A stretch of 42,192 nt of DNA from an uncultured Clostridia bacterium (GTDB lineage: Bacteria; Bacillota; Clostridia; Saccharofermentanales; Saccharofermentanaceae), in contig CAMHSJ010000014.1 of the NCBI GenBank assembly GCA_946187935.1, forward strand, positions 1-42,192, read 5' to 3'. Of this stretch, positions 1 to 42,192 are shown in pieces. The position numbers and the translations under genes are program-made. The notes beneath the pieces are model-generated. The model was given only the letters and a program-made list of their open reading frames with translations, was not told the origin of the DNA and did no database searches. Position 1 is the stretch's first letter. Every line of letters begins with the position of its first letter.

Positions 1-53
1 ACCCACGACCTATTCATTACGAGTGAATTGCTCTACCCCTGAGCCACATTGGC
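1..53 (-). tRNA. tRNA-Thr (CGU anticodon), 3' part cut off by the window edge
   Basis: Read on the minus strand, a 5' acceptor arm GCCAATG starts at 53. It is followed by a D-arm (GCTC...GAGC) and an anticodon arm ATTCA-CTCGTAA-TGAAT. The 7-base loop gives anticodon CGT, which reads the Thr codon ACG. The variable region and the start of the T-arm (GTGGGT) reach the window edge, so the 3' half is missing. A near-consensus promoter lies directly upstream. Confidence 0.93.
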
Positions 54-63
54 ATGCCGCTAA

Positions 64-92
64 AATATACTAATTATGAGAGGCATTGTCAA
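64..92 (-). promoter_or_regulatory. Sigma-A type promoter for the tRNA-Thr gene
   Basis: On the minus strand a perfect -35 TTGACA (92..87) is separated by exactly 17 bases from a -10 TATATT (69..64). The -10 ends 11 bases before the first tRNA base at 53, the right distance for a start just ahead of the tRNA. This is the best promoter match in the window. Confidence 0.85.
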
Positions 93-105
93 TATCATCT
101 CTCAA

Positions 106-134
106 AACAAAGAAGCTGCCCGAAGGCAGCTCCT
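106..134 (-). terminator. Rho-independent terminator ending the purine gene run
   Basis: The minus strand has an 8-bp stem GAGCTGCC / GGCAGCTT closed by a stable TTCG tetraloop, followed by CTTTGTTTT. It lies about 20 bases after the stop codon of the 159-aa membrane protein gene and separates it from the tRNA promoter. Confidence 0.85.
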
Positions 135-155
135 TATGTTGATACCGATCTAATA

Positions 156-635
156 TCAGTGAGAAAACATCTGCGCAAGCGGCTCGACCACGCTGTGAAG
201 GTCCTGTATGGACTTGTTGAGCGTTTCAAAATCGACCTCGTTGATCTTGTTGAGTGCCTCTGTAACAGACTGTGTATTCTCAACGACAACAGTGTCAACA
301 TTCTCGATCATGGTGTCTATGCCGTCAAGTGATTCCTGGGCAGATTCGATCATCGCAGAAGCATTCTCTGCAACCGTATATGCAGATGTAACTGTCTTAT
401 TGACATTGCTAAGTGTTTTCAAGACCTGAGGGACAACGATGGCAAGCGAGACGCATACTGCAGCGCAGATGCCGATGCAGCTTGCACCGATCATCTTGGT
501 ATATCTGCTGGTGCGGCGCTGCTCTCTTGCCAGATCCAAAAGAAGCTCATGGTCATCCATGGCTTCCAGGCCATGCTTCTTCTTAGAAGGTTTTACTTCC
601 TCAGCGGGTTTGATTTCTTCTGTTACTTCAGACAT
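156..635 (-). CDS. Small single-pass membrane protein with coiled-coil tail, unknown function
   Basis: I do not recognise a specific family. The 159-residue protein has a charged N-terminus rich in Glu and Lys (1-45) and one strong transmembrane segment at about 48-72. The remaining ~85 residues have a regular hydrophobic spacing and many Asn, Asp and Glu, suggesting an extracytoplasmic coiled coil (resembling DUF948-type or chemoreceptor-like helices). The start ATG has AAGGAG about 7 bases upstream. It begins 13 bases after the AICAR formyltransferase stop and is followed by a terminator, so it is probably the last gene of the purine transcript. A purine role is not implied by its sequence. 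Confidence 0.75.
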   Translation of the reverse strand: MSEVTEEIKPAEEVKPSKKKHGLEAMDDHELLLDLAREQRRTSRYTKMIGASCIGICAAVCVSLAIVVPQVLKTLSNVNKTVTSAYTVAENASAMIESAQESLDGIDTMIENVDTVVVENTQSVTEALNKINEVDFETLNKSIQDLHSVVEPLAQMFSH

Positions 636-648
636 TTGCTGCTCCTTA

Positions 649-1827
649 TCAATGGTGGAATAATCTTATCCCTGTAAATGCCATTGCCATGCCATACTTA
701 TTGCATGTCATGATGACATGGTCGTCACGGATGGAGCCGCCGGGTTCTGCGATATATTTTACGCCGCTCTTATAAGCGCGCTCAATGTTGTCGCCGAACG
801 GGAAGAATGCGTCAGAACCTAATGCAACATCAGTATTCTTGGCAAGCCACTCCTTCTTCTCTTCCCTTGTCAAAACTTCAGGCTTCTCCTTGAAGAGAGT
901 CTGCCATGTTCCGTCACGGAGAACATCCTCGTATTCATCAGAGATATAAACATCAATGGTGTTGTCTCTGTCAGGTCTTCTGATATCATCAACGAACTTG
1001 AGACCCATGACCTTCGGATGCTGTCTGAGCCACCAGATATCAGCCTTGTTGCCTGCGAGCCTCGTGCAGTGGATCCTGGACTGCTGGCCTGCGCCGATAC
1101 CTATTGCCTGACCGTCCTTAACGTAGCAAACAGAGTTGGACTGTGTGTACTTAAGAGTGATAAGTGCGATAAGAAGATCGTTCTTCTTGTCTTCAGGGAT
1201 ATCCTTGTTGTCTGTAACGATATTGGAAAGGAGCTCGTCATTGATGTCGAGTTCATTTCTTCCCTGCTCGAATGTTACGCCGAATACCTGCTTGCGCTCG
1301 ATGGGATCAGGTACATAATCAGGATCGATCTTGATGACGTTATATGTGCCCTTACGCTTTGTCTTCAAGATCTCAAGAGCCTCGGGAGTATAGTCAGGAG
1401 CGATAACGCCGTCTGATACTTCACGCTTGAGCATAGTAGCTGTAATTGCATCGCATGTATCTGAGAGAGCTACGAAGTCACCGTACGAAGACATTCTGTC
1501 AGCGCCTCTTGCTCTTGCATAAGCGCATGCTATGGGAGAGAGCTCACCGAGATCATCGACAAAATAGATCTTTGATTCTGTCTCAGACAGAGGTCTTCCT
1601 ATTGCGGCACCTGCAGGTGAAACGTGCTTAAATGAAGTAGCTGAAGGCATGCCTGTAGCCTTCTTGAGTTCTCTTGCGAGCTGCCAGCCGTTAAAGGCAT
1701 CGAGAAGATTGATATAACCGGGCTTGCCGTTTAAAACCTCGATGGGAAGTTCCCTGCCGTCTTCCATAAATACTCTGGAAGGCTTCTGGTTAGGGTTGCA
1801 GCCGTACTTAAGTGCCATCTCGTTCAT
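649..1827 (-). CDS. Stand-alone AICAR formyltransferase (PurH C-terminal domain only)
   Basis: The enzyme transfers a formyl group from 10-formyl-tetrahydrofolate to AICAR to make FAICAR, the ninth step of IMP synthesis. The 392-residue protein begins directly at the AICAR transformylase domain (KYGCNPNQ near residue 7; standard PurH has RYGxNPHQ at this point). It keeps the catalytic Lys-His pair in SFKHVSPAG near residue 67. The roughly 200-residue MGS-like IMP cyclohydrolase domain that precedes it in ordinary bifunctional PurH (about 510 aa) is absent. The missing activity is supplied by the PurO-like gene 24 bases upstream. The start ATG has AAGGAG 8 bases before it. This single-domain form is known from Clostridia; I am sure of the family and domain content. 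Confidence 0.93.
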   Translation of the reverse strand: MNEMALKYGCNPNQKPSRVFMEDGRELPIEVLNGKPGYINLLDAFNGWQLARELKKATGMPSATSFKHVSPAGAAIGRPLSETESKIYFVDDLGELSPIACAYARARGADRMSSYGDFVALSDTCDAITATMLKREVSDGVIAPDYTPEALEILKTKRKGTYNVIKIDPDYVPDPIERKQVFGVTFEQGRNELDINDELLSNIVTDNKDIPEDKKNDLLIALITLKYTQSNSVCYVKDGQAIGIGAGQQSRIHCTRLAGNKADIWWLRQHPKVMGLKFVDDIRRPDRDNTIDVYISDEYEDVLRDGTWQTLFKEKPEVLTREEKKEWLAKNTDVALGSDAFFPFGDNIERAYKSGVKYIAEPGGSIRDDHVIMTCNKYGMAMAFTGIRLFHH

Positions 1828-1851
1828 AAAATTATCTCCTTAGCAAATTGA

Positions 1852-2565
1852 TTATTTGTTCTTGTTTACGATCCTGGTGTCTGCTTCGCCTGTTGCGATG
1901 TCGATGTATCTGACGAAGAGCGAAACCTTATTGTCCTCATTGAGGCTCTCCCATACTTCGTTTGTGAAAGCATCGATGTCGCCCTTGATATCGACCTTCT
2001 CAGGCTCACCCTCGAATGAAGGAAGCGGATTTCCGTCACCGATATAGGTGTGGATGAATCTGCCGACACCGGCCTTGGGATTTGAATATGTGAATGTATG
2101 ACGCTCGCAGGAAGAAGGATCGCCGTCGGCACTCTTTAAGATGGACATGGCAAAGTTAAACGTGCCGCTCTCAACGTGCATGATGCCTGAAATCCTGGGG
2201 GTATAGTTAGGAGCATCGTCCTCGAACTCCCTGCCCCTCAATGACTGCTCGAATGTCTGCTGCTTATCCATGAGCTCGTAGATGGTATCAGTCTGGTCGC
2301 CGTTGGTAACGATCGTCTTGTTTCCCAATACTCTTACGGGAGAATAGATGATGAGGTGCGGATCCGTAAGCTTGGAAGGATCGAAAGCCTCTGTCTTGAT
2401 GCCGTCTTCTGTTGCAGTAAAGACCCTGTTTCTCGAATTAACGCTCCTGCCCATGATGAAGTAAGCCGTTACAGCGTACTTGCCGTCCTCGGACCTGCCG
2501 ATAACGATACCTCTTCCGGGATAGGAATTAGCCTTCAATGCCTGACCTAGATCTTTGGTTTCCAT
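1852..2565 (-). CDS. purO: IMP cyclohydrolase, archaeal PurO-like family
   Basis: The protein closes the ring of FAICAR to give IMP, the last step of the pathway. The 237 residues match the PurO/IMP_cyclohyd family rather than the PurH cyclohydrolase domain. Visible marks are the N-terminal YPGRGIVIG (about 15-23) and RSVNSRNRVF (about 40-49), and a C-terminal half with RFIHTYIGDG. The gene sits between purN and the stand-alone AICAR formyltransferase with gaps of 14 and 24 bases, so the last two steps are encoded by adjacent, separate genes. The ATG at 2565 has AAAGGAGG 7 bases upstream. PurO was first described in methanogenic archaea, and bacterial copies occur in Clostridia. The symbol is used by family resemblance. 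Confidence 0.88.
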   Translation of the reverse strand: METKDLGQALKANSYPGRGIVIGRSEDGKYAVTAYFIMGRSVNSRNRVFTATEDGIKTEAFDPSKLTDPHLIIYSPVRVLGNKTIVTNGDQTDTIYELMDKQQTFEQSLRGREFEDDAPNYTPRISGIMHVESGTFNFAMSILKSADGDPSSCERHTFTYSNPKAGVGRFIHTYIGDGNPLPSFEGEPEKVDIKGDIDAFTNEVWESLNEDNKVSLFVRYIDIATGEADTRIVNKNK

Positions 2566-2579
2566 AAACTGAACCTCCT

Positions 2580-3200
2580 TTATCTTATATATGCAATATT
2601 GTTGTTTATCTCAACTCTGCCGTCTGCTATGAGCCTTATGGCCTTGGGAAGGATCTGCCATTCGCATTCTTCCATAACCCTCTTCTGGAGGATCTCAGGC
2701 GTATCATCAGGCAGAACATCGACTGACTTCTGTATGAGGATCGGACCTGAATCGTAATTCTCGTTAACAAAATGAACCGTAGCGCCGCTGACCTTGACTC
2801 CTCTTGCAAGCGCTGCAGCATGCGGTTTGATGCCGTACATTCCAGGGCCGCAGAAAGAAGGTATCAGAGCCGGATGTATGTTGATTATCCTGTTCGAAAA
2901 GGCCCCTACTATCTTGGGTCCCAAAAGCGACAGATATCCGGCAAGAACGATAAGCTCGGCTCCGGACTCAATTACTGCATCAGTCATGGCCTGATCCCAG
3001 TCAGCCTTGGACGGATAATCCTTGGATCTTACGACAACGCTCTTGATGTTATTTTGGGCAGCCCTCTCGAGAGCATATGCTTCAGGTGATGAAGATAAGA
3101 CGAGAACTATCTCGATATCCTTAAGGATACCCGTCTTGGTGTTATCTATTATCGCCTGCAGATTAGTTCCGCCGCCTGATACAAATACTGCGATCTTCAT
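2580..3200 (-). CDS. purN: Phosphoribosylglycinamide formyltransferase (GART), PurN type
   Basis: The enzyme formylates GAR using 10-formyl-tetrahydrofolate, the third step of purine synthesis. The 206-residue length is normal for PurN. The N-terminal Rossmann-type phosphate loop reads VSGGGTNLQAI (about 8-18). The folate and catalytic region has the canonical Asn-His-Asp set: NIHPALIPSF (about 107-116) and later ENYDSGPIL with the catalytic Asp. It lies between purF (14-base gap) and purO. The start is the ATG at 3200 with AGAGG upstream. Nothing is unusual. Confidence 0.96.
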   Translation of the reverse strand: MKIAVFVSGGGTNLQAIIDNTKTGILKDIEIVLVLSSSPEAYALERAAQNNIKSVVVRSKDYPSKADWDQAMTDAVIESGAELIVLAGYLSLLGPKIVGAFSNRIINIHPALIPSFCGPGMYGIKPHAAALARGVKVSGATVHFVNENYDSGPILIQKSVDVLPDDTPEILQKRVMEECEWQILPKAIRLIADGRVEINNNIAYIR

Positions 3201-3214
3201 ATTAGCCTCTTAAA

Positions 3215-4624
3215 TCAGGAGTATGTAACCTTGTGTACGTCATCATTTGATGCATCGGGCATGCCTGCTATAAAGTTGCCGTCGAAACAAGCGGAACAAA
3301 CGCCGCAGTCGATCGTGTTAAGGCATTCCTTAAGTGCATCGAGAGTGATGTAGCCGAGAGAGTCGGCACCGATCATCTTTCCGATCTCTTCAACAGACAT
3401 GGTAGCTGCAGGAAGCTCAGTCTCAGATGAAGCATTTACTCCGTAGCAGCAGCCGAACTTGACCGGCGGAGATGCAAGACGGACATGGACTTCCCTGGCA
3501 CCGTTTTCGCGCAGGAATGAGATGATGTGCTTGGTTGTAGTACCTCTTACGAGAGAGTCGTCAACTATCGCGATCCTCTTGTCCTTGATGGCTGTCTTAA
3601 GAGCAGCGAACTTCATCCTTACTGCGAGTTCTCTTTGAGTCTGAGTGGATTTGATGAACGTTCTGCCTACATAGCGGTTCTTAAGAAGTCCTGCACCGTA
3701 AGGAACACCGAGACCTGCTGCAAATCCTTCTGCGGCAGCATTTCCGGAGTCCGGTGCACCTATAACGAGATCAACGTCACAGGGGTGAAGCTTAGCAAGA
3801 GCCAAACCTGCCCTGTATCTGGAATCGAAAATGCTCATGCCGTCAATGACCGAGTCAGGTCTTGCAACGTAAACGTATTCAAAGATGCAGACCTTGCCGT
3901 CCTTCTTATTTGTTTCGCTCTGGTTATAGAACAAAGACTTAACGCCTTCAGTAGAGATCGAAACGACCTCACCGGGCTCGATATCTCTTACAAAATCTGC
4001 TCCTATAGCGTCAAGGGCGCAGTTCTCGGATGAAAGGACATAAGTATCACCAATCTTTCCGAGGCAAAGAGGCCTTAAGCCGTAAGGATCCCTGACGCCG
4101 ATGATGCGGTCTTCTGCCATGAAGATCATTGCGTAAACGCCGTGGATCTCCTTCATGGTCTCAAGGACCGCACTCTCACTGTCTTCTGTCTTGATGCGGT
4201 TTCTCGAAAAGAGCGAGAGGATGATCTCGGAATCCGTATTTGTCTGGAAGATGGCGCCCTGGTTCTTCAATTCTTCCCTGATGGCATTATCGTTCATTAT
4301 GACAGAATCTGATGTAAGACCGATGTTGCCGACCCTGGACTTGATGATGATGGGCTGGATGGCATCTGTGCCTGATTCTCTGGGAGAGCCGCCCCTGGCA
4401 TGTCCTATGGCGGAGAAACCCTCAAGAGCCGATAAGGTAACTTCATCGAAGACATCAGTTACGAGACCGGGGTTCTTATGAATAAGAAAGGAACCTCCGG
4501 CATTAACAGCTATGCCCGCAGATTCCTGACCCCTGTGCTGCAAAGAGAAGATCCCGTAGAAACAGTTGTGTATAACATCTGTTGTCTGTCCCTTTGTGTT
4601 AAAACATCCGATAATTCCGCTCAT
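3215..4624 (-). CDS. purF: Amidophosphoribosyltransferase with a degenerate glutaminase site
   Basis: PurF makes phosphoribosylamine from PRPP, the committed purine step. The 469-residue protein has the usual N-terminal glutamine amidotransferase domain (1-230) and C-terminal phosphoribosyltransferase domain with an intact PRPP loop VDDSLVRGTT (about 353-362). Cysteines expected for the Bacillus-type 4Fe-4S cluster are present (KVCIFEY, GCCYG, CGVCSACF). The N-terminus reads MSGIIG: the catalytic Cys1 of the MCG or CG motif is Ser (AGC). The oxyanion loop AHNGN is replaced by TSDSV at about 104-108, and RYxTxG is RGGSPR. In-frame codons upstream of the ATG offer no Cys. The start overlaps the purE stop as TAATG. 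It may be ammonia-dependent or use a Ser nucleophile. Confidence 0.9.
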   Translation of the reverse strand: MSGIIGCFNTKGQTTDVIHNCFYGIFSLQHRGQESAGIAVNAGGSFLIHKNPGLVTDVFDEVTLSALEGFSAIGHARGGSPRESGTDAIQPIIIKSRVGNIGLTSDSVIMNDNAIREELKNQGAIFQTNTDSEIILSLFSRNRIKTEDSESAVLETMKEIHGVYAMIFMAEDRIIGVRDPYGLRPLCLGKIGDTYVLSSENCALDAIGADFVRDIEPGEVVSISTEGVKSLFYNQSETNKKDGKVCIFEYVYVARPDSVIDGMSIFDSRYRAGLALAKLHPCDVDLVIGAPDSGNAAAEGFAAGLGVPYGAGLLKNRYVGRTFIKSTQTQRELAVRMKFAALKTAIKDKRIAIVDDSLVRGTTTKHIISFLRENGAREVHVRLASPPVKFGCCYGVNASSETELPAATMSVEEIGKMIGADSLGYITLDALKECLNTIDCGVCSACFDGNFIAGMPDASNDDVHKVTYS

Positions 4625-5145
4625 TACTTGTTTTCTCCTCTCTGCTCCAGCTTAGCCTGGAGATTAGCATCTTTCTTCTCGACAGAATTAGCAAGCTCTG
4701 CCTTATAGTCCTTAAGCTTATTGCGAAGTTCACCGTCCTTGATGGCAAGCATCTGGCATGCAAGGATAGCAGCATTGGCAGCGCCGTCTATGGCAACTGT
4801 CGCAACAGGGATGCCTGTGGGCATCTGTACTGTGGCATAAAGGGCATCCACGCCTGCAAGAGCGCCGCCCTTACAGGGAACACCGATCACGGGAAGTGTT
4901 GTATTAGCTGCAAGTACGCCTGCCAGGTGCGCTGCAAGTCCTGCTGCACCGATGATCACATTAAAGCCGTTATCTTCTGCTTCCCTGGCGAGCTTTATGG
5001 CACGGTCAGGCGTCCTGTGGGCTGAAGCTACTCTGACCTCAAACTCGACACCAAACTTATCGAAGATGTCAAAAGCCTTCTCAAGGATGGGGTAATCCGA
5101 ATCGGATCCCATTACGATCAATACCTTACCTGCTGTACTTGCCAT
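4624..5145 (-). CDS. purE: 5-(carboxyamino)imidazole ribonucleotide mutase (class I PurE)
   Basis: PurE rearranges N5-CAIR to CAIR. The 173-residue protein shows the class I signature: VMGSDSDYP near the N-terminus, the SAHRTP active-site loop (about 42-47), GLAAHLAGVLA (about 70) and a QMPTGIPVATVAI strand. A class I enzyme normally works with PurK, which is not in this window. Its TAA shares one base with the purF ATG, so the two are translationally coupled. Only 20 bases separate it from the CapA-like gene upstream, and I see no promoter or purine riboswitch in that gap. The C-terminal ~25 residues are a charged Lys/Glu helix beyond the core fold. Confidence 0.94.
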   Translation of the reverse strand: MASTAGKVLIVMGSDSDYPILEKAFDIFDKFGVEFEVRVASAHRTPDRAIKLAREAEDNGFNVIIGAAGLAAHLAGVLAANTTLPVIGVPCKGGALAGVDALYATVQMPTGIPVATVAIDGAANAAILACQMLAIKDGELRNKLKDYKAELANSVEKKDANLQAKLEQRGENK

Positions 5146-5165
5146 ATTAACCCTCTTTCAATGAA

Positions 5166-6263
5166 TCATTCGTCTTCCTGCGACCATCCAAGGCGCTTTA
5201 AGACCCTGTAATACTCAGTGGTTCCCCATTCATAAGGCTTGGGACAGAAGTCGTTTCCGGGTCTGGTCGAAGTCTGAGAATAAGGAATTACGTTCAGCTT
5301 ATAGTCTACGCAAGAAGTACCCTCTGCGTCCATAAGAAATTCGCATTGAATTATAACGGAATCGGGGTCGCTTAATGATATATTTCCACCAAAACAAAAG
5401 TTCGACAAGGAATAGCATATGTATTTGCCGTTGTAGATCTCTATCGGCTGCAGTCTGTGAGGATGTGTTCCGATGACTATGTCTGCGCCCGCATCGATCA
5501 GCCTGTGAGCCTGGCTGGTCTGCTCAGCAGTCTGGGTATAAGTTCCTTCAACGCCCCAGTGACAGGATGCGATTATGATGTCCGCGCCATCGCTCTTAAG
5601 CTGGTTTATGGCGGTGATCCCCTTATCTACCGAGGTGTTGTTGGCAAGCCCGAACATACCGATACGGACACCGTTTTCCGTCTCATAGATAGCTGTCTGG
5701 TTCTGATCGCTCCAGACGATGCCGTAGTCATCAAGGTTAGACTTGGTCTCGGTATAGCCTTCCTCGAGGAAATCCCTTGTATGGTTATTGGCCAGGTTTA
5801 CGCATTCTATTGAAGCCAGATTCAGCATCTCCAGGTCTTCCGGCTTCATGCCGAAGACAAACTGCTTGTCAGCGTGCGATCTGTTGTCGGTTACTGCGCA
5901 CTCGAGATTTACGAGCGTCATGTCGTCGTTCTCAAATATCTCCCTGCAGTTCTGGAAGCAGTACTCCATGTCCCCGTTAACGGTCTTGTCAAAGTTATTG
6001 GAAGCGGTTGAATTAACGTGCTCTGTCAGTGTGACATCACCTGCAAAGGAAACAAGAACGGTCTTAGGTGTGGGAGAAGGCGTGGGAGTCGTAGGTTCAG
6101 TAGTTTCTGAAGCATCTGATTCGGATGAGGCGCTGGTACCGACCGTATCAAGTACCATTGTGGTGTGTTCAGGTTCACCAACGGAAACAGAAGAGCAGCC
6201 TGCAACACTTAAAGCAATAAGAAGAGCGGTCATAACGCCCAGGGAACCAAGAAATCGTTTCAC
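5166..6263 (-). CDS. CapA-family lipoprotein (PGA_cap metallophosphatase-like)
   Basis: The 365-residue protein starts with a lipoprotein signal: basic MKRF, a hydrophobic core, then lipobox SVAGC with Cys at residue 23. A Ser/Thr/Pro linker (about 30-65) follows, then a calcineurin-like CapA domain. Visible motifs are SFAGDVTLT, VNLECAVTD, NLANNHTRD, ASCHWGVEG and GTHPHRLQP, matching the family's metal-binding residues. CapA/PgsA proteins are linked to poly-gamma-glutamate capsules, but many clostridial members have no capB or capC partners and none is seen here. I chose the GTG at 6263, 10 bases after GAGG, over the TTG at 6272, which is too close to that site. It lies 20 bases ahead of purE and may lead the purine transcript. 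Confidence 0.88.
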   Translation of the reverse strand: MKRFLGSLGVMTALLIALSVAGCSSVSVGEPEHTTMVLDTVGTSASSESDASETTEPTTPTPSPTPKTVLVSFAGDVTLTEHVNSTASNNFDKTVNGDMEYCFQNCREIFENDDMTLVNLECAVTDNRSHADKQFVFGMKPEDLEMLNLASIECVNLANNHTRDFLEEGYTETKSNLDDYGIVWSDQNQTAIYETENGVRIGMFGLANNTSVDKGITAINQLKSDGADIIIASCHWGVEGTYTQTAEQTSQAHRLIDAGADIVIGTHPHRLQPIEIYNGKYICYSLSNFCFGGNISLSDPDSVIIQCEFLMDAEGTSCVDYKLNVIPYSQTSTRPGNDFCPKPYEWGTTEYYRVLKRLGWSQEDE

Positions 6264-6292
6264 CTTACACAAACCTCAAAAAGAATAAGAAC

Positions 6293-6301
6293 ATTATAAC
6301 A
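6293..6301 (-). promoter_or_regulatory. Extended -10 promoter for the capA-like and purine genes
   Basis: The minus strand carries TGTTATAAT, an extended -10 element (TGn plus a perfect TATAAT), about 30 bases before the GTG start of the CapA-like gene. No good -35 is visible, which is usual for extended -10 promoters. The element lies inside the U-tract of the preceding trpB2 terminator. Confidence 0.6.
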
Positions 6302-6328
6302 AAAAGACCGCTTCGAAAAGCGGTCTTT
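6296..6328 (-). terminator. Terminator of the TrpB2-type gene
   Basis: A perfect 11-bp stem AAAGACCGCTT / AAGCGGTCTTT with a 4-base loop occupies 6303-6328 and runs into TTTGTTAT on the minus strand. It starts 23 bases after the stop codon of the trpB-like gene. The complementary A/T flanks make it potentially bidirectional. Confidence 0.85.
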
Positions 6329-6351
6329 CTGTCAAAAACTTTAGATTTTTA

Positions 6352-7716
6352 TCAGAGCTTGGGGCACTGCGCAAGAGATGCTGCGATCTCTTCGTCTGAA
6401 GGGATGTAATCGTCCATAACGCCGTCGTTGTACTTCTGGTAAGCAACGAGGTCAAAGTAACCTGTACCAGTAAGACCGAAGACGATGTTCTTGGCTTCAC
6501 CTGTCTCCTTGCACTTAAGAGCCTCATCGATGGCAACCTTGATCGCATGTGAGCTCTCAGGTGCGGGAAGGATGCCTTCAACCTTTGCAAACTTGACTGC
6601 CGCGTCAAATACGTCAGTCTGCTTAGCAGATGTTGCCCTGATGATGCCGTCATCATAGAGCTGGGAAACGATAGTGCTCATGCCGTGATATCTCAGGCCG
6701 CCTGCGTGGTTGGGTGCCGGCATGAATCCGCTGCCCAATGTGTACATCTTGGCAAGAGGACAAACCTTACCGGTATCGCAGAAATCATATACATAGCTTC
6801 CTCTTGTAAGTGAAGGACATGAAGCAGGCTCAACAGCGATGATATCGTAGTTAGCCTCGCCTCTTAAGATCTCTCCTGCGAAGGGTGAGATGAGACCGCC
6901 AAGGTTGGATCCGCCGCCTGCACATCCGATGATCATGTCAGCCTTGATGCCGTACTTGTCAAGAGCAGCCTTGGTCTCAAGACCGATCACGGACTGGTGG
7001 AGCAATACCTGGTTAAGAACTGAGCCTAAGACATATCTGTAGCCTTCCTGGGTTGTAGCTGCTTCGACAGCCTCGGAAATAGCGCATCCAAGAGAACCGT
7101 TTGTACCGGGGAATTCCTCGTTGATCTTGCGGCCGATGTTAGTATTCATTGAAGGAGAAGGTGTTACGGAAGCACCGTATGTCCTCATGACTTCGCGGCG
7201 GAAAGGCTTCTGCTCGTAAGATACCTTTACCATGTAGACCTGGCAGTCAAGACCGAAGTATGCTGTAGCCATTGAAAGAGCTGTACCCCACTGGCCTGCA
7301 CCTGTCTCTGTAGTAACACCCTTAAGTCCCTGCTTCTTGGCATAGTATGCCTGGGCAATTGCAGAATTGAGCTTGTGGGAACCTGATGTGTTGTTGCCCT
7401 CGAACTTGTAGTAGATATGGGCAGGAGTGCCGAGAGCCTTCTCGAGGCAGTAAGCCCTTACGAGAGGCGAAGGTCTGTACATCTTATAGAAGTCTAAGAT
7501 CTCACCGGGGATATCAAACCACTTTGTATCATTATCCATTTCCTGATTGGAAAGCTCCTCGCAGAAGATGGGATAGAGATCGCTTGCCTTCAATGCTTCG
7601 CCCGTGCCCGGATTAAGAAGCGGAGCGGGCTTGTTCTTCATGTCAGAACGGACATTGTACCAAGCTGTGGGGATCTCCTTCTCAGTAAGATAGATCTTGT
7701 ATGGGATTTCAGCCAT
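6352..7716 (-). CDS. trpB: TrpB2-type tryptophan synthase beta subunit-like PLP enzyme
   Basis: The protein belongs to fold-type II PLP enzymes of the TrpB2 branch, which condense indole or a related nucleophile with serine. The start ATG at 7716 has GGAG 9 bases upstream; the open frame extends 30 codons further but without a ribosome site. At 454 residues it has the longer N-terminus typical of TrpB2 rather than TrpB1 (about 400). The PLP lysine is in SGSHKLNSA (about 114), the substrate loop is TETGAGQWG, and the phosphate-binding glycine loop is GCAGGGSNLGG. No trpA or other trp gene is adjacent. TrpB2 enzymes are often encoded alone and are thought to salvage indole or replace TrpB1. I am sure of the family, not of the physiological substrate. 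Confidence 0.9.
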   Translation of the reverse strand: MAEIPYKIYLTEKEIPTAWYNVRSDMKNKPAPLLNPGTGEALKASDLYPIFCEELSNQEMDNDTKWFDIPGEILDFYKMYRPSPLVRAYCLEKALGTPAHIYYKFEGNNTSGSHKLNSAIAQAYYAKKQGLKGVTTETGAGQWGTALSMATAYFGLDCQVYMVKVSYEQKPFRREVMRTYGASVTPSPSMNTNIGRKINEEFPGTNGSLGCAISEAVEAATTQEGYRYVLGSVLNQVLLHQSVIGLETKAALDKYGIKADMIIGCAGGGSNLGGLISPFAGEILRGEANYDIIAVEPASCPSLTRGSYVYDFCDTGKVCPLAKMYTLGSGFMPAPNHAGGLRYHGMSTIVSQLYDDGIIRATSAKQTDVFDAAVKFAKVEGILPAPESSHAIKVAIDEALKCKETGEAKNIVFGLTGTGYFDLVAYQKYNDGVMDDYIPSDEEIAASLAQCPKL

Positions 7717-7756
7717 ATACATATTCTCCTTTTTGTAAAATGTTTTTGTCGCAATA

Positions 7757-7762
7757 ATTATA
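7757..7762 (-). promoter_or_regulatory. Probable -10 element for the TrpB2-type gene
   Basis: A perfect TATAAT on the minus strand lies about 40 bases upstream of the ATG at 7716. The -35 region is weak. The 211-base gap 7717-7927 separates divergent genes and otherwise holds nothing I can name. Confidence 0.45.
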
Positions 7763-7927
7763 AAGCAAAATCCAAATGATTCCATACTAATATCGATAAT
7801 CTGCATCTTATATAGAGCGGATAATAGAATCCCATATTTTGCTATCGTATCTGCAGCTAATTATGGAGAATTGCATAGAAACTGATTATTTATAAGGTTT
7901 TTGCTTTGTGTTAAACTCAAAAGCTGT

Positions 7928-10635
<2,708 letters not shown>

Positions 10636-10639
<4 letters not shown>

Positions 10640-11538
10640 ATGAAAGAACGCTCCATCTTAATGACAATGCCCGTATAGTTGTCCTGTCTTTTGTTCTTCT
10701 TGTTCCTGATGGCATACTTTAATCTCTCTGCTGAAGTCCTTGCGGCATTCTGAGGCTGAACATATTTCTTGAGCTTTTCTAACGGGATAGTATCAGTAAC
10801 GCCGTCTGAACAAACGATAATGATGTCGTCCTCGTAGAGCCTTAACGGTTTTGACGTCTTAAGGATATTGCAGTTGTAATTGCCGACAAAATCTATAAGT
10901 CCCCTGGCCCTGTTGTCTAAGTAAGCATCTCTTGTGGTCATGTTGCCTTCAGCCATCTTCTGGATAATGGCAGATACGTAATTCTGCTTCTGGTTAAGGA
11001 GAGTGACCTTGTTATCACGGAGCAGGATTATGTTGCTGTCTCCGAGACTGTAAAAATGCATGAAGTTATCCTTTATGTGGACAAGAACCAGAGTAGCGCC
11101 GCTTCCAAGCTTATACTTCTCGTAGACCTTATCAGAGATATCCTTAATGACAGCTGCCGTAGCTTCGGGATCGTCAAAATCAAGAGGATAATGCTCTTTA
11201 AGTGTCTGTGTCGTAAACCTTGACACAACTTCGCCGTCAGGCAATCCTCCCATTCCGTCAGAAACACAGCATATGACACCATTTGCGGCGTAATCAGGCA
11301 TGGATGATATGTAGAACGAGTCTTCCTGCTTTTCGCGTTTGCCCCTCTCGAGAAAATAGGATATCTCAGGAAGGAGGAAGTCATCGCCTTTGCTTATGAT
11401 CTTCTTCTTAAATGTCATCACATTGATGAAAAGGATGATAGCGATGTAAAAGAAAGACATGACCGCAACAACAAACAGCACTCCGGCGGTGCCGAGCAGC
11501 TCGGACATCCTGTCTGTCAATATGCCAAATTCAATCAT
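10636..11538 (-). CDS. Membrane-anchored PP2C-family protein phosphatase
   Basis: The protein is a metal-dependent Ser/Thr phosphatase of the PPM/PP2C type. Of 300 residues, about 15-42 form a transmembrane helix, so the catalytic domain is anchored and probably cytoplasmic. All PP2C metal sites are present: KQEDSFYI (about 72), CVSDGMGGLPDGE (about 93-105), GSGATLVLV, LGDSNIILL, ICSDGVTDTI (about 242) and RQDNYTGIVI at the end. No Hanks-type kinase gene is next to it, although prkC/stp pairs are common in Firmicutes. It overlaps the DUF624 gene by 8 bases and the degenerate PP2C gene by 4, so all three should be made together. Confidence 0.9.
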
Positions 11539-12496
11539 CTGTTATTTCGTCTTCTGTATCGCCGGGTTCAAAAGGCTCTTCGTCTTCCTCTTCCCGCTTG
11601 GGTGCAGGCATGAACTTGTGGAGCAATGAACCGGTGTAATAAGCATTTAGATAATGCATGGTACCCAGAATAAGGAAGAAATACAAGAAAACATAGAGCC
11701 CGACCGTCAGATAAGACGTGTACATAAGAAGCACGAACGGTATGACTACCAGCACGACGATGTTAAGGACTATCATCGCAAAGCTCGGGCCGAAGCTCAG
11801 TATGAAGAAGAAAAATGCATTCTTATAGATCAAGTGAAGCTTAAGATCCCTTGAGACCATGATCTGATAAACGGCATTCTGTACAAAGCAGAATATGACC
11901 ATGAATGTTATCAGGAGAGTGCCGAGAAGCCAGCCCATCCTCGAGCTGAGGTTCATGTAAAAACCGAGTGAGAAGAGTATTATGCCCGTAACGACAAGTG
12001 AAACCAGCATTGCGCCAAGGCCCTGTTTCCAGTTTTCTTTAACGCCTGTCTTAAAATCATCAAGAACGGAAACGAACTCCCTGCGCCTTAAGTTCCTGTA
12101 GATCTGATTAAATCCCGCCTGGAAAGGACCTATGCAGATAAGACATGTGCTGATGAATGTCATAACGAAGAATACGATCAGGAAGAAATAGACCTGGTAA
12201 GCCGCATCCTCAGCAGCAAGGTCATTTCCCAAAGATGCATTGCCGTAAACGCCCTGGTTCACCCAGAAGGTAACGAAGTTATTAAGTTCAAGTGTGGGAC
12301 TGATCCTCGGGATAAAAAACAATGTATAAAGATAAGCTATTACCATAGAGGGGATGTTGAAAATGACAAAGAGCATGTTAGAGCTCATTATCTTCAGTAT
12401 GTGAGTCCATAAAGAACTGAAGAAAGTAAAGACCGGACCATGCTCTACTTCAACATATTCGACTTCTTTATTATCGTTCTTCTTGAATAAAGACAT
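11531..12496 (-). CDS. DUF624 (YesL-like) multi-pass membrane protein
   Basis: The 321-residue protein has about six transmembrane segments between residues 35 and 285 and an acidic cytoplasmic tail (about 298-321, rich in Glu and Asp). The segment GPFQAGFNQIYRNLRRREFVSVLDD followed by FKTGVKENWKQG (residues about 123-160) matches the YesL/DUF624 family, whose biochemical role is unknown. Family members often sit near sugar transporters. Here the gene is instead joined by TAATG to trmFO upstream and by an 8-base overlap to the PP2C gene downstream. An unusual soluble-looking loop, about 70-100, includes VNQGVYGNASLG. Confidence 0.78.
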   Translation of the reverse strand: MSLFKKNDNKEVEYVEVEHGPVFTFFSSLWTHILKIMSSNMLFVIFNIPSMVIAYLYTLFFIPRISPTLELNNFVTFWVNQGVYGNASLGNDLAAEDAAYQVYFFLIVFFVMTFISTCLICIGPFQAGFNQIYRNLRRREFVSVLDDFKTGVKENWKQGLGAMLVSLVVTGIILFSLGFYMNLSSRMGWLLGTLLITFMVIFCFVQNAVYQIMVSRDLKLHLIYKNAFFFFILSFGPSFAMIVLNIVVLVVIPFVLLMYTSYLTVGLYVFLYFFLILGTMHYLNAYYTGSLLHKFMPAPKREEEDEEPFEPGDTEDEITDD

Positions 12497-13848
12497 TATA
12501 AACTCCTAAATCCTCTTATTTCTTCCGCCAAAGAACCTATCTGCTCAAGCGACCTTGCGGCAAATGCCTCATTTCTGTCCTTCTTGCCTGTCTTGCCCCT
12601 AAACTTGCCGGGCACAGGAGAGCAGATACCGAAATTGGCATTCATGGGAACGAATTTCTTAACACCGGGATCAGATACATATAAAGCCATGGCTCCGATA
12701 ACAGTCTCGGCATCAGGCGCCTTACTAAGCTCAAGTCCAAGGCATCTTAATGAAGCATAAAGACCTGCAAGATATCCTGAGGCGGTGGATTCTATATATC
12801 CTTCAACTCCTGTTATCTGTCCCGCAAAGAAGATATCCTCATTATTCCTTAAAGAATACTTGGATGTAAGGCATGTGGGCGAATTAAGGTAAGTATTGCG
12901 GTGCATTACACCCATCCTGTAGTACTCAGCATTTTCAAGGCCGGGTATCATGCCGAAGACCCTCTTCTGCTCAGGCCACTTGAGCCTTGTCTGGAATCCT
13001 ACCAGATTAAACATCGTCTTCGCGCTGTCATCCTGGCGGAGCTGAAGGCATGCATAAGGCTCTTTTCCGGTTTTGGGATCGATGAGGCCAACAGGCTTCA
13101 GAGGGCCGAACCTCATGGTGTCCTCTCCCCTTCTGGCCATAACTTCAATGGGCATGCATCCCTCGAAAACGATCTCTTTGTCAAAGCCCTTGACCTCAGC
13201 CTGCTCGGCCGTAACAAGTTCATTTCTGAATGCTATGTACTCTTCTTTTGTCATAGGACAGTTGATGTAGTCATCACCGCCCTTGCCGTATCTTGATGCC
13301 TTGAAGGCCTTGGTCATATCGATCGAATCGTAAGTGACGATAGGTGCAGCCGCATCAAAGAAATGAAGGTCATTCTCACCCGTGAGCTTTCTAATGTTCT
13401 CGTAGAGTTCACCTGAAGTAAGAGGACCTGTTGCAACTATCGTGATATTTCCGTCAGAAGGAATGTCAGTTACCTCTTCAGATATTACATTGATCAGAGG
13501 ATTATTCCTTATGGCTTCAGTAATGAAACCTGAGAACTCAGCCCTGTCAACGGCAAGAGCGCCGCCTGCAGGAACGCTCGAATGATCTGCAGCCCTCATT
13601 ATAAGTGAATCAAGCCTTCTGAGTTCTTCTTTAAGAAGACCTATCGCATTGGACAATGCTGCGGCACGGAGCGAATTGCTGCATACGAGCTCGGCAAAAT
13701 CCTCCGAATGGTGAGCAGGGGTATACGCCTTGGGCTTCATCTCATAAAGGTTGACCTTTATCCCGAATGAAGCAATGAGGTTAGCAGCCTCGCATCCTGC
13801 AAGACCTGCACCTATTACGTTTATGGTCTTACCCTCTTTACTTGGCAT
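12496..13848 (-). CDS. trmFO: Folate-dependent tRNA (uracil-54-C5)-methyltransferase
   Basis: TrmFO uses methylenetetrahydrofolate and FAD to make ribothymidine at position 54 of tRNA. The 450-residue protein has the FAD site VIGAGLAGCEAA (about 11-22), the redox/nucleophilic Cys region ELVCSNSLR (about 53-61), and late motifs GQITGVEGYIEST and NANFGICSP. The ATG lies 11 bases inside the end of topA, an arrangement (topA-trmFO) common in Firmicutes. The stop overlaps the DUF624 start as TAATG. Confidence 0.97.
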   Translation of the reverse strand: MPSKEGKTINVIGAGLAGCEAANLIASFGIKVNLYEMKPKAYTPAHHSEDFAELVCSNSLRAAALSNAIGLLKEELRRLDSLIMRAADHSSVPAGGALAVDRAEFSGFITEAIRNNPLINVISEEVTDIPSDGNITIVATGPLTSGELYENIRKLTGENDLHFFDAAAPIVTYDSIDMTKAFKASRYGKGGDDYINCPMTKEEYIAFRNELVTAEQAEVKGFDKEIVFEGCMPIEVMARRGEDTMRFGPLKPVGLIDPKTGKEPYACLQLRQDDSAKTMFNLVGFQTRLKWPEQKRVFGMIPGLENAEYYRMGVMHRNTYLNSPTCLTSKYSLRNNEDIFFAGQITGVEGYIESTASGYLAGLYASLRCLGLELSKAPDAETVIGAMALYVSDPGVKKFVPMNANFGICSPVPGKFRGKTGKKDRNEAFAARSLEQIGSLAEEIRGFRSL

Positions 13849-15976
13849 CTGACTTCTTCCTCTGGTTGGTAACGCAGTCCTTGTTAGCGCATCTCGGATA
13901 GACCTTCTTGCCGTAGTGCTTTAATACCATGTACGAACCGCACTCAGGGCAGGTCTTGCCCTCAACGGGAAGATCCCATGAGATGAAGTCACACTCAGGG
14001 TTATCGCCCTTCTTATCACATGTATAGAAGACCTTGCCCCTGTACTTCTTGGACCTGTGAGAGATAAGTCCGCTTCCGCACTTTGGACACTTGCCCTTGG
14101 CCTGTACTTCGATATTCTTGGTGTAATTACATGTCGGGAAGTTAGAGCAGGCAACAAACTTGCCGTATCTTCCGTCCTTTATTATCAGTTCATTTCCGCA
14201 GAGCGGGCATGTCTCACCGGTCTTCTCAGGTACGATCTCGATCTTCTCTATAGAATCCTGTGCGAGCTTTACCTGCTTGTCAAACTCAGGATAGAAATCG
14301 CTTAATACTTTCTCCCACTCGACGCCGCCTTCTTCAACCTTATCAAGAGAAGACTCCATGTCAGCGGTAAATCCGACATCTACGATCTCAGAGAAGTTGT
14401 CTCCGAGCATATTGGTAACGAGCTTGCCGAGATCTGTGATCTTAAGGAGCCTGCCCTCCTTCTCGATATACTGTCTGTCTAAGATAGTCGAGATAGTAGG
14501 AGCATATGTTGAAGGCCTTCCGATACCGTTCTCTTCCAAAGCCTTGATAAGCGTTGCTTCGGTATAGTGCGGAGGAGGAGTTGTGAACTTCTGCTCGCCT
14601 GTAACGTCAAGGTTCTTTAATTCCTGTCCTTCAGTAAGCTCAGGAAGCTTAACCTTGGTGTTTTCCTCATCATCGTCCTTCTTGTTCTCATCTGCAACGT
14701 CAGCATAGAGGACCAGAAATCCCTTGAACTTAACGGTCTCGCCTGATGTCCTGAATACCTGTCTTCCGCAATGAGCCTCAACAGATACCGTATCGACCTT
14801 GGCGGATGCCATTTGGGTTGCAAGGAATCTGTCCCAGATAAGCGAATAGAGCTTAAACTGGTCAGAAGACAGTGATGACCTTATGGATACAGGATCAAGA
14901 TCAAAGTGCGTAGGTCTTATTGCTTCGTGCGCATCCTGTGAAGTGTTCTTATTCTTATAGACTCTCCTGCTGCTGGATAAGTATTCCTTGCCGAACCTTG
15001 AAACGATGAGATCCTTGGCAGCCATGTAGGCTTCATCAGAGATCCTCACTGAGTCTGTTCTGATATAGGATACAAGAGCAGTCTGGCCTGAGCCTGCGAT
15101 CTCGACACCTTCGTAGAGCTGCTGGGCAACGGACATCGTCTTCTTGGAAGAGAACCCTAATCTTCTTGAAGCTTCCTGCTGGAGCGTTGACGTCGTAAAC
15201 GGAGGATAAGGCTTTCTGTCCCTTGTACCGCGCTTAACTGATACGACATTGAAAGGATTGCCCTTGACCTCCGAAAGGACCTTGTTGCATTCCTCCTCTG
15301 TTGTAAGCTTGTTCTTTACGACCTTATCGCCTTCCAGGATACCGAAATAGCTCATGAGGAACTTGTCAGACTTATTGCCGGGTGTAAGAAGCGCCTTGAT
15401 AAGCCAGTATTCTTCAGGCTTAAATGCATCTATCTCTGCATCACGGTCCATAACGATCTTTGTTGCAACAGACTGTACTCTTCCAGCAGAAAGGCCCTTG
15501 CGGATCTTCTTCCAGAGAAGAGGAGACAGCTGATAGCCCACCAGTCTGTCTAATATCCTTCGTGCCTGCTGGGCATTTGCAAGATTCATATTGATGGGCT
15601 TGGGATTGGCAATAGCCTCGGATACAGCCTTCTTGGTGATCTCATTAAAGGTTATCCTGCAGTTGGAATCAGGATCGATCTTTAAGACCTTGGCAAGATG
15701 CCATGCAATAGCTTCTCCTTCGCGGTCAGGGTCCGTTGCGAGATATATCTCGTCTGCATTCTCAGCGAGCTTCTTAAGATCTCTTACGACCTTCTCCTTT
15801 CCCTTCATGGTTATGTATAAGGGCTTGAAATTCTTGTTAACATCAACTCCCAGATTACCTGAAGGCAGATCTCTTATGTGGCCTAAAGATGCCGTGATCT
15901 GATAATCGGGACCCAAATACCTGCCTATTGTCTTGGACTTGGCAGGAGACTCTACTATTACTAACTTTTTACCCAT
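13838..15976 (-). CDS. topA: DNA topoisomerase I (type IA)
   Basis: TopA relaxes negative supercoils by transient cleavage of one strand. I start it at the ATG at 15976 (AAGGA 7 bases before it), giving 712 residues beginning MGKKLVIVESPAKSK. The Toprim domain is N-terminal (VESPAKSKTI; DPDREGEAIAWH). The catalytic Tyr is in SYIRTDS near residue 302. Three C-terminal zinc ribbons follow: CPLCG...CSNFPTC, CPKCG...CDKKGDNPEC and CPECG...CANKDC. It is preceded by dprA, the usual yifB-dprA-topA-trmFO order of Firmicutes. Confidence 0.97.
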   Translation of the reverse strand: MGKKLVIVESPAKSKTIGRYLGPDYQITASLGHIRDLPSGNLGVDVNKNFKPLYITMKGKEKVVRDLKKLAENADEIYLATDPDREGEAIAWHLAKVLKIDPDSNCRITFNEITKKAVSEAIANPKPINMNLANAQQARRILDRLVGYQLSPLLWKKIRKGLSAGRVQSVATKIVMDRDAEIDAFKPEEYWLIKALLTPGNKSDKFLMSYFGILEGDKVVKNKLTTEEECNKVLSEVKGNPFNVVSVKRGTRDRKPYPPFTTSTLQQEASRRLGFSSKKTMSVAQQLYEGVEIAGSGQTALVSYIRTDSVRISDEAYMAAKDLIVSRFGKEYLSSSRRVYKNKNTSQDAHEAIRPTHFDLDPVSIRSSLSSDQFKLYSLIWDRFLATQMASAKVDTVSVEAHCGRQVFRTSGETVKFKGFLVLYADVADENKKDDDEENTKVKLPELTEGQELKNLDVTGEQKFTTPPPHYTEATLIKALEENGIGRPSTYAPTISTILDRQYIEKEGRLLKITDLGKLVTNMLGDNFSEIVDVGFTADMESSLDKVEEGGVEWEKVLSDFYPEFDKQVKLAQDSIEKIEIVPEKTGETCPLCGNELIIKDGRYGKFVACSNFPTCNYTKNIEVQAKGKCPKCGSGLISHRSKKYRGKVFYTCDKKGDNPECDFISWDLPVEGKTCPECGSYMVLKHYGKKVYPRCANKDCVTNQRKKSDAK

Positions 15977-16014
15977 GTTCTTTTCCTTAATCGCTTTATA
16001 TATATAATTCATCA

Positions 16015-17241
16015 TTATACAATTGTCAAAGCATATTTTCCGTTCTCATCACATATCTGTCCGGAGCACTGCATAGATATAACGAGCCTGGATAATCTGT
16101 AGAACGGCAATGCAATGCTGCTGCATAACTCATCTATGTTCCTGGGTCCTATGCTTAGTTCATCCTTGATTATCACCTTCCATTCATCATCAGACATTGC
16201 TTCAGGATCTGTGTCTGCTTTCTTCCTGACTCTTAAGATCTCACTGGCAACAGCAGACGGAAGATCCTTTGCCTTAGAGTCATCAAAGAGATTGGGACAC
16301 TCGAGCCTTCTGTAAAGGATAGCCTCGGTAACGCTGTCTATAACGTTATCAGGAGACAGCAACACCTTGGCACCGTCCTCTATTAGCTTCATGCCTCCCT
16401 TCGCTTTTGAGAAGTAGATGCTGTTCGGCAATACGAATACATCCTTACCCTGCGAAGCCGCAAAAGATGCAGTATGAAGTGTCCCCGATATCTCACCGGC
16501 CTCCATTATCATGCAGCAGTCAGACAGCCCTGCAATAAGCCTGTTCCTTGAGGGAAAATACTGCCTTAAGACCTGCATTCCCGGAGGCATCTCAGAGATA
16601 ACAAGTCCCTGGGCAGTTATCTGAGCATAAACATCCTGGTTCTCCGGAGGATAGATCCTCTCAGGTCCTCCTGCCAATACTGCCACAGTGCTGCCCGGTT
16701 TGTTAACAGCTCCCAAATGAGCGCTCCTGTCAGTTCCAAGCGCCATGCCTGAAACTATAGTGATCCCCTTTTCGCTAAGTTCAGATGAGAATTTCTCCGC
16801 AGCATAGAGAGCATATTTGCTCGCATCACGGGAACCTACGCAGCACGCGCTCCCGCATAAGCTCATGTCTTTAAGCAGATCCCTTCTGCCTTTGCCGAAG
16901 AACACCTGCGGCATACCTGACTGGACTCTGAAATTATACGGATAGTCCTTATCAAGAGAAGAAACCGTAAATATGTTATTCTTCACCATCAGCTCGGCAT
17001 AACCGTCAGCAACCTTCCTTATTATGCCTTCCCTGGCTTTGAGGCCAAGGATCTTATCCTTTAAGCTGCCATCTATATCAAATGAATCAGCATCCTTAAA
17101 CCTTTCAAAGTCAGAAAGCTCCCTGTAACTTGATATTATCCCTGAAGACAGGAGCTTTCTTACTGATCTGAAATCCATCTTGGTTGTCATCTTTATGGCG
17201 ACATACATAAGATCCGCCATTACTTCTTTGCTTATATCCAA
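16015..17241 (-). CDS. dprA: DNA-processing protein DprA
   Basis: DprA binds incoming single-stranded DNA and loads RecA during transformation, and it is widely conserved even in species not known to be competent. The 408-residue protein has an N-terminal helical region (1-105), a Rossmann-like core with CVGSRDASKYAL, GITIVSGMALGTDRSAH (the GxA...D..AH motif) and YFPSRNRLIAGLS. It ends with a small winged-helix-like domain (about 345-408). It starts 11 bases after the yifB stop. Confidence 0.95.
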   Translation of the reverse strand: MDISKEVMADLMYVAIKMTTKMDFRSVRKLLSSGIISSYRELSDFERFKDADSFDIDGSLKDKILGLKAREGIIRKVADGYAELMVKNNIFTVSSLDKDYPYNFRVQSGMPQVFFGKGRRDLLKDMSLCGSACCVGSRDASKYALYAAEKFSSELSEKGITIVSGMALGTDRSAHLGAVNKPGSTVAVLAGGPERIYPPENQDVYAQITAQGLVISEMPPGMQVLRQYFPSRNRLIAGLSDCCMIMEAGEISGTLHTASFAASQGKDVFVLPNSIYFSKAKGGMKLIEDGAKVLLSPDNVIDSVTEAILYRRLECPNLFDDSKAKDLPSAVASEILRVRKKADTDPEAMSDDEWKVIIKDELSIGPRNIDELCSSIALPFYRLSRLVISMQCSGQICDENGKYALTIV

Positions 17242-17252
17242 AACTCACCTCC

Positions 17253-18791
17253 TCATATCTCACGAGGTCTGAACATACAGGCCTCCGACACATCATCTGA
17301 AGACACGTCTGCTCGCCCTTCCATATCTGCTATCGTCCTCGAACACCTCAAGATCTTCGTAAACCCTCTGGCAGAGAACATACCGCTCGCAGCGAGCTCA
17401 GTTGCATATGAAACAACGTCAAACGGTATTCTCATAAGATTAGGAAGGTCTTCTGATGCAACAGTCGCGTTGAATCCTCCTCCGAATTCCCTGTATCGCT
17501 CCTTCTGTATCTGCCAGACTTCTTCTATCTTCTCTTTCCAGTAAGGACTCTGTGCCTTAAGTCCTGTGCCCGTGTAGATCATCTCCATATCCTGTCTTGA
17601 TATCGTCCTAATCTCACTGAACAGATCGATCCTCTCAAGAAAAGGTCCGTTGATATTTGCCAGATAGTTCCTTCTTGAAGTAAGAGTGCATCTGCACCTT
17701 CCGCCCTTCTCATAGAACAGTCCGCATCTGCACGGGTTTCCCGCTCCGACAAATATGAAATCAGAAGGGAAAGAATAAGACACGCCCTTCTTAAACAGCA
17801 CGACCTTGCGCTCTTCAAGAGGTTTTCTCAGAGACTGTATTAAGTCTGACTTAAACTCGCTTATCTCATCAGCAAACAATATCCCCCTGTTAGCCAGTTC
17901 CAGTTCACCGGGCGACAGATCTGATGAGCTTCCGATAAGACCTGTAAGGCTTATCTGCGGTGATATCGCCCTGTATGGTCTAATGCGGCTATACTTAAGC
18001 CCTCTTATGTCTGAAGACTGATCCAATACTGAATAGCACTCCGGTATCTCATCGTCTCCCAAAGGCGGCATCAGTCCAGCAATTATCCTGCCTGCAATTG
18101 TCTTGCCGGACCCGGGAGAACCCAACAGGAGCAGGTTGTGAAACCCTGCCGCCGACAGCACCAATGCCCTCTTGGTCTTCTCCTGTCCCTTAAGGCACGC
18201 GATATCGGGATAGTCCTCTGAATAATCAGCTGATACAGAATCGTCTATCAGATACACTGACGGCTTATAAGAACCATTCTCGAAAAGAGCACACACTTCC
18301 TTAAGACTGCCCGCGAGCATGCAGCAAAGCCCCGTACACCTCGCGCCTGACTCTTCCTGCAAAGGCACTATTCTGTAAGAGAACTCTTCATTCCTTGCTT
18401 CCTTGAGCCTTACAACGGCATTAGGCGTAGAATACAGTTTGCCGTCCAAGCCTAATTCCCCCTCGAAATAAGCTTTGCCCATAGGTTCAGGTATCTGGCC
18501 TGATGCAAACAGTATCCCCATTGCCATAGCAAGATCGAAACCTGATCCTGACTTATGCATATATGCAGGACTGATACTGATAGTAATGTGCCCCTTAGGA
18601 CACTTAAAGCCTGACGACTGTATTGCCGTCAGGACCCTTCCTCTTGCTTCCCTTATGGACGAATCACAAAGTCCGATGACCGAGAATGTCGGCAGTCCGG
18701 GCATCACCGATACTTCTATCTCAGCCATTACTCCCATCGTCCCTTCGGTAAAGCAGGAATACACTTTCGAAAGTCTTCCTTTACTTGTCAT
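17253..18791 (-). CDS. YifB/ComM-family Mg-chelatase-like AAA+ ATPase
   Basis: ComM in gamma-proteobacteria is a helicase that promotes branch migration in transformation; the Firmicute homologues are usually called YifB. I start it at the ATG at 18791, which follows AAGGAGG by 8 bases, giving 512 residues. Domains are an N-terminal Lon-protease-like ChlI segment (about 10-165), an AAA+ core with Walker A GSPGSGKT (about 222) and Walker B GILFADEISE, and a C-terminal Mg_chelatase segment. A cysteine cluster CRCGLF...GRCRC is seen after the Walker B, as is usual for the family. It leads the run yifB-dprA-topA-trmFO. Confidence 0.93.
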   Translation of the reverse strand: MTSKGRLSKVYSCFTEGTMGVMAEIEVSVMPGLPTFSVIGLCDSSIREARGRVLTAIQSSGFKCPKGHITISISPAYMHKSGSGFDLAMAMGILFASGQIPEPMGKAYFEGELGLDGKLYSTPNAVVRLKEARNEEFSYRIVPLQEESGARCTGLCCMLAGSLKEVCALFENGSYKPSVYLIDDSVSADYSEDYPDIACLKGQEKTKRALVLSAAGFHNLLLLGSPGSGKTIAGRIIAGLMPPLGDDEIPECYSVLDQSSDIRGLKYSRIRPYRAISPQISLTGLIGSSSDLSPGELELANRGILFADEISEFKSDLIQSLRKPLEERKVVLFKKGVSYSFPSDFIFVGAGNPCRCGLFYEKGGRCRCTLTSRRNYLANINGPFLERIDLFSEIRTISRQDMEMIYTGTGLKAQSPYWKEKIEEVWQIQKERYREFGGGFNATVASEDLPNLMRIPFDVVSYATELAASGMFSARGFTKILRCSRTIADMEGRADVSSDDVSEACMFRPREI

Positions 18792-19016
18792 AAGTTTTAC
18801 CTCCTTACCAAAAGCATACACTCGGAAAGGGGGTAAAAAATGCGACAAAATCATACAAAAACCGACAAATCGAGACGAAAGCCGGCTTGTGGATAAACAC
18901 GCATAGAATGAGCATGAGTCTGTTTCTGTAACTAATCTGTAAATTGAGTGTTCACAATATTACGCCTTCTTTTCTAAGGGGTATTATTTACTCATATAAA
19001 TCCTTAGGAGGTGCCT

Positions 19017-20594
19017 ATGAAACTGCATATCAAAACCATCAGCGTGGTCACTACTGCAGGATTATTGTTCACACTGATGTCTTCGATTCCTGTAAATGCT
19101 TCAACAAATATAGCTGTTAGTTCAGCCAATTTCCCTGATCAGGAATTTAGAGAGTATGTTTACGAATATTGTGATGGTAACCATAACGGTTTTTTAACCC
19201 AAGAAGAAATCGATGAAGTGGATACTATTTCTGTCTATGATACCAACATCAAAGATCTTACGGGAATAGGATACTTTACAAAACTCGAATACCTCATTTG
19301 TTTTAATAATCAGCTGACCACTCTTGATACCAGCAATAACAAGAATCTTACATTCATTGATTGCAGCGGAAACAATCTGACTTCGATCAACGTTAAAGCA
19401 AACACAAAACTTCAATACCTTGCATGCTACGACAATAATCTGAAATCATTAGATATAAGCGGAAATCCAAGTCTTATGTATCTTGAAGCCCAGAACAATC
19501 AGATTGCCACACTCAACATCAGCAATAATAATAATCTTTTGATGGCATATAAGTATGGTGATACTTTCGATTGTGATGAAAACGGTATTGGATACGATTA
19601 TGGTGAAGAAGGCAGTGGTGTGTTTTTTGTCGATAAAACGACTAAAATCGTCACGACCAAAGACAGCATCGTCTTATCCGGTACTGCACATGTCCAGAAT
19701 GTCGGCGACCAGACAGCTACTTTTAATGACGGAGTTCTTAAACTTGGAACACGCGGCAGAAGCCTCAGAATGGAATCCATAACGATCAACTTTGTGAACA
19801 ACACGGGTTATGCCGGTGGTATGGAATATAGGGTTCACATCCAGAATATCGGATGGACCGATTGGATGCCGGCCGGCTCATTTGCAGGAACAAGAGGACA
19901 AGCTCTGCGTCTAGAAGGAATTGAGATCCGTCTGACTGGCGACCTGGCTAATTTCTACAGTGTTCAGTATTGCGCCCACATTCAGGACTATGGAGATGGT
20001 CAGGGATGGGTTCGTGACGGCGCCTTAGCAGGTACAACCGGTGAATCCAAGAGAGTTGAAGAGATACGTGTAAGAGTTGTTCCCTTCAATTCAGCTCAGA
20101 GTGCTGACGTCGCTTACCGTGTACACAGACAGGATTACGGCTGGGAGACGGCTTGGATCTCAGGCGGAAAGACATCGGGCACTACAGGACAGTCAAAGAG
20201 ACTCGAATCTATCGAACTCAATCTTTCAGGCAATACAGCACCTTACTCAGGTGGCATCAGATACTGCACACATGTACAGAATATAGGCTGGCAAGGCTGG
20301 AAGTATGATGGCGAGCTTTCAGGCACACAGGGACAGTCACTGAGACTGGAAGCCATTAAGATCGAACTTACAGGCGAAATGGCAAATCACTACGATGTTT
20401 ATTACAGAGTACATGCTCAGAACTATGGATGGCTTGGTTGGGCTGTTAATGGCGAGATGAGCGGTACATCAGGTCAGTCTTTAAGACTTGAAGCTATACA
20501 GATCGTCTTGGTACCTAAGGGAGGCACGCCGCCCACATCATATGATGGAGTTCCAAATTCAGATCTTGGTCCAGCTGTTATAGCAATCAGGTAA
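19017..20594 (+). CDS. Secreted leucine-rich-repeat and ChW-repeat surface protein
   Basis: The 525-residue protein starts at the ATG at 19017, with AGGAGG 5 bases upstream. A signal peptide (about 1-29, ending VNAS) is followed by a FPDQEFREYV entry motif and an EF-hand-like Ca loop DGNHNGFLTQEE (about 53-64). Four or so leucine-rich repeats (about 75-175) share patterns such as LEYLICFNNQLTTLD. From about 215 to 510 there are six ChW (clostridial hydrophobic) repeats of about 47 residues, each with a GW or GxGW pair and a GTxGQSLRLE core; the first is degenerate. ChW proteins are secreted, and roles in binding polysaccharide or host material have been proposed. No LPXTG or dockerin is present. 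The gene stands alone with its own terminator. Confidence 0.88.
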   Translation: MKLHIKTISVVTTAGLLFTLMSSIPVNASTNIAVSSANFPDQEFREYVYEYCDGNHNGFLTQEEIDEVDTISVYDTNIKDLTGIGYFTKLEYLICFNNQLTTLDTSNNKNLTFIDCSGNNLTSINVKANTKLQYLACYDNNLKSLDISGNPSLMYLEAQNNQIATLNISNNNNLLMAYKYGDTFDCDENGIGYDYGEEGSGVFFVDKTTKIVTTKDSIVLSGTAHVQNVGDQTATFNDGVLKLGTRGRSLRMESITINFVNNTGYAGGMEYRVHIQNIGWTDWMPAGSFAGTRGQALRLEGIEIRLTGDLANFYSVQYCAHIQDYGDGQGWVRDGALAGTTGESKRVEEIRVRVVPFNSAQSADVAYRVHRQDYGWETAWISGGKTSGTTGQSKRLESIELNLSGNTAPYSGGIRYCTHVQNIGWQGWKYDGELSGTQGQSLRLEAIKIELTGEMANHYDVYYRVHAQNYGWLGWAVNGEMSGTSGQSLRLEAIQIVLVPKGGTPPTSYDGVPNSDLGPAVIAIR

Positions 20595-20674
20595 CTATTT
20601 AACAAGAACAATGGTGAGCTTGCATCAATCTTGGTTGCAAAAATAACCGAATAAATCTTATTACCATAAATCAG

Positions 20675-20707
20675 AAAAGCCTTTGGGAACAATCTCAAAG
20701 GCTTTTT
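20675..20707 (+). terminator. Terminator after the LRR/ChW gene, probably bidirectional
   Basis: A perfect 11-bp stem AAAAGCCTTTG / CAAAGGCTTTT encloses a 10-base loop and ends in TTTTT on the plus strand. On the minus strand it also ends in a T-rich arm and lies about 35 bases after the antitoxin gene stop, so it can serve both convergent genes. Confidence 0.85.
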
Positions 20708-20742
20708 CATTGATTTGTCTATACGAACTTCTTTGCTAAGGA

Positions 20743-21048
20743 TTAACTGTGCGTCTTCCGAAGTTTATCGAAGGCCTCCTTAGCACTAACTGTGCGCCCT
20801 TCTTTACAATCTTCGTACCCTTTAAGTAACATCTCATGCAACTGTTCATCACTCTTCTTAGTTAAATCCAGATTTTCTGGAGCCGGAGAGAATGTAACTG
20901 AAAAAGAAATACCGCCAACCAAAACGACCTGATGCAAAAACATATCCACTGCAGTTGACACAGGGATACCAAGAGTCTCAAGTATCACCTTTGCTTCTTT
21001 CTTTAATGTTGGGTTTACTCTGATGTTAAGTGTTGAAGTCTTTTCCAT
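20743..21048 (-). CDS. DinJ/RelB-family antitoxin without an adjacent toxin
   Basis: The 101-residue protein starts at the ATG at 21048, preceded by AGGAGG. The N-terminus TSTLNIRVNPTLKKEA and the following ILETLGIPVSTAVDMFL form the ribbon-helix-helix DNA-binding fold of RelB/DinJ antitoxins. The C-terminal half, which in the family wraps the toxin, is acidic then basic and ends FDKLRKTHS. DinJ genes are normally followed by a YafQ/RelE toxin, but only about 150 bases lie between its stop and the convergent LRR/ChW gene, and they contain a terminator and no toxin frame. CAAT-5-ATTG just upstream (21068-21080) could be part of its own operator. Confidence 0.85.
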   Translation of the reverse strand: MEKTSTLNIRVNPTLKKEAKVILETLGIPVSTAVDMFLHQVVLVGGISFSVTFSPAPENLDLTKKSDEQLHEMLLKGYEDCKEGRTVSAKEAFDKLRKTHS

Positions 21049-21137
21049 GGTACCACCTCCTATACACCAATGTTGTATTGTCATTACAAGTCAAACAGCT
21101 GTATTTGAATACTCTTTATTGGTTTTAATAAACACAC

Positions 21138-21160
21138 TTTTCGCGAAAATAGGCTATAAT
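21138..21160 (+). promoter_or_regulatory. ychF promoter region with a perfect 12-bp palindrome
   Basis: A consensus -10 TATAAT at 21155-21160 precedes the ychF start by 36 bases. Immediately upstream, in the spacer where polymerase binds, is the perfect palindrome TTTTCGCGAAAA (21138-21149). No good -35 is visible. The palindrome position suits a repressor or activator site, but no regulator is identified. Confidence 0.5.
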
Positions 21161-21195
21161 GCAATAGCTTAATTTAAAAACAAGAGGTATAAGAA

Positions 21196-22287
21196 ATGAA
21201 ACTCGGAATCGTTGGTCTCCCTAATGTAGGCAAGAGTACACTTTTCAACGCAATAACAAAGGCCGGAGCAGAGATGGCCAACTACCCTTTCTGCACAATA
21301 GAACCCAATGTGGGTGTCGTTTCAGTGCCTGACGAGAGACTCGACAAGCTTGCCGAGATGTATAACCCTGAGAAGTACACTCCTGCAGTAGTCGAGTTCG
21401 TTGATATAGCAGGTCTCGTTAAGGGCGCGAGCAAGGGCGAAGGCTTGGGAAACAAGTTCCTCTCCAACATAAGAGAATGTGATGCCATCGTTCACGTTGT
21501 AAGATGTTTTGACGATCCGGATGTCGTACATGTAAATGGTCATGCTGATCCTAAAGGAGACATCGAGACGATCGATATCGAGCTTATCCTCTCTGACATA
21601 GAGATCATGGAGAAGAGGATCGACCGCACCAAGAAGATGATGAAAGGCGGAGACAAGGCTTACGCAGCCGAGCTCGCCGTTTATGAGAAGATCTATGAGT
21701 GCCTGACAGCAGAGAAGGCTGCAAGGACACTTGAGTTTACCGAAGATGAACTTGAATACACAAAAGATCTCCAGCTCATCTCCATGAAGCCTGTTCTCTA
21801 CTGCGCCAATATCGCAGAAGACGATATCAAGAATCCTGATATCGAATATGTTAAGACTGTAAGAGACATAGCTGCCAAGGAAAACGCTGAAGTAGTAGTT
21901 ATCTCAGCTAAGATCGAAGATGAGTTAGGTCAGCTCGACGAGGAAGACCGCCAGATGTTCTTAGATGATCTCGGCATCACCAGCGCAGGTCTCGACCTCA
22001 TGATCAAGGCATCTTACAAGCTCTTGGGCCTTATCTCCTACCTCACTGCAGGTCCCAAGGAAGTAAGAGCATGGACTATTACCAACGGCACCAAGGCACC
22101 TCAGGCCGCAGGCAAGATCCATTCTGACTTTGAGCGCGGTTTCATCAGAGCTGAAGTCGTTTCCTACGATGACCTCATGGCTTGCGGTTCTTACAATGCA
22201 GCAAAAGAGAAGGGTCTTGTAAGATCCGAAGGCAAGGAATACGTCATGAAGGACGGAGATGTAGTACTGTTCAGGTTTAATGTCTGA
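21196..22287 (+). CDS. ychF: YchF/Ola1-family ribosome-associated ATPase
   Basis: YchF is a TRAFAC P-loop protein that binds ribosomes and prefers ATP over GTP; in E. coli it is linked to oxidative stress responses. The 363-residue protein has G1 GLPNVGKST (about 6-14), the switch region [17 protein letters not shown] and, instead of NKxD, the divergent CANIAED that explains its ATP preference. The central coiled-coil insertion spans about 130-200 and the C-terminal TGS domain starts near 280. Start ATG with AGAGG 9 bases upstream. A terminator follows. Confidence 0.97.
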
Positions 22288-22315
22288 TCAGAAAAGACAT
22301 TCACTGATCTTTAAG

Positions 22316-22354
22316 TAAAGTGACAAAGGGCCTGTCCCCTTGTCACTTTATTTT
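22316..22354 (+). terminator. Terminator after ychF, built on a REP-like palindrome
   Basis: The 11-bp perfect outer stem TAAAGTGACAA / TTGTCACTTTA is extended inward by GGG/CCC pairs and followed by TTTT. It lies 28 bases after the ychF stop. The stop codon of the convergent DUF308 gene (22350..22348) is inside the descending arm, so this one hairpin separates the two genes. Confidence 0.8.
22320..22346. repeat. REP-like palindromic element, copy 1
   Basis: The 27-base imperfect palindrome starts GTGACAA and ends TTGTCAC, with a G-run and C-run inside. A second copy of identical length and matching arms lies at 33000-33026. Related GTGACAAGGGGAC palindromes are scattered between genes in many Clostridia. 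No RAYT transposase is in this window. Confidence 0.7.
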
Positions 22355-22887
22355 AGGCTTAAGACGATCGATTCGATACCGCTAACTATGAAAGAGAGGC
22401 CGCAGAAGATGATTATCACTCTGATGCCGCTGAACGGATAGATGATGAGAAGAAGTCCTGCCACCAGTATCGCAGCTGACAGAACTATAAGAAACCACCA
22501 GTAGAAGCTCTTGATCTTGGGTACGAGCGTCATCTCACGGAGCTTAACGATGCCGTCTATGAGGAAGAATACGCCTGCGATAAATGAGACGATCTGAAGT
22601 ACCAGAGCAGGCTTTAAGATAAAGATCAGTCCTATCACGCTAATAATCAGAGAATAGACAAGGATGATCTCTGCACCTGCGGTCTTTCCATAGGTGTTTT
22701 CCTTTTTGAGCTGTCCTATCGTTATGACGTAGTTAACGGAGCCTGCAAGACCCATTACGAGAAGGATAAGACCGAATATCAGACCGATGGAATTGGATAT
22801 GGCATCCGGGAACACGATAAAGAATATCCCTGCAAATGCAGTGAATACGCCCTTTATGAATCCGGGAATGATCTTGACCTCTCCCAA
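22348..22887 (-). CDS. DUF308/HdeD-family membrane protein
   Basis: The 179-residue protein is almost entirely hydrophobic, with six predicted transmembrane helices in pairs and glycine-rich turns (GLIFGLILLVMGLAG, FLIDGIVKLRE). This matches the DUF308/HdeD family. HdeD is named for acid resistance in enterobacteria; the role in Clostridia is unknown. The start is a TTG at 22887, about 9 bases after GGAGGGG. The ATG at 22892 is in another frame. It is the last gene of the run that begins at 32909. Confidence 0.82.
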   Translation of the reverse strand: MGEVKIIPGFIKGVFTAFAGIFFIVFPDAISNSIGLIFGLILLVMGLAGSVNYVITIGQLKKENTYGKTAGAEIILVYSLIISVIGLIFILKPALVLQIVSFIAGVFFLIDGIVKLREMTLVPKIKSFYWWFLIVLSAAILVAGLLLIIYPFSGIRVIIIFCGLSFIVSGIESIVLSLK

Positions 22888-22932
22888 AGCATGGCCCCTC
22901 CGTATGCTTGATATTAAGACTTTACCACAAAA

Positions 22933-24078
22933 TCAGAGCCAAAATGCTTTATCAAGTATTACAAATGAGAAACTTCCACAAACAAAAGCGGCTGCCAGAG
23001 AACACGAAACTCCAATAAGAAACAGCCTTAAGAAGAACTTAATATCCCTGTACCCTTCATCTTCGATAGTGATCCAAAGGGCTTTTGGATTAACTATGTA
23101 TCTGATAAAGCCGTTTATCACGACAAGTTCAGTCAGATTCCAAGTAAGGGATACAATGAACGTGAAGAGCACTATCGCAAGATACTTCTCGTGCCTCAGT
23201 TCGAAATGCATGATGGGAAATACGGTAAGGGCAAGATAGAGCGCTGCCAGGACAGCTGTCTTATATACCACTCCCCTGATCCTTGATCTGACCTTAGTCT
23301 CTTTCCTGACGCTATCGGGAAAACACCTGAGGAAATTGCCCGGGAAGAACTTGATGCCTGCAAGATAGAAGGCCGCATACATGACTGACCACATTATTCC
23401 GTAGATGATAGCCGTGGCTATGTTGTCACCCGCTTCGTTCTTTACTCCTGTGCCGGGATTGACCTTAAGCGCAGCAAACATGAAGTCTTTGCATCTTGCA
23501 ACAGATTCTCTTACGTAGTTATAAGCAGCTACGACGTATCCAGAATTGACCGCTCTTACGCCCTTGCACCTTATGCCGACACTGCCGGCATTAAACACAG
23601 CCCTGGCCAGATGGTATTCCTGTGTAACTATAACGGCTGAATCAATGCCGTAAACGTTCTTAGCACGGTACATGGATTCGTACGTGGAAAGGCCGAGGTT
23701 GTCTATTATTATCGCTTCCTCGGGAACGCCATTTTCGATACAGTATCTGCGCATCGTTCCGGGCTCATCGTAGTCAGCGTTTATGTGATCGCCTGATAAG
23801 AGGATCTTATCTGTAAAACCCATGTTATAAAGCTCAACGGCTGTCTTTAGCCTGTCGCTGAGAAACGGCGTCGGAGTGCCGTCCGAATATACGCCGCAGC
23901 CAAGAACAAGGATACAATCGTAACCTTCGCCATTGGCTTCAAAAGTATCAAGGCCGTATATCTGCTTTCTTGCAGAAAGGGAAATTATCAGGTTGGAAGA
24001 AACAAAATACAGGACCGCCGCAAGAGCGATCGCGAAAAAGGTAAACAGAACTGTTTTAAGAGTCTTCTTCGGGTTCAT
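22933..24078 (-). CDS. SanA/DUF218-type protein with a C-terminal multi-pass membrane domain
   Basis: The 381-residue protein has an N-terminal transmembrane helix (about 8-33) and a DUF218 domain (about 52-195) with the family motifs CILVLGCGVYSDG, LSDRLKTAVELY, ILLSGDH, PGTMRRYCIENG and VTQEYHLARAVF. SanA is linked to envelope permeability and vancomycin exclusion in E. coli; other DUF218 proteins are of unknown substrate. Ordinary SanA is about 240 residues. Here an extra ~155 residues (225-381) form four or five further membrane helices of no recognised family. It starts 23 bases inside the preceding small membrane gene. Confidence 0.85.
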   Translation of the reverse strand: MNPKKTLKTVLFTFFAIALAAVLYFVSSNLIISLSARKQIYGLDTFEANGEGYDCILVLGCGVYSDGTPTPFLSDRLKTAVELYNMGFTDKILLSGDHINADYDEPGTMRRYCIENGVPEEAIIIDNLGLSTYESMYRAKNVYGIDSAVIVTQEYHLARAVFNAGSVGIRCKGVRAVNSGYVVAAYNYVRESVARCKDFMFAALKVNPGTGVKNEAGDNIATAIIYGIMWSVMYAAFYLAGIKFFPGNFLRCFPDSVRKETKVRSRIRGVVYKTAVLAALYLALTVFPIMHFELRHEKYLAIVLFTFIVSLTWNLTELVVINGFIRYIVNPKALWITIEDEGYRDIKFFLRLFLIGVSCSLAAAFVCGSFSFVILDKAFWL

Positions 24079-24397
24079 CCTTTTTACCGTTTGCTTTGAC
24101 AGCTTCCTGAAGCTCGACGATCTGCTTGCTCATCCTGTCAAGGAAGTAGAAAGTCAGAATAAACACAAAAGCTATCGTCACCTCTGATATTACAACAAAT
24201 ATCGTAGGAAGCTTAGGCATTGATAAGGCAAATATAAGGACCATGACAGCGCCCGAGAGATATACGCTCGAAGATGCGATAAAGTAACTCTTGAACCTGT
24301 GCTTCTTAACAGGTGTGTTTCCGAAGATCAGTACAAGAAGAACTATAAGTGCGATCACGCATATAACTGACGATATGGCAATAGCTGCAGGGTTCAT
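24056..24397 (-). CDS. Small three-helix membrane protein, unknown function
   Basis: I do not recognise the family. The 113 residues form three transmembrane segments (about 5-26, 41-60 and 66-87) followed by an amphipathic, charged C-terminal tail ending KKDEPEEDS. The gene overlaps the coaE stop by 4 bases (ATGA) and the SanA-like gene by 23 bases, so it is firmly within the operon and is likely expressed. A link with the SanA-like protein in the envelope is plausible from the overlap only. Confidence 0.75.
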   Translation of the reverse strand: MNPAAIAISSVICVIALIVLLVLIFGNTPVKKHRFKSYFIASSSVYLSGAVMVLIFALSMPKLPTIFVVISEVTIAFVFILTFYFLDRMSKQIVELQEAVKANGKKDEPEEDS

Positions 24398-24999
24398 ATA
24401 CGGATCCCCCTCTCGTGGAGTTCTTCCTTGATGAGCTTGTCGACCTTGGCATTAAGCTCGTCTAAGTCCCAGGAATTATCGATGGAGTGGGTGCCTAACT
24501 CGCAGTATTCATCGTCTGTCATCTGCATCTCTATCCTTCTTAAGGCTTCTTCCCTGTTCATTCCGCGCTTCTCTAGCCTTGCGAGCCTGACCTCGATGTC
24601 GCAGGTAACGACCCAGATCTGATTGCACAGATCAACGAACTTGTTTACGGGGATCGGGACATCGAGGACAACGCACTTCGTGCCCTTCTCCCTTTCCTTG
24701 TTAAGCCTTTCCTCCATCTCTTCAAAAACATATCTGTGGATGATGGTGCTAAGGACATCAAGTCCCTTTTTATCCTCGAAAACAATTCCTGAAATGTATT
24801 TACGGTTCATGGAACCGTCAGACAGTATGGCTCTGGTACCGAACACCTCTGCTATCTTGGGTACGGCCTTGCCTCCTGCAGCAGTAACCTGTCTTGATAT
24901 CTCATCTGCATCGAGCACCAGAAGGCCCCTGTCTTCAAGGATCTCGCTTACTGTGCTCTTGCCGCTTCCTATTCCGCCTGTGATTCCAAGTACAAACAT
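24394..24999 (-). CDS. coaE: Dephospho-CoA kinase
   Basis: CoaE phosphorylates the 3'-OH of dephospho-CoA, the last step of coenzyme A synthesis. From the ATG at 24999 the protein has 201 residues, the usual size, beginning MFVLGITGGIGSGKST with the P-loop at 7-15. LVLDADEISRQV and the lid region with LEKRGMNREEALRRI fit the family. An upstream in-frame ATG at 25047 would add 16 unrelated residues inside polA. The chosen start is one base after the polA stop, so it depends on translational coupling. polA-coaE adjacency is common in Firmicutes. Confidence 0.95.
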   Translation of the reverse strand: MFVLGITGGIGSGKSTVSEILEDRGLLVLDADEISRQVTAAGGKAVPKIAEVFGTRAILSDGSMNRKYISGIVFEDKKGLDVLSTIIHRYVFEEMEERLNKEREKGTKCVVLDVPIPVNKFVDLCNQIWVVTCDIEVRLARLEKRGMNREEALRRIEMQMTDDEYCELGTHSIDNSWDLDELNAKVDKLIKEELHERGIRI

Positions 25000-25000
25000 A

Positions 25001-27703
25001 TTATTTGGCGCTAAGCCAGTCCTTTCCGGTATTGCATTCTGCTTCAAGAGGTACGCTGAGAGATACAGCGCTCTCCATCTCGCGCTTTAAGAGTTCAGAT
25101 ACGCCCACGCTGTCTTTCTCATCACATTCGACAATGAGTTCGTCGTGAACCTGCATGACGAGCTTGGCAGTAGGATATTCACTCTTTAAAGCCTTGTAGA
25201 CCTTATTCATTGCTATCTTTATGATGTCTGCCGCAGTACCCTGAATAGGCATGTTCATGGCAGCGCGGAGACCAAAGTTCCTCAGATTCCTGTTCTGGGA
25301 CTTAAGCTCGGTCAGATATCTTCTCCTGCCGTAGAGAGTCTCAACGAAGCCGTCTTCTTCACCCTTCTTCTTGAGAGAATCAAGGTAGTTCATGATGCCC
25401 GGGAACTGCGCGGAGTACTCCTTTATAAGATCAGCTGCTTCCTGATATCCGATGCCGAGATCCGTAGCAAGGCCATAGTCTGAGATGCCGTAGATGATGC
25501 TGAAATTAACTGTCTTGGCGGCAGATCTCATCTTTGACGTTACAAGGTCTTCAGATACGCCGTATATCTTGGCTGCAGTCCTTCTGTGGATATCCTCACC
25601 ATTTATGAACGCTTCGCTCATGACCTCATCGCCGCTCATTGCAGCTAAGAGTCTTAATTCTATCTGCGAATAGTCGCTGTCAACTAAAACCCTGCCTTCA
25701 GGGGCTGTAAAGGCCGCCCTGAGCCTGGAGCCTTCCGTAGTCCTAACGGGTATGTTCTGCAGGTTAGGTTCAGTTGAGGAGAGCCTGCCGGTATTGGTCA
25801 TGGCCTGTGTGAAGGTAGTGTGTATCCTGCCGTCTTCACCTATGGATCTTACGAGCCCCGCGGCATAAGTTGAGTCGAGCTTGGAGAGCTCTCTGTAGTC
25901 TATGATGAACTTGACTACGGGATGCTTGTAGATCAGTTTCTTAAGTTCATCTATGCCTGTTGAATACGCGCCGGTCTTGCTCTTCTTGCCATGCGGCAGA
26001 CCGAGCTTATCCTCGCTGAACAAAACATCAGAAAGCTGCTTGGGAGAATTGATGTTAAACTCTGTTCCCGTAAGATCGTAGATCCTGGCACTAAGGTCCT
26101 CCAGACGCATGGAATACTCAGTATGAAGAACATTGAGCCTCTCGTAGGATACATGCATTCCGACTCTTTCGATACAGTCTAAAGTTACAACAAGCGGGAA
26201 CTCTATCTCATAGAGGAGCCTTGAGGTCTTGCTGTCTTCCTTAAGCTCTTTCTCGAAGACCTTGGCGATAATCATGTTGGCGTAGAGTTTTACCGCCTCA
26301 TCGTTGACCTTATCGCCTTCTGCCGGTTCCTCGTCGAAAAGAGATACCTGACCCTTCTGCTCTTTATTCTGCAAAGGACAAGGGACTCCCGCAACTGCCA
26401 GGAACAGCCGTTCAAAATCAGTCTTGCCCTCTATCTTGTTGGTTACGAATCCTGCAACTTCGGTATCAAAGACTGAAGTTACACCCTTAAGAGAGAATGG
26501 GATGATCTTGGATGCTTCCTTGTATCTGAATCCTGCTACCATAAGATCTTCGGCCTTAGAGAAGACTTCTCTTGCTTCATCCTTGGTAAGCTTATAAAAA
26601 GCGTTGTCTTCAATATCCAATACAATGACATTGGAATCAGAGCCTGTCTTGACAAAACTTACTGCGTATCTTAATTCCCTGCTGGTTTTAAGTGACAGAG
26701 AGGAAGATTCACTGAAAGATACTCCTTTGTCAGAGAGATCTTTTAATCTGGCAATGCTCTCAGATATAAAAGGATCTTCTGATTCAATATTTAAAGCCTT
26801 ATCGCTAAGACCCATATCAGACATACCGAACTTGGCTGTTACCTTCTTAAGGCCAAGAGACAAGAGCTTATCGGCAAGCGCCTGGCTCATCTCTTCACCT
26901 ATGTCGCTGTTATAAACAGTATCCTCTATGCCATAGGGAACAGGGCTTTCCCTGTCTATCCTGCAGAGCTTGAGGTTAAGGTTTATAAGGTCTTCTGATC
27001 CTTCAAACTTGGCTTTAAGAGCAGGAGTGAGCTTATCCCTGTTCTCGTATACGCCCATAGCGGATCCATATTCTTTAATGAGCTTAAATGCAGTCTTCTC
27101 TCCGACCTTATCGATACCCTTGATGTTATCGGAGTTATCGCCCATTAAGGCTTTGACCTCAACGAATACCGAAGGATCGACGCCGTAATCTTCTATGAAC
27201 TTATTGCGGTCTATTAAGATCCTGGGGTCCTTGCCTTTACCTGACTGGGGCATTATGACCGAAACCTTGTCTGATATGAGCTGGTAGTCGTCGTGGTCGC
27301 CGCTGAAGATATAGACATCCATTCCCTGCTCTTCGCCCTGCTTAGACAATGTACCGATAAGATCGTCTGCTTCGTATCCTGACAACTCCATACGTTTGAT
27401 GCCTGCAAGATCAAGGATCTCTTTTACGACGGGCATCTGGCAGGCAAGTTCATCAGGCATGCCGTGCCTGTTGGCCTTATAATCTTCGCTCATATTATGT
27501 CTGAAGGTAGGCTCTCTCCTGTCGAAGAGAACACAGACATGATCAGGCTTATAGCTTTCTATGACAGAGAGAACGGAATTAAAGAATCCGTTTACGGCAC
27601 CTGTCGGAGTCCCGTCAGGAGCTGTCATGGGAGCACGTCCTATTACCGCATAGAAAGCTCTGTTGATTATGGAGTTGCCGTCAACAAGAAGAAGCTTTGA
27701 CAT
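25001..27703 (-). CDS. polA: DNA polymerase I
   Basis: The 900-residue protein has three parts. The 5' nuclease domain is 1-290 (LLLVDGNSIINRAFYAV, GYEADDLIGT, GDNSDNIKGI). The middle domain, about 310-480, is the 3'-5' exonuclease fold but lacks the DxE and YD catalytic motifs, so proofreading is absent, as in Bacillus and other Firmicutes. The polymerase domain follows, with motif A VDSDYSQIELRLLA (about 671) and motif C QVHDELIVE (about 849). It begins with a TAATG overlap at the end of the giant activase gene and runs directly into coaE. Confidence 0.97.
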   Translation of the reverse strand: MSKLLLVDGNSIINRAFYAVIGRAPMTAPDGTPTGAVNGFFNSVLSVIESYKPDHVCVLFDRREPTFRHNMSEDYKANRHGMPDELACQMPVVKEILDLAGIKRMELSGYEADDLIGTLSKQGEEQGMDVYIFSGDHDDYQLISDKVSVIMPQSGKGKDPRILIDRNKFIEDYGVDPSVFVEVKALMGDNSDNIKGIDKVGEKTAFKLIKEYGSAMGVYENRDKLTPALKAKFEGSEDLINLNLKLCRIDRESPVPYGIEDTVYNSDIGEEMSQALADKLLSLGLKKVTAKFGMSDMGLSDKALNIESEDPFISESIARLKDLSDKGVSFSESSSLSLKTSRELRYAVSFVKTGSDSNVIVLDIEDNAFYKLTKDEAREVFSKAEDLMVAGFRYKEASKIIPFSLKGVTSVFDTEVAGFVTNKIEGKTDFERLFLAVAGVPCPLQNKEQKGQVSLFDEEPAEGDKVNDEAVKLYANMIIAKVFEKELKEDSKTSRLLYEIEFPLVVTLDCIERVGMHVSYERLNVLHTEYSMRLEDLSARIYDLTGTEFNINSPKQLSDVLFSEDKLGLPHGKKSKTGAYSTGIDELKKLIYKHPVVKFIIDYRELSKLDSTYAAGLVRSIGEDGRIHTTFTQAMTNTGRLSSTEPNLQNIPVRTTEGSRLRAAFTAPEGRVLVDSDYSQIELRLLAAMSGDEVMSEAFINGEDIHRRTAAKIYGVSEDLVTSKMRSAAKTVNFSIIYGISDYGLATDLGIGYQEAADLIKEYSAQFPGIMNYLDSLKKKGEEDGFVETLYGRRRYLTELKSQNRNLRNFGLRAAMNMPIQGTAADIIKIAMNKVYKALKSEYPTAKLVMQVHDELIVECDEKDSVGVSELLKREMESAVSLSVPLEAECNTGKDWLSAK

Positions 27704-30700
27704 TATCCCTCTCCATTTTCCTTAGCGATCTCCTTGTTTCTTACTGCATGTGCAGTGGAGATCATGAGCTTGATACGGTTGAGCTGATTGGCTTCGGACG
27801 CACCGGGGTCATAGTCGATCGGAATGATGTTGGAATTAGGATACTGACGCCTTAATTCCTTGATCATGCCCTTGCCTGTTACGTGGTTAGGAAGACATGC
27901 AAAAGGCTGAGCGCAGATGATGTTCGGAACGCCATCCTGGATGAGCTCTATCATCTCGGCTGTAAGGAACCAGCCTTCACCGCAGGAGTTACCGCAGGAC
28001 AATACGCTGGAAGACTTCTCAGCGAGTTCCTGTATCCTCTCGGTATACATAAACTTGCCGTTTGTCTTGGCAAATTCCCTGTTAATAGGCTTTCTCAATG
28101 TCTCGAGGAATCTAATGGCCTGCTTCATCGCATAAGCAGTCTTATTGCTCCTGCCGAGATTCTCAGCCTGCCAGATAGGGTTATAAGCGCAATACAGGAA
28201 GAAGTCCAATACGCCGGGGAGAACACCTTCGCATCCTTCTGATTCGATAACGTCAATGGCGTTATTGTTGGCATCAGGCTGGAACTTGACTAAGATCTCG
28301 CCTACGAGACCTACCCTCGGTTTTCTGGGGATGTCTCTTAACGGCAGACTGTCAAACTTCTCAACTGCGAGCTTGATAAACGCCTTGTATTTCTTAACGT
28401 TCGGAATGTTCTCAAGATCGACGCCTATATCAGCAAGACAGTCCCTGATCTCCTTCTTCTGTTCGGGAGACTTGGAGAAATAGCTGTTTGGCATGAGGAT
28501 ATCGTACCTCTCGGTGAGGTTGTCGTTTTTGCTCTTCGGGTTGAGAAGATGTCTTCCGATCCTGTTAAAGTATGAATAAAGAGCATTTGCAGAACCTTCA
28601 ACGAGCTCATAAGGACGTGTCCTTAAGAGCAGCGTTGTGAGCATGTCTCCGAGGCACAGCGCCTTGATGGCATCTAAGATGAAAGAAGGCTTATATTCAA
28701 ATCCTTCATTTTTCTCGAACCTCTGAGCAGAGATCGTGATAACGGGGATCTGGGGATATCCTGCTTCTCTTAAGGCTTTCCTTAAGAAAGCAACATAGTT
28801 GGTGGCTCTGCATCCGCCGCCTGTCTGCGTTATGGCAAGTGTTGTATTGTCAGGATCGATGTCTCCTTTTAAGATCGCATTGATCATCTGTCCTACGACA
28901 ATTATCGTCGGGAAGCACGCATCGTTATTGACATATTTGAGGCCGCACTCAATGTCTTCCCTGGTTGCCTGCTTTAACAGCTTGAGCTTAAAGCCGTGTC
29001 TGTGGAAGACGGACTCAACGAACTCGAACTGGATAGGAGCCATCTGCGGAGCAAGGATGGTATGTGTCTTCTTGTTCTCCTTGGTAAACTCTACCCTGTC
29101 AAGTGTATAAGAAGCCTTCTGCCTTAACTCCTCGAGTTTTCTGGCAGTCTCTTCGTCTGCTTCCTCCCTCTCGTTCATGGCAACGACCAAGGACCTCATC
29201 CTGATCCTGGCAGCGCCGAGATTAGATACCTCATCGATCTTAAGGAGCGTATAGAGCTTTCCTGAAGACTCCAGGATCTCCTGGACCTGGTCAGATGTAA
29301 CGGCATCAAGACCGCAGCCGAATGAAGTGAGCTGAACGAGCTCGAGATTAGGCTTGGTAATAACGAAAGCTGCTGCTTCGTAGAGTCTCGTGTGATACAT
29401 CCACTGATCGATAACTCTTATCGGACGCTTAAGAAGGCCCGGCCTTGCAACTGAATCTTCGGTAAGAACTGCAAGTCCTAATGTGTTTATCATCTCGGGG
29501 ATACCGTGATTGATCTCAGGATCGATATGGTACGGACGTCCTGCAAGGACTACGCCCTTAAGCCCCTTCTCATCGAGCTCCTTGATAACCCTGTCGCCTT
29601 CAGCTCTGATGTCATCCTTATACTTGCCGTATTCTTCGGCACCTGCTTCAACTGCAGCCTTTGCTTCAGCAAGGGTAACGGCGCAGAAGTCAAAGCACTT
29701 GACGAGATTCTCGGCTACAGCGTCAAGGTTGTCTAAAGGCATGAACGGATTAAGGTAGTTGATATCCTTTTCGATCAGGTTCTCAACGTTGTTCCTGATG
29801 ACCTCAGGATAGGAACAGACAATAGGACAGTTGAAGTGATTGTTGGCGCCCTTGTTCTCAACGTTCTCATATGGAACATCAGGATAGAATATGGTCTTGA
29901 TGCCTCTTGAGATAAGGTTCTCGATGTGGCCGTGAGCAAGCTTGGCAGGATAGCAGACAGACTCTGAAGGTATGGTCTCCATTCCCGTTTCATAGAGCTT
30001 GTGAGAGGATCTTGCTGATATAAGGACTCTGAATCCGAGCTTGGTCAAGACAGTAAACCAGAACGGATAATCCTCGTACTGATTGAGGACTCTCGGGATG
30101 CCAATCTCTCCTCTCGGAGCATCTTCCTTCTTGAGTGGCTTATAAGCGAATGTCCTCTCGTATTTGTACTTAAAGATATTGGGGAGCTGCTCTTTGTCAG
30201 CCTGGGGCTCAACTCCCAATGCGATATCCTCTCCCCTCTCGCACCTGTTGCCTGATACGAACTTCTGACCGTTGGAGAAGGTCGCTACTGTAAGACGGCA
30301 GTGGTTGGTGCATCCGGGGCACTGTGTATTCTCAGTCGTCATCTTGAATGAATCAAGTTCATCAGGACCTAATACACCTGATATGGATCTGTCTTCAGCA
30401 GTGTTCTTGTTAGGGCATCTCTTCTGAGCAATGAGAGCTGCTCCGAAAGCGCCCATGAGACCTGCTACGTTAGGTCTTATGACATCTCTTCCTGACACGA
30501 GCTCGAAGCATCTTAAGATAGCATCGTTTAAGAACGTACCGCCCTGAACGACGATGTTCTTGCCGAGCTGCTCCGTATCCCTGATCTTGATAACCTTGTA
30601 AAGTGCATTTCTAACTACTGAATATGAAAGGCCTGCGGAGATATCACCAACCGAAGCTCCTTCCTTCTGAGCCTGCTTGACCTTGGAGTTCATGAATACA

Positions 30701-32148
30701 GTACATCTCGTGCCGAGATCCACAGGCTTCTTGGATGTCAATGCAGCTTTTGCAAACTCAGGTGTTGTAAGCTCTAATGACTGTGCAAAAGTCTGGATGA
30801 AAGAGCCGCAGCCAGATGAACATGCTTCGTTGAGCATGATGGAATCGATAACGCCGTTACGGATCTTCATGCACTTCATGTCCTGGCCGCCGATATCTAT
30901 AATGAAGTCAACATCAGGACAGAAGAACTTGGCAGACTGGAAGTGCGCCATGGTCTCGATCTCGCCGATGTCAATGCCCAAAGCGGCCTTGATTATGTTC
31001 TCACCGTAACCCGTTACGCATGAATAAGCGATGTAGCAGTCTTCGGGCATCTTGGAATATATATCCTTAAGGATAGTAACTGCAGACATTACGGGGTTGC
31101 CCTTGTTGCTCGCATAGTATGTGTAGACGAGCTCGCCGTTCGTGTTCATTACGACGGCCTTGGTCGTGGTGGAACCGGCGTCGATACCAAGATAAACAGG
31201 TCCCTTCTGTCCCTTAAAGTCAAGAACCGGGATCTTATCCTTGCTGTGCCTGTCGTCAAACTCCTTCTTGGCTTCTTCATTCTCGAAGATAGGATCTATC
31301 CTTATGATGTCAGGCACGAAGCCGTCCCTGTTCTTAAGCTTGACCAGAAGGTCTTCGAGCTTAATGGGATTAGTACCGTCAGCAGAAAGAGCAGCGCCAA
31401 GTCCTACATAGATCTGCGCGTCATCAGGCATCCAGAATGAATCGACCTTATCCTGCAGAGTCCTCTCGAAAGCGTTCCTGAGCTCGGAATTGAAATACAA
31501 AGGTCCGCCAAGGAAAGCTACGTTGCCCTTGATGGGTCTTCCGCAGGCAAGTCCTGAGATCGTCTGGTTTACTACTGACTGGTAGATAGATGCTGCCAGA
31601 TCCTCCTTGGCAGCACCCTCATTGATAAGGGGCTGAAGGTCAGACTTGGCGAAAACGCCGCATCTCGAAGCGATCGTATAAAGTGATCTGTAGTCTTTTG
31701 CGAAGTTGTTAAGGCCGTCTGCATCCGTCTGCAGCAGAGCTGCCATCTGGTCAATGAACGCGCCCGTACCGCCTGCGCAGGTACCGTTCATTCTCTGCTC
31801 TAATACAGGGTGCATATAAGTGATCTTGGCATCCTCACCGCCAAGCTCAATTATTACGTCTGTCTCAGGGTGATACTTCTTGATGGCCGTTGTCTCCGCC
31901 ATTACTTCCTGGGTGAACTTAAGGCCCAGCCATGTTGCAACTGAAAGTCCGCCCGAACCTGTGATGACCGTATCAACATAGATGCCGGAGAACTTCTCTG
32001 ACAGCTCCTCGAAAAGGACGTTAAGAAGTCCTGATACGTCAGAATGGTGTCTTCTGTAATCGTTATAGACCATCTTATCTCCATCGAGAAGAACGACCTT
32101 TATCGTAGTAGATCCGATATCCAGACCCAGTTTGTAGTACTTATCCAT
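27703..32148 (-). CDS. Giant 2-hydroxyacyl-CoA dehydratase activase-related protein (two ASKHA ATPase domains plus HgdB/DUF2229-like region)
   Basis: The 1481-residue protein joins parts that are separate in 2-hydroxyglutaryl-CoA dehydratase systems. Residues 1-265 form one BadF/HgdC-type ASKHA ATPase (GLDIGSTTIKVVLL; cluster cysteines in CAGGTGAFID and SRCGVFAKSD). Residues about 316-575 form a second (LGIDAGSTTTKAVV; CSSGCGSFIQ, TRCTVFMNSK). A Cys-rich CPGCTNHC motif follows near 609, then a DUF2229 activase-associated domain from about 680, an LAGRPYHIDPEINHGIP segment near 869, an HgdB-like stretch (NNDACFPTIIVVGQM near 1070) and a C-terminal CGNSCGEGWF (about 1388). Such proteins occur across anaerobic Clostridia. 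They likely couple ATP hydrolysis to low-potential electron transfer through Fe-S clusters, but the substrate is unknown. No hgdA/hgdB genes or CoA-transferase are adjacent. Confidence 0.9.
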   Translation of the reverse strand: MDKYYKLGLDIGSTTIKVVLLDGDKMVYNDYRRHHSDVSGLLNVLFEELSEKFSGIYVDTVITGSGGLSVATWLGLKFTQEVMAETTAIKKYHPETDVIIELGGEDAKITYMHPVLEQRMNGTCAGGTGAFIDQMAALLQTDADGLNNFAKDYRSLYTIASRCGVFAKSDLQPLINEGAAKEDLAASIYQSVVNQTISGLACGRPIKGNVAFLGGPLYFNSELRNAFERTLQDKVDSFWMPDDAQIYVGLGAALSADGTNPIKLEDLLVKLKNRDGFVPDIIRIDPIFENEEAKKEFDDRHSKDKIPVLDFKGQKGPVYLGIDAGSTTTKAVVMNTNGELVYTYYASNKGNPVMSAVTILKDIYSKMPEDCYIAYSCVTGYGENIIKAALGIDIGEIETMAHFQSAKFFCPDVDFIIDIGGQDMKCMKIRNGVIDSIMLNEACSSGCGSFIQTFAQSLELTTPEFAKAALTSKKPVDLGTRCTVFMNSKVKQAQKEGASVGDISAGLSYSVVRNALYKVIKIRDTEQLGKNIVVQGGTFLNDAILRCFELVSGRDVIRPNVAGLMGAFGAALIAQKRCPNKNTAEDRSISGVLGPDELDSFKMTTENTQCPGCTNHCRLTVATFSNGQKFVSGNRCERGEDIALGVEPQADKEQLPNIFKYKYERTFAYKPLKKEDAPRGEIGIPRVLNQYEDYPFWFTVLTKLGFRVLISARSSHKLYETGMETIPSESVCYPAKLAHGHIENLISRGIKTIFYPDVPYENVENKGANNHFNCPIVCSYPEVIRNNVENLIEKDINYLNPFMPLDNLDAVAENLVKCFDFCAVTLAEAKAAVEAGAEEYGKYKDDIRAEGDRVIKELDEKGLKGVVLAGRPYHIDPEINHGIPEMINTLGLAVLTEDSVARPGLLKRPIRVIDQWMYHTRLYEAAAFVITKPNLELVQLTSFGCGLDAVTSDQVQEILESSGKLYTLLKIDEVSNLGAARIRMRSLVVAMNEREEADEETARKLEELRQKASYTLDRVEFTKENKKTHTILAPQMAPIQFEFVESVFHRHGFKLKLLKQATREDIECGLKYVNNDACFPTIIVVGQMINAILKGDIDPDNTTLAITQTGGGCRATNYVAFLRKALREAGYPQIPVITISAQRFEKNEGFEYKPSFILDAIKALCLGDMLTTLLLRTRPYELVEGSANALYSYFNRIGRHLLNPKSKNDNLTERYDILMPNSYFSKSPEQKKEIRDCLADIGVDLENIPNVKKYKAFIKLAVEKFDSLPLRDIPRKPRVGLVGEILVKFQPDANNNAIDVIESEGCEGVLPGVLDFFLYCAYNPIWQAENLGRSNKTAYAMKQAIRFLETLRKPINREFAKTNGKFMYTERIQELAEKSSSVLSCGNSCGEGWFLTAEMIELIQDGVPNIICAQPFACLPNHVTGKGMIKELRRQYPNSNIIPIDYDPGASEANQLNRIKLMISTAHAVRNKEIAKENGEG

Positions 32149-32165
32149 AGATCCTCCAGATTAGA

Positions 32166-32909
32166 TCAACGCTTCTTATTCTTGGAAGGGGCGCCCTTAG
32201 GCTGCGAACGGCTTGTTTCGTTCTTCCCTGAAGCGTTGATGTTATTCTTTTTTGAAGAGCTCTTCTTAAGCTGCGGGAACTGTCCGAAGATCTTCATAGA
32301 TTTGTTCTTGAGCTCCTTGATCATCTCAAGCTGCTCAAGCCTTAATGTCTCTTTGAAATTGCTGCCGCTGAGACTCTCCCTGAACTCAGGATCGAGTGAG
32401 ACCCTTAAGAGTTCATCAGGAATGCCGAGGGAAAGATCGAAATCATTTCCGAAGCAGTCCGTTATCTTAAGTCCTAAGGCATCGGCGATCTTGGCGACAT
32501 CGGCTTCATAGAGCTCAACATCGCAATCTATGCCAAGTGTGTACATTAGACCTGCAAAGTTCAGATTGATGTACGGAAGATTAGCTGAATAGATGAGGTG
32601 AAGACAAATGAGCTTCATGTAGGATTCGAGATTGATGCATTCCTGATCACAGATCAGTGACATCTGCCCGTCTGATACCATGCATGAGATATCGGACGTC
32701 TCAGAGTCGAATCCGTTAGACCACAGGAAATACAGTTCCCTGTAGATCTCCCTCTTAAACTGTTCAAAGTCACGTGTCAAAGGCTCGGCAAGTATCCTCC
32801 TGCCGAGGTTAAAGACGAACTGCATGTATGAGACTTCAAGATAGCTCGGTACCGAGAAATACTTGAAATATGCTGCTACGTCTCTGGCGTTGTAGTAGTA
32901 TCTGCGCAA
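32166..32909 (-). CDS. Unknown cytoplasmic protein with basic tail
   Basis: I do not recognise this 247-residue protein. It has no signal peptide or membrane segment. Residues 1-195 look like a compact, mainly helical domain (RRYYYNARDVAAYFKYF, FNLGRRILAEPLTRDFEQFKREIYRELYF split by a loop, LICLHLIYSANLPYINLNF). The last ~45 residues are a disordered tail rich in Lys, Ser and Asn. The start is TTG at 32909 with GGAG 6 bases before it; no ATG is near. It lies 17 bases ahead of the giant activase gene and behind the promoter of the operon, so it is the first gene of the run. Confidence 0.75.
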   Translation of the reverse strand: MRRYYYNARDVAAYFKYFSVPSYLEVSYMQFVFNLGRRILAEPLTRDFEQFKREIYRELYFLWSNGFDSETSDISCMVSDGQMSLICDQECINLESYMKLICLHLIYSANLPYINLNFAGLMYTLGIDCDVELYEADVAKIADALGLKITDCFGNDFDLSLGIPDELLRVSLDPEFRESLSGSNFKETLRLEQLEMIKELKNKSMKIFGQFPQLKKSSSKKNNINASGKNETSRSQPKGAPSKNKKR

Positions 32910-32942
32910 TTAAAACTCCAAGTTAGATATTTTTACCCATGA

Positions 32943-32950
32943 ATTATAAC
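32943..32950 (-). promoter_or_regulatory. Extended -10 promoter of the seven-gene operon 32909-22348
   Basis: On the minus strand TGTTATAAT combines an extended TGn with a perfect TATAAT about 33 bases ahead of the TTG start. No convincing -35 is seen. The same extended form is used before the CapA-like gene. Confidence 0.6.
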
Positions 32951-32999
32951 ATAACTCCGGCGTTCTCTTTTTATTATTTTTGTAATATTCAGTGGAAAT

Positions 33000-33026
33000 G
33001 TGACAAGGGGACAGTCACCTTGTCAC
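33000..33026. repeat. REP-like palindromic element, copy 2
   Basis: The 27-base imperfect palindrome has GTGACAAGGGGAC on one side and the matching CACCTTGTCAC on the other, the same arms and length as copy 1 at 22320-22346. It sits between the terminator of the solute-binding protein gene and the promoter of the next operon. Confidence 0.7.
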
Positions 33027-33055
33027 AAAAACAGGACCGGGATAAACCGGTCCTG
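33026..33055 (-). terminator. Terminator of the solute-binding lipoprotein gene
   Basis: A perfect 9-bp stem CAGGACCGG / CCGGTCCTG with a 6-base loop is followed on the minus strand by TTTTTG. It lies about 25 bases after the stop of the lipoprotein gene. Confidence 0.85.
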
Positions 33056-33080
33056 CCTATCTTACATTGGTACTCGCTCT

Positions 33081-35234
33081 TTAGATCCCTACGATATCAT
33101 ATACCCTTTGCTCAAAGAAGACTAAGGCTCCGGCAAGATCGTTATAGCATTCCCCTGATTCGGTAACATACTCATGGACAGCATCCATCAAGCAGGAATC
33201 GATATCAGAGTCATATTCAGAAGCATTGTAACCCGTAGCAAGAAGATTTGCTTCAATAAATACCGGGAACACGTCCTGACCATCAAGATAATCCATAGAA
33301 CTGTTCGTATCAGCCATAATGGCATTTGATGCAACTGTCAGGATATCAGAATTGTTTAATTGACCATTAGCAAGCATGTACTGAAGACCCGTTGATGAAG
33401 TATCGAGTGTAAGCCATTCGATCAGCTCTGCTACGCCATCTTCGCAATCAGTGTACTTGTTTGCAAAGATATATGTTCCGCCCCAGTAAAAACCACAAGG
33501 CGGCAGACATATAGCCCAGTCTCCATAGGTATTTTCTGCATCATTAGCCATTACATAGTTAATAAACCAGTATGGTCCGAAGAAGCAGAAAACAGGTGTT
33601 TCACCGGTGCCGGCATAATCAGCACGCCAGCCGTCATACCACTGGGCATTGTCATTGCTCCAGCCGTTATCAACGAACAACTTATAAAAATCAAAGAATT
33701 CCCTTCTGCCCGAATCTATATTCATCGTTCCGTTTATAATCCAGGGAGACTTGGAGTTTGCAAAGGGACGATACAGGTCATAAGCACCTGAAATAATTGA
33801 AACGCCGTTATCTGCACAGACCTCGGCCGCTTCTTTAAACTTATCCCAGTCACCTGTTCCGCCACCCAATATCGCTTCGATCTCAGACGGATCGTCAGTT
33901 CCGAACAGATCATTCGCGATGGAACGCCTGTAGATAAGAGCTCCTGCTGTTGAATCATAACTCAAGGCAACAACATCACCGTTTCTTGAGCCCAGCTCTA
34001 CTACATATGGCGCAATTTCAGCATCTTCTATCTTGCCCAAAACACCGTTAATCCCGATCTCATCATATGTAGCTGTAAACCCGGACATCGAACCTTCAAC
34101 ATACTTATATGCATGGTCAGCATCGGCAATAAAGATATCAGGTCCGCTGCTTACACCTTCGTCCAGGGCTTTATCCAGAGCTTCGAAATAGCCTTCGGTT
34201 GTAGAAAGAGTCGTTATATTAACAGTATATCTCGATGCAAAATCAGGATTCAGCTCCATAAAACTTTCAACATAACTGGAAACATCGCCGGAAAACACCC
34301 ACAGGTTCAGCTGCTCATCACCATAACCCAAAGTAGAGGTAACTACAAAGTCTTTATAACCGGCATAATCGAAATCATCATCATTCGAAGTAAGTCCGGC
34401 GATCTCAACGCTTTCAGACGTAACATCCTCGCCGTCGTAATAGACATTAACCGTGTATAAGCCCGGTCCAAGATCTGAATATGCGGGATCATAATAATCG
34501 CAGAGCAGGAAATCACCATAGATCTGTGCCTGGGCATCAGATTTCAGGCACGTGTTTCCGTAAAAGACATCGTAAGTGAACAGATTCTCATATAATGAGA
34601 TGTCATCATCGAAATACACGTATAAGTTGATGTAGTTAGTACCTGCGGAGATATAAGTGTAATCAAATAATTGCTCAATATCAGGCTTAAGGCCGAGACT
34701 GCATGAACAGAACTCATATAATTCTGCATAATCCTTGTCCTTGATGTTTGATACCAGCCACTCATCTTTCTTGTTCTTGAACTTAAGAGTGATCTTGACA
34801 TCTTCTGTGTCATCACAGTCTTCTATAGCGGAAAGCAGATCATCTATACTCTCAAAATCATCGTTCTTAAGGACTTTCTCATAATCGACCATGGTAAAGA
34901 TGACATCAACAGAGGCTTTCTCATCATCTGCTTCGAGAGAATCACTGTCTACTTCATATGTGATCGTCGAGCTTACAGCTTTGACGAACTTATTCATCTC
35001 ATCTGATCGGCGCTCATTATCAAGAATATATGAAAGCGTGTATGCAGCATCGCTGTCCTTCTTCTCCGTCGTAAGCTTTAAGATCTTACGTGTGTTCATA
35101 CTGACAAGAGCAGAAGCAAATTTATCTGCTGCCTCCAAGACTTCCTTGTTCTTACCAAACAAAGCACATGAAGCCGAAGACAAAAGCATAGTAAACGCCA
35201 GCGTGAAAGCCAGGATCTTCTTGATTTCTCTCAT
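33081..35234 (-). CDS. Solute-binding lipoprotein with a long N-terminal extension
   Basis: The 717-residue protein has a lipoprotein signal with lipobox SASC and Cys at residue 23. Residues about 30-175 resemble a DUF4878/DUF5105-like lipoprotein domain (short helices plus a beta sheet, DEWLVSNI near its end). About 185-285 is a beta-rich, possibly Ig-like segment. From about 300 to the end is a family 1-type extracellular solute-binding domain (LNLWVFSGDVSSYVESFMEL, DIFIADADHAYKYV, GDVVALSYDSTAGALIYRR, FGPYWFINYVM). Typical binding proteins are about 400-480 residues. No permease or ATPase genes are adjacent, so it may be a sensor or use a remote transporter. ATG has GGGAGGGG just upstream. 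Confidence 0.82.
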   Translation of the reverse strand: MREIKKILAFTLAFTMLLSSASCALFGKNKEVLEAADKFASALVSMNTRKILKLTTEKKDSDAAYTLSYILDNERRSDEMNKFVKAVSSTITYEVDSDSLEADDEKASVDVIFTMVDYEKVLKNDDFESIDDLLSAIEDCDDTEDVKITLKFKNKKDEWLVSNIKDKDYAELYEFCSCSLGLKPDIEQLFDYTYISAGTNYINLYVYFDDDISLYENLFTYDVFYGNTCLKSDAQAQIYGDFLLCDYYDPAYSDLGPGLYTVNVYYDGEDVTSESVEIAGLTSNDDDFDYAGYKDFVVTSTLGYGDEQLNLWVFSGDVSSYVESFMELNPDFASRYTVNITTLSTTEGYFEALDKALDEGVSSGPDIFIADADHAYKYVEGSMSGFTATYDEIGINGVLGKIEDAEIAPYVVELGSRNGDVVALSYDSTAGALIYRRSIANDLFGTDDPSEIEAILGGGTGDWDKFKEAAEVCADNGVSIISGAYDLYRPFANSKSPWIINGTMNIDSGRREFFDFYKLFVDNGWSNDNAQWYDGWRADYAGTGETPVFCFFGPYWFINYVMANDAENTYGDWAICLPPCGFYWGGTYIFANKYTDCEDGVAELIEWLTLDTSSTGLQYMLANGQLNNSDILTVASNAIMADTNSSMDYLDGQDVFPVFIEANLLATGYNASEYDSDIDSCLMDAVHEYVTESGECYNDLAGALVFFEQRVYDIVGI

Positions 35235-35267
35235 AACCCCTCCCGGATGTGTTTAATCTATCCGTAG

Positions 35268-35273
35268 ATTATA
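35268..35273 (-). promoter_or_regulatory. -10 element for the solute-binding lipoprotein gene
   Basis: A perfect TATAAT on the minus strand lies 33 bases upstream of the ATG at 35234. A good -35 is not evident at 17 bases. Confidence 0.45.
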
Positions 35274-35307
35274 CATCATCACAAGGATCATTGACATTTA
35301 TGAGAAT

Positions 35308-35340
35308 ACAAAAAAGGAGCTGCTTCTCTGAAGCAGCTCC
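35308..35340 (-). terminator. Terminator of the 87-aa gene
   Basis: A perfect 10-bp stem GGAGCTGCTT / AAGCAGCTCC with a 5-base loop is followed on the minus strand by TTTTTTG. It lies about 55 bases after the stop codon of the small gene. Confidence 0.85.
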
Positions 35341-35394
35341 CTTCTTTCATTTTACCCCTGGTTTGTTACTAAGTAATACTGATGAGCTTATGCC

Positions 35395-35658
35395 TTAAGC
35401 ATTTGCTTCATCATCGATCTTTCCGAAAAGGTTAAGTCTGAAGAGCATTGCCTCATCGTCAGGATCTGAGCAGGAGATCTTTGCGTTGCAAACGATTCCG
35501 CCTTCAATGAGCTTCATAATACCTGTAATCTGGCTGAGCTTACTCTTAAGGTTGAAGCGGTCACCTTCATCCGTAAGAAGTATTACGCTGCCCTTACAAT
35601 CATCGAGTGCCTTCATAAGTGTTGCAACATCAACGTTATCAAGATAAAAAGCTTTCAT
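35395..35658 (-). CDS. Small conserved protein of the type often mislabelled polya polymerase
   Basis: The 87-residue acidic protein has no signal or membrane segment. It resembles small Clostridial proteins sharing a pattern of MKAFYLDNVDVATLMKALD, then CKGSVILLTDEGDRFNLKSKLSQ, then an acidic C-terminus. These are sometimes annotated as polya polymerase without experimental basis. The function is unknown. The gene is monocistronic, with its own promoter, a strong AAAGGAGG site and a terminator, suggesting good expression. Confidence 0.75.
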   Translation of the reverse strand: MKAFYLDNVDVATLMKALDDCKGSVILLTDEGDRFNLKSKLSQITGIMKLIEGGIVCNAKISCSDPDDEAMLFRLNLFGKIDDEANA

Positions 35659-35727
35659 TTTGTAATACCTCCTTTGTGGTATTTAAAGTTTTTTATGTCC
35701 GGAAGACCTTCTTCCTTGGACAGCTTC

Positions 35728-35755
35728 ATAGTACTTTTTCCCTGGATTTCCGCAA
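35728..35755 (-). promoter_or_regulatory. Probable promoter of the 87-aa gene
   Basis: On the minus strand TTGCGG (35755..35750) and TACTAT (35733..35728) are 16 bases apart, about 70 bases before the ATG at 35658. Confidence 0.45.
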
Positions 35756-35806
35756 AGGGTTTGTTTGTACTAATTAACCAACAGCATACAGCTTCTTTTG
35801 TGCATA

Positions 35807-35835
35807 TTGTCAAAGGATTATCACTAATTTAACAT
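35807..35835 (+). promoter_or_regulatory. Probable promoter of the dipeptidase gene
   Basis: TTGTCA (35807-35812) and TAACAT (35830-35835) are separated by 17 bases, about 58 bases upstream of the ATG at 35894. Confidence 0.5.
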
Positions 35836-35893
35836 CAAACACCGCTTTGTGATTAAATGGTTACATCAATATTACCGGGCAGGTGTTTTGTTT

Positions 35894-37189
35894 ATGTCAT
35901 TAGATGCATTTGAGATGGATTTTCTTACCAGACTTATAGCGATCCAAAGCGTTGGAGGCGCTGAGGAAAACGGTTTGCCTTATGGCGCGAAACCCTTTGA
36001 AGCACTTAAGTTTTTTCTTGATACTGCTAATGCAGAAGGTTTCAGGACGGGAATAATCAATAACAGATCAGGCTTTGCCGAGATCGGACCTTCTGATTCT
36101 GATAAGTTGCTCGGAATCGTGTGCCACCTTGACGTAGTCCCTGAAGGCTCAGGATGGGATACTGATCCATTTGATCTTACTCTCAAAGAAGACGGAAGGC
36201 TTTACGGCAGAGGCATAATCGATGACAAGGGGCCTGCCGCTTGTGCTCTTTTCGCGATGAGAAGGCTTCTTAAGAGCGGGTACGAGTTTAAGTCCAGAGT
36301 AAGGCTTATCCTCGGAACTGACGAAGAGAGGACGTGCTCATGCATTGAAGACTATGCCAAGAATGGCGAGATACCAACTTTTGCCATCACGCCTGACGCA
36401 GAGTTCCCGGTCATATATGCCGAGAAAGGCATACTCAATATCAAAGTCTATACAAATGAACCTTCTGATGTCAGCGCTTTTGCGGGACAGGCAGCAAATA
36501 TGGTTCCTGCTGATTCCAGAACTGTGATTAACGGCAGAGAATACTTAGGCAAAGGCGTCCCCTCTCATGCGTCAAGGCCGGAACTTGGAGTTAATGCGAT
36601 CTTCGACATGGTAAACAAGATCGGAGAAGATATTAAAGCATCTCCCCTTCTGACTTATATAAGGGATGAACTTGCATCCAAAGAAGCCTCTGTCTATACA
36701 GGATGCTCCATTGAGGATGAATCAGGAAAGATTACTGCCAATCCTTCAGTCCTGCGAATAGATGAAACAGGCGGATCGATAGTTATAGATATCAGATATC
36801 CCGTTACCACCAAGGCCGAAGACATACTTGAATACATGTCAGGTATTGCTTCAACTTACGGTCTTAAGGCTGAGATCACTAACCACATGGCGCCTCTTTT
36901 CAAAGAGAAAGATACTCCGGAGATAGCTCTGCTTACATCAGTCTGGAGCAAGCACATGGGTTCATATGACGGATATAAGCCTGAATATAAGGATCTTTAC
37001 ACCGAGCCTCTTGCCATAGGCGGAGGCACTTACGCAAGACACATGCCCAATACGATAGCTTTCGGTCTTCAGGCTCCGTGGCAGAAAGATCAGTGCCATC
37101 AGGCAAACGAATCACTATCTGTTACTGACCTTGAAACTGATATAGCTGTATTGGAGGATGCTATAAAGGGGCTTACAGAACTCTTCTGA
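35894..37189 (+). CDS. Sapep/PepV-family metal-dependent dipeptidase (M20)
   Basis: The enzyme is a cytoplasmic M20 metallopeptidase that cleaves dipeptides. I start it at the ATG at 35894 (MSLDAFEMDFLTRLI, 431 residues), since the in-frame ATG at 35849 adds 15 residues outside the family pattern. Metal and catalytic residues are visible in CHLDVVPEG (H, D), RGIIDDKGP (bridging Asp), LGTDEERTC (Glu pair) and ITPDAEFPV. The late YARHMPN carries the last metal His. The lid domain lies between about 185 and 320. The 3' end overlaps the convergent NlpC/P60 gene by 17 bases. Confidence 0.92.
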   Translation: MSLDAFEMDFLTRLIAIQSVGGAEENGLPYGAKPFEALKFFLDTANAEGFRTGIINNRSGFAEIGPSDSDKLLGIVCHLDVVPEGSGWDTDPFDLTLKEDGRLYGRGIIDDKGPAACALFAMRRLLKSGYEFKSRVRLILGTDEERTCSCIEDYAKNGEIPTFAITPDAEFPVIYAEKGILNIKVYTNEPSDVSAFAGQAANMVPADSRTVINGREYLGKGVPSHASRPELGVNAIFDMVNKIGEDIKASPLLTYIRDELASKEASVYTGCSIEDESGKITANPSVLRIDETGGSIVIDIRYPVTTKAEDILEYMSGIASTYGLKAEITNHMAPLFKEKDTPEIALLTSVWSKHMGSYDGYKPEYKDLYTEPLAIGGGTYARHMPNTIAFGLQAPWQKDQCHQANESLSVTDLETDIAVLEDAIKGLTELF

Positions 37190-38381
37190 TAGTTACGATA
37201 TGTGACATCGAAGAGAATGAGACAGATACTACCTGTCCTCTGGAGTTCGAAGCGTGAACAACGGTGTTGCCGCCGATATAAAGACCTGCATGATCTATTG
37301 AACCATCCTCATCGTAGTCAAAGCAGATGATGTCACCGCAGGAGATCTCAGAAGCTGACACTTCCCTGCCGAGCTGTGCCTGGAGCCTTGCGCTGTGAGG
37401 CAGCGTCATGCCGTAATATGTCTTATAGCAGTATCTTACAAGTCCTGAACAATCAAGACCTGAAGGAGAACATCCGCCGTAAACGTAAGGAACTCCTATA
37501 AACTGTCTGACATAGGACGCAAAGTCTGATGATGTATCAGGTGATGAAGTTGTTGTCTCATCCGTCTGTGAAGATGTTTCTGATGTTGCCTGAGGCGCGG
37601 GAGTAGGAGTTGCGGTAGGCCTGCTCTCAGAGCAGTAGCTTGATTTTACATAGTATCCTGCATCCGTCTTATACCAGCCGTTATCTGTAACAGCTACAAC
37701 ATTTATCTCATCACCTGTCTGGAATGAAGATATCTTACTGTATGAGATGCCCGGGCCTGATCTGGCATTGAGTGAACATGTGGCATAAACAGTAAGGCTG
37801 GTCTGAGTCTCAGAAACAGAAGGAGCCTGAGTCGGAACAGGTGTAGCCGTAGGAGCAGATGTCGCCTCGGGAGCTCTTGTCGGAGCAGGAGTAGCCGTAG
37901 GTGTCGGCGTAGCTGTAGGAACAAAATCAGATGCAAGAATCGAATCATCCATGACTGAATTATCAACATAGCCTTCGTTTCCGTCTTCGGTCCTTATATA
38001 AGACCACTCTGCGCCGTAGCTGATCCTTATGAACTTCTCGCCCTCTGTGATGTCCGTGATGACGTCGCTTTCTTCACTAATATCACTATAAAGACTTATG
38101 CTGCCGTTACCCTTAAGATATGTGTTTCCGTCATAGTTCCTGTCAGTATCGATGATAAGATCAGGAACAAGCGTATATGTGTAATCACTGATATCTATGG
38201 TATTGTCAGCCAGAGCTGCAAAAGAGTCTGTCTCGATCAATTCAACACCAGTTTCAGAAGAAGGACACTGGAGAGCAACGGAGGAAGCAGAACCTATATC
38301 CGCGGCACTGATAGACGCAACGCACAAAGCCGTTGCGAGCACTCCGGATAAAACTTTAGTTGTCCTTCCTATTACGAACAT
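37173..38381 (-). CDS. Secreted NlpC/P60 cell-wall hydrolase with two SH3 domains
   Basis: The protein is a likely peptidoglycan endopeptidase. Of 402 residues, about 1-28 form a signal peptide. A first bacterial SH3-like domain lies at about 88-150 (SLYSDISEES...GYVDNS), a Pro/Thr/Ala linker (about 155-195, with repeated TPTATPAPT units) follows, then a second SH3 domain (about 203-255, LNARSGPGISY), another linker, and the NlpC/P60 domain from about 285. The catalytic set is Cys in LDCSGLV (about 309), His in DHAGLYIGG (about 361) and a third polar site at VVHAS (about 373). Its ribosome site GGAGG is inside a terminator-like hairpin. Confidence 0.93.
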   Translation of the reverse strand: MFVIGRTTKVLSGVLATALCVASISAADIGSASSVALQCPSSETGVELIETDSFAALADNTIDISDYTYTLVPDLIIDTDRNYDGNTYLKGNGSISLYSDISEESDVITDITEGEKFIRISYGAEWSYIRTEDGNEGYVDNSVMDDSILASDFVPTATPTPTATPAPTRAPEATSAPTATPVPTQAPSVSETQTSLTVYATCSLNARSGPGISYSKISSFQTGDEINVVAVTDNGWYKTDAGYYVKSSYCSESRPTATPTPAPQATSETSSQTDETTTSSPDTSSDFASYVRQFIGVPYVYGGCSPSGLDCSGLVRYCYKTYYGMTLPHSARLQAQLGREVSASEISCGDIICFDYDEDGSIDHAGLYIGGNTVVHASNSRGQVVSVSFSSMSHIVTIRRVL

Positions 38382-38382
38382 G

Positions 38383-38419
38383 AAAAAACCTCCGCTTCTT
38401 TGATTTTAGCAAACGGAGG
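38383..38419 (-). promoter_or_regulatory. Terminator-like hairpin that contains the NlpC/P60 ribosome binding site
   Basis: On the minus strand CCTCCGTTT (38419..38411) pairs over 9 positions, with one wobble, with AAGCGGAGG (38397..38389) across a 13-base loop. The 3' arm ends in GGAGG, the Shine-Dalgarno of the NlpC/P60 gene. TTTTTTC and then ATG follow directly. The shape is both a rho-independent terminator for the HD-GYP gene 54 bases upstream and an RBS-sequestering stem. Confidence 0.65.
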
Positions 38420-38473
38420 CTGTAGAATTAAGCAAAACTGCGGCACAGCGGGGTTTTGTAACCCAAATGTAAA

Positions 38474-40225
38474 CTATCTGGCCTTATCTGTACCTTCAAA
38501 ACTCTCGTACAGTGCGATTATCTCATTCTTGAGGCTTAAGAATATCTCACCGAGTTCAGGATCGAAGTGTGATCCGAAATCTTTCCTTATGATCTTGAAA
38601 CACTCATCGTAAGGCATCGGTTCCTTATAAGCCCTCTTGCTCGCTAAGGCATCGAAAACATCAGCAAGCGCCATTATCCTTGCTTCCAGAGGTATCTGAT
38701 TATCCTTAAGGTGGTCAGGATATCCTGTACCGTTATACTTCTCATGGTGGTAATGGGCAACGTTCTCTGCTACCCTGCTAAATTCCCTGTCATCAACATC
38801 CTTAAGGATCATCCTGATTATTACGGCACCCTTCTCGGCATGAGTCTTCATGGCGGAATACTCTTCATCCGTAAGACCAGAGGATTTACGGAGGATATAG
38901 TCATCAACGCCTATCTTACCGAGGTCATGGAGAACCGCAGCCTGCTTGACCGCATACCAGTAGGAATCCGGAAAATGCCTGAACTGTTTAAGACGCTCGA
39001 GATGATCAACAAAAAGTGCTACGCAGGCAGATGTCCTGTTGATGTGACCGCCCGTTGAGTTGTCACGGGATTCGATCATGGACGCCATTCCGAGGATCGT
39101 TGATTCCTGAAGTGTCTTGACCTTGAGCGTCTGCCTTTCAGCTTCTCTCCTGGATCTAATGTCATGGAACTTGAGCTGTTCGATCATGTCGTGCTGCTCT
39201 GTTACATCGTTAAGCTCGACAAGATATCCCAGAAGCTTCTTGCCTACTCCGAGTCCTATGTACGAGAGTTCACAGTTCAGGAGTTTCTTGGCGATCGTGC
39301 GGTTATCGTTAAGGACCAGAGTCGTTGAGACAGACTTACGGGGGTTCTTTGGGAAAGCATTGTCCTTAACCCAGCCGAGAAGTGTCTGGAATGCATAACT
39401 GTCCGTTACGATCGGACTGTCTATCCTGGCATCGTTAAGATCAGGAAGGATCTTCTTGGCCCTTGTATTGCAGCCTACGTAGTTAAGCTTATTGTCAAAC
39501 ACCACATAAGCATAAGTACTGTTGGCGGCGATCTTCTCCTGAACCGTCGTATAGACATCGTATAAGATGGATCTCATGCAGACTGTAACCAGCAGCAGCG
39601 AGCATCCCAGATAGACAAAAGGAAGACATTCATAATGCAGGTGGAGTCCTCTTTCGACAAGGTAAGTCGCAAGAGACATGACCACCATGAACACATAGAT
39701 CATCATGGTCTTATAGGAAGCTTCCCTTCTGCCGCTGAATGCGAGAGCCGTGAAGAAGATCGACAATGCCAGCTCAACAAAGAGAACTACAAACCTGACG
39801 TAATAAAGGATCCCAGGGGTCTTTACAAGATAAGCCACACCCGAATCGGTCACGGCATAAGACACGGAATTATAGAAGAATCCCATATCTGTCGTAGTCG
39901 CAACACCTGCCAGAAGGATCAGATTGCAGACTGCAACGAAGATGATAAACCACTTTGGCAATTTGGACTTGGAGAAATCCGCCAGGATTATCATTATGAG
40001 CATCGGCAGGAACAAACCTCCGATATAACCTAATGTGTTAGCAAGTGAAGCTTCAGCCAGATCCTTAGAACTGGCAAGGAAATAATAACCGCAGTTGCTG
40101 ATAGCAAGTATCGTCGCAGTAACGACCTGCATGACATTATTGCCATGTCTGTAGTAATAGGCAATACCAAAAGTTACAAGAAGTGTTACGAGCGCACAGA
40201 TACCGATTATTATCTTAAAGACCAT
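38474..40225 (-). CDS. Membrane HD-GYP phosphodiesterase with PAS-like domain
   Basis: The 583-residue protein has an N-terminal module of seven or so transmembrane helices (1-230) like the 7TM sensor region of some histidine kinases. A PAS-like segment follows (about 235-350, YAYVVFDNKLNYVGCNTRAKK), then a short coiled linker, then an HD-GYP domain (about 375-570). HDLGKIG (about 433) and HHEKYNGTGYP (about 490) carry the HD and GYP signatures, so degradation of cyclic di-GMP (or cGAMP) is expected. No GGDEF domain or other c-di-GMP gene is adjacent. Its weak ribosome site and the strong hairpin downstream suggest low expression. Confidence 0.9.
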   Translation of the reverse strand: MVFKIIIGICALVTLLVTFGIAYYYRHGNNVMQVVTATILAISNCGYYFLASSKDLAEASLANTLGYIGGLFLPMLIMIILADFSKSKLPKWFIIFVAVCNLILLAGVATTTDMGFFYNSVSYAVTDSGVAYLVKTPGILYYVRFVVLFVELALSIFFTALAFSGRREASYKTMMIYVFMVVMSLATYLVERGLHLHYECLPFVYLGCSLLLVTVCMRSILYDVYTTVQEKIAANSTYAYVVFDNKLNYVGCNTRAKKILPDLNDARIDSPIVTDSYAFQTLLGWVKDNAFPKNPRKSVSTTLVLNDNRTIAKKLLNCELSYIGLGVGKKLLGYLVELNDVTEQHDMIEQLKFHDIRSRREAERQTLKVKTLQESTILGMASMIESRDNSTGGHINRTSACVALFVDHLERLKQFRHFPDSYWYAVKQAAVLHDLGKIGVDDYILRKSSGLTDEEYSAMKTHAEKGAVIIRMILKDVDDREFSRVAENVAHYHHEKYNGTGYPDHLKDNQIPLEARIMALADVFDALASKRAYKEPMPYDECFKIIRKDFGSHFDPELGEIFLSLKNEIIALYESFEGTDKAR

Positions 40226-40233
40226 AGCAGTAT

Positions 40234-40261
40234 TTTACACTTTTTGCGTAAATGATAAAAT
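40234..40261 (+). promoter_or_regulatory. Probable birA promoter
   Basis: TTTACA (40234-40239) and TAAAAT (40256-40261) are 16 bases apart, 55 bases upstream of the birA ATG, in the AT-rich divergent gap with the HD-GYP gene. I see no clear palindrome that would be a BirA operator. Confidence 0.45.
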
Positions 40262-40316
40262 ACAAACGCAATATACTTTTTAATATTTTTTCTTTATTTA
40301 TTGTTGAGGAGGCCAA

Positions 40317-41300
40317 ATGAATACCAGAGACAGTGTTCTTAAGATACTGATAACAAGCTCTGATTATGTTTCCGGCGAAGACATGAGCAGGTCTCTGGGC
40401 ATTTCAAGGGCTGCTGTTAATACTGCAGTTAAGGGCCTTAGAAACGACGGATACGATATCCTCTCTGTTACAAACAAGGGATACAAACTATTAAACAGCC
40501 CCGACAATCTTACTTCCGGTGAAGTTTTGGCCCTGATGGACGATAAGAGCAACGAGAGGATCATTGTTCTTGATTCTGTAACTTCAACCAACGACTATCT
40601 AAAGGATCTGGCTTCAAAAGGCGCTCCTGCCGGCAAGGTAGTCATCTCTGATCACCAGACAAAAGGCAAAGGAAGACGCGGCAGATCTTTTGAATCCCCT
40701 AAAGGCAACGGTATCTACCTGTCATATCTCATGAGACCGCAATCAGATCTTACCAACATAAGCGAGATCACTGCCTGGACTGCCGTTGCGATAACAGATG
40801 CGATAAGGTCCTCATATGGCATCGAGACCAGCATAAAATGGGTAAATGACATTCTACTGAACGGACTTAAGATCTGCGGCATCCTCACCGAGCTTTCCAT
40901 AGAAGGTGAAACCGGCAGGATAGACAGCATCGTAATCGGCATTGGCATCAACGTTAACGAGGACTCATTCCCCAAAGAACTTGAAGGCATAGCCACATCA
41001 CTTGCCATCGAGACAGGGAGAAAGTATAAAAGATCGGTCCTTGCAGCCAATCTGATCAAGGCTTTAGACAAACTTGCTTCTGACTGGACATCAGGCAAGG
41101 ATTACTACCTTGAGAGTTATAAGCAAAGAAACATTACATCAGGCAAGAGCATCAAGGTTTATAAGATCATGGAAGGCGCAGAAGAAGGCATCAACGCAAC
41201 CGCTCTTGATATCAACCCTGATTTCTCGCTCAAGGTCAGATACGAAGACGGCAGCATACATGACTTAAACAGCGGCGAAGTAAGGGTTAGGAATATCTGA
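40317..41300 (+). CDS. birA: Biotin--[acetyl-CoA carboxylase] ligase with HTH domain
   Basis: BirA activates biotin and attaches it to biotin carboxyl carrier proteins; with its N-terminal winged helix it can also repress biotin genes. The 327-residue protein has the HTH at about 5-60 (SGEDMSRSLGISRAAVNTAVKGL), the biotinoyl-AMP loop KGKGRRGRSFES (about 116-127), KWVNDILLNG and a C-terminal SH3-like domain. The presence of the HTH makes it a class II, bifunctional form. GAGGAGG lies upstream of the ATG. Confidence 0.95.
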   Translation: MNTRDSVLKILITSSDYVSGEDMSRSLGISRAAVNTAVKGLRNDGYDILSVTNKGYKLLNSPDNLTSGEVLALMDDKSNERIIVLDSVTSTNDYLKDLASKGAPAGKVVISDHQTKGKGRRGRSFESPKGNGIYLSYLMRPQSDLTNISEITAWTAVAITDAIRSSYGIETSIKWVNDILLNGLKICGILTELSIEGETGRIDSIVIGIGINVNEDSFPKELEGIATSLAIETGRKYKRSVLAANLIKALDKLASDWTSGKDYYLESYKQRNITSGKSIKVYKIMEGAEEGINATALDINPDFSLKVRYEDGSIHDLNSGEVRVRNI

Positions 41301-41315
41301 TCAAGGAGATATCAT

Positions 41316-41567
41316 ATGGCATTCATGGGAATGGTCCTTGGGGCTGTATTTATCGTTATACTGCTGTTATTAGCAGGCGCGATGCTGCTCTTTTACCTTA
41401 TTGCCATGCTCCTTAAGATAATCGGCAAAGCCAAGGACAATAAGTAAGTTAAGACTGCGGGAACCGTCTTTATCGTTATAGGAATTATATTTGCAGCGCC
41501 TCTTGTTCTTTTCGCTGGATATGCCATATTTACTGCCTCGTTTATTAAAGCTGAGCTGCCGGAATAA
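41316..41567 (+). pseudogene. Two-helix small membrane protein gene interrupted by an in-frame TAA
   Basis: A 43-residue frame starts at the ATG at 41316, 7 bases after a strong AAGGAG, and encodes one hydrophobic helix (VFIVILLLLAGAMLLFYLIA) and a basic end GKAKDNK before TAA at 41445-41447. The same reading frame continues without further stops to TAA at 41565-41567, giving VKTAGTVFIVIGIIFAAPLV and so on, a second helix ending in IKAELPE. No start codon or ribosome site precedes the second half. Together they look like one protein of about 83 residues broken by a single nonsense codon. Alternatively the 43-aa peptide is the true product and the rest is decay. It follows birA by 15 bases. 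Confidence 0.55.
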
Positions 41568-41578
41568 CAGCTGATATC

Positions 41579-42192
41579 TCACACGGTTATATAGTCCTTG
41601 ATGTTACTAAACTTGGCATCGCCTATGCCTGATACATTCTTGATGTCTTCTATGGAAGTAAAGCTGTTATCCTCTCGGTAAGTTATGATGGCATTAGCAG
41701 TAACCTCTCCTATGCCCGGGAGAGTCATCAGCTCATCTTTGCCGGCTGTATTGATATTTATCAGAGAACCTCCTGAAACACCTGAGCTTCCCTGATCACC
41801 CCATAGATAACTTCCCTCATCTCTTATGATGCCGTCACCCGTGCCTTCTTCACCTGCCGCAGGGATATATACCGAGAAATTCGAATCAATGACATATACA
41901 AGGTTGATCCTTGTTATGTCAGCATCAGGTGTAAAGCCTCCTGCCATGTTGACAGCATCGTTTAATATGGAGCCCTTAGAGATCTCATATACTCCGGGTC
42001 TGTTTACTTCACCGCAGAGATAGATACTGCAGATCTCAATTGTTTCGCTGGTTTGTGAAGTATCCGGCTCTTTTATAGTTTCCAGACTTTCAGTGGTCTC
42101 TAAGACCAGCTCACTGCTCTGTCCTTTTATAGTCGCGATAAACCCTGAGCTGCTGCCTGTGATAACAATTTTATAAAGCATGGACAATAAAG
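41579..42192 (-). CDS. ComEA-like SLBB and helix-hairpin-helix DNA-binding protein, 5' end cut off
   Basis: ComEA binds double-stranded DNA at the cell surface during transformation. The readable part has an SLBB domain (IYLCGEVNRPGVYEISKGS, then LNDAVNMAGGFTPDAD, INLVYVIDSNFSVYIP) followed by a Gly/Ser linker and a C-terminal double helix-hairpin-helix (INTAGKDELMTLPGIGEVTANAII and IKNVSGIGDAKFSNIKDYI). A possible TTG (42187) or ATG (42181) start exists, but ComEA normally begins with a transmembrane anchor that is not present here, and the frame is open to the window edge. I therefore treat it as 5'-partial. It is convergent with the small membrane gene. Confidence 0.88.
   Translation of the reverse strand, partial: LLSMLYKIVITGSSSGFIATIKGQSSELVLETTESLETIKEPDTSQTSETIEICSIYLCGEVNRPGVYEISKGSILNDAVNMAGGFTPDADITRINLVYVIDSNFSVYIPAAGEEGTGDGIIRDEGSYLWGDQGSSGVSGGSLININTAGKDELMTLPGIGEVTANAIITYREDNSFTSIEDIKNVSGIGDAKFSNIKDYITV

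Follow-up and report, generated by a model that had tools for sequence, protein, structure and literature searches.

The window (the whole stretch of DNA analysed, 42,192 nucleotides) is contig 14 of a genome of 1.95 Mb that is 91% complete. Open reading frames and profiles placed a purine operon on its minus strand, in the order purE, purF2, purN, purO and the AICAR formyltransferase gene (Table 1); the PurF homologue encoded by purF2 is termed F2 below. Instead of the bifunctional PurH found in the sister genera, window 649-2565 encodes PurO and a separate AICAR formyltransferase. A link between this replacement and the glutaminase loss described below was weakened by two genomes (G041 and G043) that carry PurO without F2. 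The gene encoding the PGA_cap-family protein was the upstream neighbour in 18/18 F2 loci of sister genera; it is present in sister genera with and without F2, and has no known purine role. A search for a riboswitch ahead of the operon found none: the sole Rfam match at gathering score was a tRNA at window 1-53 (8 sources).

Table 1. Features of the purine operon and of F2 in the window, and related genes elsewhere (L, loci in other genomes; P, database proteins).
Feature	Position or record	Strand	Basis
purF2 (F2), PurF homologue with dead glutaminase site and intact PRPP-transferase site, 469 aa	3215..4624	minus	ORF, profile, alignment
Ser codon at the catalytic Cys1 place, residue 2	4619..4621	minus	alignment
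Glutamine loop RGGSPR vs RYPTAG (E. coli 73-78), F2 residues 77-82	4379..4396	minus	alignment
Oxyanion loop TSDSV vs AHNGN (E. coli 99-103), F2 residues 104-108	4301..4315	minus	alignment
Asp131, equivalent to E. coli Asp127, kept; D 72/74, E 2/74	4232..4234	minus	alignment
Val253 at the front-channel Phe place (Phe260 of PMC12017579, excerpt)	3866..3868	minus	alignment
PRTase flexible loop, F2 residues 315-338, catalytic residues kept	3611..3682	minus	alignment
PRPP loop IVDDSLVRGTTT, F2 residues 353-364	3533..3568	minus	alignment
purE, stop codon overlaps the purF2 start (TAATG)	4624..5145	minus	profile
purN, GAR formyltransferase	2580..3200	minus	profile
purO-type IMP cyclohydrolase	1852..2565	minus	PF07826, 234 bits
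AICAR formyltransferase without cyclohydrolase half	649..1827	minus	NF005492, 735 bits
PGA_cap-family protein, upstream of purE	5166..6272	minus	profile
PurL of genus g11 with dead class-I glutaminase, beside Ser1 PurF	L332:10987-14655, L333:10847-14461, L334:10860-14465
Ser1 PurFs from the named taxa given in the text	P0162, P0195, P0201, P0205, P0208, P0210, P0218

The first-pass annotation of this DNA had read F2 as a PurF with Ser for Cys1, RGGSPR in the glutamine loop and TSDSV in the oxyanion loop, but with the PRPP loop and the Fe-S cysteines kept and the gene in a purine operon, and all of this was borne out by alignment and, for the operon, by profiles. Residues are numbered here as in mature E. 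coli PurF unless the window protein is stated. The translated frame begins MSGIIG, with Ser in place of Cys1. Arg73 is retained and the glutamine-loop motif Arg73-Tyr74-x-Thr76 is otherwise gone (R-G-G-S), and the oxyanion pair Asn101-Gly102 is Asp-Ser. The residues retained in the alignment include D127 (presumably an amino-acid/glutamine-pocket residue in E. coli PurF), Y258, K326, Y329, R332, T333, F334, I335, R342 and K349, followed by D366, D367, R371, G372, T373, T374 and L415. Cysteines 246, 392, 443 and 446 (window-protein numbering), which we take to be Fe-S ligands of the B. subtilis type, are likewise kept, and position 303 holds Asp instead of Glu throughout the F2 read, both dead and intact. 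In the profile search F2 scored 433.3 bits against TIGR01134 (cut-off 350), and a predicted model with a mean pLDDT of 85.2 kept the PurF fold (TM 0.86/0.88 to 1ao0). No upstream Cys start was found in the 9 further open codons 5' of the frame, indicating that F2 has no hidden propeptide-Cys start.

To describe the genus, 74 of its 77 F2 genes were read in the main alignment, and the Ser and loop changes, which the first-pass annotation had proposed to look for in relatives, proved to be conserved. Ser1 was present in 74/74 genes, whose products are, apart from the window protein itself, 62-92% identical to it; Gly102 was lost and Tyr74 replaced in 74/74, and Asn101 was lost in 72/74. Such constancy of Ser1 is far more than chance would give. 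Arg73 was R in 61 and K in 13. On the PRPP side, K326, Y329, R332, F334, I335, R342 and K349 as well as D366, D367, S368, R371, G372, T373 and T374 were kept in all 74, Thr333 was T in 73 and S in 1, Cys246 and Cys392 were found in 74/74, and Cys443 and Cys446 in 73/74 with 1 gap. Outside the 74, the F2 of G063 also has Ser1, and those of G032 and G071 are partial matches without N-termini. Among 120 protein-database matches to F2, the Ser1 column held 117 Ser, 2 cut-off sequences and the single protein P0091. The last (65% identical, on a contig of 1,808 bases) has an F1-like Cys start fused to an F2 body with dead loops, and is either an assembly chimera or a recombinant or gene conversion between F2 and F1, the second PurF of the genus.

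The direction of the change was read from the sister genera. In three of them Cys1, Asn101 and Gly102 were present in 18/18 F2 orthologues read, all 18 of these genes lay between purE and purN, and in 17 of the loci a PurH-like gene lay downstream (two of them were checked against the bifunctional PurH profile). Since orthologues at the same purE-F2-purN position keep Cys1-Asn-Gly, the glutaminase loss in the genus is derived. In the wider order Cys1 was found in 14/14 F2 read beside purE or purN, and in the fourth sister genus, g2 (G085 and G086), purE adjoins purN and F2 is not there. In the trees, the dead F2 of the genus were placed on one branch with 100% support (74 rows; in a second tree 13 rows, nested inside Cys1 F2), indicating that the loss in the genus most likely happened once. 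The glutamine loop varies among the sisters (RYPS, RFPD, RTPA), which suggests that the loop had drifted before Cys1 was lost. The F2 orthologue of G104 (L165:6476-7970) is split over two overlapping frames by an assembly slip or by decay.

A second, intact PurF, which had been proposed as something to search for, was found on contig 9 of the window genome. This protein, F1, has a propeptide and Cys (MAIHEECG), RYST and HNGN, is 43-44% identical to F2, and judged by its residues is an ordinary glutamine-dependent copy; the two copies therefore probably share part of their function but draw on different nitrogen donors. Across the 85 genomes of the genus, F2 matches were found in 77 and F1 matches in 76, and in the 46 genomes of high quality (≥90% complete, ≤5% contaminated) F2 was found in 44, F1 in 43 and both in 41. 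Most of the F2-less genomes of low completeness also lack the purN neighbour, suggesting that the operon is unassembled there. G049 holds a second F2 copy (L299), with Ser1 too. The location of F1 shifts: it adjoins glmS in 12/26 F1 loci read (L175-L177, L180, L181 and L185-L191; by BLAST, with the profile checked for two), and the remaining loci lie between radical-SAM and transglutaminase-like genes or elsewhere.

Genomes lacking one copy were found on both sides. In G041 (99% complete) and G043 (97%) purE is directly followed by purN, F2 is absent and F1 is present. The genomes without an F1 match are drafts, 64-97% complete, and in four of them (G023, G044, G072 and G079) the radical-SAM and transglutaminase genes, between which F1 lies in relatives, are adjacent, with no F1 match in the genome. 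F1 stands at that site in 6/6 near relatives of G023 and G079 read (G017, G033, G060, G053, G034 and G076). The solid case is G023, 94% complete, where the search yielded F2 and no further PurF. The position after glmS, at which F1 can also stand in this genus, holds no PurF in G023, purD is present, and PurL has the catalytic Cys. In G079, of the same group and 69% complete, the contig breaks off within glmS. G044 (64%) and G072 (68%) are doubtful as F1 losses, since F1 may have been relocated to a place adjoining glmS, its position in related groups; it is found there in the G072 relatives G003, G051 and G056, and in a group near G044 (G031, G084, G016 and G077 read) that falls in an ill-supported part of the tree. 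In G042 (94%) F2 is the only PurF match and the F1 site runs off the contig. G065 was dropped as an F1 loss since its radical-SAM match was a 45-47% relative in another setting. That either copy can be absent is the pattern expected if both copies can make phosphoribosylamine (PRA).

Ser1 PurFs also occur elsewhere in the order, on branches that, by sequence comparison, are separate from genus F2. Six more genomes, 92-96% complete and all with purE-purF-purM-purN-purD clusters, yielded no PurF other than such a protein. In genus g16 (G133 and G134; L297:3971-5419, L312) the PurF begins VSGVFG, Arg73 is changed to His and Asn101-Gly102 is kept; it is the only PurF found, the gene order is purE-purF-purM-purN/purD-purL (the purN part was checked in G133), and PurL keeps GICNG. 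In genus g11 (G123, G124, G126 and G127) the PurF, again the only one found, begins MSGIVG, Asn101 is changed to Asp and the Asp127 segment is deleted; the order is purE-purF-purM-purN-purD, with purL beside purE in 3/4 stretches read. The TIGR01134 cut-off was reached by 1/4 g11 PurFs (neighbours included in that frame), and G133 and G134 pass it. The glutaminase of g11 PurL is dead in 3/3 read, GICNGFQ being changed to GIGAGM and HGEG being gone, so that in g11 both glutamine-using steps toward IMP appear glutaminase-free.

The best 120 database matches to g11 PurF had 85 Ser, 32 Cys and 3 gaps at position 1, and the Ser1 matches included Tissierellia/Tissierellales, Schnuerera sp. xch1, Tepidimicrobium sp. 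and Treponema phagedenis. In all 85 of these Ser1 rows Asn101 was changed, to Asp in 82 and to Glu in 3. The best 120 matches to g16 PurF had 117 Cys and 3 gaps, the gapped ones starting MSG, MSG and MSV. In a tree of 116 chosen rows, made by a quick method with no bootstrap and with the N-terminal and glutaminase-loop columns left out, the Ser1/Cys1 distribution needed at least 5 changes, 4 of them forced by supported branches, and the Cys1 row of Tepidimicrobium xylanilyticum, already Asp101, nested among Ser1 rows. Possible intermediates, in which Cys1 is kept and the oxyanion Asn is already Asp (YDG), make up 16/32 of the Cys1 rows (P0173, P0176, P0180 and others).

F2 has lost the glutaminase Cys and the oxyanion pair and kept the PRPP site, and it is predicted, with good probability, to form phosphoribosylamine from PRPP and free ammonia. 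This prediction is well supported by comparison, namely by one derived genus-wide loss, the intact PRPP site, G023 and the separate recurrences. Ammonia would enter through the old glutamine pocket or through a widened front channel (Phe to Val) and would react with PRPP at F2, PurD would take the product, and the N-terminal domain would remain as a scaffold closing the active site. Of the two uses that the first-pass annotation had offered for such a protein, ammonia use is thus the one favoured by the comparison, and a Ser nucleophile is hard to reconcile with the additional loss of the glutamine loop and of the oxyanion Asn and Gly. Its statement that Cys1 variants of E. coli PurF keep ammonia-dependent activity agrees with the excerpted text of PMC3261824, in which the Cys1 to Ser enzyme is described as still using ammonia, with glutamine activity undetectable.

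The channel residues on the PRT side, Tyr258, Ile335 and Leu415, are kept in F2. NH3-dependent PRA synthesis is described in the excerpt of PMC12017579, together with simulations that gave a front channel containing Phe260 and gated at Arg333. In genus F2 the front-channel Phe position is V in 68, I in 4 and Y in 2 of 74, and the gate Arg is kept in 74/74; in the 18 sister F2 the Phe position is occupied by Leu (15) or Phe (3). The change of Phe to Val is not general, as Phe is present in 32/85 other Ser1 proteins and also in G133 and G134. Arg73 was found to bind DON in simulations (PMC7953260, excerpt), and since Arg73 and Asp127 are kept in the genus, the F2 pocket may still bind or sense an amino acid.

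For some rumen bacteria ammonia is the main or sole nitrogen source (PMC10499230, excerpt), the genus is mostly gut-derived, and the nearest named records, many of them of rumen or gut origin, carry the names of Saccharofermentans sp. and other Clostridia; ammonia-rich guts may have rendered the glutaminase unnecessary. A genus-wide switch of all amidotransferases to ammonia was rejected, since the GATase, PurL and GlmS motifs are intact: six class-I GATase genes of the window genome keep G-x-C-x-G, its PurL keeps GICNGFQ, and GlmS of G065, G023, G079 and G062 starts MCG with HNG (no GlmS was found in the window genome at its 91% completeness). As these other glutamine-dependent enzymes keep their Cys, ammonia supply has not removed glutaminases generally. 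On balance, and by a less confident judgement than for F2 itself, we incline to the view that feeding purine synthesis with free ammonia is a lasting mode of life for anaerobes in ammonia-rich surroundings and has evolved repeatedly. Several clostridial lineages would then have dropped the PurF glutaminase independently, some of them having no other PurF and one having dropped the PurL glutaminase too, which would place both glutamine-using steps to IMP on ammonia.

Some observations count against ammonia use by F2. One is the absence of F2 with F1 kept in G041 and G043, together with its absence in g2. Another is the invariance of Ser1, which is more than a pure scaffold would need. Ser1 itself may have a role, being Ser in every gene of the genus and again in separate lineages. 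Removal of the initiator Met favours a small residue after the start. The Ser1 codons of genus F2 are AGC in 58 and AGT in 16, one step from Cys, and the constancy of Ser may reflect this history together with the small-residue rule.

A role in which F2 merely assists F1, regulating it or joining it in mixed tetramers or another structure, without forming PRA, is unlikely. The occurrence of both copies in 41/46 high-quality genomes would suit such a role, but the PRPP-site residues are almost invariant, and the idea is weakened by genomes without F1, since G023 and some less complete genomes have F2 but gave no F1 match, and Ser1 PurFs elsewhere are the only PurF found. Still less likely is a working Ser1 nucleophile with which F2 would go on hydrolysing glutamine like other N-terminal-serine hydrolases. 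This would explain Ser in 74/74 genus genes and in 85/85 of the rows left among the best 120 g11 matches once Cys and gapped rows are set aside, and Arg73 and Asp127 are mostly retained; against it, the oxyanion pair is Asp-Ser in the window with the glutamine loop rebuilt, the Asp127 segment is missing from some other Ser1 lineages, and E. coli C1S is without detectable glutamine activity according to the PMC3261824 excerpt.

A comparably low probability is given to F2 joining PRPP to an amine other than ammonia in another pathway, for which the rebuilt pocket with Arg73 and Asp127 kept and the conserved PGA_cap neighbour without known purine role could speak; the operon is nevertheless made up of purE, purF2, purN, purO and AICAR formyltransferase, the sister Cys-Asn-Gly orthologues occupy the same place, and some genomes with PurD gave no F1 match. 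A sequencing error, which had been named as a possible refutation, a chimera or a decaying pseudogene is rejected as having next to no probability, since nothing in the window points to it and the internal-stop flags on the F2 matches of G063, G080 and G083 and the chimera-like P0091 contig are outweighed by the same changes in 74/74 genes from separate assemblies and by low dN/dS in both domains.

The median dN/dS of F2 was 0.064 for the N-terminal domain and 0.047 for the PRT domain (554 non-independent pairs), and that of intact sister F2 was 0.048 and 0.035, respectively (82 non-independent pairs). F2 is under strong purifying selection, and the N-terminal/PRT ratio is about the same as in the sisters, indicating that selection still acts on the dead domain.

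In teaching, purine synthesis is said to need glutamine for its first committed step. If the ammonia-using reading of F2 is true, free ammonia can supply this step in vivo, and annotation by TIGR01134 can overstate glutamine use, since its cut-off is exceeded by F2 and by the Ser1 proteins of G133 and G134. In addition, a nitrogen-rich habitat would be linked to loss of a domain's catalysis without loss of the domain, and the ammonia proposal made for archaeal PurF' would become directly testable in bacteria.

Compared with classical PurF (EC 2.4.2.14; E. coli 1ecb, B. subtilis 1ao0), F2 is alike in whole-length homology, fold, PRPP and flexible loops, Fe-S cysteines and purine operon, but it has no Cys1, propeptide, full glutamine-loop motif or Asn-Gly oxyanion pair. 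The E. coli C1A and C1S laboratory mutants also have Cys1 replaced and keep ammonia activity (as cited in the excerpt of PMC3261824), whereas F2 is natural and genus-wide and has lost most of the remaining glutaminase site too. The divergent PurF-like paralogues that the first-pass annotation had mentioned for Clostridia are indeed present and were distinct from F2 in alignment. These (G140b and G147b; also G141, and a fragment in G139) are PurF-derived like F2, with Gly for Cys1 where the start was read (MGG), but they are 27-36% identical to F1, score 183-196 bits against TIGR01134 and are altered in the QHRGQ, glutamine-loop and flexible-loop regions, and F2 does not belong with them by alignment. 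Divergent PurF-like paralogues with a changed flexible loop (L322, L323 and L320; two starting MGG and the third cut off at the start) come from other families of the order.

Among the literature matches listed (titles and abstract starts), no bacterial PurF without glutaminase was found. Within these matches, and as far as the searches show, a bacterial clade in which the direction of loss is shown by same-locus Cys1 orthologues is new, and so are genomes with only a dead-glutaminase PurF found, the recurrence, and a lineage with PurL changed alike. The closest known system is archaeal PurF' of Crenarchaeota, which in the excerpt of PMC3261824 is, like F2, a second PurF without Cys1 near purine genes, with an intact PurF in the same genome; ammonia use was already proposed for it by its authors in 2011, as a suggestion. 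Mlab_0150 of Methanocorpusculum labreanum, described in the same excerpt, is likewise a second PurF accompanied by an intact one, and shares with F2 the Ser in place of Cys1. By that published description, on which the likening rests, many PurF' have Ala or Val where F2 has Ser, and PurF and PurF' occur together in every crenarchaeon covered; in the present set, by contrast, some genomes yielded no PurF besides the Ser1 form. The ancestry of F2, unlike that of PurF', was read from Cys1 orthologues at the same locus, and these orthologues in the sister genera argue for a separate origin of F2 and the archaeal PurF' cluster.
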